In this document: positions 1 through 64,000 of the stretch, piece by piece | How positions within the stretch are numbered: position 1 is the stretch's first letter | Layout of the letters: every line of letters begins with the position of its first letter | Virus record (IMG/VR): IMGVR_UViG_3300036790_000811 | Location: 1 to 64,000 of that record | DNA: 64,000 nt | DNA from: a virus | Strand: one strand, 5' to 3' | Position numbers and translations under genes: made by a program | Notes under the pieces: model-generated | Told to the model about the DNA's origin: nothing | Seen by the model: the letters and a program-made list of their open reading frames with translations, nothing else | Database searches by the model: none

Positions 1-762
1 GGCCCCGGACAGCTTCTCGAATTCGGCGTCCATGTGGGGCAGCTTGTCGCCCGACCGCTCGGGGGTGATGATGAAGCTCCGCTCGAACAGGTCGTCCACC
101 CATCCCCCCGTCGCGGTGAGGATCCGCTCTTTGGCACCGAGCATCATGGCGCCGAAACTGGACTGGCGGTTCAGTCCCCCTCCCCTTGCGTCAAGAGAAC
201 CGGAGGACTCCTTGTAGGCCGCAACGAACTTCTGGATCTCCATGTTGGCCCGTCCCCCGCCGATCTCCCGGTCGAATTCATCGAGCGTGATCGTCATGTT
301 GTGGGCCAGCGCCTCCCGCAAGCCGGGCGCGGTCACCATCGTGTCTACCAGTCCCGTCCAGTCGCGGCAGACCGACCCCACCTCCTCCATCAGGCGGGAC
401 TTGCCTGACCCTTTGGCGGCGATGAAGAACAGTCTGGGATGGGCGCCGAACACCAGGGTGCCGTGCATGTCCCGGAAGTGGGTACTGGCGGCCCACAGCA
501 CCGCAAGGTCCAGCGAGGCGGGACTGGGCCAGCGTCCGTACCTGGAGAACATCCAGTGTGTCGCGTCCAGCAGTTTCGCCGAGTTGACGTCCACGTCGCG
601 GCGCTGGTTCAGCTTCTGCGCCCCGACCGTCACCGCCTGCCGGATCCGTGCGGGCTCACTGTCCGGCTTGCGTGCGACCTGGTGCTGCCTGGCTGCCTGT
701 TCCTTCACCGTCTTCGCGCCGGAATTCCCGGCGGCGGTGATGCCCCTGGTAACTGCTCCCAC
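1..762 (-). CDS. DUF3631-like P-loop ATPase, 3' end cut by window edge
   Basis: The frame is open from a GTG at 762 to base 1 (254 codons, no stop), so the C-terminus lies outside the window. A P-loop (AAKGSGKS) sits near residue 109, following a segment of the type LWAASTHFRD that resembles the DUF3631 family found in actinobacterial and phage helicase/primase-like proteins. A Walker B-like stretch (TITLDEFDRE) follows about 40 residues later. The likely role is an ATP-driven step on DNA, but the family match is from memory and the reaction is not known. The GTG shares one base with the stop of the upstream gene (TAGTG), so it is the last visible member of a leftward operon. Confidence 0.7.
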   Translation of the reverse strand, partial: MGAVTRGITAAGNSGAKTVKEQAARQHQVARKPDSEPARIRQAVTVGAQKLNQRRDVDVNSAKLLDATHWMFSRYGRWPSPASLDLAVLWAASTHFRDMHGTLVFGAHPRLFFIAAKGSGKSRLMEEVGSVCRDWTGLVDTMVTAPGLREALAHNMTITLDEFDREIGGGRANMEIQKFVAAYKESSGSLDARGGGLNRQSSFGAMMLGAKERILTATGGWVDDLFERSFIITPERSGDKLPHMDAEFEKLSGA

Positions 763-959
763 TATTCCTCCTCCTCCCAGCTGTCCCGGGATCCGTCCCA
801 CTTGATGACGGTTCCGTCAGTGAGGGCAACCACGTCGTTGCGGTAGTTCGGATCGAGTTCCAGTGTCAGTTCAGGGTCATAGTCCGGCAGGGGGTAGATG
901 ATGTCCTGCCAGATGTTGTCACCGGTGTAGTCGTTGAGCTGGTCAGTGAGCTCACTCAT
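762..959 (-). CDS. small acidic hypothetical protein (65 aa)
   Basis: Start ATG at 959 overlaps the stop of the upstream gene by four bases (ATGA), and its own stop overlaps the next start (TAGTG). This tight coupling is the main evidence for the gene. The protein begins MSELTDQLNDYTGDNIWQD and ends in a run of glutamates (SWEEEE). It is acidic and probably soluble. I recognise no family. Its place between two coupled genes suggests a shared transcript with the ATPase gene. Confidence 0.65.
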   Translation of the reverse strand: MSELTDQLNDYTGDNIWQDIIYPLPDYDPELTLELDPNYRNDVVALTDGTVIKWDGSRDSWEEEE

Positions 960-1363
960 GCGAATGCCCCGTCCGTCTTGTCGTGGAAGTCGTTCACGTC
1001 CGTGTAGTAGCCGATCTTCGCGCCCGGGTCCCTGCGGAACAGCTCCGCGATCAGCTCCCCCCACTCCTCCCATGTGGCCGCGAACTTGAGAGTGGTCGCG
1101 TAGTTCACGCTCGCGCCCCGTCCTCCGCTGCCGTTGCGGACCCTCCGGGTCTTCTGCCGCGTCCCGTAGCGGGTCGCGTAGCCTTCGGGGAGCTTCCCCC
1201 CGGTGCCGGTGCCCAGCTGGACATCCACCGCGCGAGCGTGGCTCCGTGAGCCGTGCGCGGAGTACTCCGCGAACCGCACGCCCGTGGCTATGAGCTCGTT
1301 GTACTGGCACGTAGCCAGGGCCTCGGCGATCTCGTCGTCTGTCAGCTTTGTGTGTATCCGCAT
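956..1363 (-). CDS. hypothetical protein (135 aa)
   Basis: ATG at 1363 with a GGGGAAAGA ribosome site. The protein starts MRIHTKLTDDEIAEALATCQ. It has an N-terminal helical part, a basic middle (about residues 60-85, rich in Arg/Gly/Lys) and an aromatic C-terminus (GYYTDVNDFHDK). It is soluble, without membrane segment or signal peptide. Function is not recognised. Stop overlaps the start of the next gene. Confidence 0.7.
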   Translation of the reverse strand: MRIHTKLTDDEIAEALATCQYNELIATGVRFAEYSAHGSRSHARAVDVQLGTGTGGKLPEGYATRYGTRQKTRRVRNGSGGRGASVNYATTLKFAATWEEWGELIAELFRRDPGAKIGYYTDVNDFHDKTDGAFA

Positions 1364-1377
1364 CGATCTTTCCCCTA

Positions 1378-1887
1378 TCAGTCTAGGCAGGACACGGGAA
1401 GCTGGATCCAGTTCCCGTGCTCGCAGGCTTCCCCGTCATCGGAGGTGAACCGGTTGATCACCAGGTTGTTCACCTGGCACTGGCACGCGTCCCCGTCCTT
1501 GAACTGTTCCGCGCCGACGTGAGCGATGACGCCGCATGCCGCGCAGTACTCGTTGGAGTCGCTCCCCTGCGAGGTGAGATACAGGTCCTCCGAGATGTCG
1601 TGCTCTCGCGCGTACTCGGTACGGCAGGATTCCGAGCAGAAGGGGAGAAGATCCCCGTCCCCCAGATAGTCACCGTCAGCGTTGGTTCCGATGTAGTGCA
1701 TGTCTTTCTCCTTAACAGTCCGGGTGCTCTCGCCATTGATGTCCGGGTGCTTCCGGTCAAATGCCTCCCGCATGTCGGCGGCGACGGTGCAGTCATCCGC
1801 GTGGGAGCTGATCTCGTCCGGGTAGGGGGTAGCGCACTCCCCGCAATAGGGGAAGCCTTCGTTGTCGTCTATGGGCCAGTCGTCCAT
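1378..1887 (-). CDS. Cys-rich small protein, apparent in-frame fusion of two genes (169 aa)
   Basis: ATG at 1887 (GGAG site upstream) shares one base with the previous stop. The first part (residues 1-62) carries YCGEC and HADDC motifs and is a paralogue of the separate 64-aa protein at 3349-3543 (YCGEC, HSPDC). The second part starts at an internal ATG (1701) that still has a perfect AAGGAG site six bases upstream. It carries FCSESC, YCAACG and CQC motifs that could bind zinc. The two halves look like neighbouring genes joined by loss of a stop codon. Either one 169-aa product, or that plus a separate 107-aa product from 1701, is made. Confidence 0.65.
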   Translation of the reverse strand: MDDWPIDDNEGFPYCGECATPYPDEISSHADDCTVAADMREAFDRKHPDINGESTRTVKEKDMHYIGTNADGDYLGDGDLLPFCSESCRTEYAREHDISEDLYLTSQGSDSNEYCAACGVIAHVGAEQFKDGDACQCQVNNLVINRFTSDDGEACEHGNWIQLPVSCLD

Positions 1888-2039
1888 CAGGTCTCCGTTT
1901 CGGGGTAGGCGTCGGCTTGCCAGCCGGCGGGGATGACGTCCCGCACCATAGCGAGGCGCGAGAGAACGTCCCACTGCGTGCAGGGGATCGGGTTGCCCAT
2001 GGGGTCCCCGCACGTGATCCGGATAGACCAGCGCTTCAC
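1887..2039 (-). CDS. 50-residue hypothetical protein
   Basis: GTG at 2039 overlaps the upstream stop as GTGA, and its TGA overlaps the next ATG as TGATG. The protein starts MKRWSIRITCGDPMGNPIPC and has a short hydrophobic helix after it. Double overlap plus an uninterrupted frame is the evidence; no family is recognised. It is too short for most gene finders. Confidence 0.6.
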   Translation of the reverse strand: MKRWSIRITCGDPMGNPIPCTQWDVLSRLAMVRDVIPAGWQADAYPETET

Positions 2040-2515
2040 TGGCCTAGCAGGGTGCGCAGGTAGTCAGCCGTGAGCCAGTCCGGCAGGGGCTCCACTAGCC
2101 ACGCGTGCCCCCATTTGTAGCCTGTCTCGGGGCACGGGGGACTGTCCAGTCCCGCGTTCTTCTCCTGGTGGACGCAGCCGGGCTTCATGTCGTTGAGGTG
2201 ATACCTGCCCAGGGCGAGCAGGTCACGCACGGTGCCCATGCTGACTCCCCGGACGGGCTTCCCGTTCGCTATCAGTTCCTTCAGCGGCTCCGCAGTGGCG
2301 CCGCCCATCAGGACGCCAGTCCCGCTCGCGTTCAACACCCACGGCGTGAGGATGAACCGCTGGGCGTCCCGGACCGTTGCGTGAGCGGTGGTCTGGTGGT
2401 CCCCCGGGACGGAAATCAGGGTCACGCTCACGGTGACCCGGAGGCGGGACTTGTATCCGTAGCTGTCACCGGGAATGGTCCCGATGTAGTGATGGGTGAC
2501 GCTGAAATTTGTCAT
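2036..2515 (-). CDS. hypothetical protein (159 aa)
   Basis: ATG at 2515 is chosen over GTG 2518 because the AAAGGG site is then six bases upstream. The N-terminal half is beta-rich (YIGTIPGDSYGYKSRLRVTV). The C-terminal half includes a conserved-looking GCVHQEKN segment. Soluble, no signal peptide. No function recognised. It is the upstream member of a chain of overlapping genes running left. Confidence 0.65.
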   Translation of the reverse strand: MTNFSVTHHYIGTIPGDSYGYKSRLRVTVSVTLISVPGDHQTTAHATVRDAQRFILTPWVLNASGTGVLMGGATAEPLKELIANGKPVRGVSMGTVRDLLALGRYHLNDMKPGCVHQEKNAGLDSPPCPETGYKWGHAWLVEPLPDWLTADYLRTLLGQ

Positions 2516-2596
2516 CACTTTCCCTTTCGGTGGTCTGTCATTGCGTGGCCACGGGTGCCTTTGCGGCGTACGCCTGTCGCGTTCCGTGGCTTGGTG

Positions 2597-2785
2597 CTAC
2601 TTCCGCTTGCGGTCCAGCTTGCGCTGAGCCTCATCCTTGCTGGCGGCAAGGATCACTCCCGGGCTAGGAGTGCCGTGCACGGTGCGCATGGTCTCCAGCC
2701 CGGTAAGCCATGCCCGCATCTCGCCTTTTTCGTAAGGTCCGAGAATGACCGTGCTTTCGGTGCAGAGCCATCGGTATATCTCCAT
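2597..2785 (-). CDS. small hypothetical protein (62 aa)
   Basis: ATG at 2785 lies behind a GGAAAGGATATCC ribosome site of the type used throughout this arm. The protein starts MEIYRWLCTESTVILGPYEK and ends with a very basic tail (RKLDRKRK). It is helical and possibly nucleic-acid binding by charge alone, which is weak. No family recognised. Confidence 0.6.
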   Translation of the reverse strand: MEIYRWLCTESTVILGPYEKGEMRAWLTGLETMRTVHGTPSPGVILAASKDEAQRKLDRKRK

Positions 2786-2832
2786 CGGATATCCTTTCCG
2801 GTTTGATATAATCGCAGGTAGATGACTTGTGT

Positions 2833-3123
2833 CTAGTCTTCCGTCACCGAGTAGGCGAGCCCGAGATCATGGTCCCCGTCATATCCCGGGGTGTCACCGT
2901 AGATCGTGTCCGGACCATGCTCACTGCTCGCATAGGCGTCCAGCTCATCCACTGTGGAGCTGTAGGGACCCCCATCCCCGGTAACGTCCACCGCGAAATC
3001 CTCGGACTCCCTGCGCCGTTCCGCGAGCCAGCTCCATGCGTCCCTCGGGGAGTCGAATACCGGGGGATCGTCATCCATCGGGAGATACCCGGGGACATTT
3101 TCCGTGGCCACATACTTACTCAC
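2833..3123 (-). CDS. acidic small protein (96 aa)
   Basis: GTG at 3123 overlaps the 3' end of the upstream gene by eight bases, which selects this start over longer frames. It begins MSKYVATENVPGYLPMDDDP and continues with a tryptophan-rich helix (AWSWLAERRRE) and an acidic C-terminus. The opening is of a type I associate with small hypothetical proteins of actinobacterial phages, but function is unknown. Very low pI, soluble. Confidence 0.65.
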   Translation of the reverse strand: MSKYVATENVPGYLPMDDDPPVFDSPRDAWSWLAERRRESEDFAVDVTGDGGPYSSTVDELDAYASSEHGPDTIYGDTPGYDGDHDLGLAYSVTED

Positions 3124-3346
3124 TGACAAGCTCCATATCCGTGATGGTGCCCCGTCCCGACAGGGTGATGGTGCAGGTCCTCCCCGCGTAACGGAGCTCG
3201 GAGCCGTAGAGCAACAGCCCGATCTGGGCATTCGACTTCGTGTTCCAGGTCCCCTCCGACGTGCGGACCGCGTAGACATTGTGGCCGTTGGAGGTACGCA
3301 GGTATTTCACCTCGTGCACCGTGGCAGTGAACGGGTTGGTCAGCAT
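3116..3346 (-). CDS. small beta-rich hypothetical protein (76 aa)
   Basis: The GAAAGGA site is seven bases before ATG 3346; the ATG at 3352, which overlaps the upstream stop, would be only one base away, so 3346 is preferred. The protein (MLTNPFTATVHEVKYL...) is almost all beta-strand with a single Cys. No family recognised. Confidence 0.6.
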   Translation of the reverse strand: MLTNPFTATVHEVKYLRTSNGHNVYAVRTSEGTWNTKSNAQIGLLLYGSELRYAGRTCTITLSGRGTITDMELVSE

Positions 3347-3348
3347 GA

Positions 3349-3543
3349 TCATTTCCTTTCATCTCTATCAGGGCGGGGAACTGACCGCCGGTCATCGTTC
3401 TGCAGTTCGGCTAGCGTGTCGTGCAGGACGTCGTCCCCGACAGTGCAGTCCGGGGAATGCGACGCGGGGGTTTCCGGATCATCGGTACCGCACTCTCCGC
3501 AGTAGCCATCGGTCGCCCAATCGGACCATGAGTAGTCTTTCAC
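3349..3543 (-). CDS. Cys-containing small protein (64 aa), paralogue of 1378-1887 N-terminus
   Basis: GTG at 3543 with GAAAGGA nine bases upstream. YCGEC (residues 14-18) and HSPDC (29-33) match the spacing of the first half of the fused gene at 1378-1887, so the two are paralogues. The pattern could hold one metal ion. The stop codon sits inside the ribosome site of the next gene (AAATGA). Confidence 0.65.
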   Translation of the reverse strand: MKDYSWSDWATDGYCGECGTDDPETPASHSPDCTVGDDVLHDTLAELQNDDRRSVPRPDRDERK

Positions 3544-3547
3544 CTGG

Positions 3548-3766
3548 TCATTTCCTTTCGGTGTTCGTGACCCGCGAGAGTCCGGGAAGAACCTTGCTCG
3601 CGTCGTACCCGTACGATCCGAGTATCGCGATGTACTCGGGGTGCCTAGGGGGAAAGCCTCCCTTGGCGAGCCATTCCCCTAGCGCGTCGGCGCATTCCGC
3701 CGCCTGCCAGGAATGCCCCCGCCGCTCCGCTGCGAGCAGGTCCGCCAGTGCCTGATCCGGATCCAT
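3548..3766 (-). CDS. helical small hypothetical protein (72 aa)
   Basis: ATG at 3766 begins MDPDQALADLLAAERRGHSW. Predicted helical, Ala/Leu-rich N-terminal two thirds, then a tyrosine-rich part. The upstream AAAGAGAG site is a weak ribosome match. The last codons (ERK, stop) overlap the ribosome site of the next gene. No function recognised. Confidence 0.6.
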   Translation of the reverse strand: MDPDQALADLLAAERRGHSWQAAECADALGEWLAKGGFPPRHPEYIAILGSYGYDASKVLPGLSRVTNTERK

Positions 3767-3839
3767 GTCATCTCTCTTTCGCTAGCCGGTCATTGATGCC
3801 CACGGAGACTAACGAAACGCTGCCTCCATGGGCACGGAA

Positions 3840-4022
3840 TCACTGGCTGACGTAGATCCCGTTCCGGCGCATGACCTGCGCGCGGGCAACCAGGTCACGG
3901 GACGCTTGCGCTTCCGCCGCCTTGCGCTCCCGCTCCCGCTTGTCACGGAGCCGGCCGATCACGGCCACGGGGTTGTCAGCCGGAACAAAGCGGCCCTTGC
4001 CATTGCGGTATGACTTTGCCAT
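3840..4022 (-). CDS. basic helical small protein (60 aa)
   Basis: ATG at 4022 follows GAAAGGATGATCCG, the standard site of this arm. The product (MAKSYRNGKGRFVPADNP...) is strongly basic with a long Arg/Lys/Glu/Ala helix (residues 22-50). It could be a nucleic-acid or coiled-coil protein; this is inferred from composition only. Confidence 0.6.
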   Translation of the reverse strand: MAKSYRNGKGRFVPADNPVAVIGRLRDKRERERKAAEAQASRDLVARAQVMRRNGIYVSQ

Positions 4023-4098
4023 CGGATCATCCTTTCGGTAGGTGCGTCCCTCATGGCGCACGCGGAGTGCCACGGGTGACCGTGGCAGACCGCGGGAG

Positions 4099-4305
4099 TC
4101 AGATGGCTTGCTCACTGCGGTACTTGCGTACGGCCGCCTTAACGGCTTTGATTTCCGGGCTGAGCATGTTGTCGGGAAGGTCAACGTCGAACGCGGTTTC
4201 CACGCGGTACAGCGCGTCGTCCCAATCGATCCGCGTGCCATTGTCGTAGAAACTGCATATGTAGTCTGCTACCTCGTCCATATCTAGATCTTCGAACTTA
4301 GCCAC
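4099..4305 (-). CDS. small acidic hypothetical protein (68 aa)
   Basis: GTG at 4305 with a GAGGT site eight bases upstream. It starts MAKFEDLDMDEVADYICSFY and is acidic in the first two thirds and basic at the end. Soluble helical protein with no recognised family. An 18-codon frame with its own GAAAGGA site (ATG near 4365) precedes it and may be a leader peptide, at low confidence. Confidence 0.6.
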   Translation of the reverse strand: MAKFEDLDMDEVADYICSFYDNGTRIDWDDALYRVETAFDVDLPDNMLSPEIKAVKAAVRKYRSEQAI

Positions 4306-4414
4306 GATCTACCTCATGAATCGCAGGTTCGTGATGTCGCCGCCTGATCGCCGCCATGTCGTCATCCTTTCGCCGATGCCCCGTACGGGGCACAGAGGGG
4401 TCTGTGAGTCCCTC

Positions 4415-4451
4415 AAACCCCGACCCGGTATCAGGTACCGGGTCGGGGTTT
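4415..4451 (-). terminator. strong intrinsic hairpin between leftward genes
   Basis: Perfect 16-base inverted repeat AAACCCCGACCCGGTA with a 5-base loop, immediately downstream of the leftward gene at 4459-4659. A-tract and T-tract close both arms, so it could work in both directions. A second small palindrome (GCCCCGTACGGGGC, 4378-4391) lies just beyond. Confidence 0.75.
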
Positions 4452-4458
4452 CAAAGCC

Positions 4459-4659
4459 TCACGGATAGGTGCGCAGGCTCCGGCGGAGTGCTTCGGCCTT
4501 AATGTCGGTCACCAGGTAGAAACCGGTACCCCGGTCATACTCGATCTTCTGCCCGGCATAGCCCCACCAAGTGCTCATCCTGGCTTCATCCATGATCCAC
4601 AGGGGAAGTCCGCGATCGGTGCACCACTGCTCGGTTTCCTCGTGGGTAAGACGTTCCAT
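4459..4659 (-). CDS. small hypothetical protein (66 aa)
   Basis: ATG at 4659 is chosen over 4707 because GAAAGGACAGGTC stands right before it. The protein starts MERLTHEETEQWCTDRGLPL and contains STWWGYAGQK. Likely soluble and monomeric. It is followed at once by the strong terminator at 4415-4451, so it closes an operon. A weaker hairpin (CAC-GAGGGA pairing, 4695-4718) precedes it. Confidence 0.6.
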   Translation of the reverse strand: MERLTHEETEQWCTDRGLPLWIMDEARMSTWWGYAGQKIEYDRGTGFYLVTDIKAEALRRSLRTYP

Positions 4660-4732
4660 GACCTGTCCTTTCGGTTGACCATACGGCCATAGCCACAGAG
4701 GGAACACGTCCCTCCGTGACTAAAGCGGTACG

Positions 4733-5041
4733 TCAGTTCTCGGAGGTGAGAGTGCGCTCATAGGTCACGGCAGGACCGGCGGTGTCGGTCGTGATCCGGT
4801 GGAGCTGGGAGGTATCCGAGTCCTTTCCGGTGACCTGCATGTAGCCGTCCGGCCAGACGGTGACCTGTGTCCCGTCCGTGAGCGTGAGCTCCGCCAGGAC
4901 GGCGTTGGACGGTCCGGCTGACTCCCTGTGGTAGTGCCCCTCCACTGACAGGGGGACGTTGTGAACGATGTTCACTTCCCCGAACGGAGGGTGAACGTCG
5001 GGATCGACGGTGATCAGGTCATGCATCGAGTCGGTGTTCAT
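4733..5041 (-). CDS. hypothetical protein (102 aa)
   Basis: ATG at 5041 overlaps the upstream stop (ATGA). Begins MNTDSMHDLITVDPDVHPPF and then forms a beta-rich segment (VLAELTLTDGTQVTVWPDGY). No Cys cluster, signal or membrane segment. No family recognised. Co-transcribed with the gene at 5038-5217. Confidence 0.65.
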   Translation of the reverse strand: MNTDSMHDLITVDPDVHPPFGEVNIVHNVPLSVEGHYHRESAGPSNAVLAELTLTDGTQVTVWPDGYMQVTGKDSDTSQLHRITTDTAGPAVTYERTLTSEN

Positions 5042-5217
5042 GAGTCTGTTCCCTCAATCCTGGTGATGACGTAGCCGGACGCGATGAGCGCGTAGACCCG
5101 CTGCGAGAGGCTGGAAAGGTGCAGGTAGTCGTTCAGTTCCGGGGCGCGGGTGCCATCGGGACGGGGGCGGGAGTCCTGATAGGTGATCCTGTACTCGGTG
5201 TCTTGATTCACGGTCAT
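5038..5217 (-). CDS. small hypothetical protein (59 aa)
   Basis: ATG at 5217 (MTVNQDTEYRITYQDSRPR) is behind a weak AGAGAG site; the longer upstream frame has a different, non-coding character. The C-terminus (YALIASGYVITRIEG) and a middle part resemble the neighbouring gene at 5311-5472, which also pairs an YxIT motif with a charged segment. An ACGGT-AC-ACCGT inverted repeat at 5245-5256 lies in its leader and could be an operator. Confidence 0.6.
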   Translation of the reverse strand: MTVNQDTEYRITYQDSRPRPDGTRAPELNDYLHLSSLSQRVYALIASGYVITRIEGTDS

Positions 5218-5310
5218 CTCTCTATCGCGTTGACATCTAGGTAGACGGTACACCGTGAGAGGCGCATGCGGAAGCCATGGGAGGGATACTCGTGGCAACC
5301 GTGCGCTTCC

Positions 5311-5472
5311 CTAGCGGACGGACGCAAGGACGGAGTCGGTCACCAGGATCAGGGTGCCCTTGCTGTTTACGGTGAAGTACCGGACCGACGGGCGCCGGCC
5401 TAGCTCCCTGGTGACGGCCGACAGGTCGGACCGCGACGTGATCTCGTAGGCGTATTCCGGGTTGAATGTCAT
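5311..5472 (-). CDS. small hypothetical protein (53 aa)
   Basis: Start ATG 5472 (MTFNPEYAYEITSRSDLS) is nine bases after GAAAGAG; two further in-frame ATGs at 5481 and 5478 are closer to the site and cannot be excluded. The protein is a single alpha/beta unit ending VTDSVLASVR. The longer frame 5237-5611 in another phase is rejected as its shadow. First gene after the long leader from the promoter at 5950. Confidence 0.6.
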   Translation of the reverse strand: MTFNPEYAYEITSRSDLSAVTRELGRRPSVRYFTVNSKGTLILVTDSVLASVR

Positions 5473-5481
5473 GATCATCAT

Positions 5482-5949
5482 CTCTTTCGGTGTGCTGATG
5501 CTGCGTACCGCCCGTGGGGTCTAAGCCCATTGCCCGTGCCCTGGGAGTTACCGGGAGCGGGATGTAATCCGTTCGGCGGGACAAGGCGAGGATTGGTCGC
5601 CTGCGAGTCATAGCCGGATCGATCAGTGATCCCTGAGTGCTCCCGTACGCTCCCGCACGTCTTTTATGCGGGCAGTCATGTAACAGGTTCGTTGTCTAGA
5701 GCCAGGGTCGTCTGTCCCCGCGTCTCCCGGTAAGGCCGCCTAGATCTCGTCTGCTGCACCATCGGCTCAACCACCGGCCCATCGGCATGGGCGTCGTAAT
5801 CGCGAGCAGGAGGCTAAGCCTCGGAACTGTCTCGCGGCTGATTCAGTTGTCCGGCTTCGCCATCGCCCGCAAGCTTTGAGCCTCTTGCGCCCGGGGCCTT
5901 TCGGTGATCCCGGACTCGGTTCCTGGCGTCGCTCGGTGGAACATGACCG
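5482..5949 (-). other. long leader region with possible coupled micro-ORFs
   Basis: About 470 bases between the promoter at 5950-5978 and the first secure gene. It contains a hairpin (CCCGCA/TGCGGG, 5652-5672). It also has a possible chain of tiny frames: ATG 5762 to stop 5676 (28 aa), overlapping ATG 5679 to stop 5623 (18 aa) as ATGA. No tRNA was found. Coding potential is weak because ribosome sites are poor; the region may instead be a structured leader. Confidence 0.3.
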
Positions 5950-5988
5950 ACGCTACGGAGATAGGTGCACCGTGTCAAGAGATGTCAA
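5950..5988 (-). promoter_or_regulatory. sigma-70-type leftward promoter with doubled -35
   Basis: Reading leftward, TTGACA (5978-5973), a 17-base spacer and TAGCGT (5955-5950). A second TTGACA lies ten bases upstream (5988-5983). The same TAGCGT -10 recurs in the promoter at 37711-37740. It would drive the small-gene block from 5472 leftward. Confidence 0.6.
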
Positions 5989-6005
5989 CGCTCTGATTCT
6001 CATCG

Positions 6006-6578
6006 TTACCGTCCTGTGACATCACCAGGGGAAGGGTTCCACGCTGCCCTGCACTTGTAGCAGGCCACGGTGCCGGCCGACGTCTCGATCACGGGATGCC
6101 CGGGGTGCGTGGCGTGATAGCGGATCAGGGCAGCATCGCGGGGGAGGACGGGCAAAATCTCATTAGAGTGAGTCTCATTAGTATCGTTGCTCATCTGGGT
6201 GAGCACGGTAGGTTGCTCACCCAGATGAGCAAGGTCGGGCATGGTGATGCCGTAGACCGTGGCTTTTCCCGGTCGCTTGCGCTCGGTGAGCCATCCCAGC
6301 GATACGAGAGTGGCAAGGTGCCGCCGCACGGTTGCCTGCCCGAATCCCGTCATGGTGGCTAGCGTGGCGACGGACGGTCGTAGCTCATGTCCCCACGTTC
6401 CGTACCGGCCGGCGAGCCATGATGCTGTCCACCGGATGTCCTGCGACCCTTTGGCGGTACCGAGCTTGCGGAGCGTCTCGTCACTGCCCATGGCGGCGAA
6501 CCATGCTGTCAGCCCCTCTGAGGGACGCCGACCCCCGGATCGGTACATCGGGACCCCCCGTCCCGGAAACCGGCTCAC
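6006..6578 (-). CDS. winged helix-turn-helix protein (190 aa)
   Basis: The middle (about residues 70-105) reads as a winged HTH: PSVATLATMTGFGQATVRR, then HLATLVSLGWLTERKRPGKA, the usual pattern of plasmid and phage replication or regulatory proteins. A C-terminal CYKC pair could bind metal with nearby residues. The start is GTG 6578 or ATG 6548 (MYRSGGRRPSEG); neither has a good ribosome site. It sits directly upstream of the leftward promoter at 5950 and downstream of a terminator, so it may be a regulator of that promoter. That is inference. Confidence 0.7.
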   Translation of the reverse strand: MSRFPGRGVPMYRSGGRRPSEGLTAWFAAMGSDETLRKLGTAKGSQDIRWTASWLAGRYGTWGHELRPSVATLATMTGFGQATVRRHLATLVSLGWLTERKRPGKATVYGITMPDLAHLGEQPTVLTQMSNDTNETHSNEILPVLPRDAALIRYHATHPGHPVIETSAGTVACYKCRAAWNPSPGDVTGR

Positions 6579-6606
6579 AGTCGCTCATAGAGCCGTCTGG
6601 GGCATA

Positions 6607-6642
6607 AGGAAAGCCCCCCACTCAATCGAGTGAGAGGCTTCC
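6607..6642 (-). terminator. hairpin terminator
   Basis: Near-palindrome GGAAAGCC...CACTCAATCGAGTG...GGCTTCC with an inner perfect CACTC/GAGTG stem, placed just after the stop of the membrane protein gene at 6659. It separates that gene from the HTH gene. Confidence 0.55.
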
Positions 6643-6658
6643 CCCCGGGGAACAGTTG

Positions 6659-7030
6659 TCAGTTGCTCTCGTCGCAGTTGTTGAGCTGACCGGACCGGAG
6701 CGTGCAGGTGAATTCCGCGTACTTCCCGTTGACCAGCGCGGTGCGGCTCACCCGATTCCCGCCGACGCTGACCCATCCGGCAGAGTCCCACCGGGTCACG
6801 GCAGGACGGGGAGCCGGATGACGGCTCATCAGCGGTCCCTGGAACTGAAGGACGGCCATCACCATGGCGGTCATCGCCAGGGCCGCCATGGCGATAGCCA
6901 GGGGCAGGAAGCGCTTTGGGTAGGTCATGGTAGCCATCGTCCCCAGGCGCGCCCAGAAGAGGCACCGGGAACTGTGCAGCGGACGGTACAGCGGCGTAGC
7001 GGCGGGGGCGGGAGTTCCTGCGTGCCTCAT
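6659..7030 (-). CDS. single-pass membrane protein (123 aa)
   Basis: ATG 7030 is eight bases after GAAAGGA and is preferred among three close ATGs. The N-terminal 35 residues are Pro/Ala/Arg-rich. One hydrophobic segment follows (about residues 41-65, FLPLAIAMAALAMTAMVMAV). The C-terminal domain has two Cys (FTC, NNC) that could form a disulfide outside the membrane. Shorter starts at MATMTYPK are possible and would give a plain signal-anchor. Role is unknown; a surface or exclusion protein is one possibility. Confidence 0.65.
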   Translation of the reverse strand: MRHAGTPAPAATPLYRPLHSSRCLFWARLGTMATMTYPKRFLPLAIAMAALAMTAMVMAVLQFQGPLMSRHPAPRPAVTRWDSAGWVSVGGNRVSRTALVNGKYAEFTCTLRSGQLNNCDESN

Positions 7031-7057
7031 GATCATCATCCTTTCACCGGTCTATCA

Positions 7058-7070
7058 GTACCAAAGGTAC
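7058..7070. promoter_or_regulatory. 13-base palindrome, possible operator
   Basis: GTACCAAAGGTAC, perfect 5-base arms, located about 28 bases upstream of the membrane protein start and downstream of a TTGACC element (read leftward). The position fits an operator controlling that gene. Confidence 0.4.
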
Positions 7071-7344
7071 ACCATCGGGGGATCGGTCAACACCCTCGGA
7101 GGGAACCAATCTGGCAGTACCTCTATAGGGTTATGCCGTTATACCCCGATATCAGGGGACTTGTCCGTTTCGCATCATCGTACTGGACCGCTGGTCAATT
7201 TTAGAAGGGTGAGTTTACTAGTTTTTAGTGGACGGATGTCCGTTAAAACGTGAGTGTGTGTGAGTGCAGTGATGGAGGGCACTGCGACAGCACGGCGAGC
7301 CGTAGCCTGCCTGCCATTCACCACTTCCACGCACCTAGACCACC

Positions 7345-7358
7345 GTTTCACGTGAAAC
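7345..7358. promoter_or_regulatory. parS site 1
   Basis: GTTTCACGTGAAAC, a perfect 14-base palindrome identical to the core ParB-binding parS sequence of Streptomyces and Bacillus chromosomes. The extended 16-mer is CGTTTCACGTGAAACA, one mismatch from the Bacillus consensus. No parA or parB gene is present in the window. Confidence 0.85.
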
Positions 7359-7430
7359 ATTCACTTCCTCCGTCCTGTACTCGACTACCACTGACTACGT
7401 GCTACGGTAACCGACCCTGTGCTACCGTTC

Positions 7431-7449
7431 GCTAGTCTGTGAGACTAGC
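7431..7449. repeat. inverted repeat next to parS 2
   Basis: GCTAGTCT-GTG-AGACTAGC, perfect 8-base arms and 3-base loop, four bases before the second parS. Could be a terminator-like hairpin or a binding site. Confidence 0.5.
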
Positions 7450-7452
7450 ACC

Positions 7453-7466
7453 GTTTCACGTGAAAC
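7453..7466. promoter_or_regulatory. parS site 2
   Basis: Second exact GTTTCACGTGAAAC, 108 bases from the first and in the same flanking context (CACC before, A after). Two exact 14-base copies in a phage intergenic region are very unlikely by chance. Confidence 0.85.
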
Positions 7467-7720
7467 AGTACCTGTGACTCAGTCCCCGGACGAGTCCGGA
7501 GCTGCCCCGTGGTCACCTCCCTGTAGAGCCGGGCTCCCCTGAGAGGGAAGCCCCCCGGGGTGGGGAGGGCGCCGGGACCCGCCCCGGGATGATTCGCCCC
7601 GAGGGGGGCAGGTGGTGCTGGGACGGCAGCCCCTATAGCGCACCAGAAGAAAATTCCCTTCGGGCGATGCGAAATTTACAAAAAAAGTAAACTTCCTCGC
7701 GCGTTACGAGAATCCCGTTC

Positions 7721-7909
7721 TCATTCCCTGCCTGGGCGGTTCTTCTTGCGCACGTACTCCCGGTGCGCTTCCAGCTCCTCCGGGGTGAGAACCCGGGTCT
7801 CTACCTCACCGTCGCGTTCATGGTCAAGACGCTCAAGCTCGTGCTCGCGCCTCTCAGCGCCAGACCGTGTCGTCCATGTCCCGAACGTCGGGTAGGGGTC
7901 TTTTATCAC
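7721..7909 (-). CDS. charged small protein (62 aa)
   Basis: GTG 7909 with AAGG four bases upstream. The protein begins MIKDPYPTFGTWTTRSGAER and is dominated by Glu/Arg (HELERLDHERDGE), probably a long helix. It lies alone between the terminator at 7978-8005 and the parS region. Its leader contains TTGACA and TATGAT elements whose spacing is too short to form one promoter. No family recognised. Confidence 0.55.
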   Translation of the reverse strand: MIKDPYPTFGTWTTRSGAERREHELERLDHERDGEVETRVLTPEELEAHREYVRKKNRPGRE

Positions 7910-7977
7910 TTGACCTTAAGGGAACCAACGTCAAAACCAGCCAATCATAGTTAACTGTCAAGTCACCAGAAAAGCAA

Positions 7978-8005
7978 ATGACCCCCCAGTCGCCCGGGAG
8001 GTCAT
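7978..8005 (-). terminator. intrinsic terminator of the Cys-rich operon
   Basis: Ten-base stem (ATGACCTCCC pairing with GGGGGGTCAT on the minus strand), followed leftward by TTGCTTTT. It directly follows the stop of the gene at 8012-8434. Confidence 0.7.
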
Positions 8006-8011
8006 CGTCTT

Positions 8012-8434
8012 CTAGAGAGGCTCGTCGTTGAAAGTCCGCAGGTCATGAGGGGTAGAGCAGTCATCCACCAGGAAGTCACAGGCTCCCGTCAGGCTGGCGA
8101 GGTGATGGGAGCACACCGCTCTGGTGACGATCCGGCCGCAGTTGAAGATCAGCTGGAGCCTGGTGCTGGCCTCCGTTGCGCACTCACTGCACCGGGTCAC
8201 CTGATGAGGCAGGTCCGCTACCCTCCAGGATTCGATGGCCAGGGACTCTTTCCCGACCTCCAGCTTGGACGTGCCGTTCTCCAGCCCCCGCCGCACGCTA
8301 TCGGAACAGGTCCGGCAGGTGAACGTCGTCACCACCACGTCCGGCAGGCCCCCGATGATGAACGCCTTCACCGGGACGCTCACTCCGCACTGCTCGCAGG
8401 TCTGGGGGATCGTCATCGTGCTCATCTCAGTCAT
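8012..8434 (-). CDS. Cys-rich protein with four Cys pairs (140 aa)
   Basis: ATG 8434 overlaps the upstream stop by eight bases; ATG 8425 has better spacing to GAGAGGA and is an alternative. CEQC (13-16), CRTC (40-43), CSEC (82-85) and CSHH (about 108-111) suggest two zinc-ribbon units. It is the last gene of a run of four similar Cys-rich proteins. Possible nucleic-acid or protein binding; no experiment-based function known to me. Confidence 0.65.
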   Translation of the reverse strand: MTEMSTMTIPQTCEQCGVSVPVKAFIIGGLPDVVVTTFTCRTCSDSVRRGLENGTSKLEVGKESLAIESWRVADLPHQVTRCSECATEASTRLQLIFNCGRIVTRAVCSHHLASLTGACDFLVDDCSTPHDLRTFNDEPL

Positions 8435-8867
8435 CCTCTCTGCCGTTCATCCGCTGCATCTCATCGATCACCGCCTGCGAGACCTGTCCTCCCGTAAGCG
8501 AGGCGTAGTTCCCGACTGCGTAAGCGTTGTCGTATTGGTCAACGCCTCCTCCGGAGGGGATATTCCAGGTGACCGGCTGGTTCCAGGTCTGGGGAGCGCT
8601 CCAGGTGGCCGAGATCTGAACATTGGGCGCAGACAGGCTGTAGAGCGGCAGCGGGTACACGCGCTCCTCCCCGTCGATACTTCTGGCGCCCTGGTAGACC
8701 ATGCTCCCGGGGCATGTCAGGCAGGCGAACCGGTACTCCGGCTTCTCCCAGACCAGCAGGTGGTCCGGGCATACTCCCCGGGCAATAAACGTGCCGCAGC
8801 CGGTGCATATCTCCGCCACGGCCCATCCTGCCTTCGCCCGGCACATGCCAGCCCATTCACATATCAC
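8427..8867 (-). CDS. Cys-rich paralogue with Trp/Gln-rich tail (146 aa)
   Basis: GTG 8867 overlaps the previous stop (GTGA) and has GGAG six bases upstream, so the longer open frame to 9188 is rejected. The N-terminus (MICEWAGMCRAKAGWAVAEI) aligns with the next gene upstream, then CTGC, CPDH and CLTC pairs follow. The C-terminal 75 residues are different: low-complexity Trp/Pro/Gly/Asn, resembling a flexible tail. This may be a module appended to a small zinc domain. Confidence 0.6.
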   Translation of the reverse strand: MICEWAGMCRAKAGWAVAEICTGCGTFIARGVCPDHLLVWEKPEYRFACLTCPGSMVYQGARSIDGEERVYPLPLYSLSAPNVQISATWSAPQTWNQPVTWNIPSGGGVDQYDNAYAVGNYASLTGGQVSQAVIDEMQRMNGREDD

Positions 8868-9160
8868 GTCGTACTCCAGATGGGAGATGAGAGAGCCGGA
8901 AGGTTCGCCCCGAGCAACGGGCGTAGCCGCATCTTGTCCGCGCCGGAGTAGTCCCGGACGTCCCCGAAGGTGTTCTTGGCCATTCTCAGGATGACACTGC
9001 TCCCGCAGGCGCAGTACGACCCATTGCCTACCCACGCCTCCCAGCGGGACATGCAGGAGTTGCACAGCACCATGATGGCGTGAGCGTGGCACAGGGGGCA
9101 TATCTCGGCGGCGGCCCACAGCGCCCTCCACGGGCATTCCGGGCTCCAGTCGCATTTCAC
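8864..9160 (-). CDS. Cys-rich paralogue (98 aa)
   Basis: GTG 9160 overlaps the upstream stop (GTGA). Starts MKCDWSPECPWRALWAAAEI and contains CPLCH, CNSC and CACG. It aligns in the first 40 residues with the genes on both sides, so the three are tandem duplicates. Probably one or two bound zinc ions. Function unknown. Confidence 0.6.
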   Translation of the reverse strand: MKCDWSPECPWRALWAAAEICPLCHAHAIMVLCNSCMSRWEAWVGNGSYCACGSSVILRMAKNTFGDVRDYSGADKMRLRPLLGANLPALSSPIWSTT

Positions 9161-9351
9161 AGCAGCCGGTACTCCCGTTCTCCGTCAATCTCCCACGCGG
9201 TATGCGTCCAGATCTGACAGTCCGGGCACCAGAGGGGATCGGTTCCCCTCACGAAGGGCTGAATATGGTCACGGCAAACGACTATCGCCTCTTTCCGGCG
9301 GCACTGCACGCAGAGCCATGCGACGACTCCCTCCGGCAGGGGGCAGAACAC
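9157..9351 (-). CDS. Cys-rich paralogue, start uncertain (64 aa)
   Basis: GTG 9351 (MFCPLPEGVVAWLCVQCRRK) is the only canonical start that avoids running through the HTH gene. However, alignment with the two downstream paralogues indicates that the true N-terminus is upstream, at a GCGWES segment near 9370, where only CTG, GTA or ATA codons stand behind a GGGAGG site. C-x2-C, CRDH and CPDC motifs are present. It is coupled to the next gene through GTGA. Confidence 0.5.
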   Translation of the reverse strand: MFCPLPEGVVAWLCVQCRRKEAIVVCRDHIQPFVRGTDPLWCPDCQIWTHTAWEIDGEREYRLL

Positions 9352-9373
9352 GCTCGCGGACTCCCAGCCGCAC

Positions 9374-9619
9374 CTACCGCGTATCAGTACGGCCTTTGCC
9401 TCCCGTCTCCTGATCGTGCCCCCCTTGAGGGAGCTGCGCCTCCCAGCGCTCAAGAAGGTCCGCGTACTTCCGGTAGTTCCGGAGATTAGGCTCACCGCCA
9501 CGTTCCCATCGTGCGTAGGTGCGCGTCGATACTCCTGCCACGCCGGCTGCCTCCACGATCGTAATCCTCACGGCGAGCCTCAGTCTCCTGCGTTCCGCAG
9601 CCGGCGGGAGCTGCGGCAT
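9374..9619 (-). CDS. helix-turn-helix DNA-binding protein (81 aa)
   Basis: ATG 9619 shares a base with the upstream stop (TGATG). The segment RRRLRLAVRITIVEAAGVAG, then VSTRTYARWERGGEPN, is a Cro/XRE-like helix-turn-helix. The C-terminus is hydrophilic. Probable repressor or activator of the left-arm genes. It is co-transcribed with the ParB-like gene and the Cys-rich genes from the promoter at 10559-10586. Confidence 0.7.
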   Translation of the reverse strand: MPQLPPAAERRRLRLAVRITIVEAAGVAGVSTRTYARWERGGEPNLRNYRKYADLLERWEAQLPQGGHDQETGGKGRTDTR

Positions 9620-10482
9620 CACCGGGGCTTCCGCAGGACCGGGTAGGGGTTGCCCATCCCGTTCTTGGGGGACTGGAGGTGCCTCAGCTGCTCGCCCTTC
9701 TGCCAGGCGTTCCAGATCCGGCACATCCACCAGACCTGGTACGGCGTCTGCTTGTTCAGGCTGAACCGGGACCGGACCATGATCAGTGCCCGGTCCTCAT
9801 TGTCCTGGCTGCCCCAGGTGAGAACGTCAAAAAACACCTCCGCCGCTGCCGGGGAATAGCCGTAGCGTTCCGTGATCAGCCAGTACATGAACGCCAGCGC
9901 TCCCCGGTTGCCCGAGATGTACCCCCAGCCCGGCTCCCACTTGCGGACCGCCGTCAGGGTCCGGAGGATCTCCTCGGAATAGACCGGCCACTGCGCGGCG
10001 AGCATGGCCCGTCCCGCGCTCCCCGTCCGGTTCCACGATGCCAGCCCCCCCCTGCCCTCGTGAGCACGCTCAGTGTCCCGCCAGGCGAGGATCTTGCGCA
10101 GCAGGGTCTCCACGTGATTGGCCCCGGGTACTCCGGCCGCATGCAGGTCATCGGCCAGCTGCTGCTTAGCCGAATCGTTCATCGTGGAGCGCGAGGCGGG
10201 GTCCACCCCCCGGGTGACGCGGGCCCGGATGGTCACTCCCGACTGCGCGACTGCCGTGAGGGTGTGCTGTCCGTCCGCGAGGATGTCGTTCCAGTCGAAG
10301 GTGACGCCTCCCGAGCCGTTCTCGGCCCACTGGCCCGCTTCCATCATCTCCCTGAGCTGCCGGACGCGCCCGACCCGGATGGTTCGGTTCCTGCTGTTCT
10401 TCTCCAGGTACAACTCCGCGACTTCCGGAGTGATCTCCTCGTTCGCGTGGGTGATCTCGTGGTAGATTCTCTTCGCTGTCAT
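9619..10482 (-). CDS. ParB/sulfiredoxin-fold-like phage protein (287 aa)
   Basis: ATG 10482, third of three ATGs, is six bases after AAAAGGA. The N-terminal 100 residues fit a family common in actinobacterial phages: a segment NRTIRVGRVRQLREMMEAGQ followed by ILADGQHTLTAVAQSG. The DGQH signature corresponds to the DGQHR/GxxR box of ParB-like folds. The C-terminal 180 residues are helical with many Trp. Typical ParB HTH is absent, so this is unlikely to be a true parS-binding ParB. First gene of the leftward operon. Confidence 0.7.
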   Translation of the reverse strand: MTAKRIYHEITHANEEITPEVAELYLEKNSRNRTIRVGRVRQLREMMEAGQWAENGSGGVTFDWNDILADGQHTLTAVAQSGVTIRARVTRGVDPASRSTMNDSAKQQLADDLHAAGVPGANHVETLLRKILAWRDTERAHEGRGGLASWNRTGSAGRAMLAAQWPVYSEEILRTLTAVRKWEPGWGYISGNRGALAFMYWLITERYGYSPAAAEVFFDVLTWGSQDNEDRALIMVRSRFSLNKQTPYQVWWMCRIWNAWQKGEQLRHLQSPKNGMGNPYPVLRKPR

Positions 10483-10507
10483 CATCATCCTTTTCGCTGG
10501 TCACAAG

Positions 10508-10548
10508 CCCGGGGACGGTTACCATCCGCAATGACCGCCGTCCCCGGG
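10508..10548 (-). promoter_or_regulatory. strong hairpin in the 5' leader of the ParB-like operon
   Basis: Perfect 11-base arms CCCGGGGACGG and CCGTCCCCGGG with a 19-base loop, between promoter and start codon. No U-tract follows, so it is more like a leader structure or attenuator than a terminator. Confidence 0.6.
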
Positions 10549-10558
10549 GAATGGTGAC

Positions 10559-10586
10559 AGGCTACTCCGTGTCTGGTCCATGTCAA
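10559..10586 (-). promoter_or_regulatory. leftward promoter for 10482-8012 operon
   Basis: Read leftward: TTGACA (10586-10581), 16-base spacer, TAGCCT (10564-10559). It lies about 80 bases upstream of the start at 10482, in the divergent gap before the rightward genes. Confidence 0.6.
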
Positions 10587-10680
10587 CCTTTTGTCCGGAG
10601 AATGTCAGTCGGAAATAGCAAGATCGGGTTACTGATGGAGAGGATGAACCGATGAAAGCCTCACATGAGGAGTCCCGGGC

Positions 10681-11109
10681 ATGATCCTCGGCTTCACCGG
10701 CACCCGCGAGGGGCTTACCCCCTTCCAGCGGGCCGCGCTCGTTACGTTCCTGGTCAGCACGAGGCTTACCGAGATCCATCACGGGGACTGCCGGGGGGCC
10801 GATGCCGAATTGCATGAGATGGCCCGGACCCTGCTCGTCCGGACGGTCATCCACCCCCCGTCCGATCCTGTCCTGCGGGCCTTCTGCACGGGAACGGAGG
10901 TCCTGCCCGCGAGGCCCTACCTGGTGCGCGACCGGGACATCGCGGAAGCGTGCGAAGAACTAGCCGCCTGTCCCGACGGCCCCGAGCGGGCAAAATCCGG
11001 GACCTGGTACACGATCCGCCAGGCGTGGAGGCTAGGGAAGACGGTGACGATCTTCTATCCGGACGGACAGGTGCAGGTTGACGAGAAAGGGGTACCGCCG
11101 ATAGCGTGA
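10681..11109 (+). CDS. YspA/YpsA-like SLOG-fold protein (142 aa)
   Basis: Begins MILGFTGTREGLTPFQ and carries HGDCRGADAELHEMA and RDRDIAEACEELAACP segments, the glycine/acid pattern of the SLOG (DprA/YspA-related, DUF2493) nucleotide-binding fold. These proteins are thought to bind nucleotides or derivatives and occur often in phages; substrate unknown. ATG has GAGGAG upstream. A 10-codon frame (ATG 10651, MKASHEESRA) with a good GAGAGGA site ends in ATGA overlap with it and may be a leader peptide. First rightward gene after the divergent promoter region. Confidence 0.75.
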   Translation: MILGFTGTREGLTPFQRAALVTFLVSTRLTEIHHGDCRGADAELHEMARTLLVRTVIHPPSDPVLRAFCTGTEVLPARPYLVRDRDIAEACEELAACPDGPERAKSGTWYTIRQAWRLGKTVTIFYPDGQVQVDEKGVPPIA

Positions 11110-11154
11110 CGAGGCACGGTCTCCAGCGTGACCGTGCGGATGGGGAGATGACTG

Positions 11155-11526
11155 ATGGAATGTGTCCATTGCGGCAGGGAGCTCAAGGGATACGGGGAAG
11201 TAGAGGGGAACCCCGTCTGCCACCCGGATCCGGCAGCTAACTTCCCGGACTGCTACCGCAGGATCACGGTCTACCGGGAGCCGATCGGAATCCTGAAGGA
11301 ATTCGAGGACACGCCCCCGGGAGTTGAGGAGCCTCTCACCGGCTGGAAGGCGTGGTCCGGGGTGCAGGAGGATCTTCATTCCGAGGCGACCGTCTGCGTC
11401 ACCCACATGAGGTTCATTCCCTGCCGGAAGGAATACGGCTGCCTCATCTCCGTTCTTCCCGGTGACGTGGAACGCGTGAGGAAATACCAGAATGACGAGG
11501 CAGGAGATCATCACCCGGCTGAATGA
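11155..11526 (+). CDS. zinc-ribbon-like small protein (123 aa)
   Basis: Begins MECVHCGRELKGYGEVEGNP with a C-x2-C pair, then VCHPD and DCYRR, giving four Cys in the first 33 residues. A second group (VCVTHMRFIPC) lies near residue 80-90. Soluble. Small proteins of this type are common upstream of phage terminase genes. No defined role. Stop overlaps the next start. Confidence 0.65.
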   Translation: MECVHCGRELKGYGEVEGNPVCHPDPAANFPDCYRRITVYREPIGILKEFEDTPPGVEEPLTGWKAWSGVQEDLHSEATVCVTHMRFIPCRKEYGCLISVLPGDVERVRKYQNDEAGDHHPAE

Positions 11527-11639
11527 GGTATTCGTCAAGCCGTACTGCACGCCTGACCGTCTTCCGGGATACGGACGGCGAGAACTCGATCCGGGTTCTT
11601 GCCTACGGAGAGATCGCCGACGCGCTGGCAGATGACTAG
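11523..11639 (+). CDS. 38-residue hypothetical protein
   Basis: ATG 11523 overlaps the upstream stop (ATGA). It ends with a plausible fold (VFRDTDGENSIRVLAYGEIA, then DALADD) and a TAG just before a strong terminator. The overlap, coding-like composition and terminator support a real gene. Function unknown. Confidence 0.6.
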   Translation: MRYSSSRTARLTVFRDTDGENSIRVLAYGEIADALADD

Positions 11640-11645
11640 ACGGGG

Positions 11646-11677
11646 GAATAGCCGGATGACCGGCTATTCTCTTTTTT
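11646..11677 (+). terminator. intrinsic terminator
   Basis: Perfect 10-base stem GAATAGCCGG / CCGGCTATTC, 4-base loop, then TCTTTTTT. The T-tract ends at the base before the next gene's GTG. Confidence 0.9.
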
Positions 11678-12301
11678 GTGCCGAAAACTATCTCCCCGCA
11701 TGTGGCGCTCCGTTCCCGCCTGAAGGAAACGGTGACCGAAGTTCTCGCGCTCAACACCCGGCTTGAGGCCATCATCACCGTCAAGCCTTCTCATCCGTCA
11801 TCCGGATTTCACGGGAAGATCGATTTCAGCTCCCCCCCCTGGCATGCCCAGGCGGCGAATACGGTTCTCGATCTTCACGCCTGGAGCCGGGACGCGGAAG
11901 CTCTCACGCGGATCCGGGCCACTCTCCCCGCCCGCTACCGGGGCGGAAGTTCCGCCAATACCCGCAAGGCCCTCGGCTCGCTCTACAGCCTGTCCGAAGG
12001 AATCGATGATGCCGTCGTCTACGACACGATCCGCTGGCTGGAAGGCTGGTGCCGCAAGGCCGAAGTCGTTCTCGGCGAGCGGGAGGCGATACGCCGGCTT
12101 CCGCAGCAGCCGGGTGAGACTGCCCGGCTCTGCCCGTGGTGCCGGAAGGATACGTTGCGGCAGATGACCCGGCAGGGTGTCATCTTCTGCGTTGACATCC
12201 TCTGTAGATCGGAGGATGGGGATCGCCCCCGTGCCCAGCTGGAGATGTTTGACGGTCAGTGGGAGTTGAGATGGATGGACGGTGTTCTTGGAACTCCCTG
12301 A
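11678..12301 (+). CDS. phage protein with C-terminal C4 zinc motif (207 aa)
   Basis: GTG 11678 directly follows the T-tract of the terminator and has no ribosome site. TATTCT (11665-11670), the last part of the hairpin arm, is a possible -10 for a leaderless transcript. The N-terminal 140 residues are helical (SLYSLSEGIDDAVVYDTIRW). The end has CPWC and C-x4-C pairs typical of a treble-clef or ribbon. Related proteins appear just before terminase genes in actinobacterial phages, as I recall. A packaging or DNA-binding role is possible. Confidence 0.65.
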   Translation: MPKTISPHVALRSRLKETVTEVLALNTRLEAIITVKPSHPSSGFHGKIDFSSPPWHAQAANTVLDLHAWSRDAEALTRIRATLPARYRGGSSANTRKALGSLYSLSEGIDDAVVYDTIRWLEGWCRKAEVVLGEREAIRRLPQQPGETARLCPWCRKDTLRQMTRQGVIFCVDILCRSEDGDRPRAQLEMFDGQWELRWMDGVLGTP

Positions 12302-12316
12302 GAAGCGGAGGGAATC

Positions 12317-12577
12317 TTGACCGGCTGGGAGGGTCTGCCCCGAGTTGAGCTGGACGGGGACAACTGGCCTCTCGATGTGGCGGCCACGATCCTGGATATG
12401 ACCGAGCGTGACCTGCGGGACCTGGTCCGCCTGTCGGGCCTGAAGCCCGTCGGCACGATGACTATGGCCCAGTTCCGCCGGTCGGGACGTACCCCCCGGG
12501 TCTACGACGGCAGTCGCCTGGCGCTTCTGTGTGACGAAATGCGCCAGATCCGGGAGAAAATGGCGCAGGATACCTGA
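12317..12577 (+). CDS. small DNA-binding-like protein, terminase small subunit candidate (86 aa)
   Basis: TTG start 12317 with GGAGGGAATC upstream. The centre (ILDMTERDLRDLVRLSGLKP) followed by MAQFRRSGRTPRVYD resembles a short winged-HTH or MerR-like helix pair. The end is helical. Position two genes before the terminase large subunit suggests a packaging or regulatory role. No small terminase was recognised elsewhere, so this or 11678-12301 is the best candidate. Confidence 0.5.
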   Translation: MTGWEGLPRVELDGDNWPLDVAATILDMTERDLRDLVRLSGLKPVGTMTMAQFRRSGRTPRVYDGSRLALLCDEMRQIREKMAQDT

Positions 12578-12778
12578 CCGGAGAGCACCGTACCTGGTCT
12601 TCAGAAACCTTTAAGCGATTTCGTGAACCGGTGGACAGCGCTGGACAAGGGTGGTTACCGTTGCGTATAACTTGAGCAAGGGGAGGTATGCCTTGCTCAA
12701 GCGCGAGGCCCGTAGCCCTCCCTGAACCCGAGACGCGAATTACGGGCCGGCTTACTGCCTACTCCACGGAGTACATTC
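12578..12778 (+). promoter_or_regulatory. structured 200-base leader of the LysM/Rpf-like gene
   Basis: Two strong inverted repeats: TTGAGCAAGG/CCTTGCTCAA (12672-12700, 9-base loop) and GCCCGTA/TACGGGC (12708-12747). Actinobacterial rpf genes are often preceded by a c-di-AMP (ydaO) riboswitch. A loose similarity exists around the CTGAACCCGA segment, but I could not find the conserved core, so no riboswitch is claimed. Confidence 0.4.
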
Positions 12779-13645
12779 ATGTCTCGCGGACGTCATGCAG
12801 CTCCTTCGGCAACCCGGAAGGCCATATCTGCCGGGGTTTCCGTTACCACCACCACGCTCGCGGCCAGTGCGGTCGCGGCAATAGCGGTGGCAGGGGGTCA
12901 CGCTAGCGCAAGCACGACACAGGCGGCACCTGTCAATCCCGTCAAGGTACAGGCCGACGCTTACGTAGTCCACACGGTTAAAGTCCAGGCGGCCAGTCAC
13001 TACACCGTCAAATCCGGCGACACGCTCTCCGGGATAGCCCAGGCTAATCTCGGAAGTGCCGGCAAGTACGAGTGCCTGGCGGCAGCCAACGGCATTGAGA
13101 ACCCGAATCTCATCTACGTGGGACAGGATCTCGTCCTTGACTGCTCAACGGGCGAGATCAGCCAGCAGCCCGAGAATACTCCCGCAAGCGAGCCGCCATC
13201 CAGTGACTCGTCTACGGATTCGTCTACGGATGAGTCTGCCACGACTCACGATTCTTCCCAAGCGGTATCCACGTCCGGAGACGGGAGCTTCCAGTCCTGC
13301 GTTATTTCCCGCGAGTCGGGCGGTAACCCGGACATCTGGAACGCGAGTGGACATTATGGACTCTACCAATTTTCGGAGAGTACCTGGGAAGCCTACGGCG
13401 GTTCTGCCAGTGATTTCGGCCACGCTAGCGTGGCCGAGCAGAATCAAGTGTTCGAGAACGCTATGGCAACTCCCGGCGGAGAGGGAAATTGGGGTCCTTA
13501 CGATGGATGCTTATGCAATGTGTTAGAATCCTCGTATGGAACGTACGCCACCCCCAGAACCCGGGACCCGTTTCGGGCGCTGGACAGTTACCGGAGAGTC
13601 ATTCATGAGGGATCCGTCGCATCGAGCCATACCGGTTCGTTGTGA
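12779..13645 (+). CDS. secreted LysM and Rpf/transglycosylase-like protein with foreign C-terminus (288 aa)
   Basis: A twin-basic N-terminus and hydrophobic segment (residues 1-45) form a signal peptide. A LysM domain follows (about 77-125, YTVKSGDTLSGIAQANLG), then a Ser/Thr linker. A resuscitation-promoting-factor/lysozyme-like domain comes next (about 165-240) with the catalytic-type glutamate in SRESGGNPDIW and GLYQFSESTW. It would bind and cut peptidoglycan outside the cell. The last 45 residues after GPYDGC have no relation to the family and come from read-through into the inserted HNH gene, which overlaps it by 110 bases. Start has no good ribosome site. Confidence 0.8.
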   Translation: MSRGRHAAPSATRKAISAGVSVTTTTLAASAVAAIAVAGGHASASTTQAAPVNPVKVQADAYVVHTVKVQAASHYTVKSGDTLSGIAQANLGSAGKYECLAAANGIENPNLIYVGQDLVLDCSTGEISQQPENTPASEPPSSDSSTDSSTDESATTHDSSQAVSTSGDGSFQSCVISRESGGNPDIWNASGHYGLYQFSESTWEAYGGSASDFGHASVAEQNQVFENAMATPGGEGNWGPYDGCLCNVLESSYGTYATPRTRDPFRALDSYRRVIHEGSVASSHTGSL

Positions 13646-14060
13646 GTGCGGCGCGGAGGCCAGCGTATTGGTTTTCCAGCTCCGGAACGGCAGGTCCGTC
13701 AGTTGCGGTTGCCATAAGCGTGAGCAAGTAGCCACGCTAGTTGGAAGAACGCGCTGGAAAGACTCGCACGGGCGGAGTAAAGACCCCCTCTATCAGCTCT
13801 GGCTCAGGATCAAGAAACGATGTGATGATCCGAAGGCCCACAACTACCGCTGGTACGGTGCTCGCGGCATTAGCGTCTGGGATAGCTGGAGAAATGACGC
13901 AGGGGCGTTCATCTCCTACATCGAGAAGAACCTCGGTCCCCGCCCCGACGGATGCTCGCTGGACCGCATTAACAACGACGGCAACTACGAGCCGGGAAAC
14001 TTGCAGTGGGCTACCGCTGTTGAGCAGGCGCGTAACCGTCGTCCGAGGAGTGGCGATTGA
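13536..14060 (+). CDS. HNH homing endonuclease (174 aa)
   Basis: N-terminal part has CECG and CGCH Cys motifs in a zinc-binding region. The C-terminal part has WLRIKKRCDDPKAHNYRWYG and the DGCSLDRINNDGNYEPGNL block typical of AP2/HNH-type phage homing endonucleases. It would cut DNA at intron-less alleles and spread itself. Extended -10 TGTTAGAAT ends six bases before the ATG and no ribosome site exists, so it is probably leaderless. Inserted into the 3' end of the LysM/Rpf-like gene. Confidence 0.8.
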   Translation: MERTPPPEPGTRFGRWTVTGESFMRDPSHRAIPVRCECGAEASVLVFQLRNGRSVSCGCHKREQVATLVGRTRWKDSHGRSKDPLYQLWLRIKKRCDDPKAHNYRWYGARGISVWDSWRNDAGAFISYIEKNLGPRPDGCSLDRINNDGNYEPGNLQWATAVEQARNRRPRSGD

Positions 14061-14102
14061 CGATAGAGCGAACAGACAGGGCGCATAGCGCGCATTAGGC
14101 TT

Positions 14103-14132
14103 GAAGGGGCTTTCCTCCGGGAAGGCCCCTTC
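14103..14132 (+). terminator. hairpin after the HNH gene
   Basis: GAAGGGGC / GCCCCTTC arms with a 14-base partly paired loop. No T-tract follows, so strength is uncertain. Confidence 0.5.
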
Positions 14133-14240
14133 AGTATGTAATGAGGTGGTTGTGTAGCCAACGATTTTCCGGTCGGCTGGGATCTCCCTGAGGGATTTGA
14201 GGACTTCCCGGCGGATGTTCAGCGGTACTTCATCGATGAG

Positions 14241-15920
14241 ATGAACAAGCGGATGCCGAAGCCTCCCCGGCCGTGGCATTCGATGGCCCGTCCTAAGCAG
14301 CTTCCCCCGGATCATTCTCGGCATCACCTCGCTGACAAAAACGGCTACCGCTGCCAGTGGAAAGAAAAGGACGGCACCCCCCACGTCTGCACGGGAGATA
14401 AAGACTGGTTCATCTGGCTCTTTCTCGCCGGCCGCATGGTCGGAAAAACGATGACCGGCTCGAACTGGATCCTGGAGGAAGCCCTCAAGTACCCCGGAAC
14501 CCGGTGGGCGGTCGTGGCACCCACGTTCCAGCAGGTTCAGGAAGTCTGCTTTACCGGGGACTCGGGAATCATCGCGCAGGCGCTGCCCGGGGAGATCTCG
14601 GAGTACAACAAGAACGCGATGATGATCGTGCTCCAGAACGGCAGCGAGATCAAGGGGTTCTCGGCCGAGGCTCCGGAACGTATTCGTGGTTACAACTTGT
14701 CCGGCGCGTGGCTGGACGAGGTGGGCTCGTACCGGAATCGCGTCATCTGGGATGAGGCGCTCGGCCCGGCTCTCCGCAAAGGAAATCCCAGGGTTGTCGT
14801 CACGACCACCCCAAGTGGCAGCCCTCTCCTGAGGGAGTGGGTGGAGCGGTTCACCAATGCCGCAAAGAAGGGTGAGCCGTGCGACATCCACCTCACCCCT
14901 GCGCGCTTCAGTGAGAACGACACCATCCCGAAGAAGCAGCTCGAACGTCTTGAGGAGCAGTACGGCGGTACCCGTATCGGGCGCCAGGAACTCGAAGGCG
15001 AGATGCTGGAAGACTTCGAGGGAGCCCTCTGGAAGCGGAGCTTCATCGAGGACCACCGGGTAAACGAGTCGGATTACTTTGACAAGGCCGGCCGCATCAG
15101 GACCGAGCTGTTCGGCCGGATCGTGGTGGCAGTGGACCCGTCGATGACATCCGGCGAGACGTCGGACGAGTCCGGGATCGTCGTCGCGGGAGAAGGCGCC
15201 GACGGCGACGGCTACCTGATCGCTGACTGGAGCGTGCAGGGTACCCCCGAGGAGACCATGCGCCGAGCCGTGGCCGCCTACTACGAGTACCACGCTGACT
15301 GCGTGGTCATGGAGACCAACCAGGGCGGTGACTACCTGGTCAAGGCCCTGCGCGCCGCCGACCCGCATGTCCCTCCCCGGCTGGTTCACGCCTCCAAGGG
15401 GAAGATGATCCGTGCCCAGCCTATTTCCATGCTCGCCGAGCAGGGCAGGCTGCACCATATCGGGTTTTTCCCGAAACTAGAGGACCAGCTTTGTACCCTG
15501 GTTCCCGACGCGTCGCGGAATCAGCACGACGACCGGGCTGACGCGTTTGTCTGGGCGATGACCGAGCTGCGGGGAATTACCGACGGCTCCTACCTGGCCA
15601 CCTATGGCCACAAGTACTGCAAGTCCTGCGGTAAGACCATCCGGACGTCCGCCCGGCTGTGCCCCGGTTGCGGCAAGATGCAGGACAGCAGTGACGACCA
15701 GACCCCCACTGCCGGCAAGTGGGCCGGCGCCTACCTGAACCACTGCAAGAAATGCGGCGAGAATTACCCGCAGCGCTTCAAGAAGTGCCCCACTTGCAAC
15801 CCGACTCCGGAAACCTACATGGCCGCCGTCCAGAAGGCGTCGGGACAAGGGGGAGGCTGGCTATCCTATTCCGGGAGAGACTGGTTCAAGGGAGCAGGCC
15901 TGTTATCAGATGCGAGGTAG
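14241..15920 (+). CDS. terL: terminase large subunit with zinc-ribbon tail
   Basis: DNA-packaging motor. Walker A AGRMVGKT (residues 63-70), Walker B WLDEVG (158-162), coupling motif TTTPSG (188-193); nuclease acids at VAVDP (D299), METN (E358) and DDRADAF (D434). An unusual C-terminal extension has two zinc ribbons, CKSC...CPGC (460-477) and CKKC...CPTC (502-519). The ATG at 14241 is the first canonical start. However, the same frame is open and coding-like for 29 codons upstream (DFPVGWDLPEGFEDFPADVQ), to a GTA at 14154 that stands five bases after GAGGTG, so translation may begin there. Confidence 0.9.
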   Translation: MNKRMPKPPRPWHSMARPKQLPPDHSRHHLADKNGYRCQWKEKDGTPHVCTGDKDWFIWLFLAGRMVGKTMTGSNWILEEALKYPGTRWAVVAPTFQQVQEVCFTGDSGIIAQALPGEISEYNKNAMMIVLQNGSEIKGFSAEAPERIRGYNLSGAWLDEVGSYRNRVIWDEALGPALRKGNPRVVVTTTPSGSPLLREWVERFTNAAKKGEPCDIHLTPARFSENDTIPKKQLERLEEQYGGTRIGRQELEGEMLEDFEGALWKRSFIEDHRVNESDYFDKAGRIRTELFGRIVVAVDPSMTSGETSDESGIVVAGEGADGDGYLIADWSVQGTPEETMRRAVAAYYEYHADCVVMETNQGGDYLVKALRAADPHVPPRLVHASKGKMIRAQPISMLAEQGRLHHIGFFPKLEDQLCTLVPDASRNQHDDRADAFVWAMTELRGITDGSYLATYGHKYCKSCGKTIRTSARLCPGCGKMQDSSDDQTPTAGKWAGAYLNHCKKCGENYPQRFKKCPTCNPTPETYMAAVQKASGQGGGWLSYSGRDWFKGAGLLSDAR

Positions 15921-15923
15921 CGA

Positions 15924-16169
15924 ATGGCGCGACTGATCGTAGTTCCCGATAGCGGGGAAATGGACGCCGATACCAAGAGGATTCTCCGGGAGCAGCTGGA
16001 AGCCGGCGAAGGATGCCGATGGTGCGGCGGCCTCCATCAGCGGGAGTGCCCGCGCCTGAAGAAGGTCACCTACCATCCCACCGACGGGAGCCAGGTCCGG
16101 GACGTTGAATTCTGGTCCGATTCTGAGTGGGACAAGTCGAGCATCATCTTTCCTGAGGACCTGACGTGA
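15924..16169 (+). CDS. small zinc-knuckle-like protein (81 aa)
   Basis: ATG two codons after the terminase stop. Contains CRWCGGLHQREC (residues 31-42), a C-C-H-C knuckle-like motif, in an otherwise acidic protein (MARLIVVPDSGEMDADTKRI). May act with the terminase or portal by position. Stop overlaps the next GTG. Confidence 0.65.
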   Translation: MARLIVVPDSGEMDADTKRILREQLEAGEGCRWCGGLHQRECPRLKKVTYHPTDGSQVRDVEFWSDSEWDKSSIIFPEDLT

Positions 16170-16339
16170 GCGAGAGTCCGTTGCCCGACCCGTTCGGGGT
16201 TGGTCCCGACCTCACCACGTTCGGCGTGAATGTGGTGGCGATGATCAGCGCCCTCATGGCGGCCGGGATGGAGAAGCCCGACGCCATGTGGTTCACCCTG
16301 GAGCTCATGACCCGGATGGCCAAGGGGAAGACCTCTTAA
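16166..16339 (+). CDS. 57-residue helical protein
   Basis: GTG 16166 overlaps the upstream stop (GTGA). It starts MSESPLPDPFGVGPDLTTFG and continues with a Met-rich amphipathic helix (VVAMISALMAAGMEKPDAMW). Tight coupling to the terminase block supports it. No family recognised. Confidence 0.6.
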   Translation: MSESPLPDPFGVGPDLTTFGVNVVAMISALMAAGMEKPDAMWFTLELMTRMAKGKTS

Positions 16340-16347
16340 ATCCGGAA

Positions 16348-16356
16348 TGCTATAAT
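16348..16356 (+). promoter_or_regulatory. extended -10 promoter upstream of LRR gene
   Basis: TGC-TATAAT, a perfect extended -10, with no good -35. Located about 100 bases before the LRR gene. A similar TGC-TAAAAT occurs at 40163-40171. Confidence 0.55.
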
Positions 16357-16392
16357 CACAGCAGGTTCTGCTATGCCTGCGGATAGGACTGT

Positions 16393-16461
16393 GTGACGAT
16401 AACTTTTTCCACTGCCCTTAATGAGGGCATGGCCGCTCCTGACCGAACGGTCTCCCGGTGA
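16393..16461 (+). CDS. possible 22-residue coupled leader peptide
   Basis: GTG 16393 (MTITFSTALNEGMAAPDRTV) ends with a TGA that overlaps the GTG of the LRR gene. Its sequence has tail-fibre-like character and may be the detached N-terminus of that protein. No clear ribosome site. Confidence 0.35.
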   Translation: MTITFSTALNEGMAAPDRTVSR

Positions 16462-18293
16462 AGTACGTCCCGTACTATCCGGGAGGCTGGGAAAACGGCA
16501 GCGGCGGAGATACTCCCATTATCGCCGCCGCCCTTGACGTCATGGAAGCGGGCATCGGCGCAGCGGCGCTGCCGACTACCGTGATGGTCACTACCGTCGG
16601 AGCCACATTCAGTCCCTGGGTGACGGCCAGCACAACGTCAATTACGCTTTTCTGGTCCAGTCCGGGGTTCAGTACCGTTACCGGAACGGCACCGACTCTT
16701 TCTTTCGGGTCAGCGGGTACTCGCGCTGTCTATATGACGGCGATTGACTCGAATGGCTATGATGCCATGAGTCAGGTTCAGATGTTCAATATCGGATTTC
16801 TCAATACTGATGACGAAGGTCAGTCATCTCTGCCGTCGTCGTACAACTGGACATCTCAAGAAGTTTCGGCCGTGGCGAACGTAAACTCCATGACTGGCCT
16901 CCAGGTCTTCTGTGCCGCCAATATTGCCACTCTTGGGGGAACACTCGATTGCTCGGGGATGGGTCAGCTTCAACATATTGAGTGTTACGCATCCCAGTTT
17001 CAGAATGTATACGTCTCAGGGTGTATTAGCATGATTCGGCTTTGTGTCGAGGAAAATAACCTGACGGTACTCAATATCAATCCGGTTCAGCCGAACCTGC
17101 TTGACCTGCGTGCCGCAGGTCAAGCAGGTGATGCCCTGACGCTTGTGCCACTTGCTATTGACGCGCTATCCGAGTGGCATTTTTGTATCCGGGACCAGGT
17201 GATTACGAACTGGCCCGACCTCGGAACGCAATTCCCGGTACTGGAAGAACTCTGGATATGGAATACCGGTTACAGCGGGGAGCTGGCTCCCGGATCGATA
17301 TTGCTGACCAACGTGCAAGCATACGATAATTCCGGGCTTACCTCAGCGGTATTTGCGGATGGCGCATTCTCAGATAACGACACGTATCTTGACTTGCACG
17401 ATTGCACGCTGGCTTCGATTACACTTCCGACGACTAATGGCCTGATCTATGTGGACCTATCCGGGAATGCCCTTGACACCGCTCAGGTTAATTCCGTTCT
17501 TGAGAACCTAGCGGGTAATAGCATCGCTGACGGCATAGTTAACCTCAGCGGTGGCACTAATGGTGTTCCGTCTGGCGGGGGAAGTACTGCCGTCACAACA
17601 CTGGAAGGGCGTGGGTGGACAGTAACCGTCAATTCCGGCGGGGGTGGCAATTTCACTCACGAGGACAGCGCGTTTAATTCCAGCACGTCAGCGACATCGC
17701 TGAGTATTACATTGAGCGGCGCCGTCAGCGCGGGTGACTTGTTGGTAATGGTGGTACAAACCGCTGGCGGCAGTACGAATGTCACCGTCACCGACACCGC
17801 CAGTAATGTATGGGCATCTTCTGATGGAGGCCAGACCTGGTACTGTCTGTCGTCGCTTGCCGCGCCGTCAGGCTTGACCGTGACCGCTGTCGTTACGGGT
17901 GATTATTATATTCACCAGGTACTTGCCGACCGGTTTGCTCATAATGGAACTGTCACTTACGGGGCGGGTGTCAGTACGGGAAGTTCTGGTACGCCGGGTC
18001 TTAACTACAACAACACGGGATGCGGTGACCTTGGCACTGTTGCGGCCGGGGTGCTGGCGTGGGGTGCATTCAGTAGTGATGACACGACCGGTAATCAGGA
18101 GTATACGGCCGGGTTCCAGAGCGGTTCCAGCGGAACCGCCGACGTGATTGGCTCCCAGTTTGCCGGGGCGGCGGGTACTGGCGTAAGCATGTACGTCCTC
18201 GACTGTGTGAACGCTGATGTGACACTAACGTGGTACGGCACGGGCGGCGCGGCATTCGGACATGCAGTCAGTGCTTATTTCCCGACGTCGTAA
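16458..18293 (+). CDS. leucine-rich-repeat adhesin-like protein (611 aa)
   Basis: N-terminus MKYVPYYPGGWENGSGGDTP and ALDVMEAGIG are typical of phage tail-fibre N-termini. Residues about 130-370 form irregular leucine-rich repeats (VCEENNLTVLNINP-type, LYVDLSGNALDTAQ-type), a fold used for protein or glycan binding. Residues about 400-611 form a beta module (ITLSGAVSAGDLLVMVV) that resembles the N-terminus of the tail protein at 51826-55347. The coding region is visibly less GC-rich than its neighbours, suggesting acquisition. A receptor-binding or virion surface protein is the best guess. Its place between terminase and portal is unusual. Confidence 0.65.
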   Translation: MKYVPYYPGGWENGSGGDTPIIAAALDVMEAGIGAAALPTTVMVTTVGATFSPWVTASTTSITLFWSSPGFSTVTGTAPTLSFGSAGTRAVYMTAIDSNGYDAMSQVQMFNIGFLNTDDEGQSSLPSSYNWTSQEVSAVANVNSMTGLQVFCAANIATLGGTLDCSGMGQLQHIECYASQFQNVYVSGCISMIRLCVEENNLTVLNINPVQPNLLDLRAAGQAGDALTLVPLAIDALSEWHFCIRDQVITNWPDLGTQFPVLEELWIWNTGYSGELAPGSILLTNVQAYDNSGLTSAVFADGAFSDNDTYLDLHDCTLASITLPTTNGLIYVDLSGNALDTAQVNSVLENLAGNSIADGIVNLSGGTNGVPSGGGSTAVTTLEGRGWTVTVNSGGGGNFTHEDSAFNSSTSATSLSITLSGAVSAGDLLVMVVQTAGGSTNVTVTDTASNVWASSDGGQTWYCLSSLAAPSGLTVTAVVTGDYYIHQVLADRFAHNGTVTYGAGVSTGSSGTPGLNYNNTGCGDLGTVAAGVLAWGAFSSDDTTGNQEYTAGFQSGSSGTADVIGSQFAGAAGTGVSMYVLDCVNADVTLTWYGTGGAAFGHAVSAYFPTS

Positions 18294-18319
18294 ACATCAG
18301 GATAGGTAACGGTGATGGC

Positions 18320-18802
18320 ATGACCACCCTCTATCCGGATACCACGACATATCCCGGTCCGGCTGTATACCCGGGAACTTCCGGTACCGTCGGCCTGGTA
18401 CTTGACTGGACAGTCGGCAGTCCAGGAACTAACTGGAATATTGGTACGGCGGGAACGGAGTGGAATGTGGCCTACAGTAGTGCGCAGATCACGAGCCTGA
18501 GTACGCAGTACGTATTTGTTCCCGTTCAGGTAACCAAGGCGGGAGCGGCCTATAATCCGACTGCCGACCCGGTGCAGTTCGCTTTTGCTCCTACCGTATT
18601 TTACGTTCCGCAGGATTCAGACTGGGTAGACGGGTCATGGCAGACGATCAGCACCTCCCTGATTTATCCTTACAATGCCCAGTGTCTTGTCGGTCCTTCC
18701 GGGGCAACGGTTCTCACGTCCGGGAATTACGTTATTTACGTGAAAGTTACCGATGATCCGGAAATTCCTGTGCTCACTGCCGGCTCCCTGGCTATTACCT
18801 GA
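18320..18802 (+). CDS. beta-rich hypothetical protein (160 aa)
   Basis: ATG 18320 (MTTLYPDTTTYPGPAVYPGT); the upstream extension in the same frame overlaps the LRR gene and is not coding-like. The protein is a beta-sandwich-like chain with many Tyr, Thr and Gly and a C-terminal strand set (NYVIYVKVTDDPEIPVLTAG). Similar small proteins serve as virion decorations or fibre partners. It follows the LRR gene and shares its lower GC, so the two may have arrived together. Confidence 0.6.
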   Translation: MTTLYPDTTTYPGPAVYPGTSGTVGLVLDWTVGSPGTNWNIGTAGTEWNVAYSSAQITSLSTQYVFVPVQVTKAGAAYNPTADPVQFAFAPTVFYVPQDSDWVDGSWQTISTSLIYPYNAQCLVGPSGATVLTSGNYVIYVKVTDDPEIPVLTAGSLAIT

Positions 18803-18866
18803 GAAATAACAGGGTGTTACGAAAGAAGCCTGACAATTCACGTAGCTTACGAAAAGGAGCGCCGGA

Positions 18867-21800
18867 ATGGCTGACAAGCGCCGGGTTGCCGCCGCACTGA
18901 AGTCAATTCCCGGGGCTCGCCCCACGATGGCTCCTCAGTCGTCGGGGTACGGTTCCGCGTCGCCTATCGCGGCGATGATGAACCAGCAGAACCAGTTCGC
19001 CAACTCCTATGGTCCTTTCCTGCCCCGGCCGAGCCAGGTGTTCACCGACGGCGCTTTCGGTCCCATGTCGCCCATTCAGCCGGTGCCGGTGGACAATCCC
19101 CCGCCGGGAGGGGAGTTCGCCGACCCCAGAAGCTGGGAATACCGGGTCGGCTGGAACCTTCCGACTCCTCCGGGGACTGAGGGTCTCAAGCTGGCAAGCT
19201 TCCAGCAGCTGAAGACCCTCAGTGAGAAGTACTGTTTGGCACCAGAAACCCGGGTACTCTGCTCGGACTTCACGTGGCGTCAGCTATCGGACATCAGCGT
19301 GGGTGATGAGCTCATCGCGTTTGACGAAGATCCCCCCGCTCGTGGACTGCACCGTAAGATGCGGTTTGCGACAGTGACGGCGTATGACCGGATTACACGT
19401 CCCTGCTACCGGGTGACACTGACAGACGGTCGTACGGTTGTCGCATCCGCCGAGCATCTATGGCTTGCCGGACGTGACAAGGCGGATGGTTCCTGCGCCT
19501 GCGAAATCTGCGGAAAGCAGTTCGGCCGCGCTCAGGGGCTGGGTGTGCACCGCAGGCAGGTTCACGATATCGAGGGTCAGTGGAAGCACAACAACTTCGG
19601 AGCATGGACGGTGACGGCGCAGCTGCGCCCGGGAAGCACTATCCGTGATCTCGGCTCCCCCTGGGAAGAGGATTTTTCCCGGGAAGCCGGCTATCTCTCT
19701 GGCGTTTACGACGGGGAAGCTTCTCTTAATATCGCGAACGGTAATCATAAAGGCTGGGGAATTGGATTCCCGCAGAATGCTGGTCCGGTTTTCGATGAAG
19801 TAGAAGCCATTCTCAAGCGCAAGGAATATGGTTTTCGGATTCACGGTCCAGGTATTAATGACTCCTGTAAGCATATTACGATCAGCGGGATGCGTGATTG
19901 TTTCCGCTTCATGGGAGAAATGCGCCCTCTTCGTCTTCTAGGAAATGCCAGGAAGTGGATAGAGGGAAATAGCCCTTCCCGTGCTGGATGTGCGACCGTG
20001 GAATCCGTAGAATTCCTGGGCGAGCGAGAGGTAATCGCTGCCGGCACGAGCACGAGCACGCTTATTGCGGAAGGGCTGTTTTCGCACAACAGCGTCGCCC
20101 GCGCCTGCATCGACCTGCGCCAGCAGGAGATCCGTGGTCTCGAATGGGAGATCACGATGACCAAGGAAGCGGCGAAGGCATACCAGAACTCGCACGCCAG
20201 GATGAAGGACTTCGGGGTCCGCGCGGCGGAGGCCACGAAGTTCTTCAAGCGTCCCGATCCGGATTATTGGACGTTCAGCTCGTTCATGAACGCGATGCTG
20301 GAAGAGATCTTCGTCTACGACGCCCTGAGTGTCATCTTCCGTCCCAAGTACGGTGCCAAGTTCGGGCGCGGCGGTCGCGGGCTCCTCGGCAGCGACCTGG
20401 ACTCGCTCCGTCTCATTTCGGGACCGACGATCCGTCCCCTGGTGGACCTGCACGGCAACATCCCCAAGGCTCCGGGGACTCCGGCCTACCAGCAGTACCT
20501 GTACGGCGTCCCCCGCTCGGACTACATGTCCATCCTTCGGGGTGACGACATTGCGGGAACCGTCCTGGCGGGGTCGGAATACAACGAGTTCACCGCCGAC
20601 TTGATGCTGTACGCCCCCTACTGGCCGCGCCGGGAGACCCCCTACGGCTTCCCGCCGATTGAGCGCGCCCTCTTGCCGGTGATCGCCGGGCTTCAGAAGC
20701 AGGAATACCAGCTTGACTTCTTCTCCGAGGGTTCGGTTCCGGCGGTCTATATCTCCCCGGGTGACCCCAATATCACCCCGACGCAGATCAAGGAGCTGCA
20801 AGACGCCCTGAACGGGATCGCAGGGGATCCGGCGTACCACATGAAGGTCGTCGTCCTCCCTCCTGGCTCTAAGGTCGAGCCGCAGAAGCCCGTGGATCTC
20901 GCGGACTCCTTCGACCTGCTCGTTCAGACTCAGGTGTGCATGGCATTCGATTGCCAGCCGGCAGAGCTGGGCATTCTGCCGAACGTGGGCAGCAACCAGG
21001 GCGGTGGCGGAGCCTCGGCCGGTGCCATCCGCCTCGGCATGCAAGAAGCCCGGGACATCAAGTCCCGCAAGTCCACGAAGCCGACCCTGCACTTCATCGC
21101 CAGCATCTTCAACTATATCCTTCAGGATGTCTGCGGCCAGAAGGACATGAAGTTCACCTTCGAGGGCCTCGCCGACGACGAGGACCAGCAGGCGATTACC
21201 GACCTCGGCGTCCAGCAGGTCCAGAACGGTATCGCGTCTATCGATGAGGTCCGGGACCGCCTTGATCTTCCCCCATGGGGCCTGTCCGAGACGTCGGAGC
21301 CGGTGGTCTTCACCGCCCAGGGGCCGATCCCGTTCTCCATGGCCCCGCAGCTCATCGCGAACATGCAGGGACAGAACGGAGGGTCGTCGTCATCCGGGAA
21401 CTCGAACAATGGTACCCAGTCCAGCAATTCCGGGCAGCGCACTTCCTCCTCGCGGACGAGGACGAATCAGCCCTCGGTGCGAGCCGGAGGGCAGACCAAG
21501 CCCAACGGCAGTCATCAGGCGCCGATCGCCCCGCATCGCGAGTCCCTGACGCCCGCACATAGTGCCGCCAGCGGGGCCGTGCAGAGCCCTACTCCCCGAA
21601 CTGGCGGCACCCCTTCGCGATCAAGTGTGGCCGGATCGAGGAAGAAGGCGGTGGAGGCTGAGTTCGGTGCCCTGAAGCGCCACCTCCGCAAGGGCCGGCT
21701 GATTACCACCTGGGAAACGCGGCACATTCCCGAGCGGTCCCTGTCCATGATTTCGGAGGACATCGCCAACGGCCTGCTGATTGACTCCGCCGTGGACCGG

Positions 21801-24014
21801 GCCACCGATTTCGTTCTGAAGGACGAAGAGGACATCTTTGAGCCGATCGTGGCCAAGGCACAGCAGTGGCCGGGCTGGGAGCGCGATCTCGGGCTCGTCG
21901 GTGCCTATAAGCAGCAGATTGAGGGAGCCTTTGCCGTTGCCCAGGCCAAGGGTGAGCAACTGCGCCACAAGGCGGCCAACGGGGGCATGTTCGTCTCCAG
22001 CTCTGCCCTGCGGGGACTCATTTCGGATGAGATGCATGACACTTTCCTGGGGGTTCTCCAGCCTCTGTGGAGCGAAGCGTGGCACCTCGGTTACGAGGCG
22101 GCCAAATCTCTGGTCACGGGCCAGGACGCGGACTTCGCCGTCAAGCACGAGAGCGGTGCGCTCGACGGGTTTATCGACACCCAGGGCGCTCACTGGGCGG
22201 AACAGATCGCCCGGACCGGCCTGAAGAACGAGAACGCCCGGACTGAGGCTATCGCCCGGACCGAAATAGCCCGCGCCGTGAACGCGGCGGCCATCCAGGC
22301 GTACCGGGACTACGGTGTCACCCACAAGCAGCTCATGCTTGCTCCTGATGACGCCTGCGACATCTGCAAGGATGCCGAGGATGAGGGTGTCATCCCGCTG
22401 GACGCGATCTTTCCTCAGGGAGGTCTTGGCGGTCCACTTCATGTTTCGTGCCGATGTGTCCCTGTCGCCGCCGGGATCGAGTTGGAGCCTCCGCAGGGAC
22501 ATCTCGGCAAGAGCCTTCTCGGGGATCTGGCTGCATCCGGTCCCTTTCCTTCCAGTGGGCCCGATCACCCCTACAGGCAGGACGGGCAGTCCGGAGCTGG
22601 CAACTGCGAGTGCGGTCATGCCGCAAGTGCACACGAAGATAAGTCCCGGCTTGCTTGGCTGCTGATGCGCGCCCGGGATGATGACGGCAAGTACCGCTTC
22701 CTGCTCCAGCAGCGGGACGACGGCACCTGGGGTATGCCCGGCGGCACGACTCACGTCGGGGAAGATCCGTGGGACGCCGCTATCCGCGAGTGTACGGAAG
22801 AAGTCGGGGACCTTCCGGGCATGACCGTGGCCGCCACGTTCCACCACGAGGAAGACAATGGCGCTCGCGCCTACGTCTGGATGGTGGACGTTCCCTATTT
22901 CCAGCCGAAGATGAACGGCTCGACTCCCGAGGAGACCCAGGGTGTCGCCTGGTTCCGGCGCAAGGAGATCGACAAGCTTAACCTGACCGGAAAGTTCCGC
23001 GAAGACTGGGAGCAGACGCCCGATATCCGGGAGTACGCCACCAAGAACCAGAACATGGTGAACGAATCCGGTGAGCGACTGGCGATCGTGGACTCCCAGG
23101 CACCGCTGCACGCTTCGGGAGCGCGGTGGCCCTACCCGAACCGGTCGCCGAACGGCTTTCCGATCGAGGACCCGCACTACAACCAGGCACCGGGCGAAAT
23201 GGGAGCCAGCGAGCCTCCCCGCAAGGACCTGGACAGCGATACCCCGACCCGGCTGTACCCCAGGGGTACCGAAGACGAGAAATTCCCGCCCAGGAGGGGA
23301 AAGGGCAAGCCCGCCAAGAAGTTCCCGGAGCAGGGCGACGAACAGTGGCCCGAGACCGAGAACGGCGGAGCGCAATCATCGTCCGCTCAGGTAGGGGGCA
23401 ATACGGGAGTCCCGAAAGCGGGTCCCGTGCCGGCGGTAGGGAGCGTCCCGGCGAAGACGCCGACTCCGATGGCGCCCCGGAGTGTTCCTCCGCAGGTTTA
23501 CGATCCCGCTGACGCGGTGGCGACGGAAGAAGACGGGGAAATCGCGTACTACCCCCAGCCGAAGCCGAAGAAGGGAAAGGGTGCCGCGAATTACACGGAC
23601 CCTTCTCCGGTGGACGCCGAGCACGTATACGTTCAGCTCGCCAGGAATTTCCCACCAAAAGCTATTGCCTGGGTTCAGCGAGCTCGATGGATCGGCCCCA
23701 TCTGGATTCCGTGGGATCGGATTGATACTGACGACCAGGATGAATGGGCCGCCTCCCACCAGCCTGAGCACGTGAAAGATTTCATGCGCCAGATCAAGGA
23801 TCATGACGGCCGGATCGTCCCGTCGGTCCTGGTTCAGGAGCCAGACGGCGGAAAGGCGTTCATCGTAGACGGTCATCACCGTGCTCTCGCCCGGGAAAAG
23901 CTGGAGCAGCCGGTGCTCGCTTATCTCGGGACGATTAACCCGGATGATCGGCAGGCGGCACTGGAAACCCATAGCGCCCAGGTTCATCACGGTGCCGACC
24001 ATGACAATAACTGA
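18867..24014 (+). CDS. portal-MuF-Nudix-ParB-like fusion protein interrupted by an intein (1715 aa)
   Basis: Residues 1-122 and 409-830: phage portal (ring at the head vertex through which DNA passes). Residues 123-408: intein. Residues about 925-1200: MuF/SPP1 gp7-like head morphogenesis domain (EAIARTEIARAVNAAAIQAY, then CDICKDAEDEG and HVSCRC). Residues about 1255-1385: Nudix hydrolase with box GTTHVGE...REC-EEVG. Residues about 1590-1700: ParB/sulfiredoxin-like domain with VDGHHRALA. Linkers are Ser/Pro/Gly-rich. After splicing about 1,429 residues remain. AAAAGGAG before the ATG is a good ribosome site. The Nudix and ParB-like parts may be enzymatic cargo carried in the virion; that is inference. 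Confidence 0.88.
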   Translation: MADKRRVAAALKSIPGARPTMAPQSSGYGSASPIAAMMNQQNQFANSYGPFLPRPSQVFTDGAFGPMSPIQPVPVDNPPPGGEFADPRSWEYRVGWNLPTPPGTEGLKLASFQQLKTLSEKYCLAPETRVLCSDFTWRQLSDISVGDELIAFDEDPPARGLHRKMRFATVTAYDRITRPCYRVTLTDGRTVVASAEHLWLAGRDKADGSCACEICGKQFGRAQGLGVHRRQVHDIEGQWKHNNFGAWTVTAQLRPGSTIRDLGSPWEEDFSREAGYLSGVYDGEASLNIANGNHKGWGIGFPQNAGPVFDEVEAILKRKEYGFRIHGPGINDSCKHITISGMRDCFRFMGEMRPLRLLGNARKWIEGNSPSRAGCATVESVEFLGEREVIAAGTSTSTLIAEGLFSHNSVARACIDLRQQEIRGLEWEITMTKEAAKAYQNSHARMKDFGVRAAEATKFFKRPDPDYWTFSSFMNAMLEEIFVYDALSVIFRPKYGAKFGRGGRGLLGSDLDSLRLISGPTIRPLVDLHGNIPKAPGTPAYQQYLYGVPRSDYMSILRGDDIAGTVLAGSEYNEFTADLMLYAPYWPRRETPYGFPPIERALLPVIAGLQKQEYQLDFFSEGSVPAVYISPGDPNITPTQIKELQDALNGIAGDPAYHMKVVVLPPGSKVEPQKPVDLADSFDLLVQTQVCMAFDCQPAELGILPNVGSNQGGGGASAGAIRLGMQEARDIKSRKSTKPTLHFIASIFNYILQDVCGQKDMKFTFEGLADDEDQQAITDLGVQQVQNGIASIDEVRDRLDLPPWGLSETSEPVVFTAQGPIPFSMAPQLIANMQGQNGGSSSSGNSNNGTQSSNSGQRTSSSRTRTNQPSVRAGGQTKPNGSHQAPIAPHRESLTPAHSAASGAVQSPTPRTGGTPSRSSVAGSRKKAVEAEFGALKRHLRKGRLITTWETRHIPERSLSMISEDIANGLLIDSAVDRATDFVLKDEEDIFEPIVAKAQQWPGWERDLGLVGAYKQQIEGAFAVAQAKGEQLRHKAANGGMFVSSSALRGLISDEMHDTFLGVLQPLWSEAWHLGYEAAKSLVTGQDADFAVKHESGALDGFIDTQGAHWAEQIARTGLKNENARTEAIARTEIARAVNAAAIQAYRDYGVTHKQLMLAPDDACDICKDAEDEGVIPLDAIFPQGGLGGPLHVSCRCVPVAAGIELEPPQGHLGKSLLGDLAASGPFPSSGPDHPYRQDGQSGAGNCECGHAASAHEDKSRLAWLLMRARDDDGKYRFLLQQRDDGTWGMPGGTTHVGEDPWDAAIRECTEEVGDLPGMTVAATFHHEEDNGARAYVWMVDVPYFQPKMNGSTPEETQGVAWFRRKEIDKLNLTGKFREDWEQTPDIREYATKNQNMVNESGERLAIVDSQAPLHASGARWPYPNRSPNGFPIEDPHYNQAPGEMGASEPPRKDLDSDTPTRLYPRGTEDEKFPPRRGKGKPAKKFPEQGDEQWPETENGGAQSSSAQVGGNTGVPKAGPVPAVGSVPAKTPTPMAPRSVPPQVYDPADAVATEEDGEIAYYPQPKPKKGKGAANYTDPSPVDAEHVYVQLARNFPPKAIAWVQRARWIGPIWIPWDRIDTDDQDEWAASHQPEHVKDFMRQIKDHDGRIVPSVLVQEPDGGKAFIVDGHHRALAREKLEQPVLAYLGTINPDDRQAALETHSAQVHHGADHDNN
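19233..20090 (+). mobile_element. intein in the portal gene with C2H2 finger and endonuclease-like domain (286 aa)
   Basis: Starts at Cys123 (CLAPETRVLCSD) and ends GLFSHN before Ser409, the classic C...HN|S splice borders. An HINT-type block is seen at VGDELIAFDE and at the C-terminal segment EVIAAGTSTSTLIAEGLFSH. Between them are a classical C2H2 zinc finger (C-x2-C-x12-H-x4-H, residues 212-233) and a single degenerate LAGLIDADG-like motif (GYLSGVYDGEASL, 275-287). The flanks KY and SVARACIDL join into normal portal sequence after splicing. Confidence 0.88.
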
Positions 24015-24565
24015 GAAGCTCCTGCTTCCAGATAGTCCACCATGGCCTGCAGTCTTTTGATGTCATCTTTTACCCATCCAAGAATCAGGTTGCAGTCTTT
24101 ACAGAGAAGGCCTCGAATCTTTCCTGACTCATGGCAGTGGTCGATCGACATCCTGGCGGTCTTATTGCCGCATATGTCGCAACCATCTCCAGCTCGGCGC
24201 CGCGCCTCTACCTTGAGCCCGTCTGGGCCATAGATTCGGCGTACACGTGCGACTCGCTGGTTTTGGAGACTGCGTTCTTTGTTTGCGTGATGCCACTCCA
24301 GGGAGTTCTTGGACATGCATCGTTTACAGATGCGCTGTCGTTTGTCCCGGTAACGTATGTTTTTCCCGAATCCTTCAATCGGTTTTTCTTCGTCGCATCG
24401 AGTGCACGTTCGCTTGGTGTCGCCTAGCACCACGGGCGCCGGGGCTCTAGAGATGAACACGTCCCCATATGTCATGAATCTTCGATAGTGGAGTCGGCAG
24501 TAGCCCCTCGCGACGTGCGGCCGAACGCAGTCGGGGACATCGCATTTCCTTTCTTTTGGTGTCAT
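23987..24565 (-). CDS. antisense HNH/endonuclease VII-type homing endonuclease (192 aa)
   Basis: Four N-terminal Cys/His (CDVPDCVRPH, YCRLHY) form a zinc knuckle; a middle C-x2-C pair (CTRC, CKRC) follows. The C-terminal CDICGNKTARMSIDHCHESG block is the recombination endonuclease VII fold. ATG 24565 has extended -10 TGCTAAGAT seven bases upstream and no ribosome site. Its 3' end overlaps the portal fusion by 28 bases. Less GC-rich than neighbours. It occupies the gap before 24603. Confidence 0.85.
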   Translation of the reverse strand: MTPKERKCDVPDCVRPHVARGYCRLHYRRFMTYGDVFISRAPAPVVLGDTKRTCTRCDEEKPIEGFGKNIRYRDKRQRICKRCMSKNSLEWHHANKERSLQNQRVARVRRIYGPDGLKVEARRRAGDGCDICGNKTARMSIDHCHESGKIRGLLCKDCNLILGWVKDDIKRLQAMVDYLEAGASQLLSWSAP

Positions 24566-24602
24566 AAATTCAATCTTAGCAAAGAAGGTGAGGTGATGTA
24601 GG

Positions 24603-24925
24603 ATGGTCGAGAAGTCTGAGCAGACTCCGACGCTTAGCAGCGAGCATCACCCTCTCGGAAGGGAGGGCTTGTGGCGCACTCCAAGTAAGCGCGTTCCGGA
24701 GAAACAGCAGCTTCCGGCTTATTTAACATCCAGAACATCGCCCGCGCCCTCATGAGAGACCAGGGCATGGATGAATCGCAGGCCATCGCCACTGCCGTCA
24801 ATGCGGTGAAGCGCTGGGCGCAGGGCCATCTCGGGGAAGGCGGAGGCCAGGTGCACCCTGAAGTGGTAGCCGCCTCCCGTGCTGCGCTTGACGAATGGCG
24901 CAAGCTCCGGGAAGAACATCAGTGA
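24603..24925 (+). pseudogene. small phage head-associated gene broken by a 5-base insertion
   Basis: Frame 1 from ATG 24603 (GAGGTG site) gives ...WRTPSKRVPEKQQLPAY. Frame 2 then gives IQNIARALMRDQGMDESQAI and a C-terminus ending KLREEHQ. Removing TTTAA (24722-24726) joins them into LPAYIQNIARALM, the pattern I know from a family of small proteins next to phage capsid genes. Without this, frame 1 stops after 50 residues. The gene is therefore a disrupted copy, or is expressed through a -1 shift at the rare TTA codon. Confidence 0.65.
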
Positions 24926-25137
24926 AGCGCCACACTAAGCAGATCCGCAAGCGCCGGGAACGAGCCGAACGCGCGTTGATCGAACTCGCTCTCGCGCTTG
25001 ACAAATGTGATTCTCTCGGGGTAAAACTTGAACATGGAATAGCCGTGTCCAGATACGGTTATGTGATCCCGTTCAAGAAAGGCTGGGGCGTCCGCATGAT
25101 GGCGGAGTCCGGCCGCGACGAAGACTACTTCGACTAA
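24922..25137 (+). CDS. small basic protein (71 aa)
   Basis: GTG 24922 overlaps the stop of the broken upstream gene (GTGA), so it remains coupled only if the shifted frame is translated. Begins MKRHTKQIRKRRERAERALI, a strongly basic helix, followed by a beta hairpin (SRYGYVIPFKKGWGVRM) and acidic tail. No family recognised. A terminator follows. Confidence 0.6.
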   Translation: MKRHTKQIRKRRERAERALIELALALDKCDSLGVKLEHGIAVSRYGYVIPFKKGWGVRMMAESGRDEDYFD

Positions 25138-25146
25138 TGACTTTCC

Positions 25147-25168
25147 AGCCCGCTTTGCGGGCTTTTTT
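25147..25168 (+). terminator. intrinsic terminator
   Basis: AGCCCGC-TTT-GCGGGCT followed by TTTTT. Classic rho-independent form, before the protease gene. Confidence 0.9.
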
Positions 25169-25191
25169 GATGCCCGTACCCATGGAGGCGT

Positions 25192-27975
25192 GTGGCTGCC
25201 ACTCTGACTAATGACAACGAGATCCTCTACAGCAGCTTCCCGATCGAGAAGACCGAGACGACTGAAGACGGGGACCTGATTGTCTACGGCAAGGCGTCAG
25301 ACGGCGGCCTGGACTCCGACAGTCAGATCGTAGATCCCAAGTGGATGGCGAAGGCGGCTCAGGAATGGCTGAGTACGGGCGGCAATCTTCGGGTGCAGCA
25401 CTCGGCGCAGCGCGATCCTGCCGGGGTTGGCCTGGAAGCCACAACCGACGACTCAGGGAGTACGTGGGTTAAGGGGCTTGTTGTCGAGCCGGTTGCCCAG
25501 AAGCTTGTCAGCAAGGGCGCACTTCGTGCTTACTCGGTGGGTATTGCCCGTCCGACTATTACGCGAGACGCTTCTGCCCCGGGAGGCCGGATCATCGGCG
25601 GCGAGCTCGTAGAAATTTCGCTTGTAGACAGGCCCGCTAACAAGCGATGCGGAATCCAGCTCGTGAAGTCCGCGAGTGACGGTACTCCTGAATATGTCGG
25701 TGAGGTCTTCGGCTCCGAGGAGGACATCTCCAAGGCCCTGGGCGCGGATACCGTCAAGAACTACGACGCTGACGGGGAAGTCCCCGAGTCTTCCATTCCG
25801 CTGGCACAGGACACGGTGTTCTCGTTCACGCCGAACGACCTGGCGAAGATCGTCAAGTCTAAGGTCATCGAGGAACACTACGCCGAGCTGGCGATGAAGG
25901 CCATCGGTGATGCGGAATACGAAATTCTCGGTAAGGATCACCGCGAGTTCACCACTGATCGCCGCAAGGATCTTGCCGGACAGGGCAATGCCCTTCCGGA
26001 TGGCAGTTACCCCATTCCCGATAAGGACGCCCTTCGTCGTGCCGCCATCCTGGCGCGCTCCGGGCACGGAAACGCAGCGGCAGCGCGCCGCCTGATTGCC
26101 CGTAGGGCGAAGGAGCTTGGTGTGGCAAATCCGCTCGACGCGGACGACAAGGTCAAGAACGAGGATGTGACGACCGCCCCCGTGGCTGAGCCGGAGGTTC
26201 CCAAGGAGGCGGACGCGGACGTCACGAAGGACCCCGCCGACGGTGACGGTCCCGGCCCGGTGGACAAGAAGAAGCCGAAGAAGGGCAAGAACGGGAAGCC
26301 CCTTCCGCCCTGGCTCCAGGACAACAAGGGCAACTCCAAGTCCGGTGACTCGCCGTCGAACAAGCAGGACAACTCCGGTGACGGGGATGACGCTGACGAC
26401 GATGACGACGACAAGAAAGACATGGACTGCAAGCTCCAGCACACTCACACCGAGAAGTGCCACCCGAGCGGCACTCCGCAGAGCACCTCTGGCGCCAAGG
26501 ACTCTCCCCCGATGAAGGAGATCCCGGACCCGGGCGCGGCGGAGTACACCCCCATGCCTGCCGGGCGGGCGACAGAACACCACAAGGGCGCCAACCCGGA
26601 GCAGGTCGCACTCATGCGCTTCAAGAGCGTGGGCATGGATCCCGACCTCGGCCGTCTTCACGACCTGACCTGTGCCGCGTTCCACCCGGAGGACGTCGCC
26701 AAGTATCACCCGTTCGCGGATTTCGCTTCCACGATCGACACCGGGGTCTGGCAGCGCAAGGCCGTAGACGCGGCCTGCGGCCCGCTGGACCAGGCGATGG
26801 CGATGACCCAGGTGTGGCAGGCGGCGGAGACGCTCAAGGGCGCCGACCTGGCTGACCTCAACGACTACCGGCTGGCGCTGCACAAGGCGTTCCGGGACGC
26901 GAATCCCGGGCCGTCCAGCTATCCGTCGCCGGGCTCCATTTCGCCGGACCGTTACAACCGGCCGCTGATCACGGACGGGCACGAGACGTCGTCGCCCGGA
27001 CATGACGGACCGAACTCCTCTCCCGACGTCGCTTCGCACGCGCCGTCCGGCGGGGACCATTTCGACCGCCCCCCGCTGGGGGAGGGTCATCAGTCGCCGT
27101 CCCCCTCGTTCATGAAGGGCGGCTTCCCGTACCCGACTGAGCAGGGCGTGCCGACCAAGGTCCCCTTCGCCCACGCCGAGAAGGAGCGCGCCCGTCAGGC
27201 TCTGAGCCTGATGCACGATCATCTCGCCCGGATGTTCCCGAGTGCCTGCCCCATGCATGAGCAGGACCCTCACCGCGTTGACCAGCGCCCGGCGGTGCCG
27301 GAGCCGGTCGGCAAGACGGTAGAGCCGGAGGCTCAGGCCGAAGCGGTGAGCAAGTCCGAGACTCCCGGGAACGTCTTCAAGGCGGAAGTCGGCGACGACG
27401 AGGTCATCAAGGGCATTCGCAAGAAGCTGGCCAAGAAGGTTCTGAGCGGCAAGCTGACCGTGGACGAGGCGCGCGCCAAGCTGGGCCGCGCTCGTGCCCA
27501 GAAGTCTGACGAGCCCGACGAGAACGTCGTCAAGGGCCTGTTCGAGACCGGGAAGATCACCCGGGAAGAGGCGCTCAAGCAGCTGGGACTCCAGGAGCCG
27601 GCGGCTCCCGCTCCCGCTGTCAAGGCAGCCGTCCCCGACGTCCCGACTCTTACCCCGGACATCATCAAGTCCGCGATTACGGAGGCTATCGCCCCGATCG
27701 CGCAGGAGCTGGCCAAGGCCAGGGAAACGATCGATGAGCAGCAGAAGGCTCTCGACGTCCTGGCTGACCAGCCCGACCCGAGCACCGCCGCGTTTGCTGG
27801 AATCGCGGTGAATAAGTCGAGTCGCCCGGCGGGCGTCCCGACCCAGGCTGAGATCGCGGAGCGAACTCAGACGATGGTTATGCGGCAGCTCGACAGGGCT
27901 TACCGCACCAGCGAGAACCCCGCAGAGCGGGAAGCCGCCTTCCAGGCGCTTAGCAAGTACCGCGCATTTGAGTAA
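25192..27975 (+). CDS. prohead protease fused to a long scaffold-like region (927 aa)
   Basis: GTG 25192 after GGAGGCGT. Residues 1-160: HK97-type prohead serine protease with His70 (LRVQHSA), Ser115 (AYSVGIARP) and the ELVEISLVDRPAN strand. Residues 190-900: mostly disordered and charged, with an ALRRAAILARSGHGNAAAAR helix, a poly-Asp block near 400, and His/Cys-rich spots (HTHTEKCHPS, CPMHEQDPH). The C-terminal 100 residues are coiled coil. The unusual length suggests that protease and scaffolding are one chain, cut during capsid maturation. Directly upstream of the major capsid gene. Confidence 0.85.
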   Translation: MAATLTNDNEILYSSFPIEKTETTEDGDLIVYGKASDGGLDSDSQIVDPKWMAKAAQEWLSTGGNLRVQHSAQRDPAGVGLEATTDDSGSTWVKGLVVEPVAQKLVSKGALRAYSVGIARPTITRDASAPGGRIIGGELVEISLVDRPANKRCGIQLVKSASDGTPEYVGEVFGSEEDISKALGADTVKNYDADGEVPESSIPLAQDTVFSFTPNDLAKIVKSKVIEEHYAELAMKAIGDAEYEILGKDHREFTTDRRKDLAGQGNALPDGSYPIPDKDALRRAAILARSGHGNAAAARRLIARRAKELGVANPLDADDKVKNEDVTTAPVAEPEVPKEADADVTKDPADGDGPGPVDKKKPKKGKNGKPLPPWLQDNKGNSKSGDSPSNKQDNSGDGDDADDDDDDKKDMDCKLQHTHTEKCHPSGTPQSTSGAKDSPPMKEIPDPGAAEYTPMPAGRATEHHKGANPEQVALMRFKSVGMDPDLGRLHDLTCAAFHPEDVAKYHPFADFASTIDTGVWQRKAVDAACGPLDQAMAMTQVWQAAETLKGADLADLNDYRLALHKAFRDANPGPSSYPSPGSISPDRYNRPLITDGHETSSPGHDGPNSSPDVASHAPSGGDHFDRPPLGEGHQSPSPSFMKGGFPYPTEQGVPTKVPFAHAEKERARQALSLMHDHLARMFPSACPMHEQDPHRVDQRPAVPEPVGKTVEPEAQAEAVSKSETPGNVFKAEVGDDEVIKGIRKKLAKKVLSGKLTVDEARAKLGRARAQKSDEPDENVVKGLFETGKITREEALKQLGLQEPAAPAPAVKAAVPDVPTLTPDIIKSAITEAIAPIAQELAKARETIDEQQKALDVLADQPDPSTAAFAGIAVNKSSRPAGVPTQAEIAERTQTMVMRQLDRAYRTSENPAEREAAFQALSKYRAFE

Positions 27976-28008
27976 TAGCTCCGCAAAGATCTTCAGTTTG
28001 GAGGAAGT

Positions 28009-29871
28009 GTGGCAGAAATTGTCACTGAGGCGGTTAACGCTGCGCAAAATGTGCGCGAGCAGGATGCCGCCCAGGCCCGTCGTAGCACCTATGAGGGCAT
28101 GTTCACGTCCAAGGCCAAGAACCTCGTCAAGGGTGCCGGTCACGTCTCTAACGGCGGCGTGCCGCTGGACGACGTCACCCACGCCGGCGAGATCCTGACC
28201 AAGTCTCACCAGGCGATCCTGAGTACCCGGGCGGCCACTGCCGAAGGTGTCAACAACACCGACTCGGTCGTCAACCGGATCTCCGGCGACTTCTGGGCCA
28301 GCCGCCAGGCCGGCGGCATCAAGCACATGGCCAAGCGCGACAGCGACATCCGCAAGTCGTTCACGGCCGGCAACCTCGGGCAGAACGGGGTTCCTTACGG
28401 CCTGGTCCCGTTCGACCTGCTTGCGCCTTCCCGCCTGATCTACCCGGTCTACACCCTCTTCCGGAACAAGTTCCCGCGTCCCGCCGGACAGGGCGCCTCG
28501 CGCCAGGTTTACGGCCTGCTGGGCATCTCCGGTTCGCAGACCGGCGGACAGGGTGTCGTTGACATCTCCATCCCGGAGCTTGTTTCCGGCTCGAACGCCA
28601 ACATGGGTACCTGGCCCCTGAACATCCCCAAGACCGGGTCGCAGACCGAGTACAAGCTCAACGTTCCCTATCGCTTCTTCGGCCTGTCCGAGTCCCTGAG
28701 CTGGCTCGCCCAGTTCGAGGGCCAGGGCTTCGAGGACATCAGCGCGCTGGCCAACCTGGTTCTGCTTCAGGAAATGATGCTGGGCGAGGAATACCAGATG
28801 ATCGCGGGCTCCTCGCAGAGTCTCCCCGTTCCCGGCGCCCCCACTCTGGTCGCCCGTACGGCGGGATCGAACGAGACCCAGTTGAACGGCGGCACGGGCG
28901 CGACCCTGTATGTCAAGGTCACGGCGTTGAACTACTTCGGCGAGACGACGGCGGTTACAGGCGCGAACGTCGCGTTCCTGGCTGGTCAGGTCGTAGACGT
29001 TGCCATCTCTCCCGTCGCCGGGGCGCAGCAGTACAACGTTTACGCCTCCACCTCCAGTGCGGCAACGGCCGGTATCCAGGTCGGTACGACCGTGCAGGCT
29101 GGCGTGACCTATCAGGGTCTCCAGTCGGCCAACTCGGTCGGCGGTACCCGAATCACTCTTCAGGGCGCCGTTAACACTTCCGGTCAGGTGGTTCCGACTG
29201 TTGACTCCGGCACTGGTTCCAGCCAGCGCATGGAGGGTCTCATCCCGACCTTGTCGGGCCTGTCGTCCACCGGTTCTGGTCCTTACGCCAACGTGGGCTT
29301 CGAGTCCTCGGGCGTCTGGAAGGGCGGCTACGTCAACCAGAACGTCGGCACCCACCTGAGCACCAACGCGATCTTCACCGCGCTGGACGCCCTGTGGGAG
29401 AACAACGGCATGAACAACGTCAGCCCGGGTTCCTACAAGGCGGACCCGAGTGAGATCGTTGCCGACGGCGGCGACCTCATGCGGCTGGCGAACGACATGC
29501 TGCTCCAGGGCGCCGGCATGAACTACCTGCTCAACATCTCCCAGGACCAGATCTCTGGCATCCGGGCCGGTGCTGCGGTGGCGGAGTTCGTGAACCCGGT
29601 GACGCGCTCCACGGTCAAGCTCACGGTCCACCCGTGGATGACCCAGGGCACGGCACTGCTGATGTCCTACCAGCTCCCGCAGACGTGGTCTCACGTTGAC
29701 AATGCGTGGGAGATGACCGTCGTTCAGGATTATACGTCTTGCGCGTGGCCCGTCATTGACGCTACGTTCCGGTACAGCATCTTCTTGCTCGGCAGCCTCG
29801 TTGCCCATGCCCCCTTCTACTCGGGCATCCTTTCCGGGCTTCAGGTAAGCGACACGACCCCGTACTCCTGA
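28009..29871 (+). CDS. major capsid protein with inserted FN3/Ig-like domain (620 aa)
   Basis: GTG 28009 after GGAGGAAGT. HK97-fold capsid protein by position and by A-domain-like segments (SQDQISGIRAGAAVAEFV; YTSCAWPVIDATFRYSI). Residues about 275-385 (PGAPTLVARTAGSNETQLNG onwards, with KVTALNYFGETTAV) look like a fibronectin-III or Ig-like insertion that would stick out from the shell. Length is well above the family's usual 300-400 residues because of this and long arms. Confidence 0.85.
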   Translation: MAEIVTEAVNAAQNVREQDAAQARRSTYEGMFTSKAKNLVKGAGHVSNGGVPLDDVTHAGEILTKSHQAILSTRAATAEGVNNTDSVVNRISGDFWASRQAGGIKHMAKRDSDIRKSFTAGNLGQNGVPYGLVPFDLLAPSRLIYPVYTLFRNKFPRPAGQGASRQVYGLLGISGSQTGGQGVVDISIPELVSGSNANMGTWPLNIPKTGSQTEYKLNVPYRFFGLSESLSWLAQFEGQGFEDISALANLVLLQEMMLGEEYQMIAGSSQSLPVPGAPTLVARTAGSNETQLNGGTGATLYVKVTALNYFGETTAVTGANVAFLAGQVVDVAISPVAGAQQYNVYASTSSAATAGIQVGTTVQAGVTYQGLQSANSVGGTRITLQGAVNTSGQVVPTVDSGTGSSQRMEGLIPTLSGLSSTGSGPYANVGFESSGVWKGGYVNQNVGTHLSTNAIFTALDALWENNGMNNVSPGSYKADPSEIVADGGDLMRLANDMLLQGAGMNYLLNISQDQISGIRAGAAVAEFVNPVTRSTVKLTVHPWMTQGTALLMSYQLPQTWSHVDNAWEMTVVQDYTSCAWPVIDATFRYSIFLLGSLVAHAPFYSGILSGLQVSDTTPYS

Positions 29872-29930
29872 CCTAGTAAAAGGCATTTTTCGAACAGTTG
29901 AACACTTTCGATACGATGTCTTTCTCCTAG

Positions 29931-29968
29931 CCTTCGGTCCCCAGTTTAATCTAGCCGGGGACCGAAGG
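29931..29968 (+). terminator. strong hairpin after the capsid gene
   Basis: Perfect 12-base arms CCTTCGGTCCCC / GGGGACCGAAGG with a 14-base loop. No T-tract follows, but the stem is strong and lies between the capsid gene and the homing endonuclease. Confidence 0.65.
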
Positions 29969-29978
29969 ATGTCAGGAC

Positions 29979-30008
29979 TTGACCTACCCACCAATCAGAT
30001 GCTACGTT
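29979..30008 (+). promoter_or_regulatory. promoter of the LAGLIDADG gene, leaderless
   Basis: TTGACC, 18-base spacer, TACGTT with TGC extension. The -10 ends six bases before ATG 30015, so the transcript should start at the start codon. Confidence 0.7.
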
Positions 30009-30014
30009 TAGAAC

Positions 30015-31118
30015 ATGGCGAAGCATCTGACAGAAGATCAGAAGAAGTACGTCCTTCAGCGTTACAACGAGGGCACCTCACTCCGCGCGATCGGCAGGGA
30101 GATTGAGCGTCCTGACATCACCGTGCGCCGGACCCTGGAATCCATGGGCGTGGAGTTCGGTGTTGCCCGGACCACAAACAAGCGGTCCTCGCCCGAGACT
30201 GAGGCTCTCGTTGTTCGGCTTTACGACGAGGGCACGACTTGGGCGCTCATCATGGAGCAGGCGTACATCACCGACGTCACTGTCTCCAAGATCCTCAAGC
30301 GTAACGGTCGTGATCTGACTCGCCAGGGAACGACTGAGGGCGAAGAGGAGATCATCAGTGCTCTCTATGCGGCAGGTCATAGCGCCCGCCATATCGGGGA
30401 GAAGCTCGGGCACAGCAAGACCACGATCGTCCGTAGTATCGTTACCAATGGTGGCAAGATCCGGATCGCCGGATGCGAGTACCCGGACTATTTTGACGTG
30501 GTGGACACTCCCGAGAAGGCGTACTGGCTCGGGTTTATCGCTGCCGATGGCTGCATGATAACCACGGCAGGACATCCCGAAGGGGACCATCTCGCGATTC
30601 AGCTAGCCATCGTTGATCGCGATCATCTGGCTAAGCTGAAGAAGGTTCTCGGAGCCCAGGCGGCGATTCTCACGGGCGCCAACACGGGCTTCGGGAATGG
30701 CACTCAGCGTCGCGCAAGTCTCACGGTCGGCTCTCGGAGACTTGCCATGGCTCTCATTGCTCTCGGCATCACGCCCCGCAAGAGTGCTACCGCCGAACCT
30801 TGGAACGGTCCTGCTGACCTCATGCCGCACTACTGGCGAGGCATGGTTGACGGCGACGGCTCCATTGCCCGTAAGGGCGACGGACTCTGGACCCTCTTCC
30901 TCTGTGGCTCCGAGGCATGTGTTCGCGCGTTTACCGCATGGGCGCACGACGTCTGCGGGACGAACGCGACGCCCTACTTCAAGTCCGGCTGCTGGTACGT
31001 CTCCATCGCCGGGCGATACCAAGTGCGCAAGCTCGTTGCCGCACTGTACGAAAACGTTCCCGTCTCGCTTGACCGCAAGCAGGAGCGGGCTAATGCCGTA
31101 CTTGCGGCAGGAAACTAG
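30015..31118 (+). CDS. LAGLIDADG homing endonuclease with N-terminal HTH repeats (367 aa)
   Basis: The first 130 residues hold repeated resolvase-like HTH units (YNEGTSLRAIGREIERPDIT; LYDEGTTWALIMEQ; LYAAGHSARHIGEKLGHSKT). The two LAGLIDADG motifs WLGFIAADGC (about 172) and WRGMVDGDGS (about 276) carry the catalytic aspartates. It cuts long DNA sites to copy itself. Inserted between capsid and decoration genes, in the sense direction, with its own promoter and no ribosome site. Confidence 0.85.
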   Translation: MAKHLTEDQKKYVLQRYNEGTSLRAIGREIERPDITVRRTLESMGVEFGVARTTNKRSSPETEALVVRLYDEGTTWALIMEQAYITDVTVSKILKRNGRDLTRQGTTEGEEEIISALYAAGHSARHIGEKLGHSKTTIVRSIVTNGGKIRIAGCEYPDYFDVVDTPEKAYWLGFIAADGCMITTAGHPEGDHLAIQLAIVDRDHLAKLKKVLGAQAAILTGANTGFGNGTQRRASLTVGSRRLAMALIALGITPRKSATAEPWNGPADLMPHYWRGMVDGDGSIARKGDGLWTLFLCGSEACVRAFTAWAHDVCGTNATPYFKSGCWYVSIAGRYQVRKLVAALYENVPVSLDRKQERANAVLAAGN

Positions 31119-31160
31119 CGGCATACGCCGCAATCTTCACAAGACAACAAAGGAGCAAGT

Positions 31161-31490
31161 GTGGCGATTGCCGCTGCGTGGCAACTCTCGACCGTTGTGA
31201 CCACTACGGTCAATACTTTTTACACCGTCCCGTCTGCGGGTACGGCCCCCTACGGGGCCTATGCCCGGGATCTGGTCGTCAACAATGGCGGGGGTAATAC
31301 CCTGTTCATTACCATGAACCCGTCATCTACGACCTGCACTAGTGCGGCTAGCTTTGCGATCCCGCCGGGTGGTTCGGTTATCCTGACTCAGTGCCAGGTG
31401 CCGGCAGCCTCGGTGATCGGTGTCGCGTGCGCCGGGACGCTCAGCACGTTGGCCAACATCGGCTTCGGTACCAACGTCAGCTACATCTAA
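31161..31490 (+). CDS. small beta-rich virion protein (109 aa)
   Basis: GTG 31161 after AAAGGAGCAAGT. MAIAAAWQLSTVVTTTVNTF start, repeated Thr/Ser/Gly strands and VNNGGGNTLFITMNP. By position after the capsid gene and composition it may be a capsid decoration or neck protein. It resembles the 89-aa protein at 36362-36631 in style. Confidence 0.55.
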   Translation: MAIAAAWQLSTVVTTTVNTFYTVPSAGTAPYGAYARDLVVNNGGGNTLFITMNPSSTTCTSAASFAIPPGGSVILTQCQVPAASVIGVACAGTLSTLANIGFGTNVSYI

Positions 31491-31499
31491 GGAGCCCTT

Positions 31500-32000
31500 A
31501 TGGCCTACTTCGGCCCAGGGGTCCCGAACAATGTAAACCTGACCCCCACCGCAATGCTGGTGTTCACGCCCAATCCGAGCGCGAACTCCACGGTTCGGAT
31601 CGTCAATCAGGGCAGCTCCACGGTCTACGTGGGGGGTGCGAATGTGTCCGCGAACAGCGGCATTCCCGTCGCCCCTCTTGCCCGCATCGAGCTACCCGTC
31701 ATGAACACCTCGCTGTACGCCGCCGGGTCCTACGGCCCCTCCACAGCGTCCAGTACCACGCTGGCGGCGGCCACTACGGCGGCCACCACAGCCATCACCA
31801 CGGCGGCTTCCGTTCCCACGGGATCCACCCTGCTGATCGGCAACGGCAGCGGCACGGAGTTCGCCACCGTCACGGTCGGCGGCACGACCGTGGGTACGAG
31901 TCCGCTGCTTTACGACCACGCCTCCGGCGCGGCAGTGAAGTACGTGAATCCCGTCATCGGACTACTTCAGGTCCAGGGCGGCACGTCCGGTATTGCCTGA
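31500..32000 (+). CDS. beta-rich virion protein (166 aa)
   Basis: ATG 31500 after AAGGAGCCCTT. MAYFGPGVPNNVNLTPTAML followed by strands and an Ala/Thr-rich central helix (AAATTAATTAITTAAS). The C-terminal half repeats the motif LLIGNGSGTEFATVTVGGT, a pattern also seen in phage connector and major tail proteins. Likely a capsid decoration or fibre-like protein. Confidence 0.55.
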   Translation: MAYFGPGVPNNVNLTPTAMLVFTPNPSANSTVRIVNQGSSTVYVGGANVSANSGIPVAPLARIELPVMNTSLYAAGSYGPSTASSTTLAAATTAATTAITTAASVPTGSTLLIGNGSGTEFATVTVGGTTVGTSPLLYDHASGAAVKYVNPVIGLLQVQGGTSGIA

Positions 32001-32043
32001 CGGAACTGTCCCGTTAAAGGCGTAGTGTAATTCCCGAACAGCG

Positions 32044-32080
32044 AGAGACTCCTGGCACTGCCCTCGTGCCAGGAGTCTCT
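32044..32080 (+). terminator. strong intrinsic terminator
   Basis: Perfect 15-base arms AGAGACTCCTGGCAC / GTGCCAGGAGTCTCT with a 7-base loop and TCC after. Separates the head genes from the sugar island. Confidence 0.8.
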
Positions 32081-32100
32081 TCCAGGAAAGGGTTATGTGA

Positions 32101-33105
32101 GTGAAGATCTTCGTGACCGGCATCGCCGGTTTTCTCGGGGCGCACATTGCTCGTGAGGCGATAGACCGGGGCTGGGAAGTCACCGGGATCGACAGCATGC
32201 TCTCGGCGGTTGACGATACGCTTGAAGGTGCCGAATGGAAGAGGACGGACTGTCGAGATGCCGACAGTTATGCGGATCTGATTCACGATGTAGATGTCGT
32301 TTATCACTGCGCAGCAGCTCCCTATGAGGGACTTTCGGTCTTTTCTCCCCAGATCGTTTTCGAGAACACCCTGCTTTCTACCGTTGGTCTTCTCCGGGCG
32401 TCGGTGAATGCTGGAGCGCGCCGATTCATCTTCGCTTCCTCCATGTCCCGTTACGGTCATGGAGCACCCCCTTTCACTGAAGAGACGTCGTCGGTCCCCG
32501 TTGATCCATACGGAGTGGCGAAGGTCTCGGCCGAGAACGCAGTGAAGAACATCTGTGACCTGCACGGCCTGGAATGGGTCATCGCAGTTCCGCATAACGT
32601 CTACGGCCCCGGCCAGCGATACTGGGATCCGTACCGCAATGTTCCGGCGATTATGGTCAATCGGGTGTTGCAGGGCAAGCCGCCGGTCGTCTACGGAAAC
32701 GGTTCACAACGCCGGTCACTGTCCTATGTGGCCGATGTCAGTGTCCCGATGATCGCCATGGCGGATCACCCTCACGCTCCCGGCGAGATCTTCAACGTGG
32801 GACCCGGCGGGGCGGGTGTTACGATCGCAGAGCTGGCGGAGAAGATCATCCGGCTGGCGAACGTGGACTTCGATCCCGAGTACTATCCTGATCGTCCGAG
32901 TGAGGTGCGCTACGCCTTCTGTTCAGACGAGAAGACCCGGAACGTTCTCGGCTATGAGTGCCAGTGGACCCTGGAGGCGGGACTGGAGAAGCTTATCGCC
33001 TATATCGCCGAAAAGGGTCCCCGGCCGTTTGACTACCATCTCCCGCTGGAGATCACCAATACTCCGCTTCAGACGCCGCGTACGTGGACCGAGAGACTGA
33101 TGTAG
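32101..33105 (+). CDS. NAD-dependent sugar epimerase/dehydratase (SDR family, 334 aa)
   Basis: GTG 32101 behind AAAGGG. Extended SDR fold: TGIAGFLG nucleotide-binding motif (residues 6-13), FASSM (111-115) and catalytic Y137-x3-K141 (YGVAK), and a C-terminal substrate domain. Acts on nucleotide sugars in the cytoplasm, most like UDP-/GDP-sugar 4-epimerases and reductases. One-base overlap with the next gene (TAGTG) shows a joint operon. Exact substrate cannot be read. Confidence 0.85.
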   Translation: MKIFVTGIAGFLGAHIAREAIDRGWEVTGIDSMLSAVDDTLEGAEWKRTDCRDADSYADLIHDVDVVYHCAAAPYEGLSVFSPQIVFENTLLSTVGLLRASVNAGARRFIFASSMSRYGHGAPPFTEETSSVPVDPYGVAKVSAENAVKNICDLHGLEWVIAVPHNVYGPGQRYWDPYRNVPAIMVNRVLQGKPPVVYGNGSQRRSLSYVADVSVPMIAMADHPHAPGEIFNVGPGGAGVTIAELAEKIIRLANVDFDPEYYPDRPSEVRYAFCSDEKTRNVLGYECQWTLEAGLEKLIAYIAEKGPRPFDYHLPLEITNTPLQTPRTWTERLM

Positions 33106-34196
33106 TGGAACGTATCCGTTACGGCGGGATCATCGCGGGAGGCGAGGAAATTGCTGCGGTTACCGAGGTTCTCAAAGGCCAGGAGTGGGCTTCCGGAGCC
33201 AAGGTCGCAGAATTCGAGGAAAAGGCCGCCGGGTGGCAGGGATGCCGTCGCGCACTTTTTGTCAATTCCGGGTCCTCGGCGCTACTGCTTGCGATGTCTG
33301 TTCTTCCGGAACATTCCCGGATCGCGATGCCAGCACTTCAGTTTCCCACGCTTTACAGTGCCGCAGTCCGGATCGGGCATATCCCGGTGCTCGTGGACAT
33401 TGACGACACCCTGAACATGGATCCGGCCCGATTGGACGAGGTGACCGGAAGCGTTGATGCCGTGGCTTTCGTTCACATGGCTGGCAATCCGGCGAACATC
33501 AGGGAAGTACGCGATATCTGCGCTCGGCACGGTCTCCTTCTGATTGAGGACGTTTGCGAGGCTCTCGGGGCTTCCGATGATGGCATCAGGGCAGGAAAAG
33601 TCGGACTCGTCTCCGCTGTCTCTACCCATGGGGCTCATCACATCTGCACCGGGGAGGGCGGTCTCGCTTTCACCGACGATGAAGCCGCTTACCAGAAGAT
33701 GCGGCGCATTCGCGACTGGGGTCGCGCTTACGGAACTTTCGAGATTCCGGGATACTACGAGCATTACATCTTCTCGGAGCTAGGCTTCAATCTCCACGCA
33801 AGTGACATTCAGGCCGCATTGGGGATCGTCCAGCTCGATCGTGCCGGAGGATTCATCGAGCGGCGCAGGGAAAACTGGGATCACCTGCGGCACGAGATTC
33901 GGGAAATGCCCATAGAACTTCCCCGGACAGGTACCGATCCGTCATGGTTTGCCTTTCCGATGCTGGTTCCGGAAAGACGCGCGGAGTTTATCTCCCACCT
34001 GGAAAACTCGGATATCGAATGCCGGACTATTGTCGCGGGAAACATGCCCCGACAACCAATTTGCAATGACAATCCGGAGCGCTTTCCATTTGCGGACAAG
34101 TGGTTCCATCGCGGATTGTGGATCAGTGTTCATCCCCGGATTACACCCGAGCAGATAGCGTACGCCGGAGAGAAGGTCAGGGAGTTCTGGGCGTGA
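33105..34196 (+). CDS. RfbH/ColD-like PLP-dependent sugar 3-dehydrase (363 aa)
   Basis: GTG 33105 (TAGTG overlap) is the start. DegT/DnrJ/EryC1 fold, but the PLP-binding lysine position reads STHGAHHICTGEGG: His replaces Lys, the hallmark of E1/RfbH and ColD sugar 3-dehydrases. RDWGR, NLHASDIQAALG and VAGNMPRQP also match that family. E1/RfbH place a [2Fe-2S] cluster through Cys residues right after RDWGR. Here that segment (AYGTFEIPGYY) has none, so it is closer to ColD in that respect. Predicted reaction: removal of the 3-OH from a 4-keto-sugar nucleotide. Confidence 0.85.
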   Translation: MERIRYGGIIAGGEEIAAVTEVLKGQEWASGAKVAEFEEKAAGWQGCRRALFVNSGSSALLLAMSVLPEHSRIAMPALQFPTLYSAAVRIGHIPVLVDIDDTLNMDPARLDEVTGSVDAVAFVHMAGNPANIREVRDICARHGLLLIEDVCEALGASDDGIRAGKVGLVSAVSTHGAHHICTGEGGLAFTDDEAAYQKMRRIRDWGRAYGTFEIPGYYEHYIFSELGFNLHASDIQAALGIVQLDRAGGFIERRRENWDHLRHEIREMPIELPRTGTDPSWFAFPMLVPERRAEFISHLENSDIECRTIVAGNMPRQPICNDNPERFPFADKWFHRGLWISVHPRITPEQIAYAGEKVREFWA

Positions 34197-34858
34197 CACG
34201 CGTTTCGGTTCTACTGACTACCTATAATCGCCCCGCAATGCTCGAAGAGGCTGTTCAGTCGGTACTGACACAGACATACACCGACTATGAACTGTTCATC
34301 CTTGATGACAATTCTTCCCTTTCTGAACAGCATGCCCTGATCGCTGGGTACTGGAACGATCCCCGTGTGCGCGTCTACAAGGACAACGTTTCCCGGGAGC
34401 GACGACGTGACCGTGTTCGCTATGCGACCATGATTAACGTGGGTCTCCAGCTCGCACGAGGGGAGTACATCACTTACCTGTGCGATGACGACCTGTTCTT
34501 GCCCGACCGGCTGGAGACGATGACTGCCCGGCTAGACCAGGGCGACTGTCAGGTGGTCTACGGGGAACAGCAGATGGAGAATTACCGGGGCGCAGATCGC
34601 GGTATCCGTTTCCAAGCTGCTGGGGTTCTGGAAAACGCCTACGGCGTGGACCACTCCTCGGTCATGCACACCAAGGGTGCCTCCGATGCCGTCGGAGGCT
34701 GGGACGACAATCCCGGTCGCTGGCATGACGCCGATGCTGCATTCTGGGCACGTCTGACAAGTGCGGGATATCATTTTCATCCAGTAAACAAGGTTACCGA
34801 TATCCATCGGTTCCATGATGCCTCAGTGCAATCATCGGGATACGGCAGGGATTTTTAA
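34193..34858 (+). CDS. family 2 glycosyltransferase (221 aa)
   Basis: GTG 34193 overlaps the upstream stop (GTGA). MTRVSVLLTTYNRPAMLEEA is the standard GT2 start, LDDNSS the first acidic motif, and CDDDLFLPDRLE the DxD motif. Ends within the GT-A domain. It would transfer the sugar made by the two previous enzymes. Acceptor unknown (virion protein, DNA or host wall). Confidence 0.85.
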   Translation: MTRVSVLLTTYNRPAMLEEAVQSVLTQTYTDYELFILDDNSSLSEQHALIAGYWNDPRVRVYKDNVSRERRRDRVRYATMINVGLQLARGEYITYLCDDDLFLPDRLETMTARLDQGDCQVVYGEQQMENYRGADRGIRFQAAGVLENAYGVDHSSVMHTKGASDAVGGWDDNPGRWHDADAAFWARLTSAGYHFHPVNKVTDIHRFHDASVQSSGYGRDF

Positions 34859-34888
34859 TGCAATTCAGTACTGACAGTGGAGGGTCCA

Positions 34889-35629
34889 ATGACTAATAGG
34901 GCTTTTGTTACCTACGCTGTCGGTGAAGGCGGTACAGGCACGATCACCCTATTCAATCAGCAATCAGTTACTCTCAATACTGTTACCGGAGATTACACTC
35001 TCGGATGCATGTTTTCGCTAAGTGAAGATATGCCCCTTGCTGGTATCTGGTGGTACTCACCTACCGGCGATACGAATCTTCCGACAGCATCCGTTATCTA
35101 CAATGCCGAGACTGAGTCGGAAGTGGCCGGTACGCTAAACGCTTCTCCTGCCTGGTCTGGGGTGGCAGGCTCCGGGTGGATCAGGTGCGACTATTCCGGC
35201 AGCGGCGTGACTTTGTCATCTGACGTGAATTACATAGCCTGTATTGTCCATAGCGGACTTCTTCAGGCTACCTCCAACTACTGGACGACGGGTACAGGCG
35301 CATCCGGTATCACCAGTGGCCCACTATCGGCACCGAATTACTCTTCGTCGGGAAATCTTCAGGATTCGTACGTATTTTCTTCCAGTACTCCTGATTTTCC
35401 GACCGATTCAGATGGCAGTAATTACTGGGTGGACGTTGAGGTCGGAACTCCGGCACTGCCTGTAAATGCGCAAGCGGTTATTGTCGGGCCAGACGGATCT
35501 TTTATCGATAATCTGTCCGTGACAACCCAGCTTAGCTATAACTACGAGAAATGGCAGGTGGAGAACAATCTTGCCGTCGCCCTTCGCGAAGCAGCCGAAG
35601 ACGATACTCTCGGCGTAGTTTTCCTGTAA
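34889..35629 (+). CDS. DUF4082-like beta-sandwich protein (246 aa)
   Basis: ATG 34889 behind GGAGGG. Segments LGCMFSLSEDMPLAGIWWYS and GWIRCDYSGSGVTLSSDVNY resemble DUF4082, a beta-sandwich domain of surface proteins. The C-terminal 55 residues (VIVGPDGSFIDNLSVTTQLS) are separate. Probably a virion surface protein, perhaps the glycosylated or glycan-binding partner of the neighbouring enzymes. Lower GC than flanks. Confidence 0.6.
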   Translation: MTNRAFVTYAVGEGGTGTITLFNQQSVTLNTVTGDYTLGCMFSLSEDMPLAGIWWYSPTGDTNLPTASVIYNAETESEVAGTLNASPAWSGVAGSGWIRCDYSGSGVTLSSDVNYIACIVHSGLLQATSNYWTTGTGASGITSGPLSAPNYSSSGNLQDSYVFSSSTPDFPTDSDGSNYWVDVEVGTPALPVNAQAVIVGPDGSFIDNLSVTTQLSYNYEKWQVENNLAVALREAAEDDTLGVVFL

Positions 35630-35656
35630 TTTTCCAACCTAGAAGAGGAGTGGCGA

Positions 35657-36361
35657 ATGAGTCTTCTGGTAATAGTCCCGACGCGCACCCGCAAGGCCCA
35701 GTGTGAGCGCCTCATCGAATCCTTCGAGAAGACGACCGACTCCGCTGAGCTGCTTTTCGTCGTAGACGGCGATGACGACAGCTATGAGACGATGGACTGG
35801 CGCGGTCACTCCTCCTCGACAATGTCCCCGAGGGGAAGTCTCGCCCAGAAGCTGAACCACACCGTGGATGCGGTGCTCGATAAATTTGATCAGATCATGT
35901 GGACCGGCGATGACCATGAGTTCGTCACCGAGCACTGGGATACTCTCCTCCTGGAAACGCTGGAAAAGCATGGCGGCTCAGGCTGGGTCTATCCCGACAA
36001 CGGCAGGCGCAAGGATGTTCCGGAGAGCTGGCTGTGCTCCTCCGACGTCATCCGGGAGCTGAACTGGTATGCGAACCCGATTCTCCAGCACTACTACATC
36101 GATAACTCGATTGCCGTGCTGGGCAAGCGCACTGGTCTTATGTATTACGCACCGGACGTGAAGATTCCCCATCATCACTACTCGGTGGACAAGCAGACCG
36201 AGTACGACGCGCTTTACAAGGAAACCGAGACCTCGTTCGGGCAAGCGGATGCTCAGGCATTTGCCACGTGGCACAACAGTCCGATGGCGTCGGGCGACGT
36301 CTCACGCCTGCGCCGCAAGTTTAATTCCGATGTAGCTTGGGCCATAGAGAAGGTGGCGTAA
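35657..36361 (+). CDS. glycosyltransferase-like protein (234 aa)
   Basis: MSLLVIVPTRTRKAQCERLI start with FVVDGDDDSYE and MWTGDDHEF acid motifs, a GT-A-type fold seen in many actinobacterial phages. AGAAGAGGAGT ribosome site. It lies in the same block as the SDR and 3-dehydrase and the DUF4082-like gene. Donor and acceptor unknown. Confidence 0.75.
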   Translation: MSLLVIVPTRTRKAQCERLIESFEKTTDSAELLFVVDGDDDSYETMDWRGHSSSTMSPRGSLAQKLNHTVDAVLDKFDQIMWTGDDHEFVTEHWDTLLLETLEKHGGSGWVYPDNGRRKDVPESWLCSSDVIRELNWYANPILQHYYIDNSIAVLGKRTGLMYYAPDVKIPHHHYSVDKQTEYDALYKETETSFGQADAQAFATWHNSPMASGDVSRLRRKFNSDVAWAIEKVA

Positions 36362-36631
36362 ATGGCGATCTCAACTGGCGTGAGCAGTACTGCCGCCGGA
36401 TTCCTGTGTACCGTTCCCCCCGGTCCCTGCACGGTTGTTCTCTCTGCCGCCGGAACTGGCACTACGGCGTACGTCAGCCCGAGTACGGCAAGTGCCGCTA
36501 CGGCATCCACAGTCGGAGTGGCTGTGAACGCGGGAGCGTCTCCGGTTACTTTCAGCACCTATCCAGGCTCCAAGGGATGCAACCTGTATGCCTCCGGTGC
36601 GGTTACCTACCTCATCTCGACGGACGCCTGA
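36362..36631 (+). CDS. small beta-rich virion-like protein (89 aa)
   Basis: ATG directly after the upstream stop. MAISTGVSSTAAGFLCTVPP and repeated Ala/Thr/Ser/Val strands; ends VTYLISTDA. Similar in size and composition to 31161-31490, so possibly a duplicated decoration protein. Confidence 0.55.
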   Translation: MAISTGVSSTAAGFLCTVPPGPCTVVLSAAGTGTTAYVSPSTASAATASTVGVAVNAGASPVTFSTYPGSKGCNLYASGAVTYLISTDA

Positions 36632-36632
36632 T

Positions 36633-36992
36633 ATGGCAAAGATATTTCTTCCCCCGGGGTGCATGGGCGTAGGCGACGGAGATGACAAGCGCATGGCCAA
36701 CAAGCCCGGTGGTCACCTCACGCTTGACGACAGCGATCCCCGCGACGCGAAGATCCTCCGCAAGCTTCAGAACCAGGACTACGCACAGGCGGGACTCGTG
36801 GACGCAGGACCGGAGAAGTTCGCCGTACGGAACACCCAGGCCGAGGGCCGCTGGTGCCGCACCTGCGGTCGCCTCTGGCATGCATGGGCGAAGATCTGCT
36901 CCAAGTGCGGCCAGGAGACCGTTCTCGAATCCGAGATGGACCGGACGCTCCCCGAGGGCCAGTACGCGCCCTTCGGGCCTGTCGCCAACTGA
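36633..36992 (+). CDS. zinc-ribbon protein (119 aa)
   Basis: ATG 36633 (MAKIFLPPGCMGVGDGDDKR). A C-terminal ribbon CRTC...CSKC (about residues 75-93) binds zinc; the rest is hydrophilic. The longer upstream frame is a shadow of the previous gene. Position before connector proteins suggests a head or tail-completion accessory. Confidence 0.65.
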   Translation: MAKIFLPPGCMGVGDGDDKRMANKPGGHLTLDDSDPRDAKILRKLQNQDYAQAGLVDAGPEKFAVRNTQAEGRWCRTCGRLWHAWAKICSKCGQETVLESEMDRTLPEGQYAPFGPVAN

Positions 36993-36995
36993 AAA

Positions 36996-37030
36996 GACCA
37001 CCCGCACAGGGGCCATCCGTGCGGGTGGTC
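36996..37030. terminator. bidirectional terminator between convergent genes
   Basis: Perfect 12-base arms GACCACCCGCAC / GTGCGGGTGGTC, 11-base loop, AAAA before the left arm. Serves the rightward gene ending at 36992 and the leftward gene ending at 37035. Confidence 0.85.
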
Positions 37031-37034
37031 GCTC

Positions 37035-37412
37035 TCAACTGAGGGGATAGAGCGCGTCCTCGTCGTAGGCGTTCACGTGGTAATCCCGAACCGTGAACTT
37101 CCTGCGCTCGATGAACGGGATGTCGCTGGCGGTACCCTTCTTCGCCCACCCCAGCTGTTCGCGAATCTCCAGCTTGACCAGCTCGTAGCGTTCTGACCAC
37201 AGGTCCCGGTTGTACTTCGCCGTCCGGAGCATCTCGGCAGCTTCGGGGCCCAGTTCCTTCGCGGACTCCTTGATCTCCGGGTAGGTCTCCTTCAGCCGGC
37301 CGGTCTCGCTCTTGACCCACTTGACCAGGCTCACCCCCGGAGGGCGGCGCAGCAGTAGGAGCTGGCTCGGGTAGTCCTCGGTCACTTCAGTCCGCTGGCG
37401 GATCGTCTTCAT
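37035..37412 (-). CDS. hypothetical protein of a leftward two-gene island (125 aa)
   Basis: ATG 37412 overlaps the upstream stop (ATGA). Helical, charged protein (SLVKWVKSETGRLKETYPEI). No family recognised. It and its partner are transcribed against all surrounding structural genes and have their own promoter and terminator, the layout of a moron. Confidence 0.65.
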   Translation of the reverse strand: MKTIRQRTEVTEDYPSQLLLLRRPPGVSLVKWVKSETGRLKETYPEIKESAKELGPEAAEMLRTAKYNRDLWSERYELVKLEIREQLGWAKKGTASDIPFIERRKFTVRDYHVNAYDEDALYPLS

Positions 37413-37693
37413 CGGTTTCTTCCTTTCATCGCTATCGGCGTGACGGGATCGCAGCAGTTCAGCCAGGAGCAGCTGGTCCCGTCCTCGAAGTACAGGGTGT
37501 CCTTGTCCGAGGCCACCCATATGACCTGGTGAATATAGCTTCCGTGGACCCGGACGTAATCTCCGGGCTTCGGGCGATTGCGAGTCCACTGCACGTTGCG
37601 CCAGGTAGCGCGCGGTGCCAGGACCCAGGGCCAGATCAGCCGTTCTGTCTTCAGCACCCCCGGAACGTGCCGTTCGAGCCACCACCACATCAT
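37409..37693 (-). CDS. small Trp-rich hypothetical protein (94 aa)
   Basis: ATG 37693 or 37690 after GGGAAAGGATG. Begins MMWWWLERHVPGVLKTERLI with a Trp-rich segment, then an SH3-like beta part (GDYVRVHGSYIHQVIWVASD) and two adjacent Cys (NCCDP). First gene of the leftward island. Function unknown; early host-takeover or exclusion roles are typical for such islands but not shown here. Confidence 0.65.
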   Translation of the reverse strand: MMWWWLERHVPGVLKTERLIWPWVLAPRATWRNVQWTRNRPKPGDYVRVHGSYIHQVIWVASDKDTLYFEDGTSCSWLNCCDPVTPIAMKGRNR

Positions 37694-37710
37694 TCATCCT
37701 TTCCCCTCCG

Positions 37711-37740
37711 ACGCTATCCCGGCGTCGGTGTTTTTGTCAA
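37711..37740 (-). promoter_or_regulatory. leftward promoter of the two-gene island
   Basis: Read leftward: TTGACA (37740-37735), 18-base spacer, TAGCGT (37716-37711), the same -10 as the promoter at 5950. Start codon about 20 bases further on. Confidence 0.65.
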
Positions 37741-37775
37741 CGCCCTTGCGAGGGCAGGTATTCCGGAGGAAGCCC

Positions 37776-38477
37776 ATGACCCTCTATGCACGCTCGGACC
37801 TGATGAGCGTGAGCGTTCCAGTCAGCAGCGGCGGCTGTGGAGTTGGCCACTCAAGGTCAGTGACCCAAGGCGCACCTGCGAAGGAGTGGAAGCTCCAGTG
37901 CCCCTCGTGCGAGTCCTTCCTCAAGGGAGGCGGGCGCACGACCCTGAAATACACCCCCGGCGACCTCAAGAACGGCATCACTCCCACGCAGGAGCGCGTC
38001 GCGGACTGCGACCCCTGCTGGAGCACGAGCCCCGAAGCCATTCCGCTGACCCCTGATGAGTCCCGGGTGTCGGCCACCCGAGCCGAGCGCGGTGCTCAGC
38101 AGATCCAGATGATCCAGGCTCTCGCGGCCCTGCGGTCCACCGGAATCGAGGTTCCGGCTGAGGCCATGTGGCTGCTGGAGCGTGAGCTCCCGGATTCTCT
38201 CGTCAAGGGCAAGATCCTGTGTGCTGCCGGTCACGAGAACGTGGCGGGCGCCAAGTTCTGCGCCGAGTGCGGCACGTCGATGTCGGTCCGTGCCGCCGTG
38301 GAGGCGCCGAAGATCCCGGAGCCCCGCGAGGAACCGCGTCAGGAGCCGAAGCAGAACACCTGGACCGCTGACCAGCTGGACAAGCTGCACGGCATGACCC
38401 TGAAGAAGATGTGCCGGGAACGCGGCCTGCCTGACACGGGCGGCCGGGAAGCAGTAATCAAGCGTCTGTCAGCCTAG
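37776..38477 (+). CDS. zinc-ribbon and SAP-like protein (233 aa)
   Basis: ATG 37776 with GGAGGAAGCCC. Contains CPSC (41-44) with CDPC, a second ribbon CAAGHE...FCAECG (about 148-165), a Glu/Pro linker, and a C-terminal SAP-like helix pair (LDKLHGMTLKKMCRERGLPD). SAP domains bind DNA or RNA. Its location at the start of the connector block suggests a structural or packaging accessory. Confidence 0.65.
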   Translation: MTLYARSDLMSVSVPVSSGGCGVGHSRSVTQGAPAKEWKLQCPSCESFLKGGGRTTLKYTPGDLKNGITPTQERVADCDPCWSTSPEAIPLTPDESRVSATRAERGAQQIQMIQALAALRSTGIEVPAEAMWLLERELPDSLVKGKILCAAGHENVAGAKFCAECGTSMSVRAAVEAPKIPEPREEPRQEPKQNTWTADQLDKLHGMTLKKMCRERGLPDTGGREAVIKRLSA

Positions 38478-38484
38478 GAGCGCG

Positions 38485-38664
38485 ATGTCGAGAGCAGCCG
38501 GACTGTGCAAATTGTGCGGCGGGCCCAAGCGGGGCCGGGCGGCACGGACGGCTGCTCCCATCGCCCAGTGCAGTGAATGCGGCGCGGATATCTGCCCGAA
38601 GCACGCTACGTGGCGTGATGACAGTTACATCTGCAAACGATGCGAGAGGGCATCCAAGACATGA
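38485..38664 (+). CDS. small double treble-clef zinc protein (59 aa)
   Basis: ATG 38485 after AGGAGCGCG. Four Cys pairs, CKLC, CSEC, CPKH and CKRC, fill most of the chain, giving two zinc sites. Stop overlaps the next ATG by four bases. Likely a real but unstudied structural accessory. Confidence 0.65.
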   Translation: MSRAAGLCKLCGGPKRGRAARTAAPIAQCSECGADICPKHATWRDDSYICKRCERASKT

Positions 38665-39644
38665 CGATGCCAGTCCCGCTAGGGCTAACCCCGTACATAA
38701 GCCCCGCCACGCTTACGCAGGCATCTACGGGTGTTGACTACAGCTCTATTCCCGCGACCCCGAACTTCGATCCCCAGGCCAACAACTCCGAGCTGTGGAA
38801 CATCTGCCAGCGCGCTACGGCCATGGCGGACCAGTACTGCAACCAGGTACTCCGGGCGACACTGGATACCGAGGTCATGCGCGGTCCGGACTACCGGGTC
38901 ACCGTAGGTCCCCAGGCCGGGGGAGCCTACCCCACTCCCTACTGGGGGAATGCGGGATCGAACGCGCGAATGATCATGTCCCGCTGGCCGGTCCTCGCGG
39001 TCAACGGCATCAAGGTCAGCCCGAACAACTTCCCCCGCAACTGGGTAACGGTCCCGGCGAACAACTACGAGCCGGAGCTTCCCCCGTACGGGATCTTCAA
39101 TAGCGTGGCTCCCGGTGACGACGCCTACGGCGGCCAGGCCATCATCATGGGAGCCGGCTACGTCGGCTGGAACTACGGCCGAAACGGCTATGTCCTCCAG
39201 GTCAGCTACACCAACGGCTGGCCGCATACCTCGCTGACGACCGTGGCACCCGCAGGAGCCGAGACCATCTCCGTGGCGGACACCACGGGCTGGGCCGTCA
39301 GCAACTACGAGGACACCGTAACGGGAGCCACGGGAGTTTTCAAGGACGGGGGACAGCAGGAGGCGGGGTCGGTCGTCTCCGCGTCCACCACGTCCGGACC
39401 CGGCACCCTGACCCTGAGTTCCCCGCTCCAGTTCACTCATCAGGGCGGGGTCGTGTTCAGCACTCTTCCCGGGGCGATTGAGCAAGCCTGCATCCTGTTC
39501 GGTGCCGGACAGGCTCTCGTCCGGGGTGCCACTACGACCACCATTCACGCTATCGGGGGTCATGCCCAGTCCAGCGGGGCTGACTTCAGCGAGCTGAATC
39601 TTGAGGGCGAGATTTTGCTCCATCCCTTCCGTCGGAGTGTGTAA
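38661..39644 (+). CDS. head-tail connector/adaptor-like protein (327 aa)
   Basis: ATG 38661 (MTMPVPLGLTPYISPATLTQ) overlaps the previous stop. The helical N-terminal part (LWNICQRATAMADQYCNQVL) and position after portal/capsid suit a gp6-type head-to-tail adaptor. A beta-rich insert (about residues 190-280) is longer than usual. The C-terminus (GAIEQACILFGAGQALVRGA) is helical as in adaptor rings. Confidence 0.6.
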   Translation: MTMPVPLGLTPYISPATLTQASTGVDYSSIPATPNFDPQANNSELWNICQRATAMADQYCNQVLRATLDTEVMRGPDYRVTVGPQAGGAYPTPYWGNAGSNARMIMSRWPVLAVNGIKVSPNNFPRNWVTVPANNYEPELPPYGIFNSVAPGDDAYGGQAIIMGAGYVGWNYGRNGYVLQVSYTNGWPHTSLTTVAPAGAETISVADTTGWAVSNYEDTVTGATGVFKDGGQQEAGSVVSASTTSGPGTLTLSSPLQFTHQGGVVFSTLPGAIEQACILFGAGQALVRGATTTTIHAIGGHAQSSGADFSELNLEGEILLHPFRRSV

Positions 39645-40142
39645 GTGGCCGAGAGTGCGGCCAAGGTCGCGGCCCGCAAGCGCCGGGAGGCTATCCGTGC
39701 TGCTCAGCGCGCACGGGTCAGGGCTCAGCGCAAGGCCATCCGGGAGGCGGCCCGCAAGCAGCGGGACGCCGAGCGCCGCGCTGCCCGTGCCGTCGCAAGG
39801 GCTAAGCGTGAGGCAGCCCGCAGAGCCGCCCGCGCTGCGGCCAGGGCCTACCGGCATGATCTCCGGACCGATGCCCGCGCGATCCGCCGGGGAGCCGAGA
39901 TCGAGGCCCGCGCCCGGAAGGCGGCGGTTTCCAACGCGAAATACCTGGCGAAGCGGAAGACAATAGCACAGGCGCGCCTCCGGCCGTTCCTCGGGCTGAA
40001 CACGAAGATCGTCCCGTATCCCCGGGATCTGTCGGGACACGCCGGATGGCATACGCACTACAAGTCCGGGACGATTATCCGGGGCTTCTACTCCACCTGG
40101 GGCGCACAGTCCCGCGACAGGGCTGACAACCCCTTCATCTGA
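39645..40142 (+). CDS. Ala/Arg-rich coiled-coil protein with connector-like C-terminus (165 aa)
   Basis: GTG directly after the previous stop (TAAGTG) with GGAG 8 bases upstream. Residues 1-95 are almost only Ala, Arg, Lys, Glu and Gln, a long basic helix (AAKVAARKRREAIRAAQRAR). The last 60 residues (HAGWHTHYKSGTIIRGFYST) form a compact end. Possibly a neck or head-completion protein; the basic helix may bind packaged DNA. Confidence 0.55.
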   Translation: MAESAAKVAARKRREAIRAAQRARVRAQRKAIREAARKQRDAERRAARAVARAKREAARRAARAAARAYRHDLRTDARAIRRGAEIEARARKAAVSNAKYLAKRKTIAQARLRPFLGLNTKIVPYPRDLSGHAGWHTHYKSGTIIRGFYSTWGAQSRDRADNPFI

Positions 40143-40171
40143 TTGCCGCTCATTATACGTAATGCTAAAAT
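40143..40171 (+). promoter_or_regulatory. promoter before tail genes
   Basis: TTGCCG, 17-base spacer, TAAAAT with TGC extension. About 17 bases before the next ATG. Similar extended -10 at 16348. Confidence 0.55.
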
Positions 40172-40187
40172 GACCCAGAGGTGACCC

Positions 40188-40775
40188 ATGCCCTTGGTGG
40201 TGGTCCAGTCGTTCATCAAGGGTCTTCTCGACGGACTCGAAATGCCGTACTCTCAGCCGGCTGCCCAGACGTACGTCACCCCCCCCGATCCCCGGATTCA
40301 GTCTCGCATTCCCGCCATCTACATCTGGCCAGGGGAGGGCGAGGAAAACCGCTCCCAGGAACTCGGCGGTACGATCCCCCGCAATAGTGGCCCGAACACC
40401 CCTTCCGGGACCAAGGGCCAGCTGCACCAGATGAGCGTTTACCTCACCTGGTTCTCGGCCAATCAGGGCACCGAGGGCGACCCGATCTTTCCCGGGATGA
40501 TCGACGCGGTGATGAGCGCCCTGAGATACTCCCAGCCGAACCCGGCGGAGATTACCGACCCGAATACGGGACTCACGTCCACGGTCTACAACGTGGGCGA
40601 GACGATGCGCTATCACACAGGGCTGGAATCCACCGAGGATGAGCGCTGGCTCAGATACGACTGTCTTGTGGACGTGTCGGTCTGGGAAATTATGCAAGCG
40701 TTATCCGTTAACTGGAGGCGTGTGAACACAGGGACCATTACGGTCACAGGAATTTCAATTAGGAGCGTGATCTGA
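40188..40775 (+). CDS. tail-completion/tail terminator-like protein (195 aa)
   Basis: ATG 40188 after AGAGGTGACCC. Alpha/beta protein (VVQSFIKGLLDGLEMPYSQP; YIWPGEGEENR; MSVYLTWFSANQGTEGD) in the place where the tail terminator precedes the major tail protein. The C-terminus is beta (GTITVTGISIRSVI). Family assignment rests on order and size only. Confidence 0.55.
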   Translation: MPLVVVQSFIKGLLDGLEMPYSQPAAQTYVTPPDPRIQSRIPAIYIWPGEGEENRSQELGGTIPRNSGPNTPSGTKGQLHQMSVYLTWFSANQGTEGDPIFPGMIDAVMSALRYSQPNPAEITDPNTGLTSTVYNVGETMRYHTGLESTEDERWLRYDCLVDVSVWEIMQALSVNWRRVNTGTITVTGISIRSVI

Positions 40776-42149
40776 ATGGCCCTTACCGGCGGTGGCCTAG
40801 GAGGCCTTGGCGGGCCCAATATTTATCCGAGCGTTCTCACGTGGCTTGGCCTTGCGCGAGAGCTAACGGCGGGCAATCCAGTTCTTCCGGTCTGGACGCA
40901 CCCCCTTGACCAGGGATCATTCGAGCCCGAGGATACGCCTAAGTTCCTTCAGGACAAGGCGATCCGTGGCGCGATGACGGACCTGTTCTATGAGACCCTC
41001 GGCGTTGAGTCCGCCGCGTTCTCGTTCGGCGGTCCCAACTTCCTGGACACGCACGGATACTTCTTCGACAACGTCTTCGGCGATCTGTCCAGTTCATGCA
41101 GCACCCTTTCGACTAGTACGACTGTCGCCGCTACTCTCCCTGTTGGCGCAACGTCCATGACGGTAGCCTCCACCGCCGGGATGTCCACTGGCGGTTACAT
41201 TCAGATCGGAACGGCAGCCTCCACGCTGACCTCTTCTTATATCAATGAAGTCGTTCAGATCACTAGCATGATCACGACGGCTGTGACCTTCGCGAACAAC
41301 CCGCTCCGGTTCGCTCACACGGCAGCCACTCCCGTGGCTCCCTGCGTTCTCAGTACTGCTACCACCTTCACGCACCGTTTCGCGGCCCTGAACTCCCAGC
41401 TCGGCTACGGTGGCGCCTATGGTGCGCAGCCCCCGACGCACACTTTCACGGACCAAACAAATGTAGTCAATGCCCTGACGGCCGGCTACATCTCCGGCAA
41501 CCCCTTCGGCACGGTTCCCACCAACACCTACGGTGCCCGGCAGTACGCTTTCTCGTGCCTGAAGAACATCGACTTTTCCGGTAATGCGGAACAGCTGCTC
41601 GGCATCAAGATGGCCGGGGACAGCTTCTTGTCCACCCCGGTTCCCGCAGGGACGCCGCCCATACTACAGACGACCGGCGCCAGGCCCATTCCCAACTGGG
41701 CCGCGACAGTGAACATCCTGGGACAGACGGTGCCGACGACGACCGTCGGCGAGTTCATGGTGTCCTTTAAGCGTCAGACGCAGGTGTACTGGACGGTTCA
41801 GGGATCGCAGCAGCCGTTCGTCATCGCACGCGGACCGCTGACCATGGACGGGACGATCCAGTACGACCCGACTACATCGGAAATCCCGCTGGACATCATG
41901 CTCCTGAACGCCCAGGGTCCGATGAGCATCAACCTGAGCAATGCGAACATCCCGAACTCGGGCCCCCTGTTCAACTTGACGTTCACTGCTTCCCAGGTCG
42001 CGAACGTCAAATCCAAGATCAACCGGTCCAAGGACCTAGTGGCTTACGGCAACTCATTCGAGGGCGTTGGAAATGCCACAGATGTGGGTGGTTCTGGGGG
42101 TCTTGGCCCGGGAACCATCACATTGGTCAACACGGTCGCCACTTACTGA
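40776..42149 (+). CDS. major tail protein (457 aa)
   Basis: MALTGGGLGGLGGPNIYPSV start; central Ser/Thr/Ala-rich inserts (STTVAATLPVGATSMTVAST) add Ig-like or hinge strands; C-terminus DVGGSGGLGPGTITLVNTVA. Its place just before the chaperone pair with a programmed frameshift identifies it as the tail tube protein. Last seven bases overlap the antisense HNH gene. Confidence 0.75.
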   Translation: MALTGGGLGGLGGPNIYPSVLTWLGLARELTAGNPVLPVWTHPLDQGSFEPEDTPKFLQDKAIRGAMTDLFYETLGVESAAFSFGGPNFLDTHGYFFDNVFGDLSSSCSTLSTSTTVAATLPVGATSMTVASTAGMSTGGYIQIGTAASTLTSSYINEVVQITSMITTAVTFANNPLRFAHTAATPVAPCVLSTATTFTHRFAALNSQLGYGGAYGAQPPTHTFTDQTNVVNALTAGYISGNPFGTVPTNTYGARQYAFSCLKNIDFSGNAEQLLGIKMAGDSFLSTPVPAGTPPILQTTGARPIPNWAATVNILGQTVPTTTVGEFMVSFKRQTQVYWTVQGSQQPFVIARGPLTMDGTIQYDPTTSEIPLDIMLLNAQGPMSINLSNANIPNSGPLFNLTFTASQVANVKSKINRSKDLVAYGNSFEGVGNATDVGGSGGLGPGTITLVNTVATY

Positions 42150-42721
42150 CGGTTACCTCTTCGCCACTGAGCGTAGTGCATAGAGCACCACCCCCGACCA
42201 AAGTAGGGCTTATCGCACCCCGGTTCCCCGCATCGGCGGTTATCGGTAACTCGTTTGGTTCGCAACGCCGCGCTGCGATCCCGTGCGCACTGCTTGCAGA
42301 TGCGCTGCTTGAATGAACCGTCGGAATAGCGAGCGATCTTCGTATTTTCTTCGGTCCATTCGTGATCGTTATCGCAAGAGGTGCGACTTGCCTCATAGTG
42401 AGTACCATGCCGGATTTCGTCCAACTTGTTCTCGCTGCTTGTTCCCCAGGCGAGGTTAGACAGTGCCGGATTCCGGCAGTCACCATCAAGATGGCGAGCT
42501 TCTTGTCCTGAAGGCTTCGGTCCTATGAATGCTTCCAGGACAAGGTGGTGCAGATATTTACCTTTCTGCCTTCCATCCCTGAAGAGAACTACCATCGGAT
42601 AGCCGCCGCTATTGCTATAGCTTGGTTTCAGGATGATGTTCCGTCGCAGGCTGAGAACGTTGCCCTCATCCGAAATCTTGTAGTACTCCTCAAATCCCAC
42701 CACTGGGCACCACTGAGTCAT
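42143..42721 (-). CDS. antisense NUMOD4-HNH homing endonuclease (192 aa)
   Basis: NUMOD4-type opening (WCPVVGFEEYYKISDEGNVL), HNH core (LHHLVLEAFIGPKP; ARHLDGDCRNPALSNLAWGT) and C-terminal zinc knuckles (CKQC, CGEPGCDKPY, CSMHY). Extended -10 TGATATGAT ends six bases before ATG 42721; no ribosome site. Lies between the major tail protein and the chaperones. Lower GC than neighbours. Confidence 0.85.
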   Translation of the reverse strand: MTQWCPVVGFEEYYKISDEGNVLSLRRNIILKPSYSNSGGYPMVVLFRDGRQKGKYLHHLVLEAFIGPKPSGQEARHLDGDCRNPALSNLAWGTSSENKLDEIRHGTHYEASRTSCDNDHEWTEENTKIARYSDGSFKQRICKQCARDRSAALRTKRVTDNRRCGEPGCDKPYFGRGWCSMHYAQWRRGNRQ

Positions 42722-42760
42722 CTGTCAATCATATCATAGTTACTAAAACAGGAGACGCGA

Positions 42761-43108
42761 ATGGCTCGTGCAGAGCTTCCATCCGGCGGATTTATCGAAT
42801 ACCGGGACCACTTGCTCGCACGAGACAAGTTCGTCGTGCAAGATTCGGTCACCCTCACCTTCAAGGACGGGGGAAACGAGACCAGCATGGGCATCGTCAA
42901 TGATCAGCGCAATGCCCTGCTCGGACGGATTATCACCTCATGGTCCTATCCGGTACCGATCCCGTCCCAGAACTCGTTCCAGGCAGCGGACGTGGTTATC
43001 GGCGAGGCCATGGACCTCGATGATTACAACGCCTTGTCCAAGGCCGTACAGCCCCTGATGGACAAACTCACCGAGCGCACCACGGGGGATGACCCAAAAA
43101 AGCCGTAG
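42761..43108 (+). CDS. tail assembly chaperone G (115 aa)
   Basis: ATG 42761 after AGGAGACGCGA. Short helical and beta protein (MARAELPSGGFIEYRDHLLA; AMDLDDYNALSKAVQPLMDK) located between major tail protein and tape measure. Ends at CCG TAG just after the slippery site. Confidence 0.8.
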   Translation: MARAELPSGGFIEYRDHLLARDKFVVQDSVTLTFKDGGNETSMGIVNDQRNALLGRIITSWSYPVPIPSQNSFQAADVVIGEAMDLDDYNALSKAVQPLMDKLTERTTGDDPKKP

Positions 43109-43350
43109 CGCGCATCGCCCAGATCATCGTCTACCGCTACAACGGGGGCGCGGAGAATTTCCAGCCGGAATACCCGGAAGAACTTCCGCCGAAGATGATG
43201 ATCTACCACTACTTCGCCCGGCACCGGGGCTGGACTCCGCGCCAGGTAGATGAGCTGGAGATCGGCGAACTCGAATGGCTTGCCCTCCTGGATGAGGCAT
43301 TCGGCGTGGCTGAAGAGAGAATCCGCAGGCAGAACAATCTAGGAAAGTGA
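42761..43350 (+). CDS. tail assembly chaperone G-T, -1 frameshift product (196 aa)
   Basis: Slippery heptamer CCCAAAA (43093-43099) sits exactly as C CCA AAA in the zero frame, eight bases before the TAG. A -1 slip continues as AVARIAQIIVYRYNGGAENF to GLGK at 43350 with good coding sense (MMIYHYFARHRGWTPRQVDE). This is the conserved lambda G/GT mechanism that makes the chaperone needed for tape-measure assembly. Confidence 0.85.
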
Positions 43351-43357
43351 GCCGCGA

Positions 43358-44497
43358 ATGAGCCGTGTTATGTGGCACAGCGTCAGTCCCTGGGCCCCGA
43401 GTGGGTACGGAGTTCAGACCCAGATCTGGACCCGGCGCCTCAAGGAACTGGGTCACGAGGTCATCATCAGCTCTTTCTGGGGAATTCAGGGCGGTGCTAC
43501 CCAATGGGAAGGCATGATGGTCCTCCCCGGCTTCGGGGGTGCCTACTGCACGCCGTCGCTGCATCAGCATGCCAAGGCCTTCAAGCCCGACCTCGTCATC
43601 ACCCTCGGGGACATCTGGGTGATGGACGCCAACCTCCTCCGGGAGATCCCGGCGGCTCACTGGCTCCCCTCGGACTCGCGCCCCATGTCCTCGGCCGACC
43701 GGGGTGTCGCGGAAGCCTCCGGCGATGACCTGATCGCGATGAGCAAGTTCGGCCACCAGCGGTTCCTGGACGCGGGCTTCACGAACGCCCTCTACGTCCC
43801 CCACGGGATCGACACTGAGGTCTTCAAGCCGCTGGACAACGTGAAGGAACTGCGCGAAGCCTGCGGCCTGACGGAGGATCACTTCGTCATCGGCATCAAC
43901 CAGGCCAACAATGACGCCATCCGCAAGGCCCTGCCGGAGCAGATGTTGGCGTTCGCCCGGTTCGCGAAGAACCATGACGACGCCATGCTCACCCTGCACA
44001 CCGGGGTTAAGCAGGAAGGCGGCCAAGACCTGGAGGCCGTGGCCGAGAATCTCGGCATCCTGGACCGGATCCGGGTGGTGGACCAGTACCGCTACACCAG
44101 CGGGATGATCACCCAGTCTGACCTGAACGAGTGGTACAACGTCCTGGACGTGCTGTCCCAGGCGGTCTACGCCGAAGGCTTCGGCCTCCCGGTCGTGGAG
44201 GCGCAGGCGACCGGTACCCCGGTGATCACCACGAACGCCTCCGCCATGGAGGAGCTGAACCCCTACGGCATTACCGTGGACGGGGAGCCCTTCTGGAACG
44301 GCGTCCACAAGGCATGGTGGATACGTCCCAGCGTCAGGGAGATCGCGGATTCCTACGAGCTCGCCTACGAGAAGCGCAAGGACGTCAAGCCTGATCTCTA
44401 CCGGGACTTCGCCGGGACCTATGACTTCCGCAAGGTCAGTCCGGAATTCATGGAGCCGGCGGTTGAAGAGTTGCTTCGCCGCATGAAGGACCGCTGA
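43358..44497 (+). CDS. GT-B family 4 glycosyltransferase (379 aa)
   Basis: MSRVMWHSVSPWAPSGYGVQ start and the C-terminal EGFGLPVVEAQATGTPVITT block, with the E-x7-E donor-binding motif, are those of GT4 enzymes. ATG after AGTGAGCCGCGA. It sits between tail chaperone and a tail completion gene. It may modify the tail or host surface glycans together with the sugar island at 32101-36361. Confidence 0.8.
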   Translation: MSRVMWHSVSPWAPSGYGVQTQIWTRRLKELGHEVIISSFWGIQGGATQWEGMMVLPGFGGAYCTPSLHQHAKAFKPDLVITLGDIWVMDANLLREIPAAHWLPSDSRPMSSADRGVAEASGDDLIAMSKFGHQRFLDAGFTNALYVPHGIDTEVFKPLDNVKELREACGLTEDHFVIGINQANNDAIRKALPEQMLAFARFAKNHDDAMLTLHTGVKQEGGQDLEAVAENLGILDRIRVVDQYRYTSGMITQSDLNEWYNVLDVLSQAVYAEGFGLPVVEAQATGTPVITTNASAMEELNPYGITVDGEPFWNGVHKAWWIRPSVREIADSYELAYEKRKDVKPDLYRDFAGTYDFRKVSPEFMEPAVEELLRRMKDR

Positions 44498-44511
44498 CTT
44501 AAAGGGGTGAC

Positions 44512-45000
44512 ATGGACCTCCAGGGACTGATTGAACAGTTGGAGGTCCTGAAAGGTGCTGTCGAGAACGCGGCAGCTCCTTCCGCGACGGCAATGGCGGA
44601 GAACTTCCGCAAGGGAGTAGTTGAGGTCACGCTCCGCCAGATATCTCATGCTCCCGGGCTGTACTGGGAAGCGCCAGCGGGCCAACCTCCTGCCTATGTT
44701 ACGGGAAATCTTGCCCGTTCCGTCCGGACTACCCCCGCCAGCGGGACGCCGAGGGCTTCGGCATTCGTAGCAGCCTATGCGAAATATGCCGCGCTTCAAG
44801 CTTTCGGAGGCGAAACCCGGCCGACTCAAGGCAAGTACATGCACTGGCGAAATTCCGGCGGCAGTTGGTTCAAGGAGCGCGTCTATGTTCCCGCCCACCC
44901 CTACTTTCCGCCTACCCTGGGTCGTCAAATTTCCGATGGCAGTCTCTCTAATGTCGCAGCAGAAACTTTCTGGGCTCGCATTTCTCCGCTTCTTTCCTAG
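44512..45000 (+). CDS. HK97 gp10-like tail component (162 aa)
   Basis: ATG 44512 after AAAGGGGTGAC. Helical N-terminus (LIEQLEVLKGAVENAAAPSA), then TGNLARSVRTTP and a KYAALQAFGGETRPTQ segment with PYFPP near the end, the pattern of HK97 gp10-type tail-completion proteins. Its place after the chaperones is unusual; these usually lie before the major tail protein. Last four bases overlap the antisense endonuclease gene. Confidence 0.65.
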   Translation: MDLQGLIEQLEVLKGAVENAAAPSATAMAENFRKGVVEVTLRQISHAPGLYWEAPAGQPPAYVTGNLARSVRTTPASGTPRASAFVAAYAKYAALQAFGGETRPTQGKYMHWRNSGGSWFKERVYVPAHPYFPPTLGRQISDGSLSNVAAETFWARISPLLS

Positions 45001-45590
45001 GAAGCCCGGAGGGATGCGAGCCTTCTTTTTGCTGTCTCTAGATTGTTTGCTATAAGTCGCAGACGGTCTGGATCCTCTCGCCCCTGCCCTATCAATAGGT
45101 TGCATGAAGGGCAGGCGAGGCCTCGCCTGCATAGTTCACATGAGTACCCGTAGCGGCAGCATGAGTGATCGTGATCCATTACAAATCCACGAGGATTTAC
45201 TGTATCCAGTACCTCGGCGCAGAGGTAGCATCTGCCGTTTTGTAGAGCCAGGAATTCAGCTACCAACTCATCCCAGTTACGACCATGCCTGTATGACATA
45301 CCGGAGCGTGGATTTTTCTCCCGAAACTCGCGAGACTTATTGACGTAATATTCTCGATGGCTAGATACATGCTGGCGTCTTTGGCATTTTTCACTACAGA
45401 AGCGACGCGAACTACGTTCGGCGGTAAAGGAAATGCCGCAACGTTCGCATACTTTTTCGAGGACATCAAAACCGCGCTGCCTTTTTCGTGCAGCTCGGTC
45501 TATACATTCCCTTGAACAAAATCGCTTATTCTTGTGCGCCGCCTTGACAGTCTTTCCGCACTCTTCACAGGTGATCATCGTTACCCGCAT
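44997..45590 (-). CDS. antisense endonuclease VII-type homing endonuclease (197 aa)
   Basis: Two FYC-like zinc units (CEECGKTVKAAHKNKRFCSR; CERCGISFTAERSSRRFCSE), then the endonuclease VII core (GRCYLCAEVLD, FVMDHDHSCCRYGY, GLACPSCNLLIGQ). ATG 45590; a -10-like TAAGGT lies eight bases upstream, and AAGGTGG could also be a ribosome site, so here the leader is less clear. It fills the gap before the tape measure gene. Confidence 0.85.
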   Translation of the reverse strand: MRVTMITCEECGKTVKAAHKNKRFCSRECIDRAARKRQRGFDVLEKVCERCGISFTAERSSRRFCSEKCQRRQHVSSHREYYVNKSREFREKNPRSGMSYRHGRNWDELVAEFLALQNGRCYLCAEVLDTVNPRGFVMDHDHSCCRYGYSCELCRRGLACPSCNLLIGQGREDPDRLRLIANNLETAKRRLASLRAS

Positions 45591-45646
45591 AGTAGTCCAC
45601 CTTACGCGAAGGAAGGAGGTGAACCAGCATTCCGGAACTTCCAGAG

Positions 45647-48600
45647 GTGAATGAAGCCTTCGTTGCTGACGTGAGTGACTACCTTGTCGGCATTCAGGAA
45701 ATGATCGACAAGACAGTTGAGGCTGCCGAGTCCGTAGCCAACCTGCGTCGCGAGATCGAGGAGCTTCCTCGCGAGACGATCGTCACGGTCAAGTACGTCC
45801 GGGAAACCGTCGGTGAAGCTCCTGAAGATATCCAGCGGACGGTTACTGACGTCACGGACGTTACGGGCGGCGCTAGTGACGATATCCAGAAGGCCGGGGA
45901 GCAGGCACAGCAGGCCCGGGAAGACTTCGAGGACATGTCCGAGTCCGCCGGGGAGGCCAGTGAGCGCCTGGAGGAACTCAGCGACGAGGCAGCCGGGCTC
46001 GATGAACACCTGGACGAAGTCCGGGAGAACGTCGGTGATCTCAAGGAGAACCTGGAGGACGCCGGCAATGCCATGGAGAATGCCGCCAGGGATACTCGCG
46101 ATTACGATGCCGCCAACCGTGAGGCGATGGAAAGCGCAAGGCAGCTGGGAGAGCGCACCCTTGAAGGCAAGGAGGGTATGGATGAATTTATTGACGCTCT
46201 CGATGAGGCTGTTCCCGGCCTGAAACAGTTCATGACGGAAAGTGCCATTGCCGGCGAAAGCCTGAAAGACCTGGGCGAGGATGCGGATCTCGCGACGATC
46301 GCGGCGGATGCATTCGACCGCGCCGTCACCGACGGCGATCTCACCATCGCCCAGACGACTGCCCTGCTGCGCGCCGCTCTTGCCGCCTACAAGGAGCTCG
46401 GGGACGCGACCAGCGTCGCCGCCGTCGGTCAGTATGCCCTCAACGAGTCGATGGACGCGACCGACATGAAGGCGACCGAGCAAGCCTCTTTGCTCCAGAT
46501 CGTCACTACCGCCCAGCGCAACTACGCCTCCATGACCAAGGACCTGGTAGTCGCGGAGCAGGCCGAGGAGGCCGCTCTCGCCGCCACCGAGGAGGAGCTG
46601 AACGCAAACGCGGTAAGCACCCTGGAAATGGCGGATGCCCAGACGTTCGCCAACGCCAACGTCATCGCCACGATGAACTCCGAGCGCAAGTACGCCGAGA
46701 CGATCTCCATGGTCCAGGAGATCCAGGAGCGCGAGCAGGAACAGCTCATAGAGCTTTCCATTGCCTACGAGGCAGAGGCGGCGGCGGCCCGGGAAGCGGC
46801 GGCGGCGACTGAGGAGCAGCGGGCGCAGTCGGAGCGCCTTGATGCCGAGATCCTCATCGAGGAAGAGGCGATGAACCGCCTCCGGGAATCGACCGGCGGC
46901 GCTACCGTCGCATTCGACCAGTTCCAGACAGCAATCGAAGATCTTCACGCCAATACCGACGGCGTCACGACCGACATGGACGCCCTGGCCGAGGCGCTCG
47001 CTCGCCAGGATGCCGGGGCTAATGCCGCTCGCGGTGCCTACGCCGCCCTGGCCGATGGTTTCGATTCTGCCGCCGAGGCGCTGACCAGTTACCGCCAGGG
47101 CATGACGATGACCACGGAGCAGGTGCATGTCCTCAACATCCTCCTCAGCTCCCTGGCCACGGGCGGTCTTCCCGCCTTCAATGAGGCCCTCCGCGCGAAC
47201 ACTGAGTCGTTCGATGACCTGGATGTGGGCATGCGGGGTGCCGTTGCTTCCAGCGACGCCTACCTGGCCGGCATGGAGACCGTCAGCGCGACTCAGCAGA
47301 AGCTGACGGAAAACACTATCTTCGCCAACGAGGCGCTGGCCATGGCGGGCGTTGAAGCCATGAAGCTGAGCGCCACGGAAGCAACACTCGCCGGGGATAC
47401 CGAGACGGTAGCGAGCGTCATGGCCGCCGCCCGGGAAGCGGTAGCCCAGTTCACCACCACCAGTCACGCCAGTGCCGAAGATGTTGCCAATCTCGCCGCC
47501 GTGACCCTGGCCCTGACGAACACCATCACGGCGAGCGGGGGAGCCTACCGGGGCTGGGGGGCCGGGCTTTCCAGTGCCAGCGTTGTCGCCGCCGGAGGCC
47601 TGCTGGACATGGTTGAGGCGGCTAAGCAGGCCAGCGCCGAAACCGGCGTCACGGGCGCCAACATGCTCGCCATGGCGGCAGCCGCCAGGCAGGCCGGGGA
47701 CAATATCGGCGGCATGACAATCCCCCTCGGGGCTGCCGCCTTCGGTATCACCGGAATCGGCACGGCCCTCCACCTGGTCTTCATGGCCGTGGTGGAGCTT
47801 CTCGCCACGCTCGTCCCGGCGATGATCGCCGCTGCCGCCGGGGCCTCGGTTCTGGTGCAGGGTTTTTCCCAGCTCAAGACTCAGCTCACCAGCGTCTATG
47901 AGGTGGGAGAATCGCTCGGTCCCGCGTTCGGGAAGACGCAGGGCGACATGCTCGGGCTGGGCCACAGTCTCCAGGTCGCCCAGAATGCCGCCGACCCTGA
48001 TGCCTACGAGCTGCTCGGCGAGGCGATTATCGGGGTGGACGGGGCCACCGGTCACCTGAATGACCAGATGGGCAGCGTCACTCATACCAGCCAGGCGGCG
48101 GGGCAGGGTATTTCCTCGTTCGGCCAGATGGGACTGGCGGTCGGCAGCGAGCTGGAGAAGTTCGGCGCGGGAATCGACGCCGACCTGAACAGCAACCTGA
48201 AGACGGTCACGAGCCTGCTGGCCAACGCCGTTCCCGACCTGGTGGAGTGGGGCCAGGTCATGGGCAACCTCGGTCACGCCGTTCTCAACCTCGCCGCCGA
48301 CATGCCGGGTCTGGCCGAGATCATCCTGAAGGTCATCGACGGCATTACGCAGCTCGTCAAGTGGGTCTCCGAGCTCAACCCGACGCTTATTGCCGTCGTC
48401 TTCGGCTTCGAGGAAGCCTACCGGTGGTCCGGTCTCCTGGTCGGGATCTTCGGCCTGCTCGCTCGGGCCATCGCCCTGGTCGGCACTCTCGGCCTGCCGG
48501 TCATCGGCAAGATCGGCATGAACATGGGCGCCATGGCCGCCAATGTCATTACCGGTGTCGGTGACATGATCGTCAACTTCACCGCCCTCCTGGAGAAGAT

Positions 48601-51259
48601 GGGGCTGCTCGCCGCCGGGGTGAAAGACGTGAGCGAGGCCATGGACATGGAGTCTGAGGCCGCCGCCATGTCCGGCGCGATGACGACTCTCGATGCAGGG
48701 GCGACGACCCTGGTCGGGGGACTCGGCAAGGCGGCGGCGTTCATGTCCGGGCCGTGGGGCGCGGCCGTCATGCTTGCCGTGGCCGCCCTGACCGTCCTGA
48801 CGATCTGGATTGTCAACACCAAGAACGCCACGCAGCAGTGGGTAGAGGCATCCCAGAAGGCGGTGTCCTCCGCCACCAACCTGACGGTGCTGAATGTCAT
48901 CGGCCAGCAGCTGGCCGACACGACCCAGAAGCTCGCCCAGACGAATGACGCGTGGAACGCCAGCCAGCAGCGCGGCCTGCTGTCCGCTGCCGAGTCCGTG
49001 ACCTCCACCAAGGCCCTGACCCAGAATCAGCAGCAGCTTTTCAATGAGAGCAACAACGTCGTCGCCGGCGCGGAGTCGATCTCCCAGACGTACGGGGTGA
49101 GCTTCTCGGCCGCCCTCGGCATCGCTGACCTGGCCGGGGTCAAGCTGGCAACGACGCAGGTGACTCTCGGGGTAAACGCGAACAAGGCCGGGATCCAGAT
49201 CGAGTCCCTGATCCAGGGCTTTGATTCCCTGGGGCAAAGCGGGAATACCCTGGCCAACTCCATGAACGCGATCAATGTCGAAGCCGGAATCCAGAGTTCC
49301 CAGATCAGCAAGGTCAATACCGCCTGGGATCAGTTCATCTCGATGGCCACCTCCCTGACATCCGGGTTCTCCCAGCTCAACCTGGACCTGGAACAGATGG
49401 GCAATGTCGCGGCGGTGACCGGCTCCAAGATCACGGCGTTCTCCACGTCCGCCACGGCGGGCATCACCTTGTCGGTGAGCCAGATCGCCGCCAGCCTGAA
49501 CACCTTCAGCGGCTCCTCTGCCCAGACCTGGCAGGCGTTCGACCAGTCCATTACCGGCGCCAACACCTTCATCGACAGCCTGCGCACCGGCATGACCGCC
49601 GGGGTGGTTACCAGCGGGGATTACACCAAGGGCGTTGCCGATATCGTCGCGGAGCTGATTCCCTACGCGGCCCAGTCCAAGACGGCGGCGGCAGAGGTCA
49701 GTGCCCTGGCACAGGAGGCCGGAGGACCCGCGACCGACAGTATTTCCGCTCTCAAGAGCTGGGTGGACAAGGCCGGGGGCTCCACGAGCAATATGTCCGG
49801 GCTCGTGGACACGCTTACCCAGAAGCTGACCAACGTCACCTCGGTAGCCAAGACGTTCGCGGACACTCTTCAGCAGGATGTCATCAATGCCATTGCCAGT
49901 GCCGGGGTCAATACTTCCAACATCACCGGCCTGACGGAGGCGTACACCAAGTCGCTTCAGGAAAACGGCTCGCAGTCCGGGGTTACCAAGAGCGCTCAGG
50001 ATCAGCTGACCAAGACTCTCCAGAGTTACGGTTTCTCGGCTTCGGACATCAAGGAGCTTGAGCAGGAACTGACCCAGGCGTACGGCAATAACGCCTCCCA
50101 GGCTGGCACCACCAAGGGCAAGACGGACAGTCTCAGGGGATCTATTACCGAGGCCGGGAACCAGGCCACCATCGTGGGCAACGGCGGTATGCGCATCCTG
50201 TCTGACGGTGCCCAGAGCGTGAACAAGCAGGCAGGTGCTGCCGAGAGCACGCTCAGGCAGTGGCCGTCGCACGAGGCCACGACCTTTCACATGTCCGGTA
50301 CCGGCGGCGCGAACATCTCAGCGAGCGTGGGCGGGTTCAGCATTCCCGGCGGCGGCGGCGTCCGCATTACGCCGATGTCGGCCGGCGGCGTGCTGCCCGG
50401 CTACGACCCGGGCCACGACAGCATTCACGCCCTGCTGTCTCCCGGCGAGGGGATTCTCGTCCCGCAGGCGGTGCGGGCACTGGGCGGCGAGCAGGGCATC
50501 ACGTCCATCAACAAGAGCGTCCGGCACTTTGCGGGCGGCGGTGTCGCCTTCCCGGACGTGACCGGCCAGTCGGCCGGGATGGCGCAGGCGGCGGCGACCG
50601 ACATGACCGATGCTCTCGGCCATGCCGCCGCGAACGCGGTCACCTATATCCAGCATCATCTTCAGCAGGAACTGACGGCGGCAGCCGGAACAGTCACCGG
50701 CCATCTGTCCGCTTCGGAATCGGCGGTCGCGAGCCTGATGACGGTGATGGCCGCCGCCCAGGGGTGGACCGGAGCCCAGCTTCAGGCCCTGCTGGCCGTG
50801 GAATCCCGTGAGGCCGGGTTCAACCCGAACGCCAAGAACCCTTCTTCCGGTGCCTACGGCCTCGCCCAGTTCATCGACGGTCCCAGCGAATACGCCCAGT
50901 ACGGCGGCAATGCCAATACCGTCGCGGGGCAGATCACGGGGATGCTGGCCTACATTAAGAGCCGCTACGGGAATCCCGAAGGTGCCCTCGCCCATGAAGT
51001 GAGCGCGGGCTGGTATGACCAGGGCGGCATGCTGGCCCCGGGCTGGACTCTTGCCCTGAACAATACGGGCCAGCCGGAGCGCGTTACGGCTCCAAATGGG
51101 TCGGGACCGGGCGAAGGCGGAATGGTCCATGCGATCTTCCAGATTGACGGCAAGAGCGTCTTCGAGGGAGTCCAGCCCTACGCTCTGCAATGGAATTCGA
51201 GAAATAGGGGCAATGGCAACATGGGTGCCGCCGGGTTTGCTCCTAACCGAGGTGCCTAA
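45647..51259 (+). CDS. tape measure protein with wall-hydrolase domain (1870 aa)
   Basis: Sets tail length; at about 1.5 angstrom per residue predicts a tail near 280 nm. N-terminal 600 residues are coiled coil. Hydrophobic segments lie near residues 690-740 and 900-1060 (IGTALHLVFMAVVELLATLV; WGAAVMLAVAALTVLTIWIV). Residues about 1700-1800 are a lysozyme/SLT-like domain (LLAVESREAGFNPNAKNPSS, AYGLAQFID). GTG 45647 is the first canonical start, but the strong AAGGAGGT is eight bases before an in-frame ATT at 45629, so translation likely begins there (six residues longer). Confidence 0.88.
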   Translation: MNEAFVADVSDYLVGIQEMIDKTVEAAESVANLRREIEELPRETIVTVKYVRETVGEAPEDIQRTVTDVTDVTGGASDDIQKAGEQAQQAREDFEDMSESAGEASERLEELSDEAAGLDEHLDEVRENVGDLKENLEDAGNAMENAARDTRDYDAANREAMESARQLGERTLEGKEGMDEFIDALDEAVPGLKQFMTESAIAGESLKDLGEDADLATIAADAFDRAVTDGDLTIAQTTALLRAALAAYKELGDATSVAAVGQYALNESMDATDMKATEQASLLQIVTTAQRNYASMTKDLVVAEQAEEAALAATEEELNANAVSTLEMADAQTFANANVIATMNSERKYAETISMVQEIQEREQEQLIELSIAYEAEAAAAREAAAATEEQRAQSERLDAEILIEEEAMNRLRESTGGATVAFDQFQTAIEDLHANTDGVTTDMDALAEALARQDAGANAARGAYAALADGFDSAAEALTSYRQGMTMTTEQVHVLNILLSSLATGGLPAFNEALRANTESFDDLDVGMRGAVASSDAYLAGMETVSATQQKLTENTIFANEALAMAGVEAMKLSATEATLAGDTETVASVMAAAREAVAQFTTTSHASAEDVANLAAVTLALTNTITASGGAYRGWGAGLSSASVVAAGGLLDMVEAAKQASAETGVTGANMLAMAAAARQAGDNIGGMTIPLGAAAFGITGIGTALHLVFMAVVELLATLVPAMIAAAAGASVLVQGFSQLKTQLTSVYEVGESLGPAFGKTQGDMLGLGHSLQVAQNAADPDAYELLGEAIIGVDGATGHLNDQMGSVTHTSQAAGQGISSFGQMGLAVGSELEKFGAGIDADLNSNLKTVTSLLANAVPDLVEWGQVMGNLGHAVLNLAADMPGLAEIILKVIDGITQLVKWVSELNPTLIAVVFGFEEAYRWSGLLVGIFGLLARAIALVGTLGLPVIGKIGMNMGAMAANVITGVGDMIVNFTALLEKMGLLAAGVKDVSEAMDMESEAAAMSGAMTTLDAGATTLVGGLGKAAAFMSGPWGAAVMLAVAALTVLTIWIVNTKNATQQWVEASQKAVSSATNLTVLNVIGQQLADTTQKLAQTNDAWNASQQRGLLSAAESVTSTKALTQNQQQLFNESNNVVAGAESISQTYGVSFSAALGIADLAGVKLATTQVTLGVNANKAGIQIESLIQGFDSLGQSGNTLANSMNAINVEAGIQSSQISKVNTAWDQFISMATSLTSGFSQLNLDLEQMGNVAAVTGSKITAFSTSATAGITLSVSQIAASLNTFSGSSAQTWQAFDQSITGANTFIDSLRTGMTAGVVTSGDYTKGVADIVAELIPYAAQSKTAAAEVSALAQEAGGPATDSISALKSWVDKAGGSTSNMSGLVDTLTQKLTNVTSVAKTFADTLQQDVINAIASAGVNTSNITGLTEAYTKSLQENGSQSGVTKSAQDQLTKTLQSYGFSASDIKELEQELTQAYGNNASQAGTTKGKTDSLRGSITEAGNQATIVGNGGMRILSDGAQSVNKQAGAAESTLRQWPSHEATTFHMSGTGGANISASVGGFSIPGGGGVRITPMSAGGVLPGYDPGHDSIHALLSPGEGILVPQAVRALGGEQGITSINKSVRHFAGGGVAFPDVTGQSAGMAQAAATDMTDALGHAAANAVTYIQHHLQQELTAAAGTVTGHLSASESAVASLMTVMAAAQGWTGAQLQALLAVESREAGFNPNAKNPSSGAYGLAQFIDGPSEYAQYGGNANTVAGQITGMLAYIKSRYGNPEGALAHEVSAGWYDQGGMLAPGWTLALNNTGQPERVTAPNGSGPGEGGMVHAIFQIDGKSVFEGVQPYALQWNSRNRGNGNMGAAGFAPNRGA

Positions 51260-51303
51260 TCGTACTTTCGCATCCTTGCGGAACAGCAGAAACGGACGAT
51301 GAC

Positions 51304-51450
51304 ATGGATATTCACCTGGATCACCAGGCAGTGGCGACTGTCCGGAAGGCTGTCAGTTCCTGCTGCGGCATGCCCCTGGATTTTCCCGAGTGGCACTGCC
51401 GCCAGTGCGGGGAATCCTGCGAACTCGTTCTTGAAGAGGATGACTCATGA
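51304..51450 (+). CDS. 48-residue Cys-rich protein
   Basis: ATG 51304 (MDIHLDHQAVATVRKAVSSC); contains SSCCG and CRQCGESC, a possible ribbon. TGA overlaps the next ATG (ATGA), which supports it. Weak ribosome site. No function recognised. Confidence 0.6.
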   Translation: MDIHLDHQAVATVRKAVSSCCGMPLDFPEWHCRQCGESCELVLEEDDS

Positions 51451-51815
51451 GTGACGGCGTCTCCACGACTTACGCGAATACGATGCTGACGAGCCTCACG
51501 GCCGCTTCCCTTTACATCAAGCTGCATACCGGGGATCCGGGAGCGGCGGGCACTGCCAGTCCTTCGTCGGTAACGACCCGCGAGAATGTCACGTGGGGCG
51601 CCCCGACCTCGGGGATTACCACTGCCAGCAATCAGCCCGTCTGGTCCTCCTGGGGCGGCACAAATGGCGAGATCGTGACCGACCTGTCCTTCTGGACGGC
51701 CTCGTCGGGCGGTACCTTCGCCACGTCCATGAACCTGACCTCGCCGGTTACGATGAACAGCGGCAACAGCATCACCTTGACGACGATTTCCATAGGAATT
51801 CCGACCGCCAGCTAA
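51447..51815 (+). CDS. phage tail protein, LHTGDPG family (122 aa)
   Basis: MSDGVSTTYANTMLTSLTAA followed by KLHTGDPGAAGTA, a signature of a small tail-tip protein common in actinobacterial siphoviruses. The C-terminus is beta (SPVTMNSGNSITLTTISIGI). Coupled to the small gene before it and to the large tail protein after it. Confidence 0.7.
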   Translation: MSDGVSTTYANTMLTSLTAASLYIKLHTGDPGAAGTASPSSVTTRENVTWGAPTSGITTASNQPVWSSWGGTNGEIVTDLSFWTASSGGTFATSMNLTSPVTMNSGNSITLTTISIGIPTAS

Positions 51816-51825
51816 GGAATGACCC

Positions 51826-54800
51826 ATGGGATTCACCGCAGTCGGGACGATCTTCGATAACGGCAACGGGAATTCCACCTTTTCTGTTAGCCCGCAGGCC
51901 GTCGGGGACATCCTGCTCGTTGAGATCATCGTCTCCGGTTCCAGCAGCATCACCGTCACCGCTCTGCTTGGCGGCGGGGTGACCACGTGGACCAAGATCG
52001 CCTCCTATGCCGGGACGAGTAACGCCGCGACCGGCTCGGTATGGATGGGAACCGTCACCACGACGGGATCCGCCGTCGGGATCCCGACTTTCTCCGGGGG
52101 CACGTCCGGAGACTTCCTGGAAATGGCCGGACAGGAGTACTCCTCCACCACCGGGGCGATGTTCGCTCAGGCAGCCTACCTGGACACCAGTTTCACCGGA
52201 AACATGCCGTCGCTCACCCCGTCCGGGGCGGGACAGATGTATTTCTGCTTCGCCTCCGACAACGGGATCGCCTCGCCGGGAAGCACGACGGGATACGTCT
52301 ATCAGCTGGACGCCACCGGGAACGGGCTCGCCTACAACCAGAACTGCACGTCCGGGGTCAGTACCCATCCGGTCTGGACGGACGGCAACCTTTCTTTCGG
52401 GATTGCCGTTCTCATTTCCGGATCGGGATCGGGATCCAACACCGCCACGGGGTCTTTGACGATCACCCCGCAGATGAACGCCCAGGCGGCACCGGGAGGC
52501 AGCGCCCAGGCCGCTCTTACCGTTACTCCCGGGTTTCTTGCCGTCGCTTCCGGTGGTTCGGGAGCCCTCAGTATCGCCCAGATCGTCCCGGGCAACGTCA
52601 TCAACGACTACGGGCTGGACAATGTCCCGTTCACGGTGAACACGCCCGGCACCGGCACGATGCTCGCCGCCTTTATCGGGTGGAATGCCGCCGCCTCCAC
52701 GGCACAGTCGTCCGGTAAGGCACCCGCCGTCAACGTCACGGACTCGGCCGGCAACCTGTGGCGGCAGGCGGGCATCACCGCCGTTGATCCGCTTGCCCGC
52801 TGCGCCCTCTGGGTGGCCGACAATCCCCGGCAGACCGAATGGGTATCGGTTGCCCTTACCGGATGGGGATACTCAACCGCGTACACGATCGTGGAACTGG
52901 ACGGCGTCCCGAGTTCACTGGGGCAGATCTCCCTGGACTTCGTCTCCCCCGTCACGACCGACACCCCGGTCACGACCCTGACGATTCCCTCCCAGACGGC
53001 CTCCACGTCCGACCTGGTGCTCGGGGTGGTCACCACGGGAGGACCGGGAGGCCCCCTGACCGTCCCCACGGGATGGACGGGCATCCAGGCGGTCGGCGGG
53101 GCGACGTCCGGGGACGTGACGACGTATTCGGTGTACCGGCAGAGCTCGGCCGGCGCGGTGACGCTGGCACCCTCCTGGGCTAACTCCGTCCCGGCGTCGG
53201 GCGTCATGGCGGGAATCAGGATCACCTCGGCGGCTCCTGTCCAGCCGAACCCGAACTTTCCCGCCATCCGGGTGGAGGCGGCTTTCGGGGCGACCCCGGG
53301 CGACTGGACCCAGTCCGTGGACTACACCTATGACATCGGCGGCCTGGCCTGGACCGACATCAGCCAGTACACGACCGACGAAGAAGGCCAGTCCACCATC
53401 AGCGTCAAGCGGGGACGGCAGTACGAACTGAGCCAGGAAGAAACCGGGACGCTTGAGGTCCAGCTGGACAACCACACCGGGATCTTCACCTACTCCAACA
53501 CCGCCAGTACCTTCTATCCCAACGTGATCCCGGGTACCCCGCTGCGCGTGACGGCCTGGTTCGGCGGGGTGCAGTACCCGGTGGGATTCGGGTACGCGGA
53601 GAAGTGGCCGCAGGAGTGGCCGAAGATGCCCCAGTGGGGTTTCTCCCGGGTCACCGCGACCGATGCCTACGGCCCGCTGGCCGCCTGTAATCTCTTCTCG
53701 GCGGTCATTTCCGAGATCCGCAAGGACTCCCCGTACGCCTACTTCCCGACGACGGAACAGTACGAGTTCACCACCCAGTCCCTGGATCCGGTCCAGGCTC
53801 CCCTGGACGCCAACGGCCTGATCGCGGCCAACTATGCCTTCGGGAACAACCGTTTCGGGGCCTACCGGGACGGCTACGACCAGCCCGTGACTGTCGGTCA
53901 GGCGCTGAACCTGATGGGGGACCAGAACACCACCCTCGGGGCCACGACCTACACCGGCCAGGAGGTCAACGACAACGGGCCGGGGATGTTCTACTTCGAC
54001 AACGGCATCCCGACGAACGCCAGCGGGAAATCCTTCGCCGTCGAGTTCTGGTTCGCCTGGGGCAACACCTCCAGTTTCGCCTGCACGATGCTGTCCGCGT
54101 GGGCATCCCCCAGCAGCTTCTTCACCGTCGCCACGAGTACGACTCCCCCTTCCGCCGGAGGCGTTCTCACGGTCGGCATCAACACTCCCGCCGAGGGCAA
54201 CACCCTGGAGGCGGGATTCTTCGTCAACGGCACGGAGATCTCCGGGGGGACGTTCAACCAGGACACGTACGCTCCGCAGCACTTCGTTCTCAACGTGGCC
54301 GGCACGAACGTCACCGCCTACCTCAACGGGGTGCAGCAGCCGAACACTCCCTCGGTGGCGACGATCCCCATGATCCGGGCGTTCGCCCTGGGGCCGGCGA
54401 GATTCTCTTACGATGTTTCCGGCATGGTCGTCTACAACGGCTACAACTACATATCCGGCCACGCGGCCTGGTACTCGCACGCCCTCAATCCGACGGTGAT
54501 CTCCAACCACTACGAGTCGGGTGCCACCGGTTTCGTCGGAGACCCGGCACCGGGACGGTTCGCCCAGGTCCTGACGTGGGGAGGGCTGGGCCTCAAGCGC
54601 GGCGGAACCGCCTGGTACAACACGTACGGCAATTATGAGGGCACGTTCATGTCCGAGGCGTACGACTACGACGGATCCTCGGCCGCCGACATCATGAGCC
54701 AGATCACCCAGTCCGAGGGCGGCCGGTGCTACATCCAGGCCAACGGCAGCATTGTCTACGCCTACCGCTGGAGCCTGTATGACCAGCCGGTCGTGGCCCA

Positions 54801-55347
54801 GTTCGGGGACCAGCCGGGACAGCTGCCGTTCGAGAACGACACCAGCTTCGCGGTAGACAACCAGTTCATCTTCAACGTGGTCAACGCGACCCAGCAGCGC
54901 GGTCCTAACCAGGACCTGTTCATCCAGGAAAACAATTTCCAGAGCCAGAACCAGTTCTTCATGCGCTCCGGGATCAGCTACCAGTCGTACGCGATGCTGC
55001 CGTTCGACGTCAGCGACCTGGTGAACTGGTCGGTCGCCAAGTACCAGGAACCCCACGACCGGGTGGTCCAGGTCACCATTGACGTGGCCGGGGTCCAGGC
55101 GTCCAACTCGGCATTGTTCCCGACCATTCTCTCACTGGAGCTGAATCAGACGATCACGGTGACGAGAACCCCGATCGGGGGCAGCCAGATATCCCTGACC
55201 GGGGTTATCCAGCAGATATCGCACGAATTCGGGGCCGCGAGCTGGAAGACCACCCTCGAAGTGACTCCTTTGATCCCGGAAGCCAATGCCCTGATCGCGG
55301 ATAATACAGGTAATGACACTCCGGGATCGAGCTTTTTGGCGTGGTAG
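51826..55347 (+). CDS. minor tail/baseplate protein with LamG-like domain (1173 aa)
   Basis: ATG 51826 after AAGGAATGACCC. N-terminal beta modules (FDNGNGNSTFSVSPQAVGDI) like the C-terminus of the LRR protein; middle tail-fibre part (YTTDEEGQSTISVKRGRQYE). A LamG/concanavalin-like segment follows (about 730-850: FAVEFWFAWGN, TNVTAYLNGVQQP). The C-terminal baseplate part ends in SSFLAW. The last 202 bases lie opposite the HNH gene at 55146-56018. Probable distal tail or receptor-binding protein. Confidence 0.7.
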   Translation: MGFTAVGTIFDNGNGNSTFSVSPQAVGDILLVEIIVSGSSSITVTALLGGGVTTWTKIASYAGTSNAATGSVWMGTVTTTGSAVGIPTFSGGTSGDFLEMAGQEYSSTTGAMFAQAAYLDTSFTGNMPSLTPSGAGQMYFCFASDNGIASPGSTTGYVYQLDATGNGLAYNQNCTSGVSTHPVWTDGNLSFGIAVLISGSGSGSNTATGSLTITPQMNAQAAPGGSAQAALTVTPGFLAVASGGSGALSIAQIVPGNVINDYGLDNVPFTVNTPGTGTMLAAFIGWNAAASTAQSSGKAPAVNVTDSAGNLWRQAGITAVDPLARCALWVADNPRQTEWVSVALTGWGYSTAYTIVELDGVPSSLGQISLDFVSPVTTDTPVTTLTIPSQTASTSDLVLGVVTTGGPGGPLTVPTGWTGIQAVGGATSGDVTTYSVYRQSSAGAVTLAPSWANSVPASGVMAGIRITSAAPVQPNPNFPAIRVEAAFGATPGDWTQSVDYTYDIGGLAWTDISQYTTDEEGQSTISVKRGRQYELSQEETGTLEVQLDNHTGIFTYSNTASTFYPNVIPGTPLRVTAWFGGVQYPVGFGYAEKWPQEWPKMPQWGFSRVTATDAYGPLAACNLFSAVISEIRKDSPYAYFPTTEQYEFTTQSLDPVQAPLDANGLIAANYAFGNNRFGAYRDGYDQPVTVGQALNLMGDQNTTLGATTYTGQEVNDNGPGMFYFDNGIPTNASGKSFAVEFWFAWGNTSSFACTMLSAWASPSSFFTVATSTTPPSAGGVLTVGINTPAEGNTLEAGFFVNGTEISGGTFNQDTYAPQHFVLNVAGTNVTAYLNGVQQPNTPSVATIPMIRAFALGPARFSYDVSGMVVYNGYNYISGHAAWYSHALNPTVISNHYESGATGFVGDPAPGRFAQVLTWGGLGLKRGGTAWYNTYGNYEGTFMSEAYDYDGSSAADIMSQITQSEGGRCYIQANGSIVYAYRWSLYDQPVVAQFGDQPGQLPFENDTSFAVDNQFIFNVVNATQQRGPNQDLFIQENNFQSQNQFFMRSGISYQSYAMLPFDVSDLVNWSVAKYQEPHDRVVQVTIDVAGVQASNSALFPTILSLELNQTITVTRTPIGGSQISLTGVIQQISHEFGAASWKTTLEVTPLIPEANALIADNTGNDTPGSSFLAW

Positions 55348-56018
55348 CGCATCTTGGAGTAGTGCGGATAGCAGAGACCCTTGCCATAGTGCGCCTTTTC
55401 GCAACCCGGTTCCGTGCAACGGCGGGCGTTGGGATTGTTTTTCTGGTTGCGATTGTAGTGGTTCTTGCACAAACCCCTGGCGTACGCCGCTTTCTCGCAC
55501 TCAGGTTCTTCGCAGCGAGGAGAATCCGGGTTGGATAGTTTCTCTTCTATGTAATCCCGGTGCCGCTCTCGGCGACACTTTCGACATACTCGATCACCCT
55601 TTTGGCCTATATACGTATTGTCGCTTGTATATGGATGACCCCGAGGACATTCAATTATGTTCTTGCGGATTCCATGTTGAATGTCATCGAGAAGGTTCTC
55701 TTTGTAGGTTCCGTATGCAAGATTGGAAAGTCTGTTATCGGCAGGATTTCCGTTGAGATGCCGAGAAACGATGCTTTTAGGTTTAGGACCCACAAAGGCA
55801 TCCAGGACGATGCGGTGCACGAGTCTGACTATTCCCCTTCCGTTTCGGTGAAGGGTAACTCGGAGATGACCGCTCGGATTCGGAGTCGGCCTAAGATAGG
55901 GCCAGTCTGTACCGCGAGGACCCTTGCGGTAGACGAGACGTTTCACGCGTCCGTAGTCTGATACTGCATAAAACTCTTCATAGTCCACCACTGGAAGCCA
56001 GCGCTCCTGATCCGCCAT
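55146..56018 (-). CDS. antisense NUMOD4-HNH homing endonuclease with read-through C-terminus (290 aa)
   Basis: ATG 56018 (MADQERWLPVVDYEEFYAVS) with extended -10 TGTTACACT seven bases upstream and no ribosome site; the longer frame from 56102 is rejected. NUMOD4, HNH (LVHRIVLDAFVGPKPK; SRHLNGNPADNRLSNLAYGT), CRKC and two knuckles (CEEPECEKAAYARG, CTEPGCEKAHYGKG). The last 70 residues are the reverse strand of the tail gene, so its own stop is lost and the frame runs 202 bases into the neighbour. Lower GC. Confidence 0.8.
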   Translation of the reverse strand: MADQERWLPVVDYEEFYAVSDYGRVKRLVYRKGPRGTDWPYLRPTPNPSGHLRVTLHRNGRGIVRLVHRIVLDAFVGPKPKSIVSRHLNGNPADNRLSNLAYGTYKENLLDDIQHGIRKNIIECPRGHPYTSDNTYIGQKGDRVCRKCRRERHRDYIEEKLSNPDSPRCEEPECEKAAYARGLCKNHYNRNQKNNPNARRCTEPGCEKAHYGKGLCYPHYSKMRYHAKKLDPGVSLPVLSAIRALASGIKGVTSRVVFQLAAPNSCDICWITPVRDIWLPPIGVLVTVIV

Positions 56019-56051
56019 GGACTGGAGTGTAACACAAGGAGGTGATGTTAG

Positions 56052-58321
56052 GTGCCAATCTCCCCTTCCAGCTATGCGACGAACACTCCCATAACTGCGC
56101 ACCAGCTTTTAACCAGGATTTTTACAGCATAGATGGCAGTGCATTCAATGCCACGGGAACAAGCTTTCACGCTAACCGCCCCCTGCTGGTAGAGACTTTC
56201 ATCAAGGCGGGAGCGCAGGCTACCGCCCCTACGGGGGGAGCACCCAGCTTCCTCGGCGGGGTGAACGGGGACGCCATCTCGGTGATCGACAACGCTGCCC
56301 TGTACGGGACCGGCGCGGACGGGGTCGGCAACGAGGCGAGATTCAACTCCGGCGGGGCTGTTGCTCCCGGCTCGGCGGGGATCTCGGGCCAGTACGGCGG
56401 CTGGAACCTCATGTTCGCGTTCGTCCCGATCTCCAAGTTCCCGGTCGCCGGGGGCATGTACGGCGTGGAGTGGAACGACTCCGCCATCACCGGCAATCCT
56501 CCGGCTGACATCGGCTGCATGCAGCCCGCCAGCACGGTCTACAACAACGCCGGCTTCGCCTGCGACATGGTCGAGCTCGTCCCCCCGCTCTACAGCGCGG
56601 ACTGGGGTCCGTCGGTCTACGCACTGAGCCCGACCGCTACCAGGATCCCGCTGGTGGTCAACACCGTCACGACGGTAGGCCAGACCCCGCGCTTCACCCA
56701 GATCTGGACCGGCGTCCTGAACGGCTACGGCACGCCGGTAAGCACGGTGCCGTCCCCGATGACGGTGATCACCGGGCTGACGACACTCAGCAGCTCGGCA
56801 CTGAACGCCACGATCAACCAGAGCCTGAACCTGCTCAACTACCCCCCGATGCTGGACGTGACGGTCCAGTCCACGGCGCCGATCAACGCCAGCTCCGTGA
56901 CGACCGTGCCGTTCAGCAACACCCCGGTTGAAGACAACTACAGCGGCTACAACGTCTCTGCCCGCACCTACACGGTGCCGTTGTCCGGACTGTACTTCAT
57001 GCACGCGAACCTGATCTACAGCCCGGCCTTTACCGTGGGAACGGCGATCGCCGGGTTCGACGTCAACGGGGCCATCCGGTGGGGAGGGGCCTACGCGGCG
57101 ACCCCGAGTGCCAACCAGAACACCGGGGCCTCGGTCACCAAGCTGTTCGACCTGAACGCCGGGGACACTGTCCAGGTCATCACCGCCACCAGCGTGGCGG
57201 CAGCCTTCGGCAGCGCGAACTACAGCCACTTCATCATGAACTGGATGGGCGCGCTCAACAGCAGCACCCAGCACTGGAAGCCGCCGAACGTCACGGGCTT
57301 CCAGTTCACCGCCGGGATGCCCCCCGAGTCGGTCACGAACATCGTCCAGAACTCCTACTTCACGGCCGGGACGAGCAAGTGGAGCGGCTTCAACGGGTCG
57401 TTCACCGTGACCTCAAGCCCGGCCGCCGGGGCACCGTATCCCAATGCCGGCGTCTACGTGAACAACGGGTCGGCGTCCGGGGCGATGGAAGGCGGGGGGA
57501 CATTCCAGGTCGATCCCACCGAAGTGGTCTACCTGGACGCGTGGACCTGGACCTCGGGAACGGTAATCCAGGCCGGGTTCGACTTCCTGAACAGCGGGAC
57601 CTACGTCACGTCGGTGCTGTCCAACTTCACCGTGCCGACCCAGACGTGGAAGCTGGTCAGCCTGCCCGTTACCGCCCCCTCGTCGGCCATCAACAGCGCC
57701 TACGCCCGGGTGGGAACCCCGTCCGGGAGCGGTGCCACGATCCAGACGCAGGCGATCCTGGCAGGCTTCCAGAGACCTCTCGCGCCCCAGCTGAACGAGA
57801 AGATCGCCAACGACCTCAACTTCCTCATCAACCGCCCGTACCTGATGGCCCGCCAGACGACGGCAACCTCAGGGACGGTGAATACCGCCATCACGGTGCC
57901 GATGCAGACCGCGACGGGACTGATCCACAGCACCTTCGGGGACAACTACGGCGGCTGGAACGGCACCGCCTACACCGCCCAGGTTCCGGGCTGGTACCTG
58001 GCGGTCGAGGAAATCGGCGCGGCCACCCGCTCGACGGCGAATTCCGGCGACAGCCTGACGGCGGGCTTCTCGGTCCCCACTAGCGGCGGGGTAAACGCTC
58101 CCACGACCCCCCAGGCGATGCCGGACTGGTACCAGCAGATCCAGGTGGCCGGGAGCTGGACTTATCCCACGGCGGCGACGGCGATCGGCGCCTACTACCT
58201 CAACACCGGGGAATCCATCTCCCCCAGTGCGCGGTACCAGTCGGGCACGGCGACCAGCTGGACGACGGACACCTCGCACAGCTTCAATGGGCAGTTCAGC
58301 CTCATCTATTTGAGTTCGTAG
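56052..58321 (+). pseudogene. tail fibre-like protein, reading frame broken by TTTAA (about 754 aa)
   Basis: GTG 56052 has AAGGAGG nine bases upstream and gives MPISPSSYATNTPITAHQL, a normal tail-fibre opening. The long ORF downstream starts in another frame (QDFYSIDGSAFNATGTSFHA) and runs to the stop at 58321. Removing TTTAA (56108-56112) joins both as AHQLQDFYSIDG. The GTG/ATG starts at 56042 and 56045 would sit on the ribosome site and give a nonsense N-terminus. Remaining protein is beta-rich with fibre-like repeats. Either broken, or read by a -1 shift at TTA. Confidence 0.7.
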
Positions 58322-58880
58322 AGTTACCATGTCGTCGCTTTTGCATCCTTATCCTATGGCATTCGCGACATGTACGTCCTTTTTTCTCTCCGACTCGAAT
58401 ATAAGTATTTTCCTCGGTAAATTCATGATCTTTCAGGCAGTGAGTTTTTTGACTATTCTTCGCGGAGACGCTGTAGCTGCGAAGAGTGTTTACTCTCGAT
58501 GTAACCGCTTCCAAGTGATTCGGATTGACACAGAGGCGCACTCGACACAAATGATCAATCTGTAGTTGATTGTGAATCGGACCGTAGGCTATAAGAAAAC
58601 TGAGCCTATGAGCACCGCGTGTTACGTTACGACTTATAGAAAATACTCCGTATCCATCTTTTCCCACAGTTCCATTCCATATCCAGCAAGGCCCTAGGTC
58701 GGGACGATATTCTGGAACTGGACCTTCTTTATTCACTTTAGAGAAAAATCGATCTATCTTTGATCGTGCATAAAAGTTAACGCTTGAATCTCCATACTTT
58801 ACCCATCGCTGGTAATGCTTAGAACAGTAACCATAACCGTGGATCGGTGCAGTACATCCGCCATCATCGCCAAGGCACAT
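58302..58880 (-). CDS. antisense HNH homing endonuclease (192 aa)
   Basis: N-terminal knuckle (CTAPIHGYGYCSKHYQ), then an HNH core of the AP2-type (CWIWNGTVGKDGYGVFSI; IDHLCRVRLCVNPNHLEAVT) and a C-terminal CREC. -10 TATACT ends seven bases before ATG 58880; no ribosome site. AT-rich compared with all neighbours. Overlaps the 3' end of the fibre gene by 20 bases and lies before the adhesin gene. Confidence 0.85.
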   Translation of the reverse strand: MCLGDDGGCTAPIHGYGYCSKHYQRWVKYGDSSVNFYARSKIDRFFSKVNKEGPVPEYRPDLGPCWIWNGTVGKDGYGVFSISRNVTRGAHRLSFLIAYGPIHNQLQIDHLCRVRLCVNPNHLEAVTSRVNTLRSYSVSAKNSQKTHCLKDHEFTEENTYIRVGEKKGRTCRECHRIRMQKRRHGNSTNSNR

Positions 58881-58909
58881 GGCGAGAAGTATAGAGCAGG
58901 AGGTGCGCC

Positions 58910-61234
58910 TTGAGCTTGTCGCCTGACGATCCGTATGCTGCCGCCACCAGCGCGGTGCCTACGAGTACCACCAACCAGATCCCCGGCAACATGGTGGGCA
59001 ACAACTCCAACACCATTAACACCGCCGAGATCAACCTGGGCACGGGCGGCAACGGGGCCATCTACGGCTACACCGGAAGTCCCTCCACGGCGAACCTCTA
59101 TTTCTCGCTGGCTCCCGCCGCCGGAACTGACACCTACGGCAACACCTACCCGGCCGGCATCAACGTGCTGGCGGGATCGATCGCGGGCGCCTCCATGACC
59201 GGGGTTTCCCTTGACTCCACCTCGGTCCTGAACTCCAGCTCCGTGCTCACCCCGAGTGTCGTCTCGCCGTCGATTTCCGGGGGTACCGCCGCTTCCCTCG
59301 TCCATACGATGACCAACAGCTCGGGTGCGGTCCTGGGATATACCTCAGGATCAACCTCCCAGACCTGGTCCACGGCCGGAACCTACTCCTTCACCGTTCC
59401 CACGTCCGTCTCCACCATGCGGGTACAGGGCTGGGGAGCGGCAGCCGGCGGCGGGGGGGGCGGTGCCACCAATGAAGGCGGGGAGTCCGGAGGCGGCGGC
59501 GAGTATGCCGAGGAGCCGTCCCTGTCGGTGAATCCCGGGGACGTCTACACGATCTTCATCGGGGGCGGAGGCCAGGGCGGTTTCAACTTCCAGGGCGGCG
59601 GCCAGGGGGGTACCACGATCGTCACCCCCCCCAGCACCAGCATCAACCCTCCCGTGGTAGCCAACGGCGCCGGGGCGACCGCGAACTACCAGGGCGGCAA
59701 CGGGGGAACCGGCTCCTTCAACACCATCCACTACGACGGCGGCGACGGCGCGGACGCGGCCCACGGCGGCGGCGGGGCCGGCGGCGGCAGCTCGGCCGGG
59801 CCGTCCGGCGAGGGCAATCAGGGCTCGGAATGCGCCGGGGGCAATGGCGGAACGGGCGCAGCCCCCCCGTCCGGCGGCGGGGCAGGCGGGGCAGGCGGCA
59901 ACACCGGCCTGTCCGGCGTCTCCGGTTCCTCCCCGGGCGGGGGAGGCGGCGGCGCGGGCTATATCGTCACCGGCACGACGACCGGCAGCTACAGTTACGC
60001 TCCCTCGGGCACCTACTCCTACTGGGGCAACAACGGGGCCTTCCGCTGCACGACCCCGCTTTACCAGGGACTCCAGCCCAATAACACGCACGGTCAGTAC
60101 CAGTTCTCCTACGTCCTGTTCCCGTATGCCGCCATGCAGTCCGAGCTGGCGGGCAAGGTCATCACCCGGGTAGCGCTGGAACTCAACGCCCTGCACTCCA
60201 CCAACGGCTCGACTGTCCTGATCCAGCTTCAGCTCTCCAGCCAGGCGAGCTTCAGCTCGTTTGCCTCCCCCACCAGCGGGGGCACCATCCGGAACTGGGA
60301 TGACGTCTGGATTTCCCTGGGGAAGATCACCCATGTCTTCTCCAGCACCGCCACGATCGGGGCGCTGATCCAGGACGGCGGCTTCAAGTCGCTGCTGATC
60401 GGCCCCGGGTCCAACTGGGGCGCTACCCAGACATGGGGGTACTTCGAGACCCCCACGCTGGTGGTCAGCTACGGCAACAGTGCCACCCAGGCAGGCAACG
60501 GCGGGGACGGTCAGGTCACTATTACCTACGGCACCGGGACTCCCTCCTACACCCTCGGCATCAGCTCCGTTTCCTCCACCGATCCCTACGGCAATCCCGT
60601 CCAGGCCGGAGTCACCAGCGGTCAGGTCACCGTCATCGGCTCCAGCACCACTCCCACCTCGGTAGCCGATTCCAGCGTGGTCAGCGCGAACGAGGGCGGC
60701 AATCTCGCCGTCACGAACTCCTCGGGCTTCTCGGGGTATGTCCCGCTTACCCTGACCGATACCGCGACCTATACGGGAACCGGCACGACACCTGCCATGG
60801 TTACCGCCGGATGGGTTATTCCCGCCGGGGACGCGAGCGAGGGCAGTGTCTATGAGGTGGAGGTCCCGTTTGCCGGCACCTATCTCAATACCATTACCAC
60901 CCAGGTCTGGCTGAATGGCGCGAATGTCGCAGGCGATAATGCCGTCGGCCTTCTGTCAACGACGCAGCTTACGACGGGGTGGGTGAAAGGCTGGGTCATG
61001 GTCACCGGCACCGGGGCGACGGGCAGCTGTACCGCCATGATCGAGGGCAGCGTCGGCCTTGACGGCGCAAGGACCGGCACCAATGCCGCCCCCCTCACCG
61101 GGGTCGGACCGAATAAGGCATTCAATACCACCATTCCTAATACCGTCGGGATTGCCATCGCCAACGGTGCCGGCGGAGGCAATACCTCTTCAACGACAGG
61201 ATACGGAAGCATCTTCACCCGCAAGGGACCCTAG
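58910..61234 (+). CDS. glycine-rich tail adhesin-like protein (774 aa)
   Basis: TTG 58910 behind AGGAGGTGCGCC. N-terminus (MSLSPDDPYAAATSAVPTST) is fibre-like. Residues about 180-360 form a glycine-rich block (runs such as GGGGGG, GGAGGGSS) of the polyglycine-II-sandwich type known from phage tail-tip adhesins, preceded by YSFTVPTSVSTMRVQGWG, a typical Gly-rich entry motif. The C-terminal part is a beta fibre with GSVYEVEVPFAGTYLNTITT. Likely host receptor-binding protein. Confidence 0.7.
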   Translation: MSLSPDDPYAAATSAVPTSTTNQIPGNMVGNNSNTINTAEINLGTGGNGAIYGYTGSPSTANLYFSLAPAAGTDTYGNTYPAGINVLAGSIAGASMTGVSLDSTSVLNSSSVLTPSVVSPSISGGTAASLVHTMTNSSGAVLGYTSGSTSQTWSTAGTYSFTVPTSVSTMRVQGWGAAAGGGGGGATNEGGESGGGGEYAEEPSLSVNPGDVYTIFIGGGGQGGFNFQGGGQGGTTIVTPPSTSINPPVVANGAGATANYQGGNGGTGSFNTIHYDGGDGADAAHGGGGAGGGSSAGPSGEGNQGSECAGGNGGTGAAPPSGGGAGGAGGNTGLSGVSGSSPGGGGGGAGYIVTGTTTGSYSYAPSGTYSYWGNNGAFRCTTPLYQGLQPNNTHGQYQFSYVLFPYAAMQSELAGKVITRVALELNALHSTNGSTVLIQLQLSSQASFSSFASPTSGGTIRNWDDVWISLGKITHVFSSTATIGALIQDGGFKSLLIGPGSNWGATQTWGYFETPTLVVSYGNSATQAGNGGDGQVTITYGTGTPSYTLGISSVSSTDPYGNPVQAGVTSGQVTVIGSSTTPTSVADSSVVSANEGGNLAVTNSSGFSGYVPLTLTDTATYTGTGTTPAMVTAGWVIPAGDASEGSVYEVEVPFAGTYLNTITTQVWLNGANVAGDNAVGLLSTTQLTTGWVKGWVMVTGTGATGSCTAMIEGSVGLDGARTGTNAAPLTGVGPNKAFNTTIPNTVGIAIANGAGGGNTSSTTGYGSIFTRKGP

Positions 61235-61248
61235 CAAAGGAGAATATA

Positions 61249-61695
61249 ATGTCCAATCACTTCCCTGAGACTCCATCGTCTTTCAGTCTTTCCTCTATCA
61301 CCTATTACGCCGCTATCGGCGGTCACCTGACGACCTCTCCCCTTAACGGGCAAGGCGGCGCTATAGTGCCAGTTTCCGGCTCTCCTCTTTATTTTGACGA
61401 GGAGTATGCCAGTTCCTATGTCTTCGAAAATCAGCTCCAGGATCCCGGCCCCAATCCAAGTCTCATTATCCAGTTTCCCACTCCAGGTGAAACTGGATCT
61501 TTCGATCAGGATGCCGTGGAAAGTGCTTTCACGGATGCCATTACGGCCTACTGTCAGGCCATTTCAGATCTCGGAGCCGGAACTTTGTCACAAATACAGG
61601 AAACAGTGGGCACGCAACGAATCTGGACTTGGACGGACAGCACGAGCACGTTCACCCTCACGTATTCCAACAGCCTTACTTATCCGCCAGCGTAA
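61249..61695 (+). CDS. hypothetical tail-associated protein (148 aa)
   Basis: ATG 61249 after AAAGGAGAATATA. MSNHFPETPSSFSLSSITYY; acidic beta and helical protein (SFDQDAVESAFTDAITAYCQ). Position after the adhesin suggests a fibre accessory or chaperone. Confidence 0.55.
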   Translation: MSNHFPETPSSFSLSSITYYAAIGGHLTTSPLNGQGGAIVPVSGSPLYFDEEYASSYVFENQLQDPGPNPSLIIQFPTPGETGSFDQDAVESAFTDAITAYCQAISDLGAGTLSQIQETVGTQRIWTWTDSTSTFTLTYSNSLTYPPA

Positions 61696-61709
61696 GAGGA
61701 GAAAAGGAA

Positions 61710-62033
61710 ATGACTGTAGGGGCACAGGCAACCAGCGGCACTATTGACAACACGCTTACCACCCTGTCTCTCAGCCTCCGGGACCTGATGGATCAGATCA
61801 ACAACCTGTGGACGTTTGTCGGGAACGGCGCCGAGGGTACTCCCGCAACCGTTCTGGCGAGTGTCGGCTATGACGGCACCAACACCGATGCCCCGGGGGA
61901 TCAGAGCGACGCTTCCTATGCGGCGTATCTCATCACCATGATGAACACCCTGGCCCAGATCTACTACGGCCAGACGGCTCCTACCGTCTATAACTACGAG
62001 GGTGCACTCGCCCCCCTCTGGGCCGGAAGATGA
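61710..62033 (+). CDS. small helical tail-associated protein (107 aa)
   Basis: ATG 61710 after GAAAAGGAA. Amphipathic helix (LTTLSLSLRDLMDQINNLWT) then DGTNTDAPGDQSD. Possibly tail accessory or lysis-linked; no family recognised. Confidence 0.55.
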   Translation: MTVGAQATSGTIDNTLTTLSLSLRDLMDQINNLWTFVGNGAEGTPATVLASVGYDGTNTDAPGDQSDASYAAYLITMMNTLAQIYYGQTAPTVYNYEGALAPLWAGR

Positions 62034-62112
62034 GTTACGGAGTTATTTTCTCCGGAAACTATTAACACCTACAATTAAATAACGGTTCTACAGTCACTCC
62101 GGAGGGTCACCC
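62034..62112 (+). other. gap before lysis/membrane genes
   Basis: AT-rich stretch (TTAAATAA at 62078-62085) without a gene. No strong promoter motif or hairpin seen apart from a short CTCCGG repeat near 62058 and 62098. Confidence 0.4.
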
Positions 62113-62160
62113 ATGCACCAGCACGACATCACGACGGCTGTCCTCCGGAGCCGGGCGTGA
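62113..62160 (+). CDS. possible 15-residue leader peptide
   Basis: ATG 62113 (MHQHDITTAVLRSRA) behind GGAGGGTCACCC; its TGA overlaps the GTG of the next gene (GTGA), suggesting translational coupling. The strong ribosome site here and its absence for the next gene support it. Confidence 0.45.
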   Translation: MHQHDITTAVLRSRA

Positions 62161-62735
62161 TATGGATCTCGGTCGCTTCCACCATTGCCGCCCTCGTCGC
62201 GGCCACGGTCGCTTACCTCGGGTTCCGCGAGAACCGGGGAGACCGGCAGGCGGAACGCCTGAAAGGCGCCATTGAGACCGCCCTCCAGCCGCTGGTGCAC
62301 CGCATTACTTCTGTCGAGCAGCAGAACACTGACGCGGCCCAGCGCCTCCAGGATGTGGTTGAGATCATTATCGGCAAGGCGCTCCAGCCGATTCAGCAGC
62401 AAGTCGTCGTCCTTGAGACCAAAATTGACGTGTTCTGGAAGCAAGTCGCCATGGACGCTGCCAAGATCCTCCACCAGCCCGATCCCCGGCGCTCGGAAAT
62501 CGACCGGCTCCTGGAGCTGTTCATGGAAGACGCCCTTGACGCTGACGAAGAACTCCAGTTGCGGAAATTCCTCCTCAAGATCCGGAATTATGAGGAAGGA
62601 GCGAATATCGGGTTCCCGGTCCAGCCGGGAGAGCAGACGGCAGCCGCCATTCTCCTGCGTACCATGAATCACGCCATTACCCCCCGGCATAGCACCGCCG
62701 CGCACTTCCAGGGAGATCCCGATGCCGGAAATTGA
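62157..62735 (+). CDS. membrane-anchored coiled-coil protein (192 aa)
   Basis: GTG 62157 overlaps the leader peptide stop. N-terminal transmembrane segment (MIWISVASTIAALVAATVAY), then long helical coiled coil (residues 50-140) and a hydrophilic end. One-pass anchor with cytoplasmic or external rod; may be a holin partner or spanin-like protein. Coupled to the next membrane protein by a 14-base overlap. Confidence 0.6.
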   Translation: MIWISVASTIAALVAATVAYLGFRENRGDRQAERLKGAIETALQPLVHRITSVEQQNTDAAQRLQDVVEIIIGKALQPIQQQVVVLETKIDVFWKQVAMDAAKILHQPDPRRSEIDRLLELFMEDALDADEELQLRKFLLKIRNYEEGANIGFPVQPGEQTAAAILLRTMNHAITPRHSTAAHFQGDPDAGN

Positions 62736-63207
62736 TGAATCCGCGATGATCCGTGCCGCCGAGCGGCAGGTGGACAGGCTTACCCGCGCGGTGACATGGT
62801 TCAAGTACTGCCTGATCCTGGTCGGGGTAGTCTGCGCCGGGCTTGCCGTTCTCGCGGTGCTGTTCGGCATCCAGTCGAGCCAGACGCGGGCCCTGTCCAA
62901 GAAAATCCAGCAGGGATCGATTACCTCCTGCCAGGGCGGCAATGCCACCCGGGCGGCCGACACGCAGATCTGGGACAAGTTCGTCGCCCTGCTGCTCGGC
63001 ACCAGCTCCAACGCCTCCAAGGACCAGTGGAACGGCTTCCTGTCCTATGTGGCGGTGAACGATCCCGCCCAGGCTCCCGCATGGGATGAGTTCATGAAGC
63101 TGTACCTGACGGTTTCTCCCGCCACTCAGGCCGAGGCGAAGCAGTTCGAGAAGTACGTCGCCCAGATCGACGGCAGCCGCGACTGCATGAAGCTTTACGG
63201 AAAGTGA
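62722..63207 (+). CDS. single-pass membrane protein (161 aa)
   Basis: ATG 62722; transmembrane segment (about residues 26-50, YCLILVGVVCAGLAVLAVLF) after a basic N-terminus, then a helical external domain with Cys (SCQGGN, SRDC). Possible holin or holin-associated protein by position in a run of membrane genes. Confidence 0.6.
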   Translation: MPEIDESAMIRAAERQVDRLTRAVTWFKYCLILVGVVCAGLAVLAVLFGIQSSQTRALSKKIQQGSITSCQGGNATRAADTQIWDKFVALLLGTSSNASKDQWNGFLSYVAVNDPAQAPAWDEFMKLYLTVSPATQAEAKQFEKYVAQIDGSRDCMKLYGK

Positions 63208-63211
63208 GTGT

Positions 63212-63640
63212 GTGGCTGACGTCCCCGCCCACGACCAGAAGGTAACGCACTCTTACTGGATCAGGTTCCCGGAACATCCCGCAAGAGACGGTGACCCGAA
63301 TTACAAAGATTTCGAGACGTACCGCAAGCGCACCAGAGATACGGCAAAGTGCGCTATCGGGAAACACCGGGATGATTTCTCCGACTGTCAGGGGCGCCTT
63401 GAACTCCATCACTCGCATATTGAGTTCTCCCTCCAGAACGGCGTCAATCTCGCCTGGCTGGAGAAGGACTATCCTGGCGTTTCCGACCCGGATACAGTCG
63501 GCGCGTGGATAGAAAGTGCCGAGAACCTTGAATGGCTCTGCGAGCGGCATCACAGAGGTGATCTCGGAGTTCATCTTCTGTCAGCTTCGGATTATGAGGC
63601 TGCGAGATTCGTCAAGGGACTATCCAGGGAGAAGTCATGA
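63212..63640 (+). CDS. HNH-type nuclease-like protein (142 aa)
   Basis: GTG 63212 with an AAAG-type site. LELHHSHIEFSLQNGVNLAW and NLEWLCERHHRG are HNH-like metal-binding segments. Unlike the other HNH genes it is in the sense direction, coupled to the next gene by ATGA, and has no -10/ATG arrangement, so it may be a resident phage nuclease. Confidence 0.65.
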   Translation: MADVPAHDQKVTHSYWIRFPEHPARDGDPNYKDFETYRKRTRDTAKCAIGKHRDDFSDCQGRLELHHSHIEFSLQNGVNLAWLEKDYPGVSDPDTVGAWIESAENLEWLCERHHRGDLGVHLLSASDYEAARFVKGLSREKS

Positions 63641-63795
63641 TCCGTCTTATCGCCATCGTCGCGTTCGCGCTGGGAATCGTCTTCTACGCCTGGAGTCTCG
63701 GACATGGAGCTTTCCAGTGGCCCCTCTTCGCCCTCATCGGGTTCCTCTGCCTCGCCATCGACGGGCCGTGGAACTGGAAGTGGCCGCATTCGTAA
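63637..63795 (+). CDS. 52-residue two-helix membrane protein
   Basis: ATG 63637 overlaps the stop of the HNH-like gene. Hydrophobic throughout: MIRLIAIVAFALGIVFYAWS, then a second segment (ALIGFLCLAIDGPW). Size and topology suit a small holin or anti-holin. Confidence 0.6.
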   Translation: MIRLIAIVAFALGIVFYAWSLGHGAFQWPLFALIGFLCLAIDGPWNWKWPHS

Positions 63796-64000
63796 GTTTC
63801 TCCGGTCCACCATCGGCACTGCCATCTTTGGTTTTTCGGATGGTTTGGTATCAATTGTCGGCGTCATCATCCTTCTCGCCAGCCAGGCTCCGCATCTGGT
63901 GTTCCCGGCGGCGGCCATGGGAGCGGTATCGGCTGCCTATTCCATGGCATCCGGGGATGCGATGGGGCAAACGCAGACGCACTGGGCGGCGGTTCCCGTC
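63788..64000 (+). CDS. VIT1/CCC1-like membrane protein, cut by window edge, start codon unusual
   Basis: The frame has no NTG upstream; ATT 63788 (RKFLRSTIGTAIFGFSDGLV) overlaps the previous stop and is the best start. The opening FGFSDGLVSIVGVI and the later MASGDAMGQ segment resemble the vacuolar iron transporter (VIT1/CCC1) family. The open frame runs to the end of the window. Membrane transport is the family role; a phage use is unknown. Truncated, so judgement is limited. Confidence 0.5.
   Translation, partial: MRKFLRSTIGTAIFGFSDGLVSIVGVIILLASQAPHLVFPAAAMGAVSAAYSMASGDAMGQTQTHWAAVPV

Follow-up and report, generated by a model that had tools for sequence, protein, structure and literature searches.

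Two exact host-type parS sites in an intergenic gap

The window, a 64,000-nucleotide stretch of a virus record of 76,489 bp, carries two exact copies of a host-type parS palindrome, and no gene for a ParB protein was detected in the record. We estimate a probability of about 0.58 that the palindromes are working parS centromeres read by the chromosomal ParB of the host, in which case the gain to the phage would most likely be the inheritance or positioning of its genome while lysis is deferred. The first site, parS-1, lies at 7345..7358, and the second, parS-2, lies downstream of it at 7453..7466. Both are the 14-bp palindrome GTTTCACGTGAAAC, to which no strand is assigned, and they are separated by 108 bp from start to start. 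With the consensus for chromosome-type parS taken from PMC7022226 and PMC13245405, each site showed 0 mismatches. The two exact palindromes 108 bases apart that a sequence-only reading of this DNA had described were confirmed at the positions given. The whole record contains just these two exact copies. A perfect 19-bp direct repeat, CACCGTTTCACGTGAAACA, is present at 7341-7359 and 7449-7467, where each copy encloses one parS. The segment bounded by the repeat (7341..7467, no strand) thereby holds both sites, with small inverted repeats in the spacer.

The pair is located in a 682-bp gap (7040..7720, no strand), which is the longest between predicted genes in the left 24 kb of the window. The gap has only short ORFs (61 aa) with no family match and is without convincing genes, and two AT-rich stretches are found inside it, at 7171-7260 and 7651-7710. 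A sigma-70 promoter scan of the gap returned no promoter, which is weak evidence in actinobacteria, and an RNA-family search gave no match. The first leftward gene after the gap (6659..7039, minus strand) encodes a 126-aa protein of no family. The parS pair is upstream of it, roughly 300-430 bp from the start of the gene, and ParB spreading from the pair could affect its promoter. The gene at 6006..6578, also on the minus strand, encodes a 190-aa HTH_36 protein (PF13730, 2e-7; phrog_391, 4e-9) that resembles phage O-like replication initiators. At the right border of the gap is a possible small gene of putative coding status (7721..7909, minus strand; 62 aa, no family). None of the relatives compared was found to cover the parS interval: G002 starts 2 kb and G001 about 4 kb to its right, and the 128-kb G004 has no homologous genes at this place. 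Among cultured phages, no close DNA relatives of the interval were found.

To compare the occurrence of parS with chance, we used Markov models and control palindromes. Order-1 to order-3 models predicted 1.4e-4 to 1.9e-4 exact sites in the 76,489-bp record, where 2 were seen. In 715 kb from the window phage and eight relatives, a set of nine records of which two were included because they carry parS, the site occurred 4 times, whereas the 419 alternative palindromes that can be built with its composition occurred 0 times. In unselected relatives (50 records, about 2.95 Mb), we found 2 exact parS and no site with one mismatch. By the Markov models, the same-composition palindromes and the control 16-mers described below, chromosome-type parS is commoner than chance, and the pair is very unlikely to be a chance event or an isolated oddity.

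Search for partition and lysogeny genes

Profile searches of the whole 76,489-bp record gave no match to ParB_N (PF02195) or to the ParA-type AAA_31 (PF13614). When most of the predicted ORFs were compared with Pfam, no ParA, ParB, recombinase or integrase was found. We also constructed our own ParB profile from three ParB proteins and any hits, and it matched nothing in the clade of the window phage; since this profile had few seeds, PF02195 was used as the main ParB test. Within the clade, a real ParB_N protein was found in a member that has no parS, G028 (G028:C1:8576-9364, L388). Of 26 clade records, 5 have a tyrosine integrase, which is absent from the record of the window phage. None of the three records with parS has an integrase, but the numbers are much too small to show that the two are mutually exclusive, and this apparent split was rejected.

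Because relatives reach 108-135 kb, the record is likely to be incomplete, and a phage without parB is therefore not fully proven. The sequence-only reading had reported no parA or parB in the window. The search of the sequence beyond the window likewise detected neither in the 76.5-kb record, and the statement stands for the PF02195 and PF13614 profiles over a record that probably lacks part of the genome.

Relatives and probable host of the phage

When IMG/VR was searched with the conserved protein encoded at 28009-29871, a large clade was retrieved with 77 loci on contigs of up to 135 kb. Our impression is that this clade is mostly from soil and that the window phage is a soil phage; no close relative of it was found among cultured phages. 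A single-protein scan of bacterial genomes found no integrated relatives, and a scan with alignment found 3 distant loci. Relatives of the 28009-29871 protein occur in Arthrobacter terricola, in an Actinomycetes MAG and also in an Armatimonadetes MAG. In the A. terricola genome, whose phage region is a distant relative (44% identity), one contig carries nine exact parS in a 6-kb span next to a parB gene; this cluster shows the host pattern.

The endolysin of the window phage (12779..13645, plus strand) combines LysM with an Rpf-type transglycosylase, which is a hint of an actinobacterial host. Outside the window, two genes on the minus strand (11574-11891 and 12880-13200 of L123, corresponding to 69574-69891 and 70880-71200 of the record) encode DUF397, which we take to be a family known from actinobacteria. 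The one plasmid match to DUF397 came from Nocardia, and no cultured phage record matched the first of the two genes. Considering the Rpf-type endolysin, the two DUF397 genes and the relatives together, the host is probably an actinobacterium of unproven genus. The palindromes had been assigned to the ParB target of Streptomyces or Bacillus chromosomes by the sequence-only reading; this host guess is narrowed to a probable actinobacterium, and Streptomyces specifically is unproven.

parS inside a nuclease gene of two relatives

Exact parS was found in 2 of 62 related records, with one site each in G041 (108 kb) and G047 (62 kb), and was missing from the remaining 60, many of them partial. As most relatives are without an exact site, parS is optional and not core. 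Neither G041 nor G047 has a match to ParB_N (PF02195). In both records, the site is located in a Cas4/RecB-like PD-(D/E)XK gene (64760-65722, minus strand, in G041 with a phage GC of 65%; 17246-18187, plus strand, in G047 with a phage GC of 56%), where it occupies the same codons (VSRET). The site falls in a loop, and 78 other fetched homologues of the gene lack the parS sequence there. The two nuclease genes share 69% of nucleotides and use the same codon at just 53% of identical residues. Despite this divergence in codon use, parS is intact in both genes in rare codons, with TCA representing 4-6% of serine codons. This points to selection at the level of the DNA and not of the protein, and speaks against the site being a simple operator.

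parS in other phages

The 16-mer TGTTTCACGTGAAACA was present in at least 120 IMG/VR contigs compared with 1 for the backward-read control palindrome. A query with the doubled 16-mer retrieved 213 GenBank phage records, which include duplicates and fragment records and do not represent 213 independent phages, compared with 0 for the control; each collection scan had one control palindrome of the same composition. Each of the 14 complete phage genomes checked had 1-4 exact parS, and ParB_N was absent from 12 of them, virulent phages among these. The 12 include the Herelleviridae phage Bacchae, the phi29-like B103, the Gordonia phages PatrickStar and Woes, and the Glutamicibacter phage Voltaire. 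Voltaire (L455, NC_073479.1 8743-8775) has two intergenic parS 19 bp apart, and the Bacillus phage vB_BcoS-136 (L461, 29257-30260) has four intergenic parS within 1 kb, in both cases with no ParB_N. Most parS were intergenic in the phage genomes whose annotation was read, and the genes beside them differed from phage to phage among the annotated phages compared. Among 50 viral records with parS, 41 were without a ParB_N match and 15 had the single terminase family tested. Compared with random positions, the 206 parS in viral contigs were 2.4 to 5.4 times more frequently located outside ORFs.

The general expectation is that phages encode their own partition system or need none. In the literature, covered mainly through open-access papers, we came across no survey of phages for host-type parS and no account of how widespread such sites are. 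We give even odds to the proposal that mimicry of the host centromere is widespread and evolved repeatedly in phages of actinobacteria, Bacillota and alphaproteobacteria, with the window phage as one case. Such phages, many without a ParB_N domain and some virulent, would keep 1-4 exact host parS so that host ParB and SMC segregate or position their genomes during deferred infection. Should phages routinely carry the host centromere, ParB of the host, with its CTP switch, and SMC would count among the host factors in infection, and there would be a simple and testable explanation of how 'lytic' phages survive while their host divides or sporulates. Gordonia PatrickStar and Woes, Glutamicibacter Voltaire and Arthrobacter Racecar, all of them cultured phages with parS, put this reading within experimental reach.

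Comparison with known partition systems

In S. coelicolor, the 14-bp parS of the chromosome is bound by chromosomal ParB but not by the ParBs of the SCP1 plasmid (PMC13245405), and the chromosomal parS of M. smegmatis matches the same motif (PMC7022226). Since S. coelicolor ParB binds a site identical to those in the window, host ParB should also bind the latter. The chromosomal parS of actinobacteria are the same 14-bp sequence as the phage sites; the window phage differs in having two sites with no adjacent parAB. PMC12704722 and PMC12511625 describe ParB-CTP as loading at parS, spreading, and engaging ParA and SMC.

The closest precedents are phi29 and SGI1. PMC9437464, citing Meijer et al. 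2005, reports that host Spo0J (ParB) mediates the entrapment of the phi29 chromosome in spores. The phi29-like B103 has an exact parS and no ParB_N gene, like the window phage. However, the phi29 family consists of unrelated 18-kb Bacillus podoviruses, and the exact site of B103 is inside gene 15, while the window phage is larger, has two close intergenic sites and is probably a phage of an actinobacterium. In SGI1, two mimics of the IncC parS bind the plasmid ParB, stabilise SGI1 and destabilise the helper plasmid (PMC10954446). Like the window phage, SGI1 is a mobile element that carries the parS of another replicon twice and has no parAB of its own. It differs in being an integrative island that hijacks the ParABS of a helper plasmid and encodes the helper protein Sci; in the window phage, the hijacked system would be chromosomal and no helper protein is known. 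A parS of a co-resident replicon with no parB is what we found in the window phage, within its incomplete record, and also in the 108-kb G041.

The extrachromosomal prophages RedRock and Miko are actinophages that, like the window phage, have parS and no integrase (PMC7157519). In contrast with the window phage, they have genes for ParA and ParB, and their parS, an array of 8-bp repeats, does not resemble that of the host (PMC7157519). The window phage has palindromes and not an 8-bp direct-repeat array, and no parA or parB was found in its probably incomplete 76.5-kb record.

Possible roles of the parS pair

Binding by host ParB, its spreading and a benefit to inheritance are what we infer for the window phage. 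After DNA entry, host ParB-CTP would load at the parS pair and spread over the adjoining phage DNA, and host ParA and SMC would then handle the phage genome like chromosomal DNA close to the origin. The phage genome would travel with the host origins and would not need parAB of its own. The gain would most likely be inheritance and positioning in pseudolysogeny, as an extrachromosomal prophage or, in a sporulating host, on passage into spores, which would be the natural setting in a streptomycete. The preference for inheritance through host ParABS is drawn from the precedents of phi29 with Spo0J and SGI1 with IncC. Against it, the record shows no sign of lysogeny, having neither an integrase nor a Par system, and a phage ParB could lie outside the probably incomplete record. 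That these are host-type sites without a visible ParB, which the phage could use to borrow host ParB, as the sequence-only reading suggested, is well supported within the limits of this record and generalises to many phages. It had left the use open among a plasmid prophage, replication or positioning, and a decoy; inheritance fits the two precedents best and a decoy fits worst, and the sequence does not decide among them.

The main rival is transcriptional control of the leftward operon from 7039, in which the spreading of host ParB would silence or delay the operon, including the initiator-like gene, and couple the lytic programme to the state of the host. The position of both sites upstream of this operon, the AT-rich stretches adjoining them and the repression of promoters near parS by chromosomal ParB, as given in PMC7022226 and in the title of PMC5521831, are consistent with it. 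However, the site of G041 and G047 is within the nuclease gene and not upstream of an operon, the neighbouring genes vary among other phages, and the promoter scan of the gap, although weak evidence in actinobacteria, was negative; we consider this role unlikely. The pair could also consist of operators or origin sites for a phage protein, either a DNA-binding protein whose site shares the parS sequence by coincidence or a phage ParB encoded outside the record. An incomplete record, the ParB_N protein of G028 and the phage HTH protein encoded near the sites would allow this. It is nevertheless improbable, considering that 14 of 14 bases equal the host consensus twice, that one-mismatch sites are missing from the 50 relatives, that 12 of the 14 complete genomes with the site are without ParB_N, and that the site recurs in unrelated phages beside different genes.

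A decoy, by which phage sites would titrate host ParB or misdirect SMC and disturb host chromosome segregation in infection, seems still more doubtful. In its favour, extra parS copies of SGI1 displace the IncC plasmid (PMC10954446), and the copy number of phage DNA is high in late infection. Of the uses proposed, a plain decoy is the poorest fit, since a phage genome has only 1-4 sites, compared with 9 in the related Arthrobacter genome; there is also little to gain once lysis is committed. The sites might finally be chance matches or functionless captured host DNA, since capture of a fragment followed by its duplication could have given the CACCGTTTCACGTGAAACA repeat, and few relatives have the site. 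We regard this explanation as highly improbable: chance is ruled out by the palindrome controls, the 16-mer controls and the Markov expectation, the surroundings show no other sign of host origin-region DNA, and the exact site recurs independently across phages.

Other features of the window

The window otherwise represents the structural module of a tailed phage, including the terminase. The 1715-aa fusion encoded at 18867-24014 has portal, MuF-like and NUDIX domains. Its residues 1613-1679 weakly match phrog_1033, 'ParB-like partition protein' (E 1e-4); we rejected this match as a partition ParB, as the protein is a structural polyprotein and has no PF02195 match. Near aa 212, the fusion also has an insertion resembling a zinc finger; the segment around it (aa 126-403) is missing from relatives. 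A weak cultured homologue of the 28009-29871 protein is annotated as a major head protein. Genes for an epimerase, an aminotransferase and a glycosyltransferase at 32101-36361, within the structural module, suggest glycan or sugar modification. In the relative G002 (L125 6900-10376), the gene for the terminase large subunit is interrupted twice compared with that of the window phage, with matches split at residues 65/68 and 418, which suggests introns, inteins or homing insertions.

Follow-up and report, generated by a model that had tools for sequence, protein, structure and literature searches.

What do enzyme-like domains do on the portal protein of a phage head? In phages generally, the portal ring consists of twelve copies, and MuF-type tails lie inside the head. 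The question is raised by an open reading frame (ORF) in a window of 64,000 nucleotides, which represents positions 1 to 64,000 of the 76,489-base contig of virus record IMGVR_UViG_3300036790_000811. An original prediction, made from the letters alone, had read this ORF as a fusion of portal, MuF, Nudix hydrolase and ParB/sulfiredoxin-like domains. The four domains are real, on the evidence of one frame of 1715 residues, Pfam and PHROGs matches and a predicted ParB fold, but a fifth part had been missed, an intein within the portal at residues 123-408.

A portal chain with additional domains

The ORF is a single uninterrupted frame with a ribosome site (AAAGGAG, 18853-18859) directly 5' of its ATG, and no separate start splits the chain in the window, in agreement with the original prediction (Table 1). 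The ORF is preceded by a terminase gene and followed by genes of a likely prohead protease-scaffold protein and a likely major head protein; by these neighbours, the region is a tailed-phage head module.

Table 1. Features of the portal ORF and its neighbours in the window
Feature	Position	Strand	Basis or remark
Whole ORF, 1715 aa: portal N, intein, portal, MuF, Nudix, linker, ParB/Srx-like domain	18867..24014	+	
Portal N-terminal part (aa 1-122), N-extein	18867..19232	+	alignable across relatives
Predicted intein (aa 123-408), class-1 type; Cys1 ... His-Asn, Ser+1	19233..20090	+	empty site gap-free in 47 relatives
Intein block B, VVASAEH	19437..19457	+	His invariant among relatives
C2H2 zinc finger within intein (aa 211-233)	19497..19565	+	between splicing block and LAGLIDADG motif
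LAGLIDADG-like motif of homing endonuclease, REAGYLSGVYDGEASL	19680..19727	+	
Portal domain proper (aa 409-840), C-extein	20091..21386	+	Pfam PF04860; 58-79% identity with close relatives
Ser/Gly-rich linker, then the beginning of the MuF helical region (aa 841-1000)	21387..21866	+	sequence
MuF core (aa 1109-1198) with CxxC and HxxCRC	22191..22460	+	Pfam, PHROGs
Nudix hydrolase domain (aa about 1262-1371)	22650..22979	+	Pfam, profile and fold matches
Nudix box, GTTHVGEDPWDAAIRECTEEVGD	22743..22811	+	catalytic residues intact
Pro/Gly/Ser-rich linker, Nudix to ParB	23052..23624	+	lowest conservation of all parts
Predicted ParB/sulfiredoxin-fold domain (aa 1587-1715)	23625..24011	+	motifs WAASHQP, VDGHHR
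Context: terminase large subunit	14241..15920	+	upstream of portal ORF
Context: likely prohead protease-scaffold gene, candidate processor of the chain	25192..27975	+	position, phrog_617, weak Peptidase_S78 match under cut-off

The gene of the likely major head protein is directly followed by a free-standing gene with a helix-turn-helix and a LAGLIDADG-like endonuclease (30015-31118), and genes for a nucleotide-sugar epimerase, a DegT/DnrJ aminotransferase and glycosyltransferases are found within the structural region (32101-34858 and 43358-44497), where they may serve the glycosylation of virion parts.

The Pfam family Phage_portal (PF04860) matches residues 410-800 above its cut-off despite the intein (E 1e-11, 45.0 bits against 39.1). 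Phage_Mu_F (PF04233, residues 1109-1198) scores just below its own (E 1e-5, 26.6 bits against 29.6), a cut-off that is passed by the distant homologues L178, L193 and L208. In PHROGs, one match to the portal family phrog_2662 runs across portal and MuF (residues 404-1197, E 3e-47), and MuF-type head proteins are matched at E about 1e-10. The NUDIX family (PF00293) is matched over residues 1262-1370 with E 9e-13 and 48.8 bits, the cut-off being 21.1. The Nudix box had been called intact, and rightly so: the G, E, RE, EE and G residues of the consensus GX5EX7REUXEEXGU are all present and invariant across the aligned family, with C and D at the two U positions. By sequence profile the closest protein is RenU of M. 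smegmatis, which is also among the best matches by fold, as are RppH, NrtR with ADP-ribose and Ap4A hydrolase; Dcp2 is a further solved structure close to the domain, and sequence signatures gave no clear substrate class.

The C-terminal domain is weak by sequence, being matched as an isolated domain by phrog_1033 (E 3e-6, a family without curated cut-off) and by no Pfam family over cut-off, the best of which is ParBc_2 with E 0.0096. Structure prediction, proposed earlier as a check, yielded an AF2 model with a pLDDT of 87, and nearly all of its top 50 Foldseek matches, of high probability but with E-values only of 0.007 and above, belong to the ParB/sulfiredoxin superfamily (KorB, sulfiredoxin, PadC, Noc, SbnI, SerK and ParB). 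By its modelled fold, the domain is a member of this superfamily that stands outside any curated family. ParB-superfamily members are nucleotide and DNA binders. In the DGHHR motif, which we take to occupy the place of the phosphate-binding G-x-x-R motif of the superfamily, D, G, the second H and R are invariant together with flanking residues, and the catalytic Cys of sulfiredoxin is absent from the domain. Its search against 50,697 phage records returned nothing significant, the lone matches being no better than E 0.2. The domains of the chain thus stand above background, portal and Nudix by their scores, and ParB by its modelled fold and its conservation among relatives.

An intein inside the portal

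Between Tyr122 and Ser409, the portal is interrupted by 286 residues, beginning with CLAPETRVL and ending with FSHN, which by sequence are a class-1 intein, presumably active in splicing, with a homing endonuclease. Its profile matches solved inteins; residues C1, H75, H285 and N286 are invariant in three relatives, with Ser at position +1, and its GC3 is 0.58 as against 0.66-0.85 for the remainder of the gene. In all 47 of the 47 relatives that cover the insertion site, the portal is uninterrupted there, for example with EKY joined directly to SVARACIDL. Full-length matches with 30-35% identity are found in a terminase-like gene of mycobacteriophages (Pham3880) and in portals of Gordonia phages.

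Portal inteins of mycobacteriophages have been described previously (PMC5050341), and those of the Gordonia phage Anamika and its relatives, as well as the Pham3880 intein of cluster C1 mycobacteriophages, are of the same family as the intein of the window. The latter differs from the Gordonia portal inteins in that it sits at another site of the portal and contains a C2H2 zinc finger, a feature absent from all 43 of the related inteins checked. The finger may sharpen homing, and an intein with a zinc finger is a separate small novelty. Insertions with intein-like ends were also observed at other sites of the portal (L040, L169 with apparently two, L174, L180 and L183) and in MuF (L044 and L192). 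Those of L040, L044 and L192 are backed by Hint or intein-splicing matches, some of them below the cut-off, and those of L169, L174, L180 and L183 were recognized by inspection of the sequence.

Relatives and the order of cargo

Used as a single query, the whole chain retrieved no relatives; 75 loci were retrieved with the portal alignment as query, and the census of architectures was built with an additional search for the ParB domain. Nearly all close relatives, whose portals are 58-79% identical, consist of portal, MuF, Nudix, linker and ParB. This order occurs in about 38 distinct chains of environmental (IMG/VR) phages, comprising 25 that are complete, 11 that are cut by contig ends, and variants. 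Other orders include portal-ParB-Nudix (6), portal-ParB-MuF (3), portal-Nudix-ParB, portal-ParB and MuF-ParB-Nudix, as well as portal-2H-ParB and portal-MuF-ParB-2H; more than 10 cargo orders are found across related chains. Sometimes Nudix gives way to a 2H phosphoesterase, a domain that scores above its Pfam cut-off in L033 and L044. A chain of 2019 residues (L178:1681-7737) has a zeta-toxin domain (Pfam E 8e-23) C-terminal to portal, MuF, Nudix and ParB, and ART-like matches on the ParB-bearing chains L201 and L203 are weak and under the Pfam cut-off. One distant portal-Nudix-MuF relative resides in a metagenome-assembled genome of Acidimicrobiales; in 396 genomes of its phylum, a search run without a positive control gave no ParB match.

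In addition, a short domain with four Cys residues (CGNCVMF...CDLV...C), which has no Pfam match and is possibly HiPIP-like, was noticed on portal chains at the C-terminus (L020 and L027) or in the middle (L071).

Selection and module exchange

Portal, MuF, Nudix and ParB are all under purifying selection. In close pairs their dN/dS is 0.02-0.33, with ParB down to 0.03, and the linker is mostly the loosest part; these values come from close pairs only, as all-pairs estimates were discarded on account of dS saturation or bias among these GC-rich sequences.

ParB and Nudix recombine independently of the portal. The Spearman correlation of identities is 0.17 between portal and ParB as against 0.67 between portal and Nudix, and in L030 and L031 portals that are 90% identical carry ParB domains of 53% identity. 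In the AU test, a sister relationship is rejected for the ParB domains of these two (p 2e-5) and for the Nudix domains of L033 and L034 (p 1e-3), and is not rejected for a third clade, L018 with L021 and L024 in ParB (p 0.097); because the pairs were chosen after their identities had been seen, the p values are somewhat optimistic.

Proposed role of the cargo

On balance, it seems probable that the portal doubles as a polyvalent, head-borne carrier of enzymes, with a cargo that removes nucleotide signals or nucleic acid. For such a carrier, we infer splicing activity, copy number, location, delivery and substrates as follows. After translation, the intein would excise itself and its flanks would be joined, giving a predicted chain of 1429 residues (156 kDa), twelve of which would form the portal ring, their MuF-Nudix-ParB tails (about 95 kDa per copy) extending into the head interior. 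The predicted substrate of the Nudix domain is a nucleotide-diphosphate compound, either of the ADP-ribose type, NAD-derived or a dinucleotide; the ParB/Srx domain would be nucleotide-binding and might also cleave or retain nucleic acid. Either the maturation protease would release the tails, which would then pass into the host along with the DNA, or the tails would act from the head. As portal subunits stay in the head, delivery of the tails needs cleavage; no cleavage site freeing them was located in the chain, and the enzyme proposed for the cut is the likely prohead protease. Against a carrier role also stand related portal chains with neither Nudix nor ParB, which show the cargo to be dispensable for portal function as such. 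An early role of the tails in counter-defence or host takeover is favoured. The replacement of Nudix by 2H and the exchange of cargo are consistent with the published model of packaged and injected enzymes. That the C-terminal parts may be cargo of the head, as originally suggested, fits the conserved active-site residues, purifying selection, exchange, the 2H swap and precedent; their delivery is what we infer.

A role confined to the head, in its assembly or in packaging, would account for the same domains without delivery, with Nudix clearing pyrophosphate-type compounds and ParB/Srx binding nucleotide and DNA. Their place on the portal chain, beside DNA entry, speaks for this role, as do the nucleotide and DNA binding of the ParB superfamily, including the best fold matches KorB, PadC and sulfiredoxin, and the distribution of the ParB module, which is mostly on portal or MuF chains and even on an SPP1-type portal (its portal match being just under cut-off). 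However, both domains are missing from many portals of the same family. Moreover, the swap of Nudix for 2H and the presence of zeta-toxin or ART-like domains suit exchangeable effectors better, and exchange that is independent of the portal argues against a tight fit, making an assembly role rather unlikely.

A cut or separately translated chain, whose Nudix and ParB parts would act late in the infected cell and not from the virion, is improbable. In a few relatives, ParB (L028, L040 and L175) or ParB-Nudix (L144) is indeed a downstream ORF of its own, and the linkers are long and least conserved, but in the great majority of chains the domains remain fused, and the chain of the window is unsplit. 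That the extra domains are functionless passengers or an artefact of assembly is scarcely credible, because the architecture recurs in many separate metagenome assemblies; chance or misassembly was rejected given the same chain in many independent contigs, and decayed passengers given low dN/dS and intact active-site residues.

If the portal is a carrier of enzymes, a more specific and decidedly tentative proposal can be made for this large, as yet uncultured phage group. Its portal ring could be an interchangeable magazine, loaded with ParB/Srx and either Nudix or 2H, which are swapped by recombination and released at infection, where alarm signals would be destroyed stepwise; jointly with this proposal, and just as tentatively, the portal of the group could be an intein hot spot. 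The pairing of Nudix with 2H phosphoesterases, both proposed to target nucleotide immune signals, offers a concrete set of domains for testing against nucleotide-signalling defences.

Comparison with known systems

A Nudix domain on portal or MuF is already known, and the novelty ascribed to the chain by the original prediction is reduced to that extent. In the Arthrobacter phages Sonali and Mufasa8, portal, Nudix and MuF are likewise on one chain beside the terminase, but Nudix precedes MuF, there is neither a ParB domain nor an intein, and the Nudix is of a different type, nearest to MutT and CTP pyrophosphohydrolase. Because of this difference in type and position, there seem to have been two or more separate recruitments of Nudix to chains of portal and MuF. 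Fusions of Nudix to MuF, portal and protease (capsid peptidase) were reported in 2022, and Nudix and 2H domains on MuF or portal were proposed to be packaged and injected, with 2H acting against nucleotide immune signals (PMC9503650). There too Nudix is tied to a head protein; it is called T4 NudE-like, and ParB is unmentioned in the text. In Klebsiella phage Chronis, gp4 (L004:3599-5212) bears an N-terminal Nudix on another head-module protein, adjoining likely portal and MuF-like genes.

Multi-domain chains linked to the head are also represented by polyvalent proteins and MuF-fused effectors, with cargo including ParB-like, 2H and ART domains (PMC5512222, PMC3482391). The ParB-like domains of polyvalent proteins have been proposed to be NTP-regulated nucleases, and the DdrB-like type is distinguished by a lineage-specific Asp/Asn after strand 2 and an extra helix with Tyr (PMC5512222). 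In contrast, the ParB-like domain of the window shares the portal's own chain with Nudix. In a search that covered part of the journals, no paper describing a portal-MuF-Nudix-ParB chain came to light. What is new is therefore the ParB-like module on portal chains, in shuffled order, unmatched in the phage records and the literature searched, and with it head-carried effectors would no longer be rare cases but a portal-bound system that is widespread, conserved and subject to recombination.

Follow-up and report, generated by a model that had tools for sequence, protein, structure and literature searches.

Beyer and colleagues proposed that homing inteins gain accessory DNA-binding domains from sources such as transcription factors, reaching new sites in this way (PMC8966425). 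The same study describes these domains as structurally diverse, two of them being helix-turn-helix-like, and as altering cleavage; it states that the mechanisms of acquisition are not known, and reports that in archaeal VMA inteins an accessory domain made the enzyme more promiscuous, not more specific (PMC8966425). The DNA recognition region of PI-SceI is presented there as an insertion into the HINT domain that contacts DNA (PMC8966425). In the homing endonuclease I-TevI, the zinc finger determines distance and is described as responding to redox conditions (PMC2988022). No natural intein with a C2H2 finger was found in the literature searched, beyond which lay most papers in subscription journals. 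As far as sequence and literature searches reach, the phage intein described here would be the first to carry a C2H2 accessory domain.

The window, a stretch of 64,000 nucleotides, corresponds to bases 1-64000 of a virus record in IMG/VR that is 76,489 bases long. Its portal gene (18867..24014, plus strand; PF04860, E 3.8e-13) forms one open frame of 1715 codons, in which an intein of 286 aa (19233..20090, plus strand; 858 nt, 286 codons) is inserted in frame. The intein extends from Cys1 (19233-19235) to a terminal His-Asn (Asn286 at 20088-20090) and is followed by Ser+1 of the C-extein (20091..20093, plus strand). The portal gene product (1715 aa including the intein) is a long fusion of portal, MuF-like (PF04233, below cut-off) and NUDIX (E 3.3e-13) parts, with a C-terminal part without assignment beyond NUDIX. 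Large fusion genes, annotated portal/MuF and MutT/NUDIX, are also present in the Arthrobacter phages Sonali and Mufasa8. On the minus strand, opposite to the intein-bearing portal gene and overlapping its 3' end, lies a gene for recombination endonuclease VII (23987-24565; PF02945, E 2.4e-18). The C-terminus of the large terminase (14241-15920) carries two zinc-ribbon-like CxxC pairs (Zn_ribbon_15 2.2e-5, DZR 1.2e-4, both below cut-off). A search for tRNA genes across the window found none.

The intein in the portal gene is confirmed by empty sites together with family and structure matches. All eight close portals from IMG/VR (69-79% identical) are uninterrupted at the site and have a native Ser at +1, and seven of them read continuously from K/R-Y into SVAR, the stretch that was read containing no insert. 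When the spliced portal is aligned with three distant portals (Sonali, Mufasa8 and THSA-485A), in which the +1 residue is Asp, the junction is free of gaps. The borders (Cys1, and HN before Ser) and the joined portal sequence had been called convincing in a preliminary description made from the letters alone, and the borders were right; portal homologues retaining the segment, which would have spoken against an intein, were absent among the eight close relatives. We rejected a domain of the portal itself as an explanation of the segment, because intein-free portals align over the junction. The eighth close portal (L068) has a different, larger intein 12 residues upstream, between LKLA and SFDNL, which begins with C, finishes with GN and ends at about position 3964 of that locus, so that two adjacent intein sites occur within one portal lineage.

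The hallmarks of a class-1-type intein are present. Cys1 opens block A, the T/S-x-x-H of block B occurs as S72-A-E-H75, and H285-N286 precedes Ser+1, as class-1-type borders require. Cys1 and the block-B His75 are invariant in an alignment of 37 family members, as are Leu9, Asp160, Gln181, Gly281 and Asn286. Four segments, all on the plus strand, were delimited by family alignment and, past the loop, by the AlphaFold model: a Hint part at the N-terminus that comprises block A (CLAPETRVL) and, with His75, block B (SAEH) (19233..19469; pLDDT about 96-98 except at residues 31-40), Hint strands comprising W125-x5-L131-RPGSTIRD (residues 125-139, 19605..19649), a single LAGLIDADG half-domain supported also by profile matches (residues 150-243, 19680..19961), and a C-terminal Hint part with blocks F/G (residues 252-286, TSTSTLIAEGLFSHN, 19986..20090). 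The model, built with a 37-row alignment, is confident for Hint and one LAGLIDADG half (mean pLDDT 87.2, pTM 0.84). Its closest structural match is the splicing domain of Mtu RecA (Z 19.7, 1.9 A over 131 residues; Hint), and endonuclease-bearing inteins also match (TliVMA Z 17.2, PI-SceI Z 16.0); structures were compared by Foldseek as well. The intein is predicted to splice.

The endonuclease part has one LAGLIDADG-type motif (AGYLSGVYDGEA, residues 152-163) with the acidic residue E162, and the family-invariant Gln181 is kept; E162 and Q181 correspond to positions of the catalytic site in I-CreI. Through its LAGLIDADG part, the family profile matches PI-PfuI (E 7.6e-10), I-MsoI (8e-8) and I-AniI (about 7e-4). 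In the AlphaFold model, DSSP predicts for residues 150-230 one helix-strand-strand-helix-strand-strand-helix unit, not two. The preliminary description was correct in noting only one such motif, but a single motif is the rule across the 37 aligned members and hence nothing unusual. The last residue of the motif is Ala163, at a position where Gly is near-invariant in the family, and cleavage could therefore be impaired.

By sequence, the intein is one of a family of class-1-type inteins that is widespread and whose members have a single LAGLIDADG half. With the intein as query, tblastn returned 138 phage records (E <= 1e-5, each matching at least 80% of the segment), from phages of Mycobacterium (120), Gordonia (17) and one other host. 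Among the matches listed, those in Bixzunavirus lie in terminase genes (a few annotated as hypothetical protein), and those in Gordonia phages lie in portal genes. The NCBIfam model rSAM_Rv_intein covers residues 1-286 (E 2e-15) with 56.7 bits, far below its cut-off of 700, which applies to a whole-protein model. A family set from IMG/VR and GTDB contigs comprised 162 loci, several of them one contig fetched repeatedly; they yielded 114 distinct sequences, of which 101 are full length. The flanks of the family loci L007-L126 differ widely, apparently reflecting many unrelated host proteins. In two large contigs, L051 (251 kb) and L290 (512 kb), inteins of the same family start directly after SCTLGCTY and SCSVGCKY, respectively. 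These residues may form a cysteine motif of the radical SAM kind, like that of the Rv2578c-type host, which suggests rSAM inteins in very large phages. Among actinobacterial genomes, 131 of 396 had a match to the family profile. Thirty loci from these genomes appear from their size to be of the radical SAM type; 27 are longer (288-355 aa), with the endonuclease part matched twice or over a longer span, and the other three are about 150 aa. In the tree, the nearest branches have a support of 0.41 and the branch of the window intein is long (1.02), and we claim no sister group for this reason. The family profile detected no second intein of the family in the window.

Residues 90-111 of the intein form a classical C2H2 zinc finger motif (CEICGKQFGRAQGLGVHRRQVH, 19500..19565, plus strand; C90, C93, H106 and H111), identified by motif, Pfam and shuffles. 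Its pattern is C-x2-C-x12-H-x4-H, with the canonical Phe97 and Leu103 (C-x2-C-x3-F-x5-L-x2-H-x4-H), and it satisfies the strict classical pattern C-x2-4-C-x3-F-x5-L-x2-H-x3-5-H. This strict pattern occurs once in the six frames of the window, so that a second finger was not found there, and shuffling the residues of the intein 200,000 times produced it in 3 cases; a tighter DNA pattern for the finger matched once in the window and in none of 100 shuffles. In 846,574 bases of other loci, a count that omits L001 and the at least 80 loci chosen for a finger, the strict motif occurred 11 times, 10 of them in nine loci fetched for it and the eleventh in L062, outside the intein. Pfam zf-C2H2_6 matched with E 7.4e-5 and 23.1 bits against a curated cut-off of 25, and zf-C2H2 with 16.5 against 25.2; such a cut-off marks a curators' limit and does not stand for any defining residue, and of seven comparable phage finger proteins two (L242 and L244) reach that of a zf-C2H2 model, five falling short. 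In the AlphaFold model of the intein, residues 86-120 have pLDDT <50, and the finger region modelled alone gave a short hairpin without a helix (pLDDT 64). The finger reported in the preliminary description is confirmed as a motif, and it most likely binds zinc.

The finger lies in an expanded loop within the Hint domain (residues 80-124, 19470..19604, plus strand). The preliminary description had placed it between the splicing block and the endonuclease-like domain; it does lie past block B, but inside the Hint splicing domain, before the W125-x5-L131-x2-G134 strand, and not in the endonuclease. The interval from His75 to Trp125 is 49 residues here versus 10-26 (median 13) in 88 relatives; for this comparison and the tree, 16 partial and 10 identical loci were dropped from 112. 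The intein thus has an extra domain inserted in HINT, a 45-residue region between strands 76-79 and 125-127.

Zinc fingers were absent from the relatives. None of the 162 family loci from IMG/VR and GTDB (114 distinct proteins, 101 full length) and none of the 30 actinobacterial genome loci has the finger, which rules it out as a shared family trait and, across these two sets, as part of a known intein class. A gain in the lineage of the window intein is therefore the simplest history that the sequences suggest. A DNA pattern running from block B to the finger retrieved at least 80 stretches, and none of 81 frames matched the family profile, so that this search yielded no other finger-bearing intein.

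The subtype of the finger circulates, judging from sequence, in phage nucleases, among other proteins. A DNA pattern for this subtype (C-[D/E]-x-C-G-K-x-F-x4-G-L-x2-H-x4-H) identified nine IMG/VR stretches. One encodes a two-finger endonuclease (L237, 668-1324, minus strand; endonuclease PHROG E 5.7e-12) and another a finger with an ERCC4-type nuclease (L243, 9303-10289, minus strand; PHROG E 1.1e-12); in both, the fingers are N-terminal and of the same subtype as that of the intein. The third of the three proteins compared with PHROGs (L238) had weak matches. Among seven subtype proteins compared with Pfam, the remaining matches were to finger models or were weak, and L238, L241 and L245 are apparent copies of one protein. 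Searching the phage collection with the 37-residue finger region returned seven weak records (best E 0.3) and no donor. The GC3 of the finger-coding DNA (0.74, from 43 codons) is above that of the remaining intein DNA (0.61 and 0.53) and nearer to that of the exteins (0.78-0.84), which, on these 43 codons, fits a separate acquisition.

We consider it moderately probable that the finger is an accessory DNA-binding module that assists the endonuclease in engaging its homing site, by a contact that we infer and that would be comparable to the one made by the DNA-recognition insert in PI-SceI. Once the protein is made, the Hint domain would splice itself out (through Cys1, the block-B His75, the terminal His-Asn and Ser+1), leaving an intact portal. 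The excised intein with its one LAGLIDADG half, presumably as a homodimer, would cut intein-free portal genes, whose repair would copy the intein in. In the lineage of the window intein, the loop after Hint block B would have gained a classical C2H2 finger; this finger most likely binds zinc and would add a DNA contact beside the LAGLIDADG footprint. A single zinc finger alone is usually weak. Within 12 bases of the insertion site, dyad symmetry shows no excess over background, and a symmetric dimer would therefore, speculatively, profit from an orienting contact; the finger could make binding stronger, orient it or shift its target, at a homing site without dyad symmetry of its own. That the finger could add site recognition, as the preliminary description had suggested, is plausible from the one finger-bearing intein found. 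A more specific version, which we put forward tentatively, is a fresh natural fusion of a zinc finger with a LAGLIDADG enzyme, in which Hint received its C2H2 finger from among those of phage nucleases and the enzyme thereby came to occupy, or keeps, an asymmetric portal site.

The position of the finger within the splicing domain, just past the block-B His75, also fits a metal or redox switch that affects splicing, or the fidelity of cleavage, and plays no part in recognising DNA sequence. Without zinc, the loop by block B would then change shape, and splicing would be slowed or freed, or the nuclease relaxed. Zinc reversibly inhibits the splicing of some inteins by coordinating active-site residues (PMC7765530), which makes a switch a real rival, and the I-TevI finger, a distance ruler, is described as redox-responsive (PMC2988022). 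We nevertheless regard a switch, including this course of events, as unlikely: the motif is a canonical C2H2 of the DNA-binding type with a recognition-helix segment, the nearest subtype kin found include nuclease-fused fingers, and the Hint core is predicted to be well folded whatever the loop does.

It is similarly improbable that a length-tolerant loop took up a finger-coding fragment that is now a functionless, neutral passenger. The variation in loop length across the family (10-26 residues), the single occurrence of the finger, and its GC3 (0.74 against 0.61 and 0.53), which may indicate separate acquisition, agree with such a history, but all four ligands are intact, as are the spacings and the Phe and Leu that belong to the fold, which would be unexpected in decay unless the uptake was very recent. 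A chance arrangement of Cys and His in a disordered loop is very hard to believe, since the low pLDDT of the loop (<50), the poor stand-alone model and the Pfam scores below cut-off, which would suit it, are outweighed by the rarity of the motif in shuffles (3/200,000), its being the sole strict match in six window frames, the zf-C2H2_6 match (E 7.4e-5) and the finding that other phage C2H2 fingers also score below or near the Pfam cut-offs.

If the finger does represent a fresh fusion, it would be a direct natural case of inteins borrowing DNA-binding domains for new sites. The finger is compact and absent from the relatives examined, and close phages have empty sites; its evolution is therefore testable, and domain gain, specificity change and effect on splicing can all be addressed in one protein of 286 residues. 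A natural fusion of a zinc finger with a meganuclease would also inform nuclease engineering.

Several known systems come close to the window intein. The TerL inteins of Bixzunavirus (cluster C1) mycobacteriophages, such as Pinkcreek gp233, are full-length homologues (34.8% identity, E 1e-36) with the same blocks, one LAGLIDADG half and HN/Ser borders, but their host is TerL, their loop after block B has 26 residues and they have no finger. The portal inteins of Gordonia phages (Newt and Hello; Woesvirus) are likewise full-length homologues (29.9%, E 1e-24) and differ in the junction sequence, in a C-terminal HN followed by Thr and in having no finger. For inteins in radical SAM proteins of the Rv2578c type (NCBIfam NF038136), the profile matches residues 1-286 (E 2e-15), whereas their actinobacterial kin are longer in 27 of 30 cases, with two LAGLIDADG halves, and none has a finger. 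PI-SceI, the yeast VMA intein, resembles the window intein in combining Hint, LAGLIDADG and an extra domain in HINT (PMC8966425). On PI-SceI, the match of the family profile ends at residue 90 (profile A3) or 112 (profile A2). We take residue 90 or so to be the start of the DNA recognition region, its positional equivalence with the finger being unproven. The PI-SceI insert is not known to be a C2H2 finger, and PI-SceI has two LAGLIDADG halves. TliVMA and PI-TkoII also have an accessory domain of the DNA-binding type in an intein, theirs being helix-turn-helix-like, with a different fold and another placement than that of PI-SceI (PMC8966425). In I-TevI and other phage homing endonucleases, a zinc finger stands beside a homing nuclease (PMC2988022, PMC3943268); these enzymes differ in having GIY-YIG, HNH or ED-HD nucleases and in not being inteins. 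Compared with these systems, in which single-motif LAGLIDADG inteins and accessory DNA-binding domains were already known, the new element of the window intein, in the collections searched, is the putative C2H2 accessory finger within Hint.
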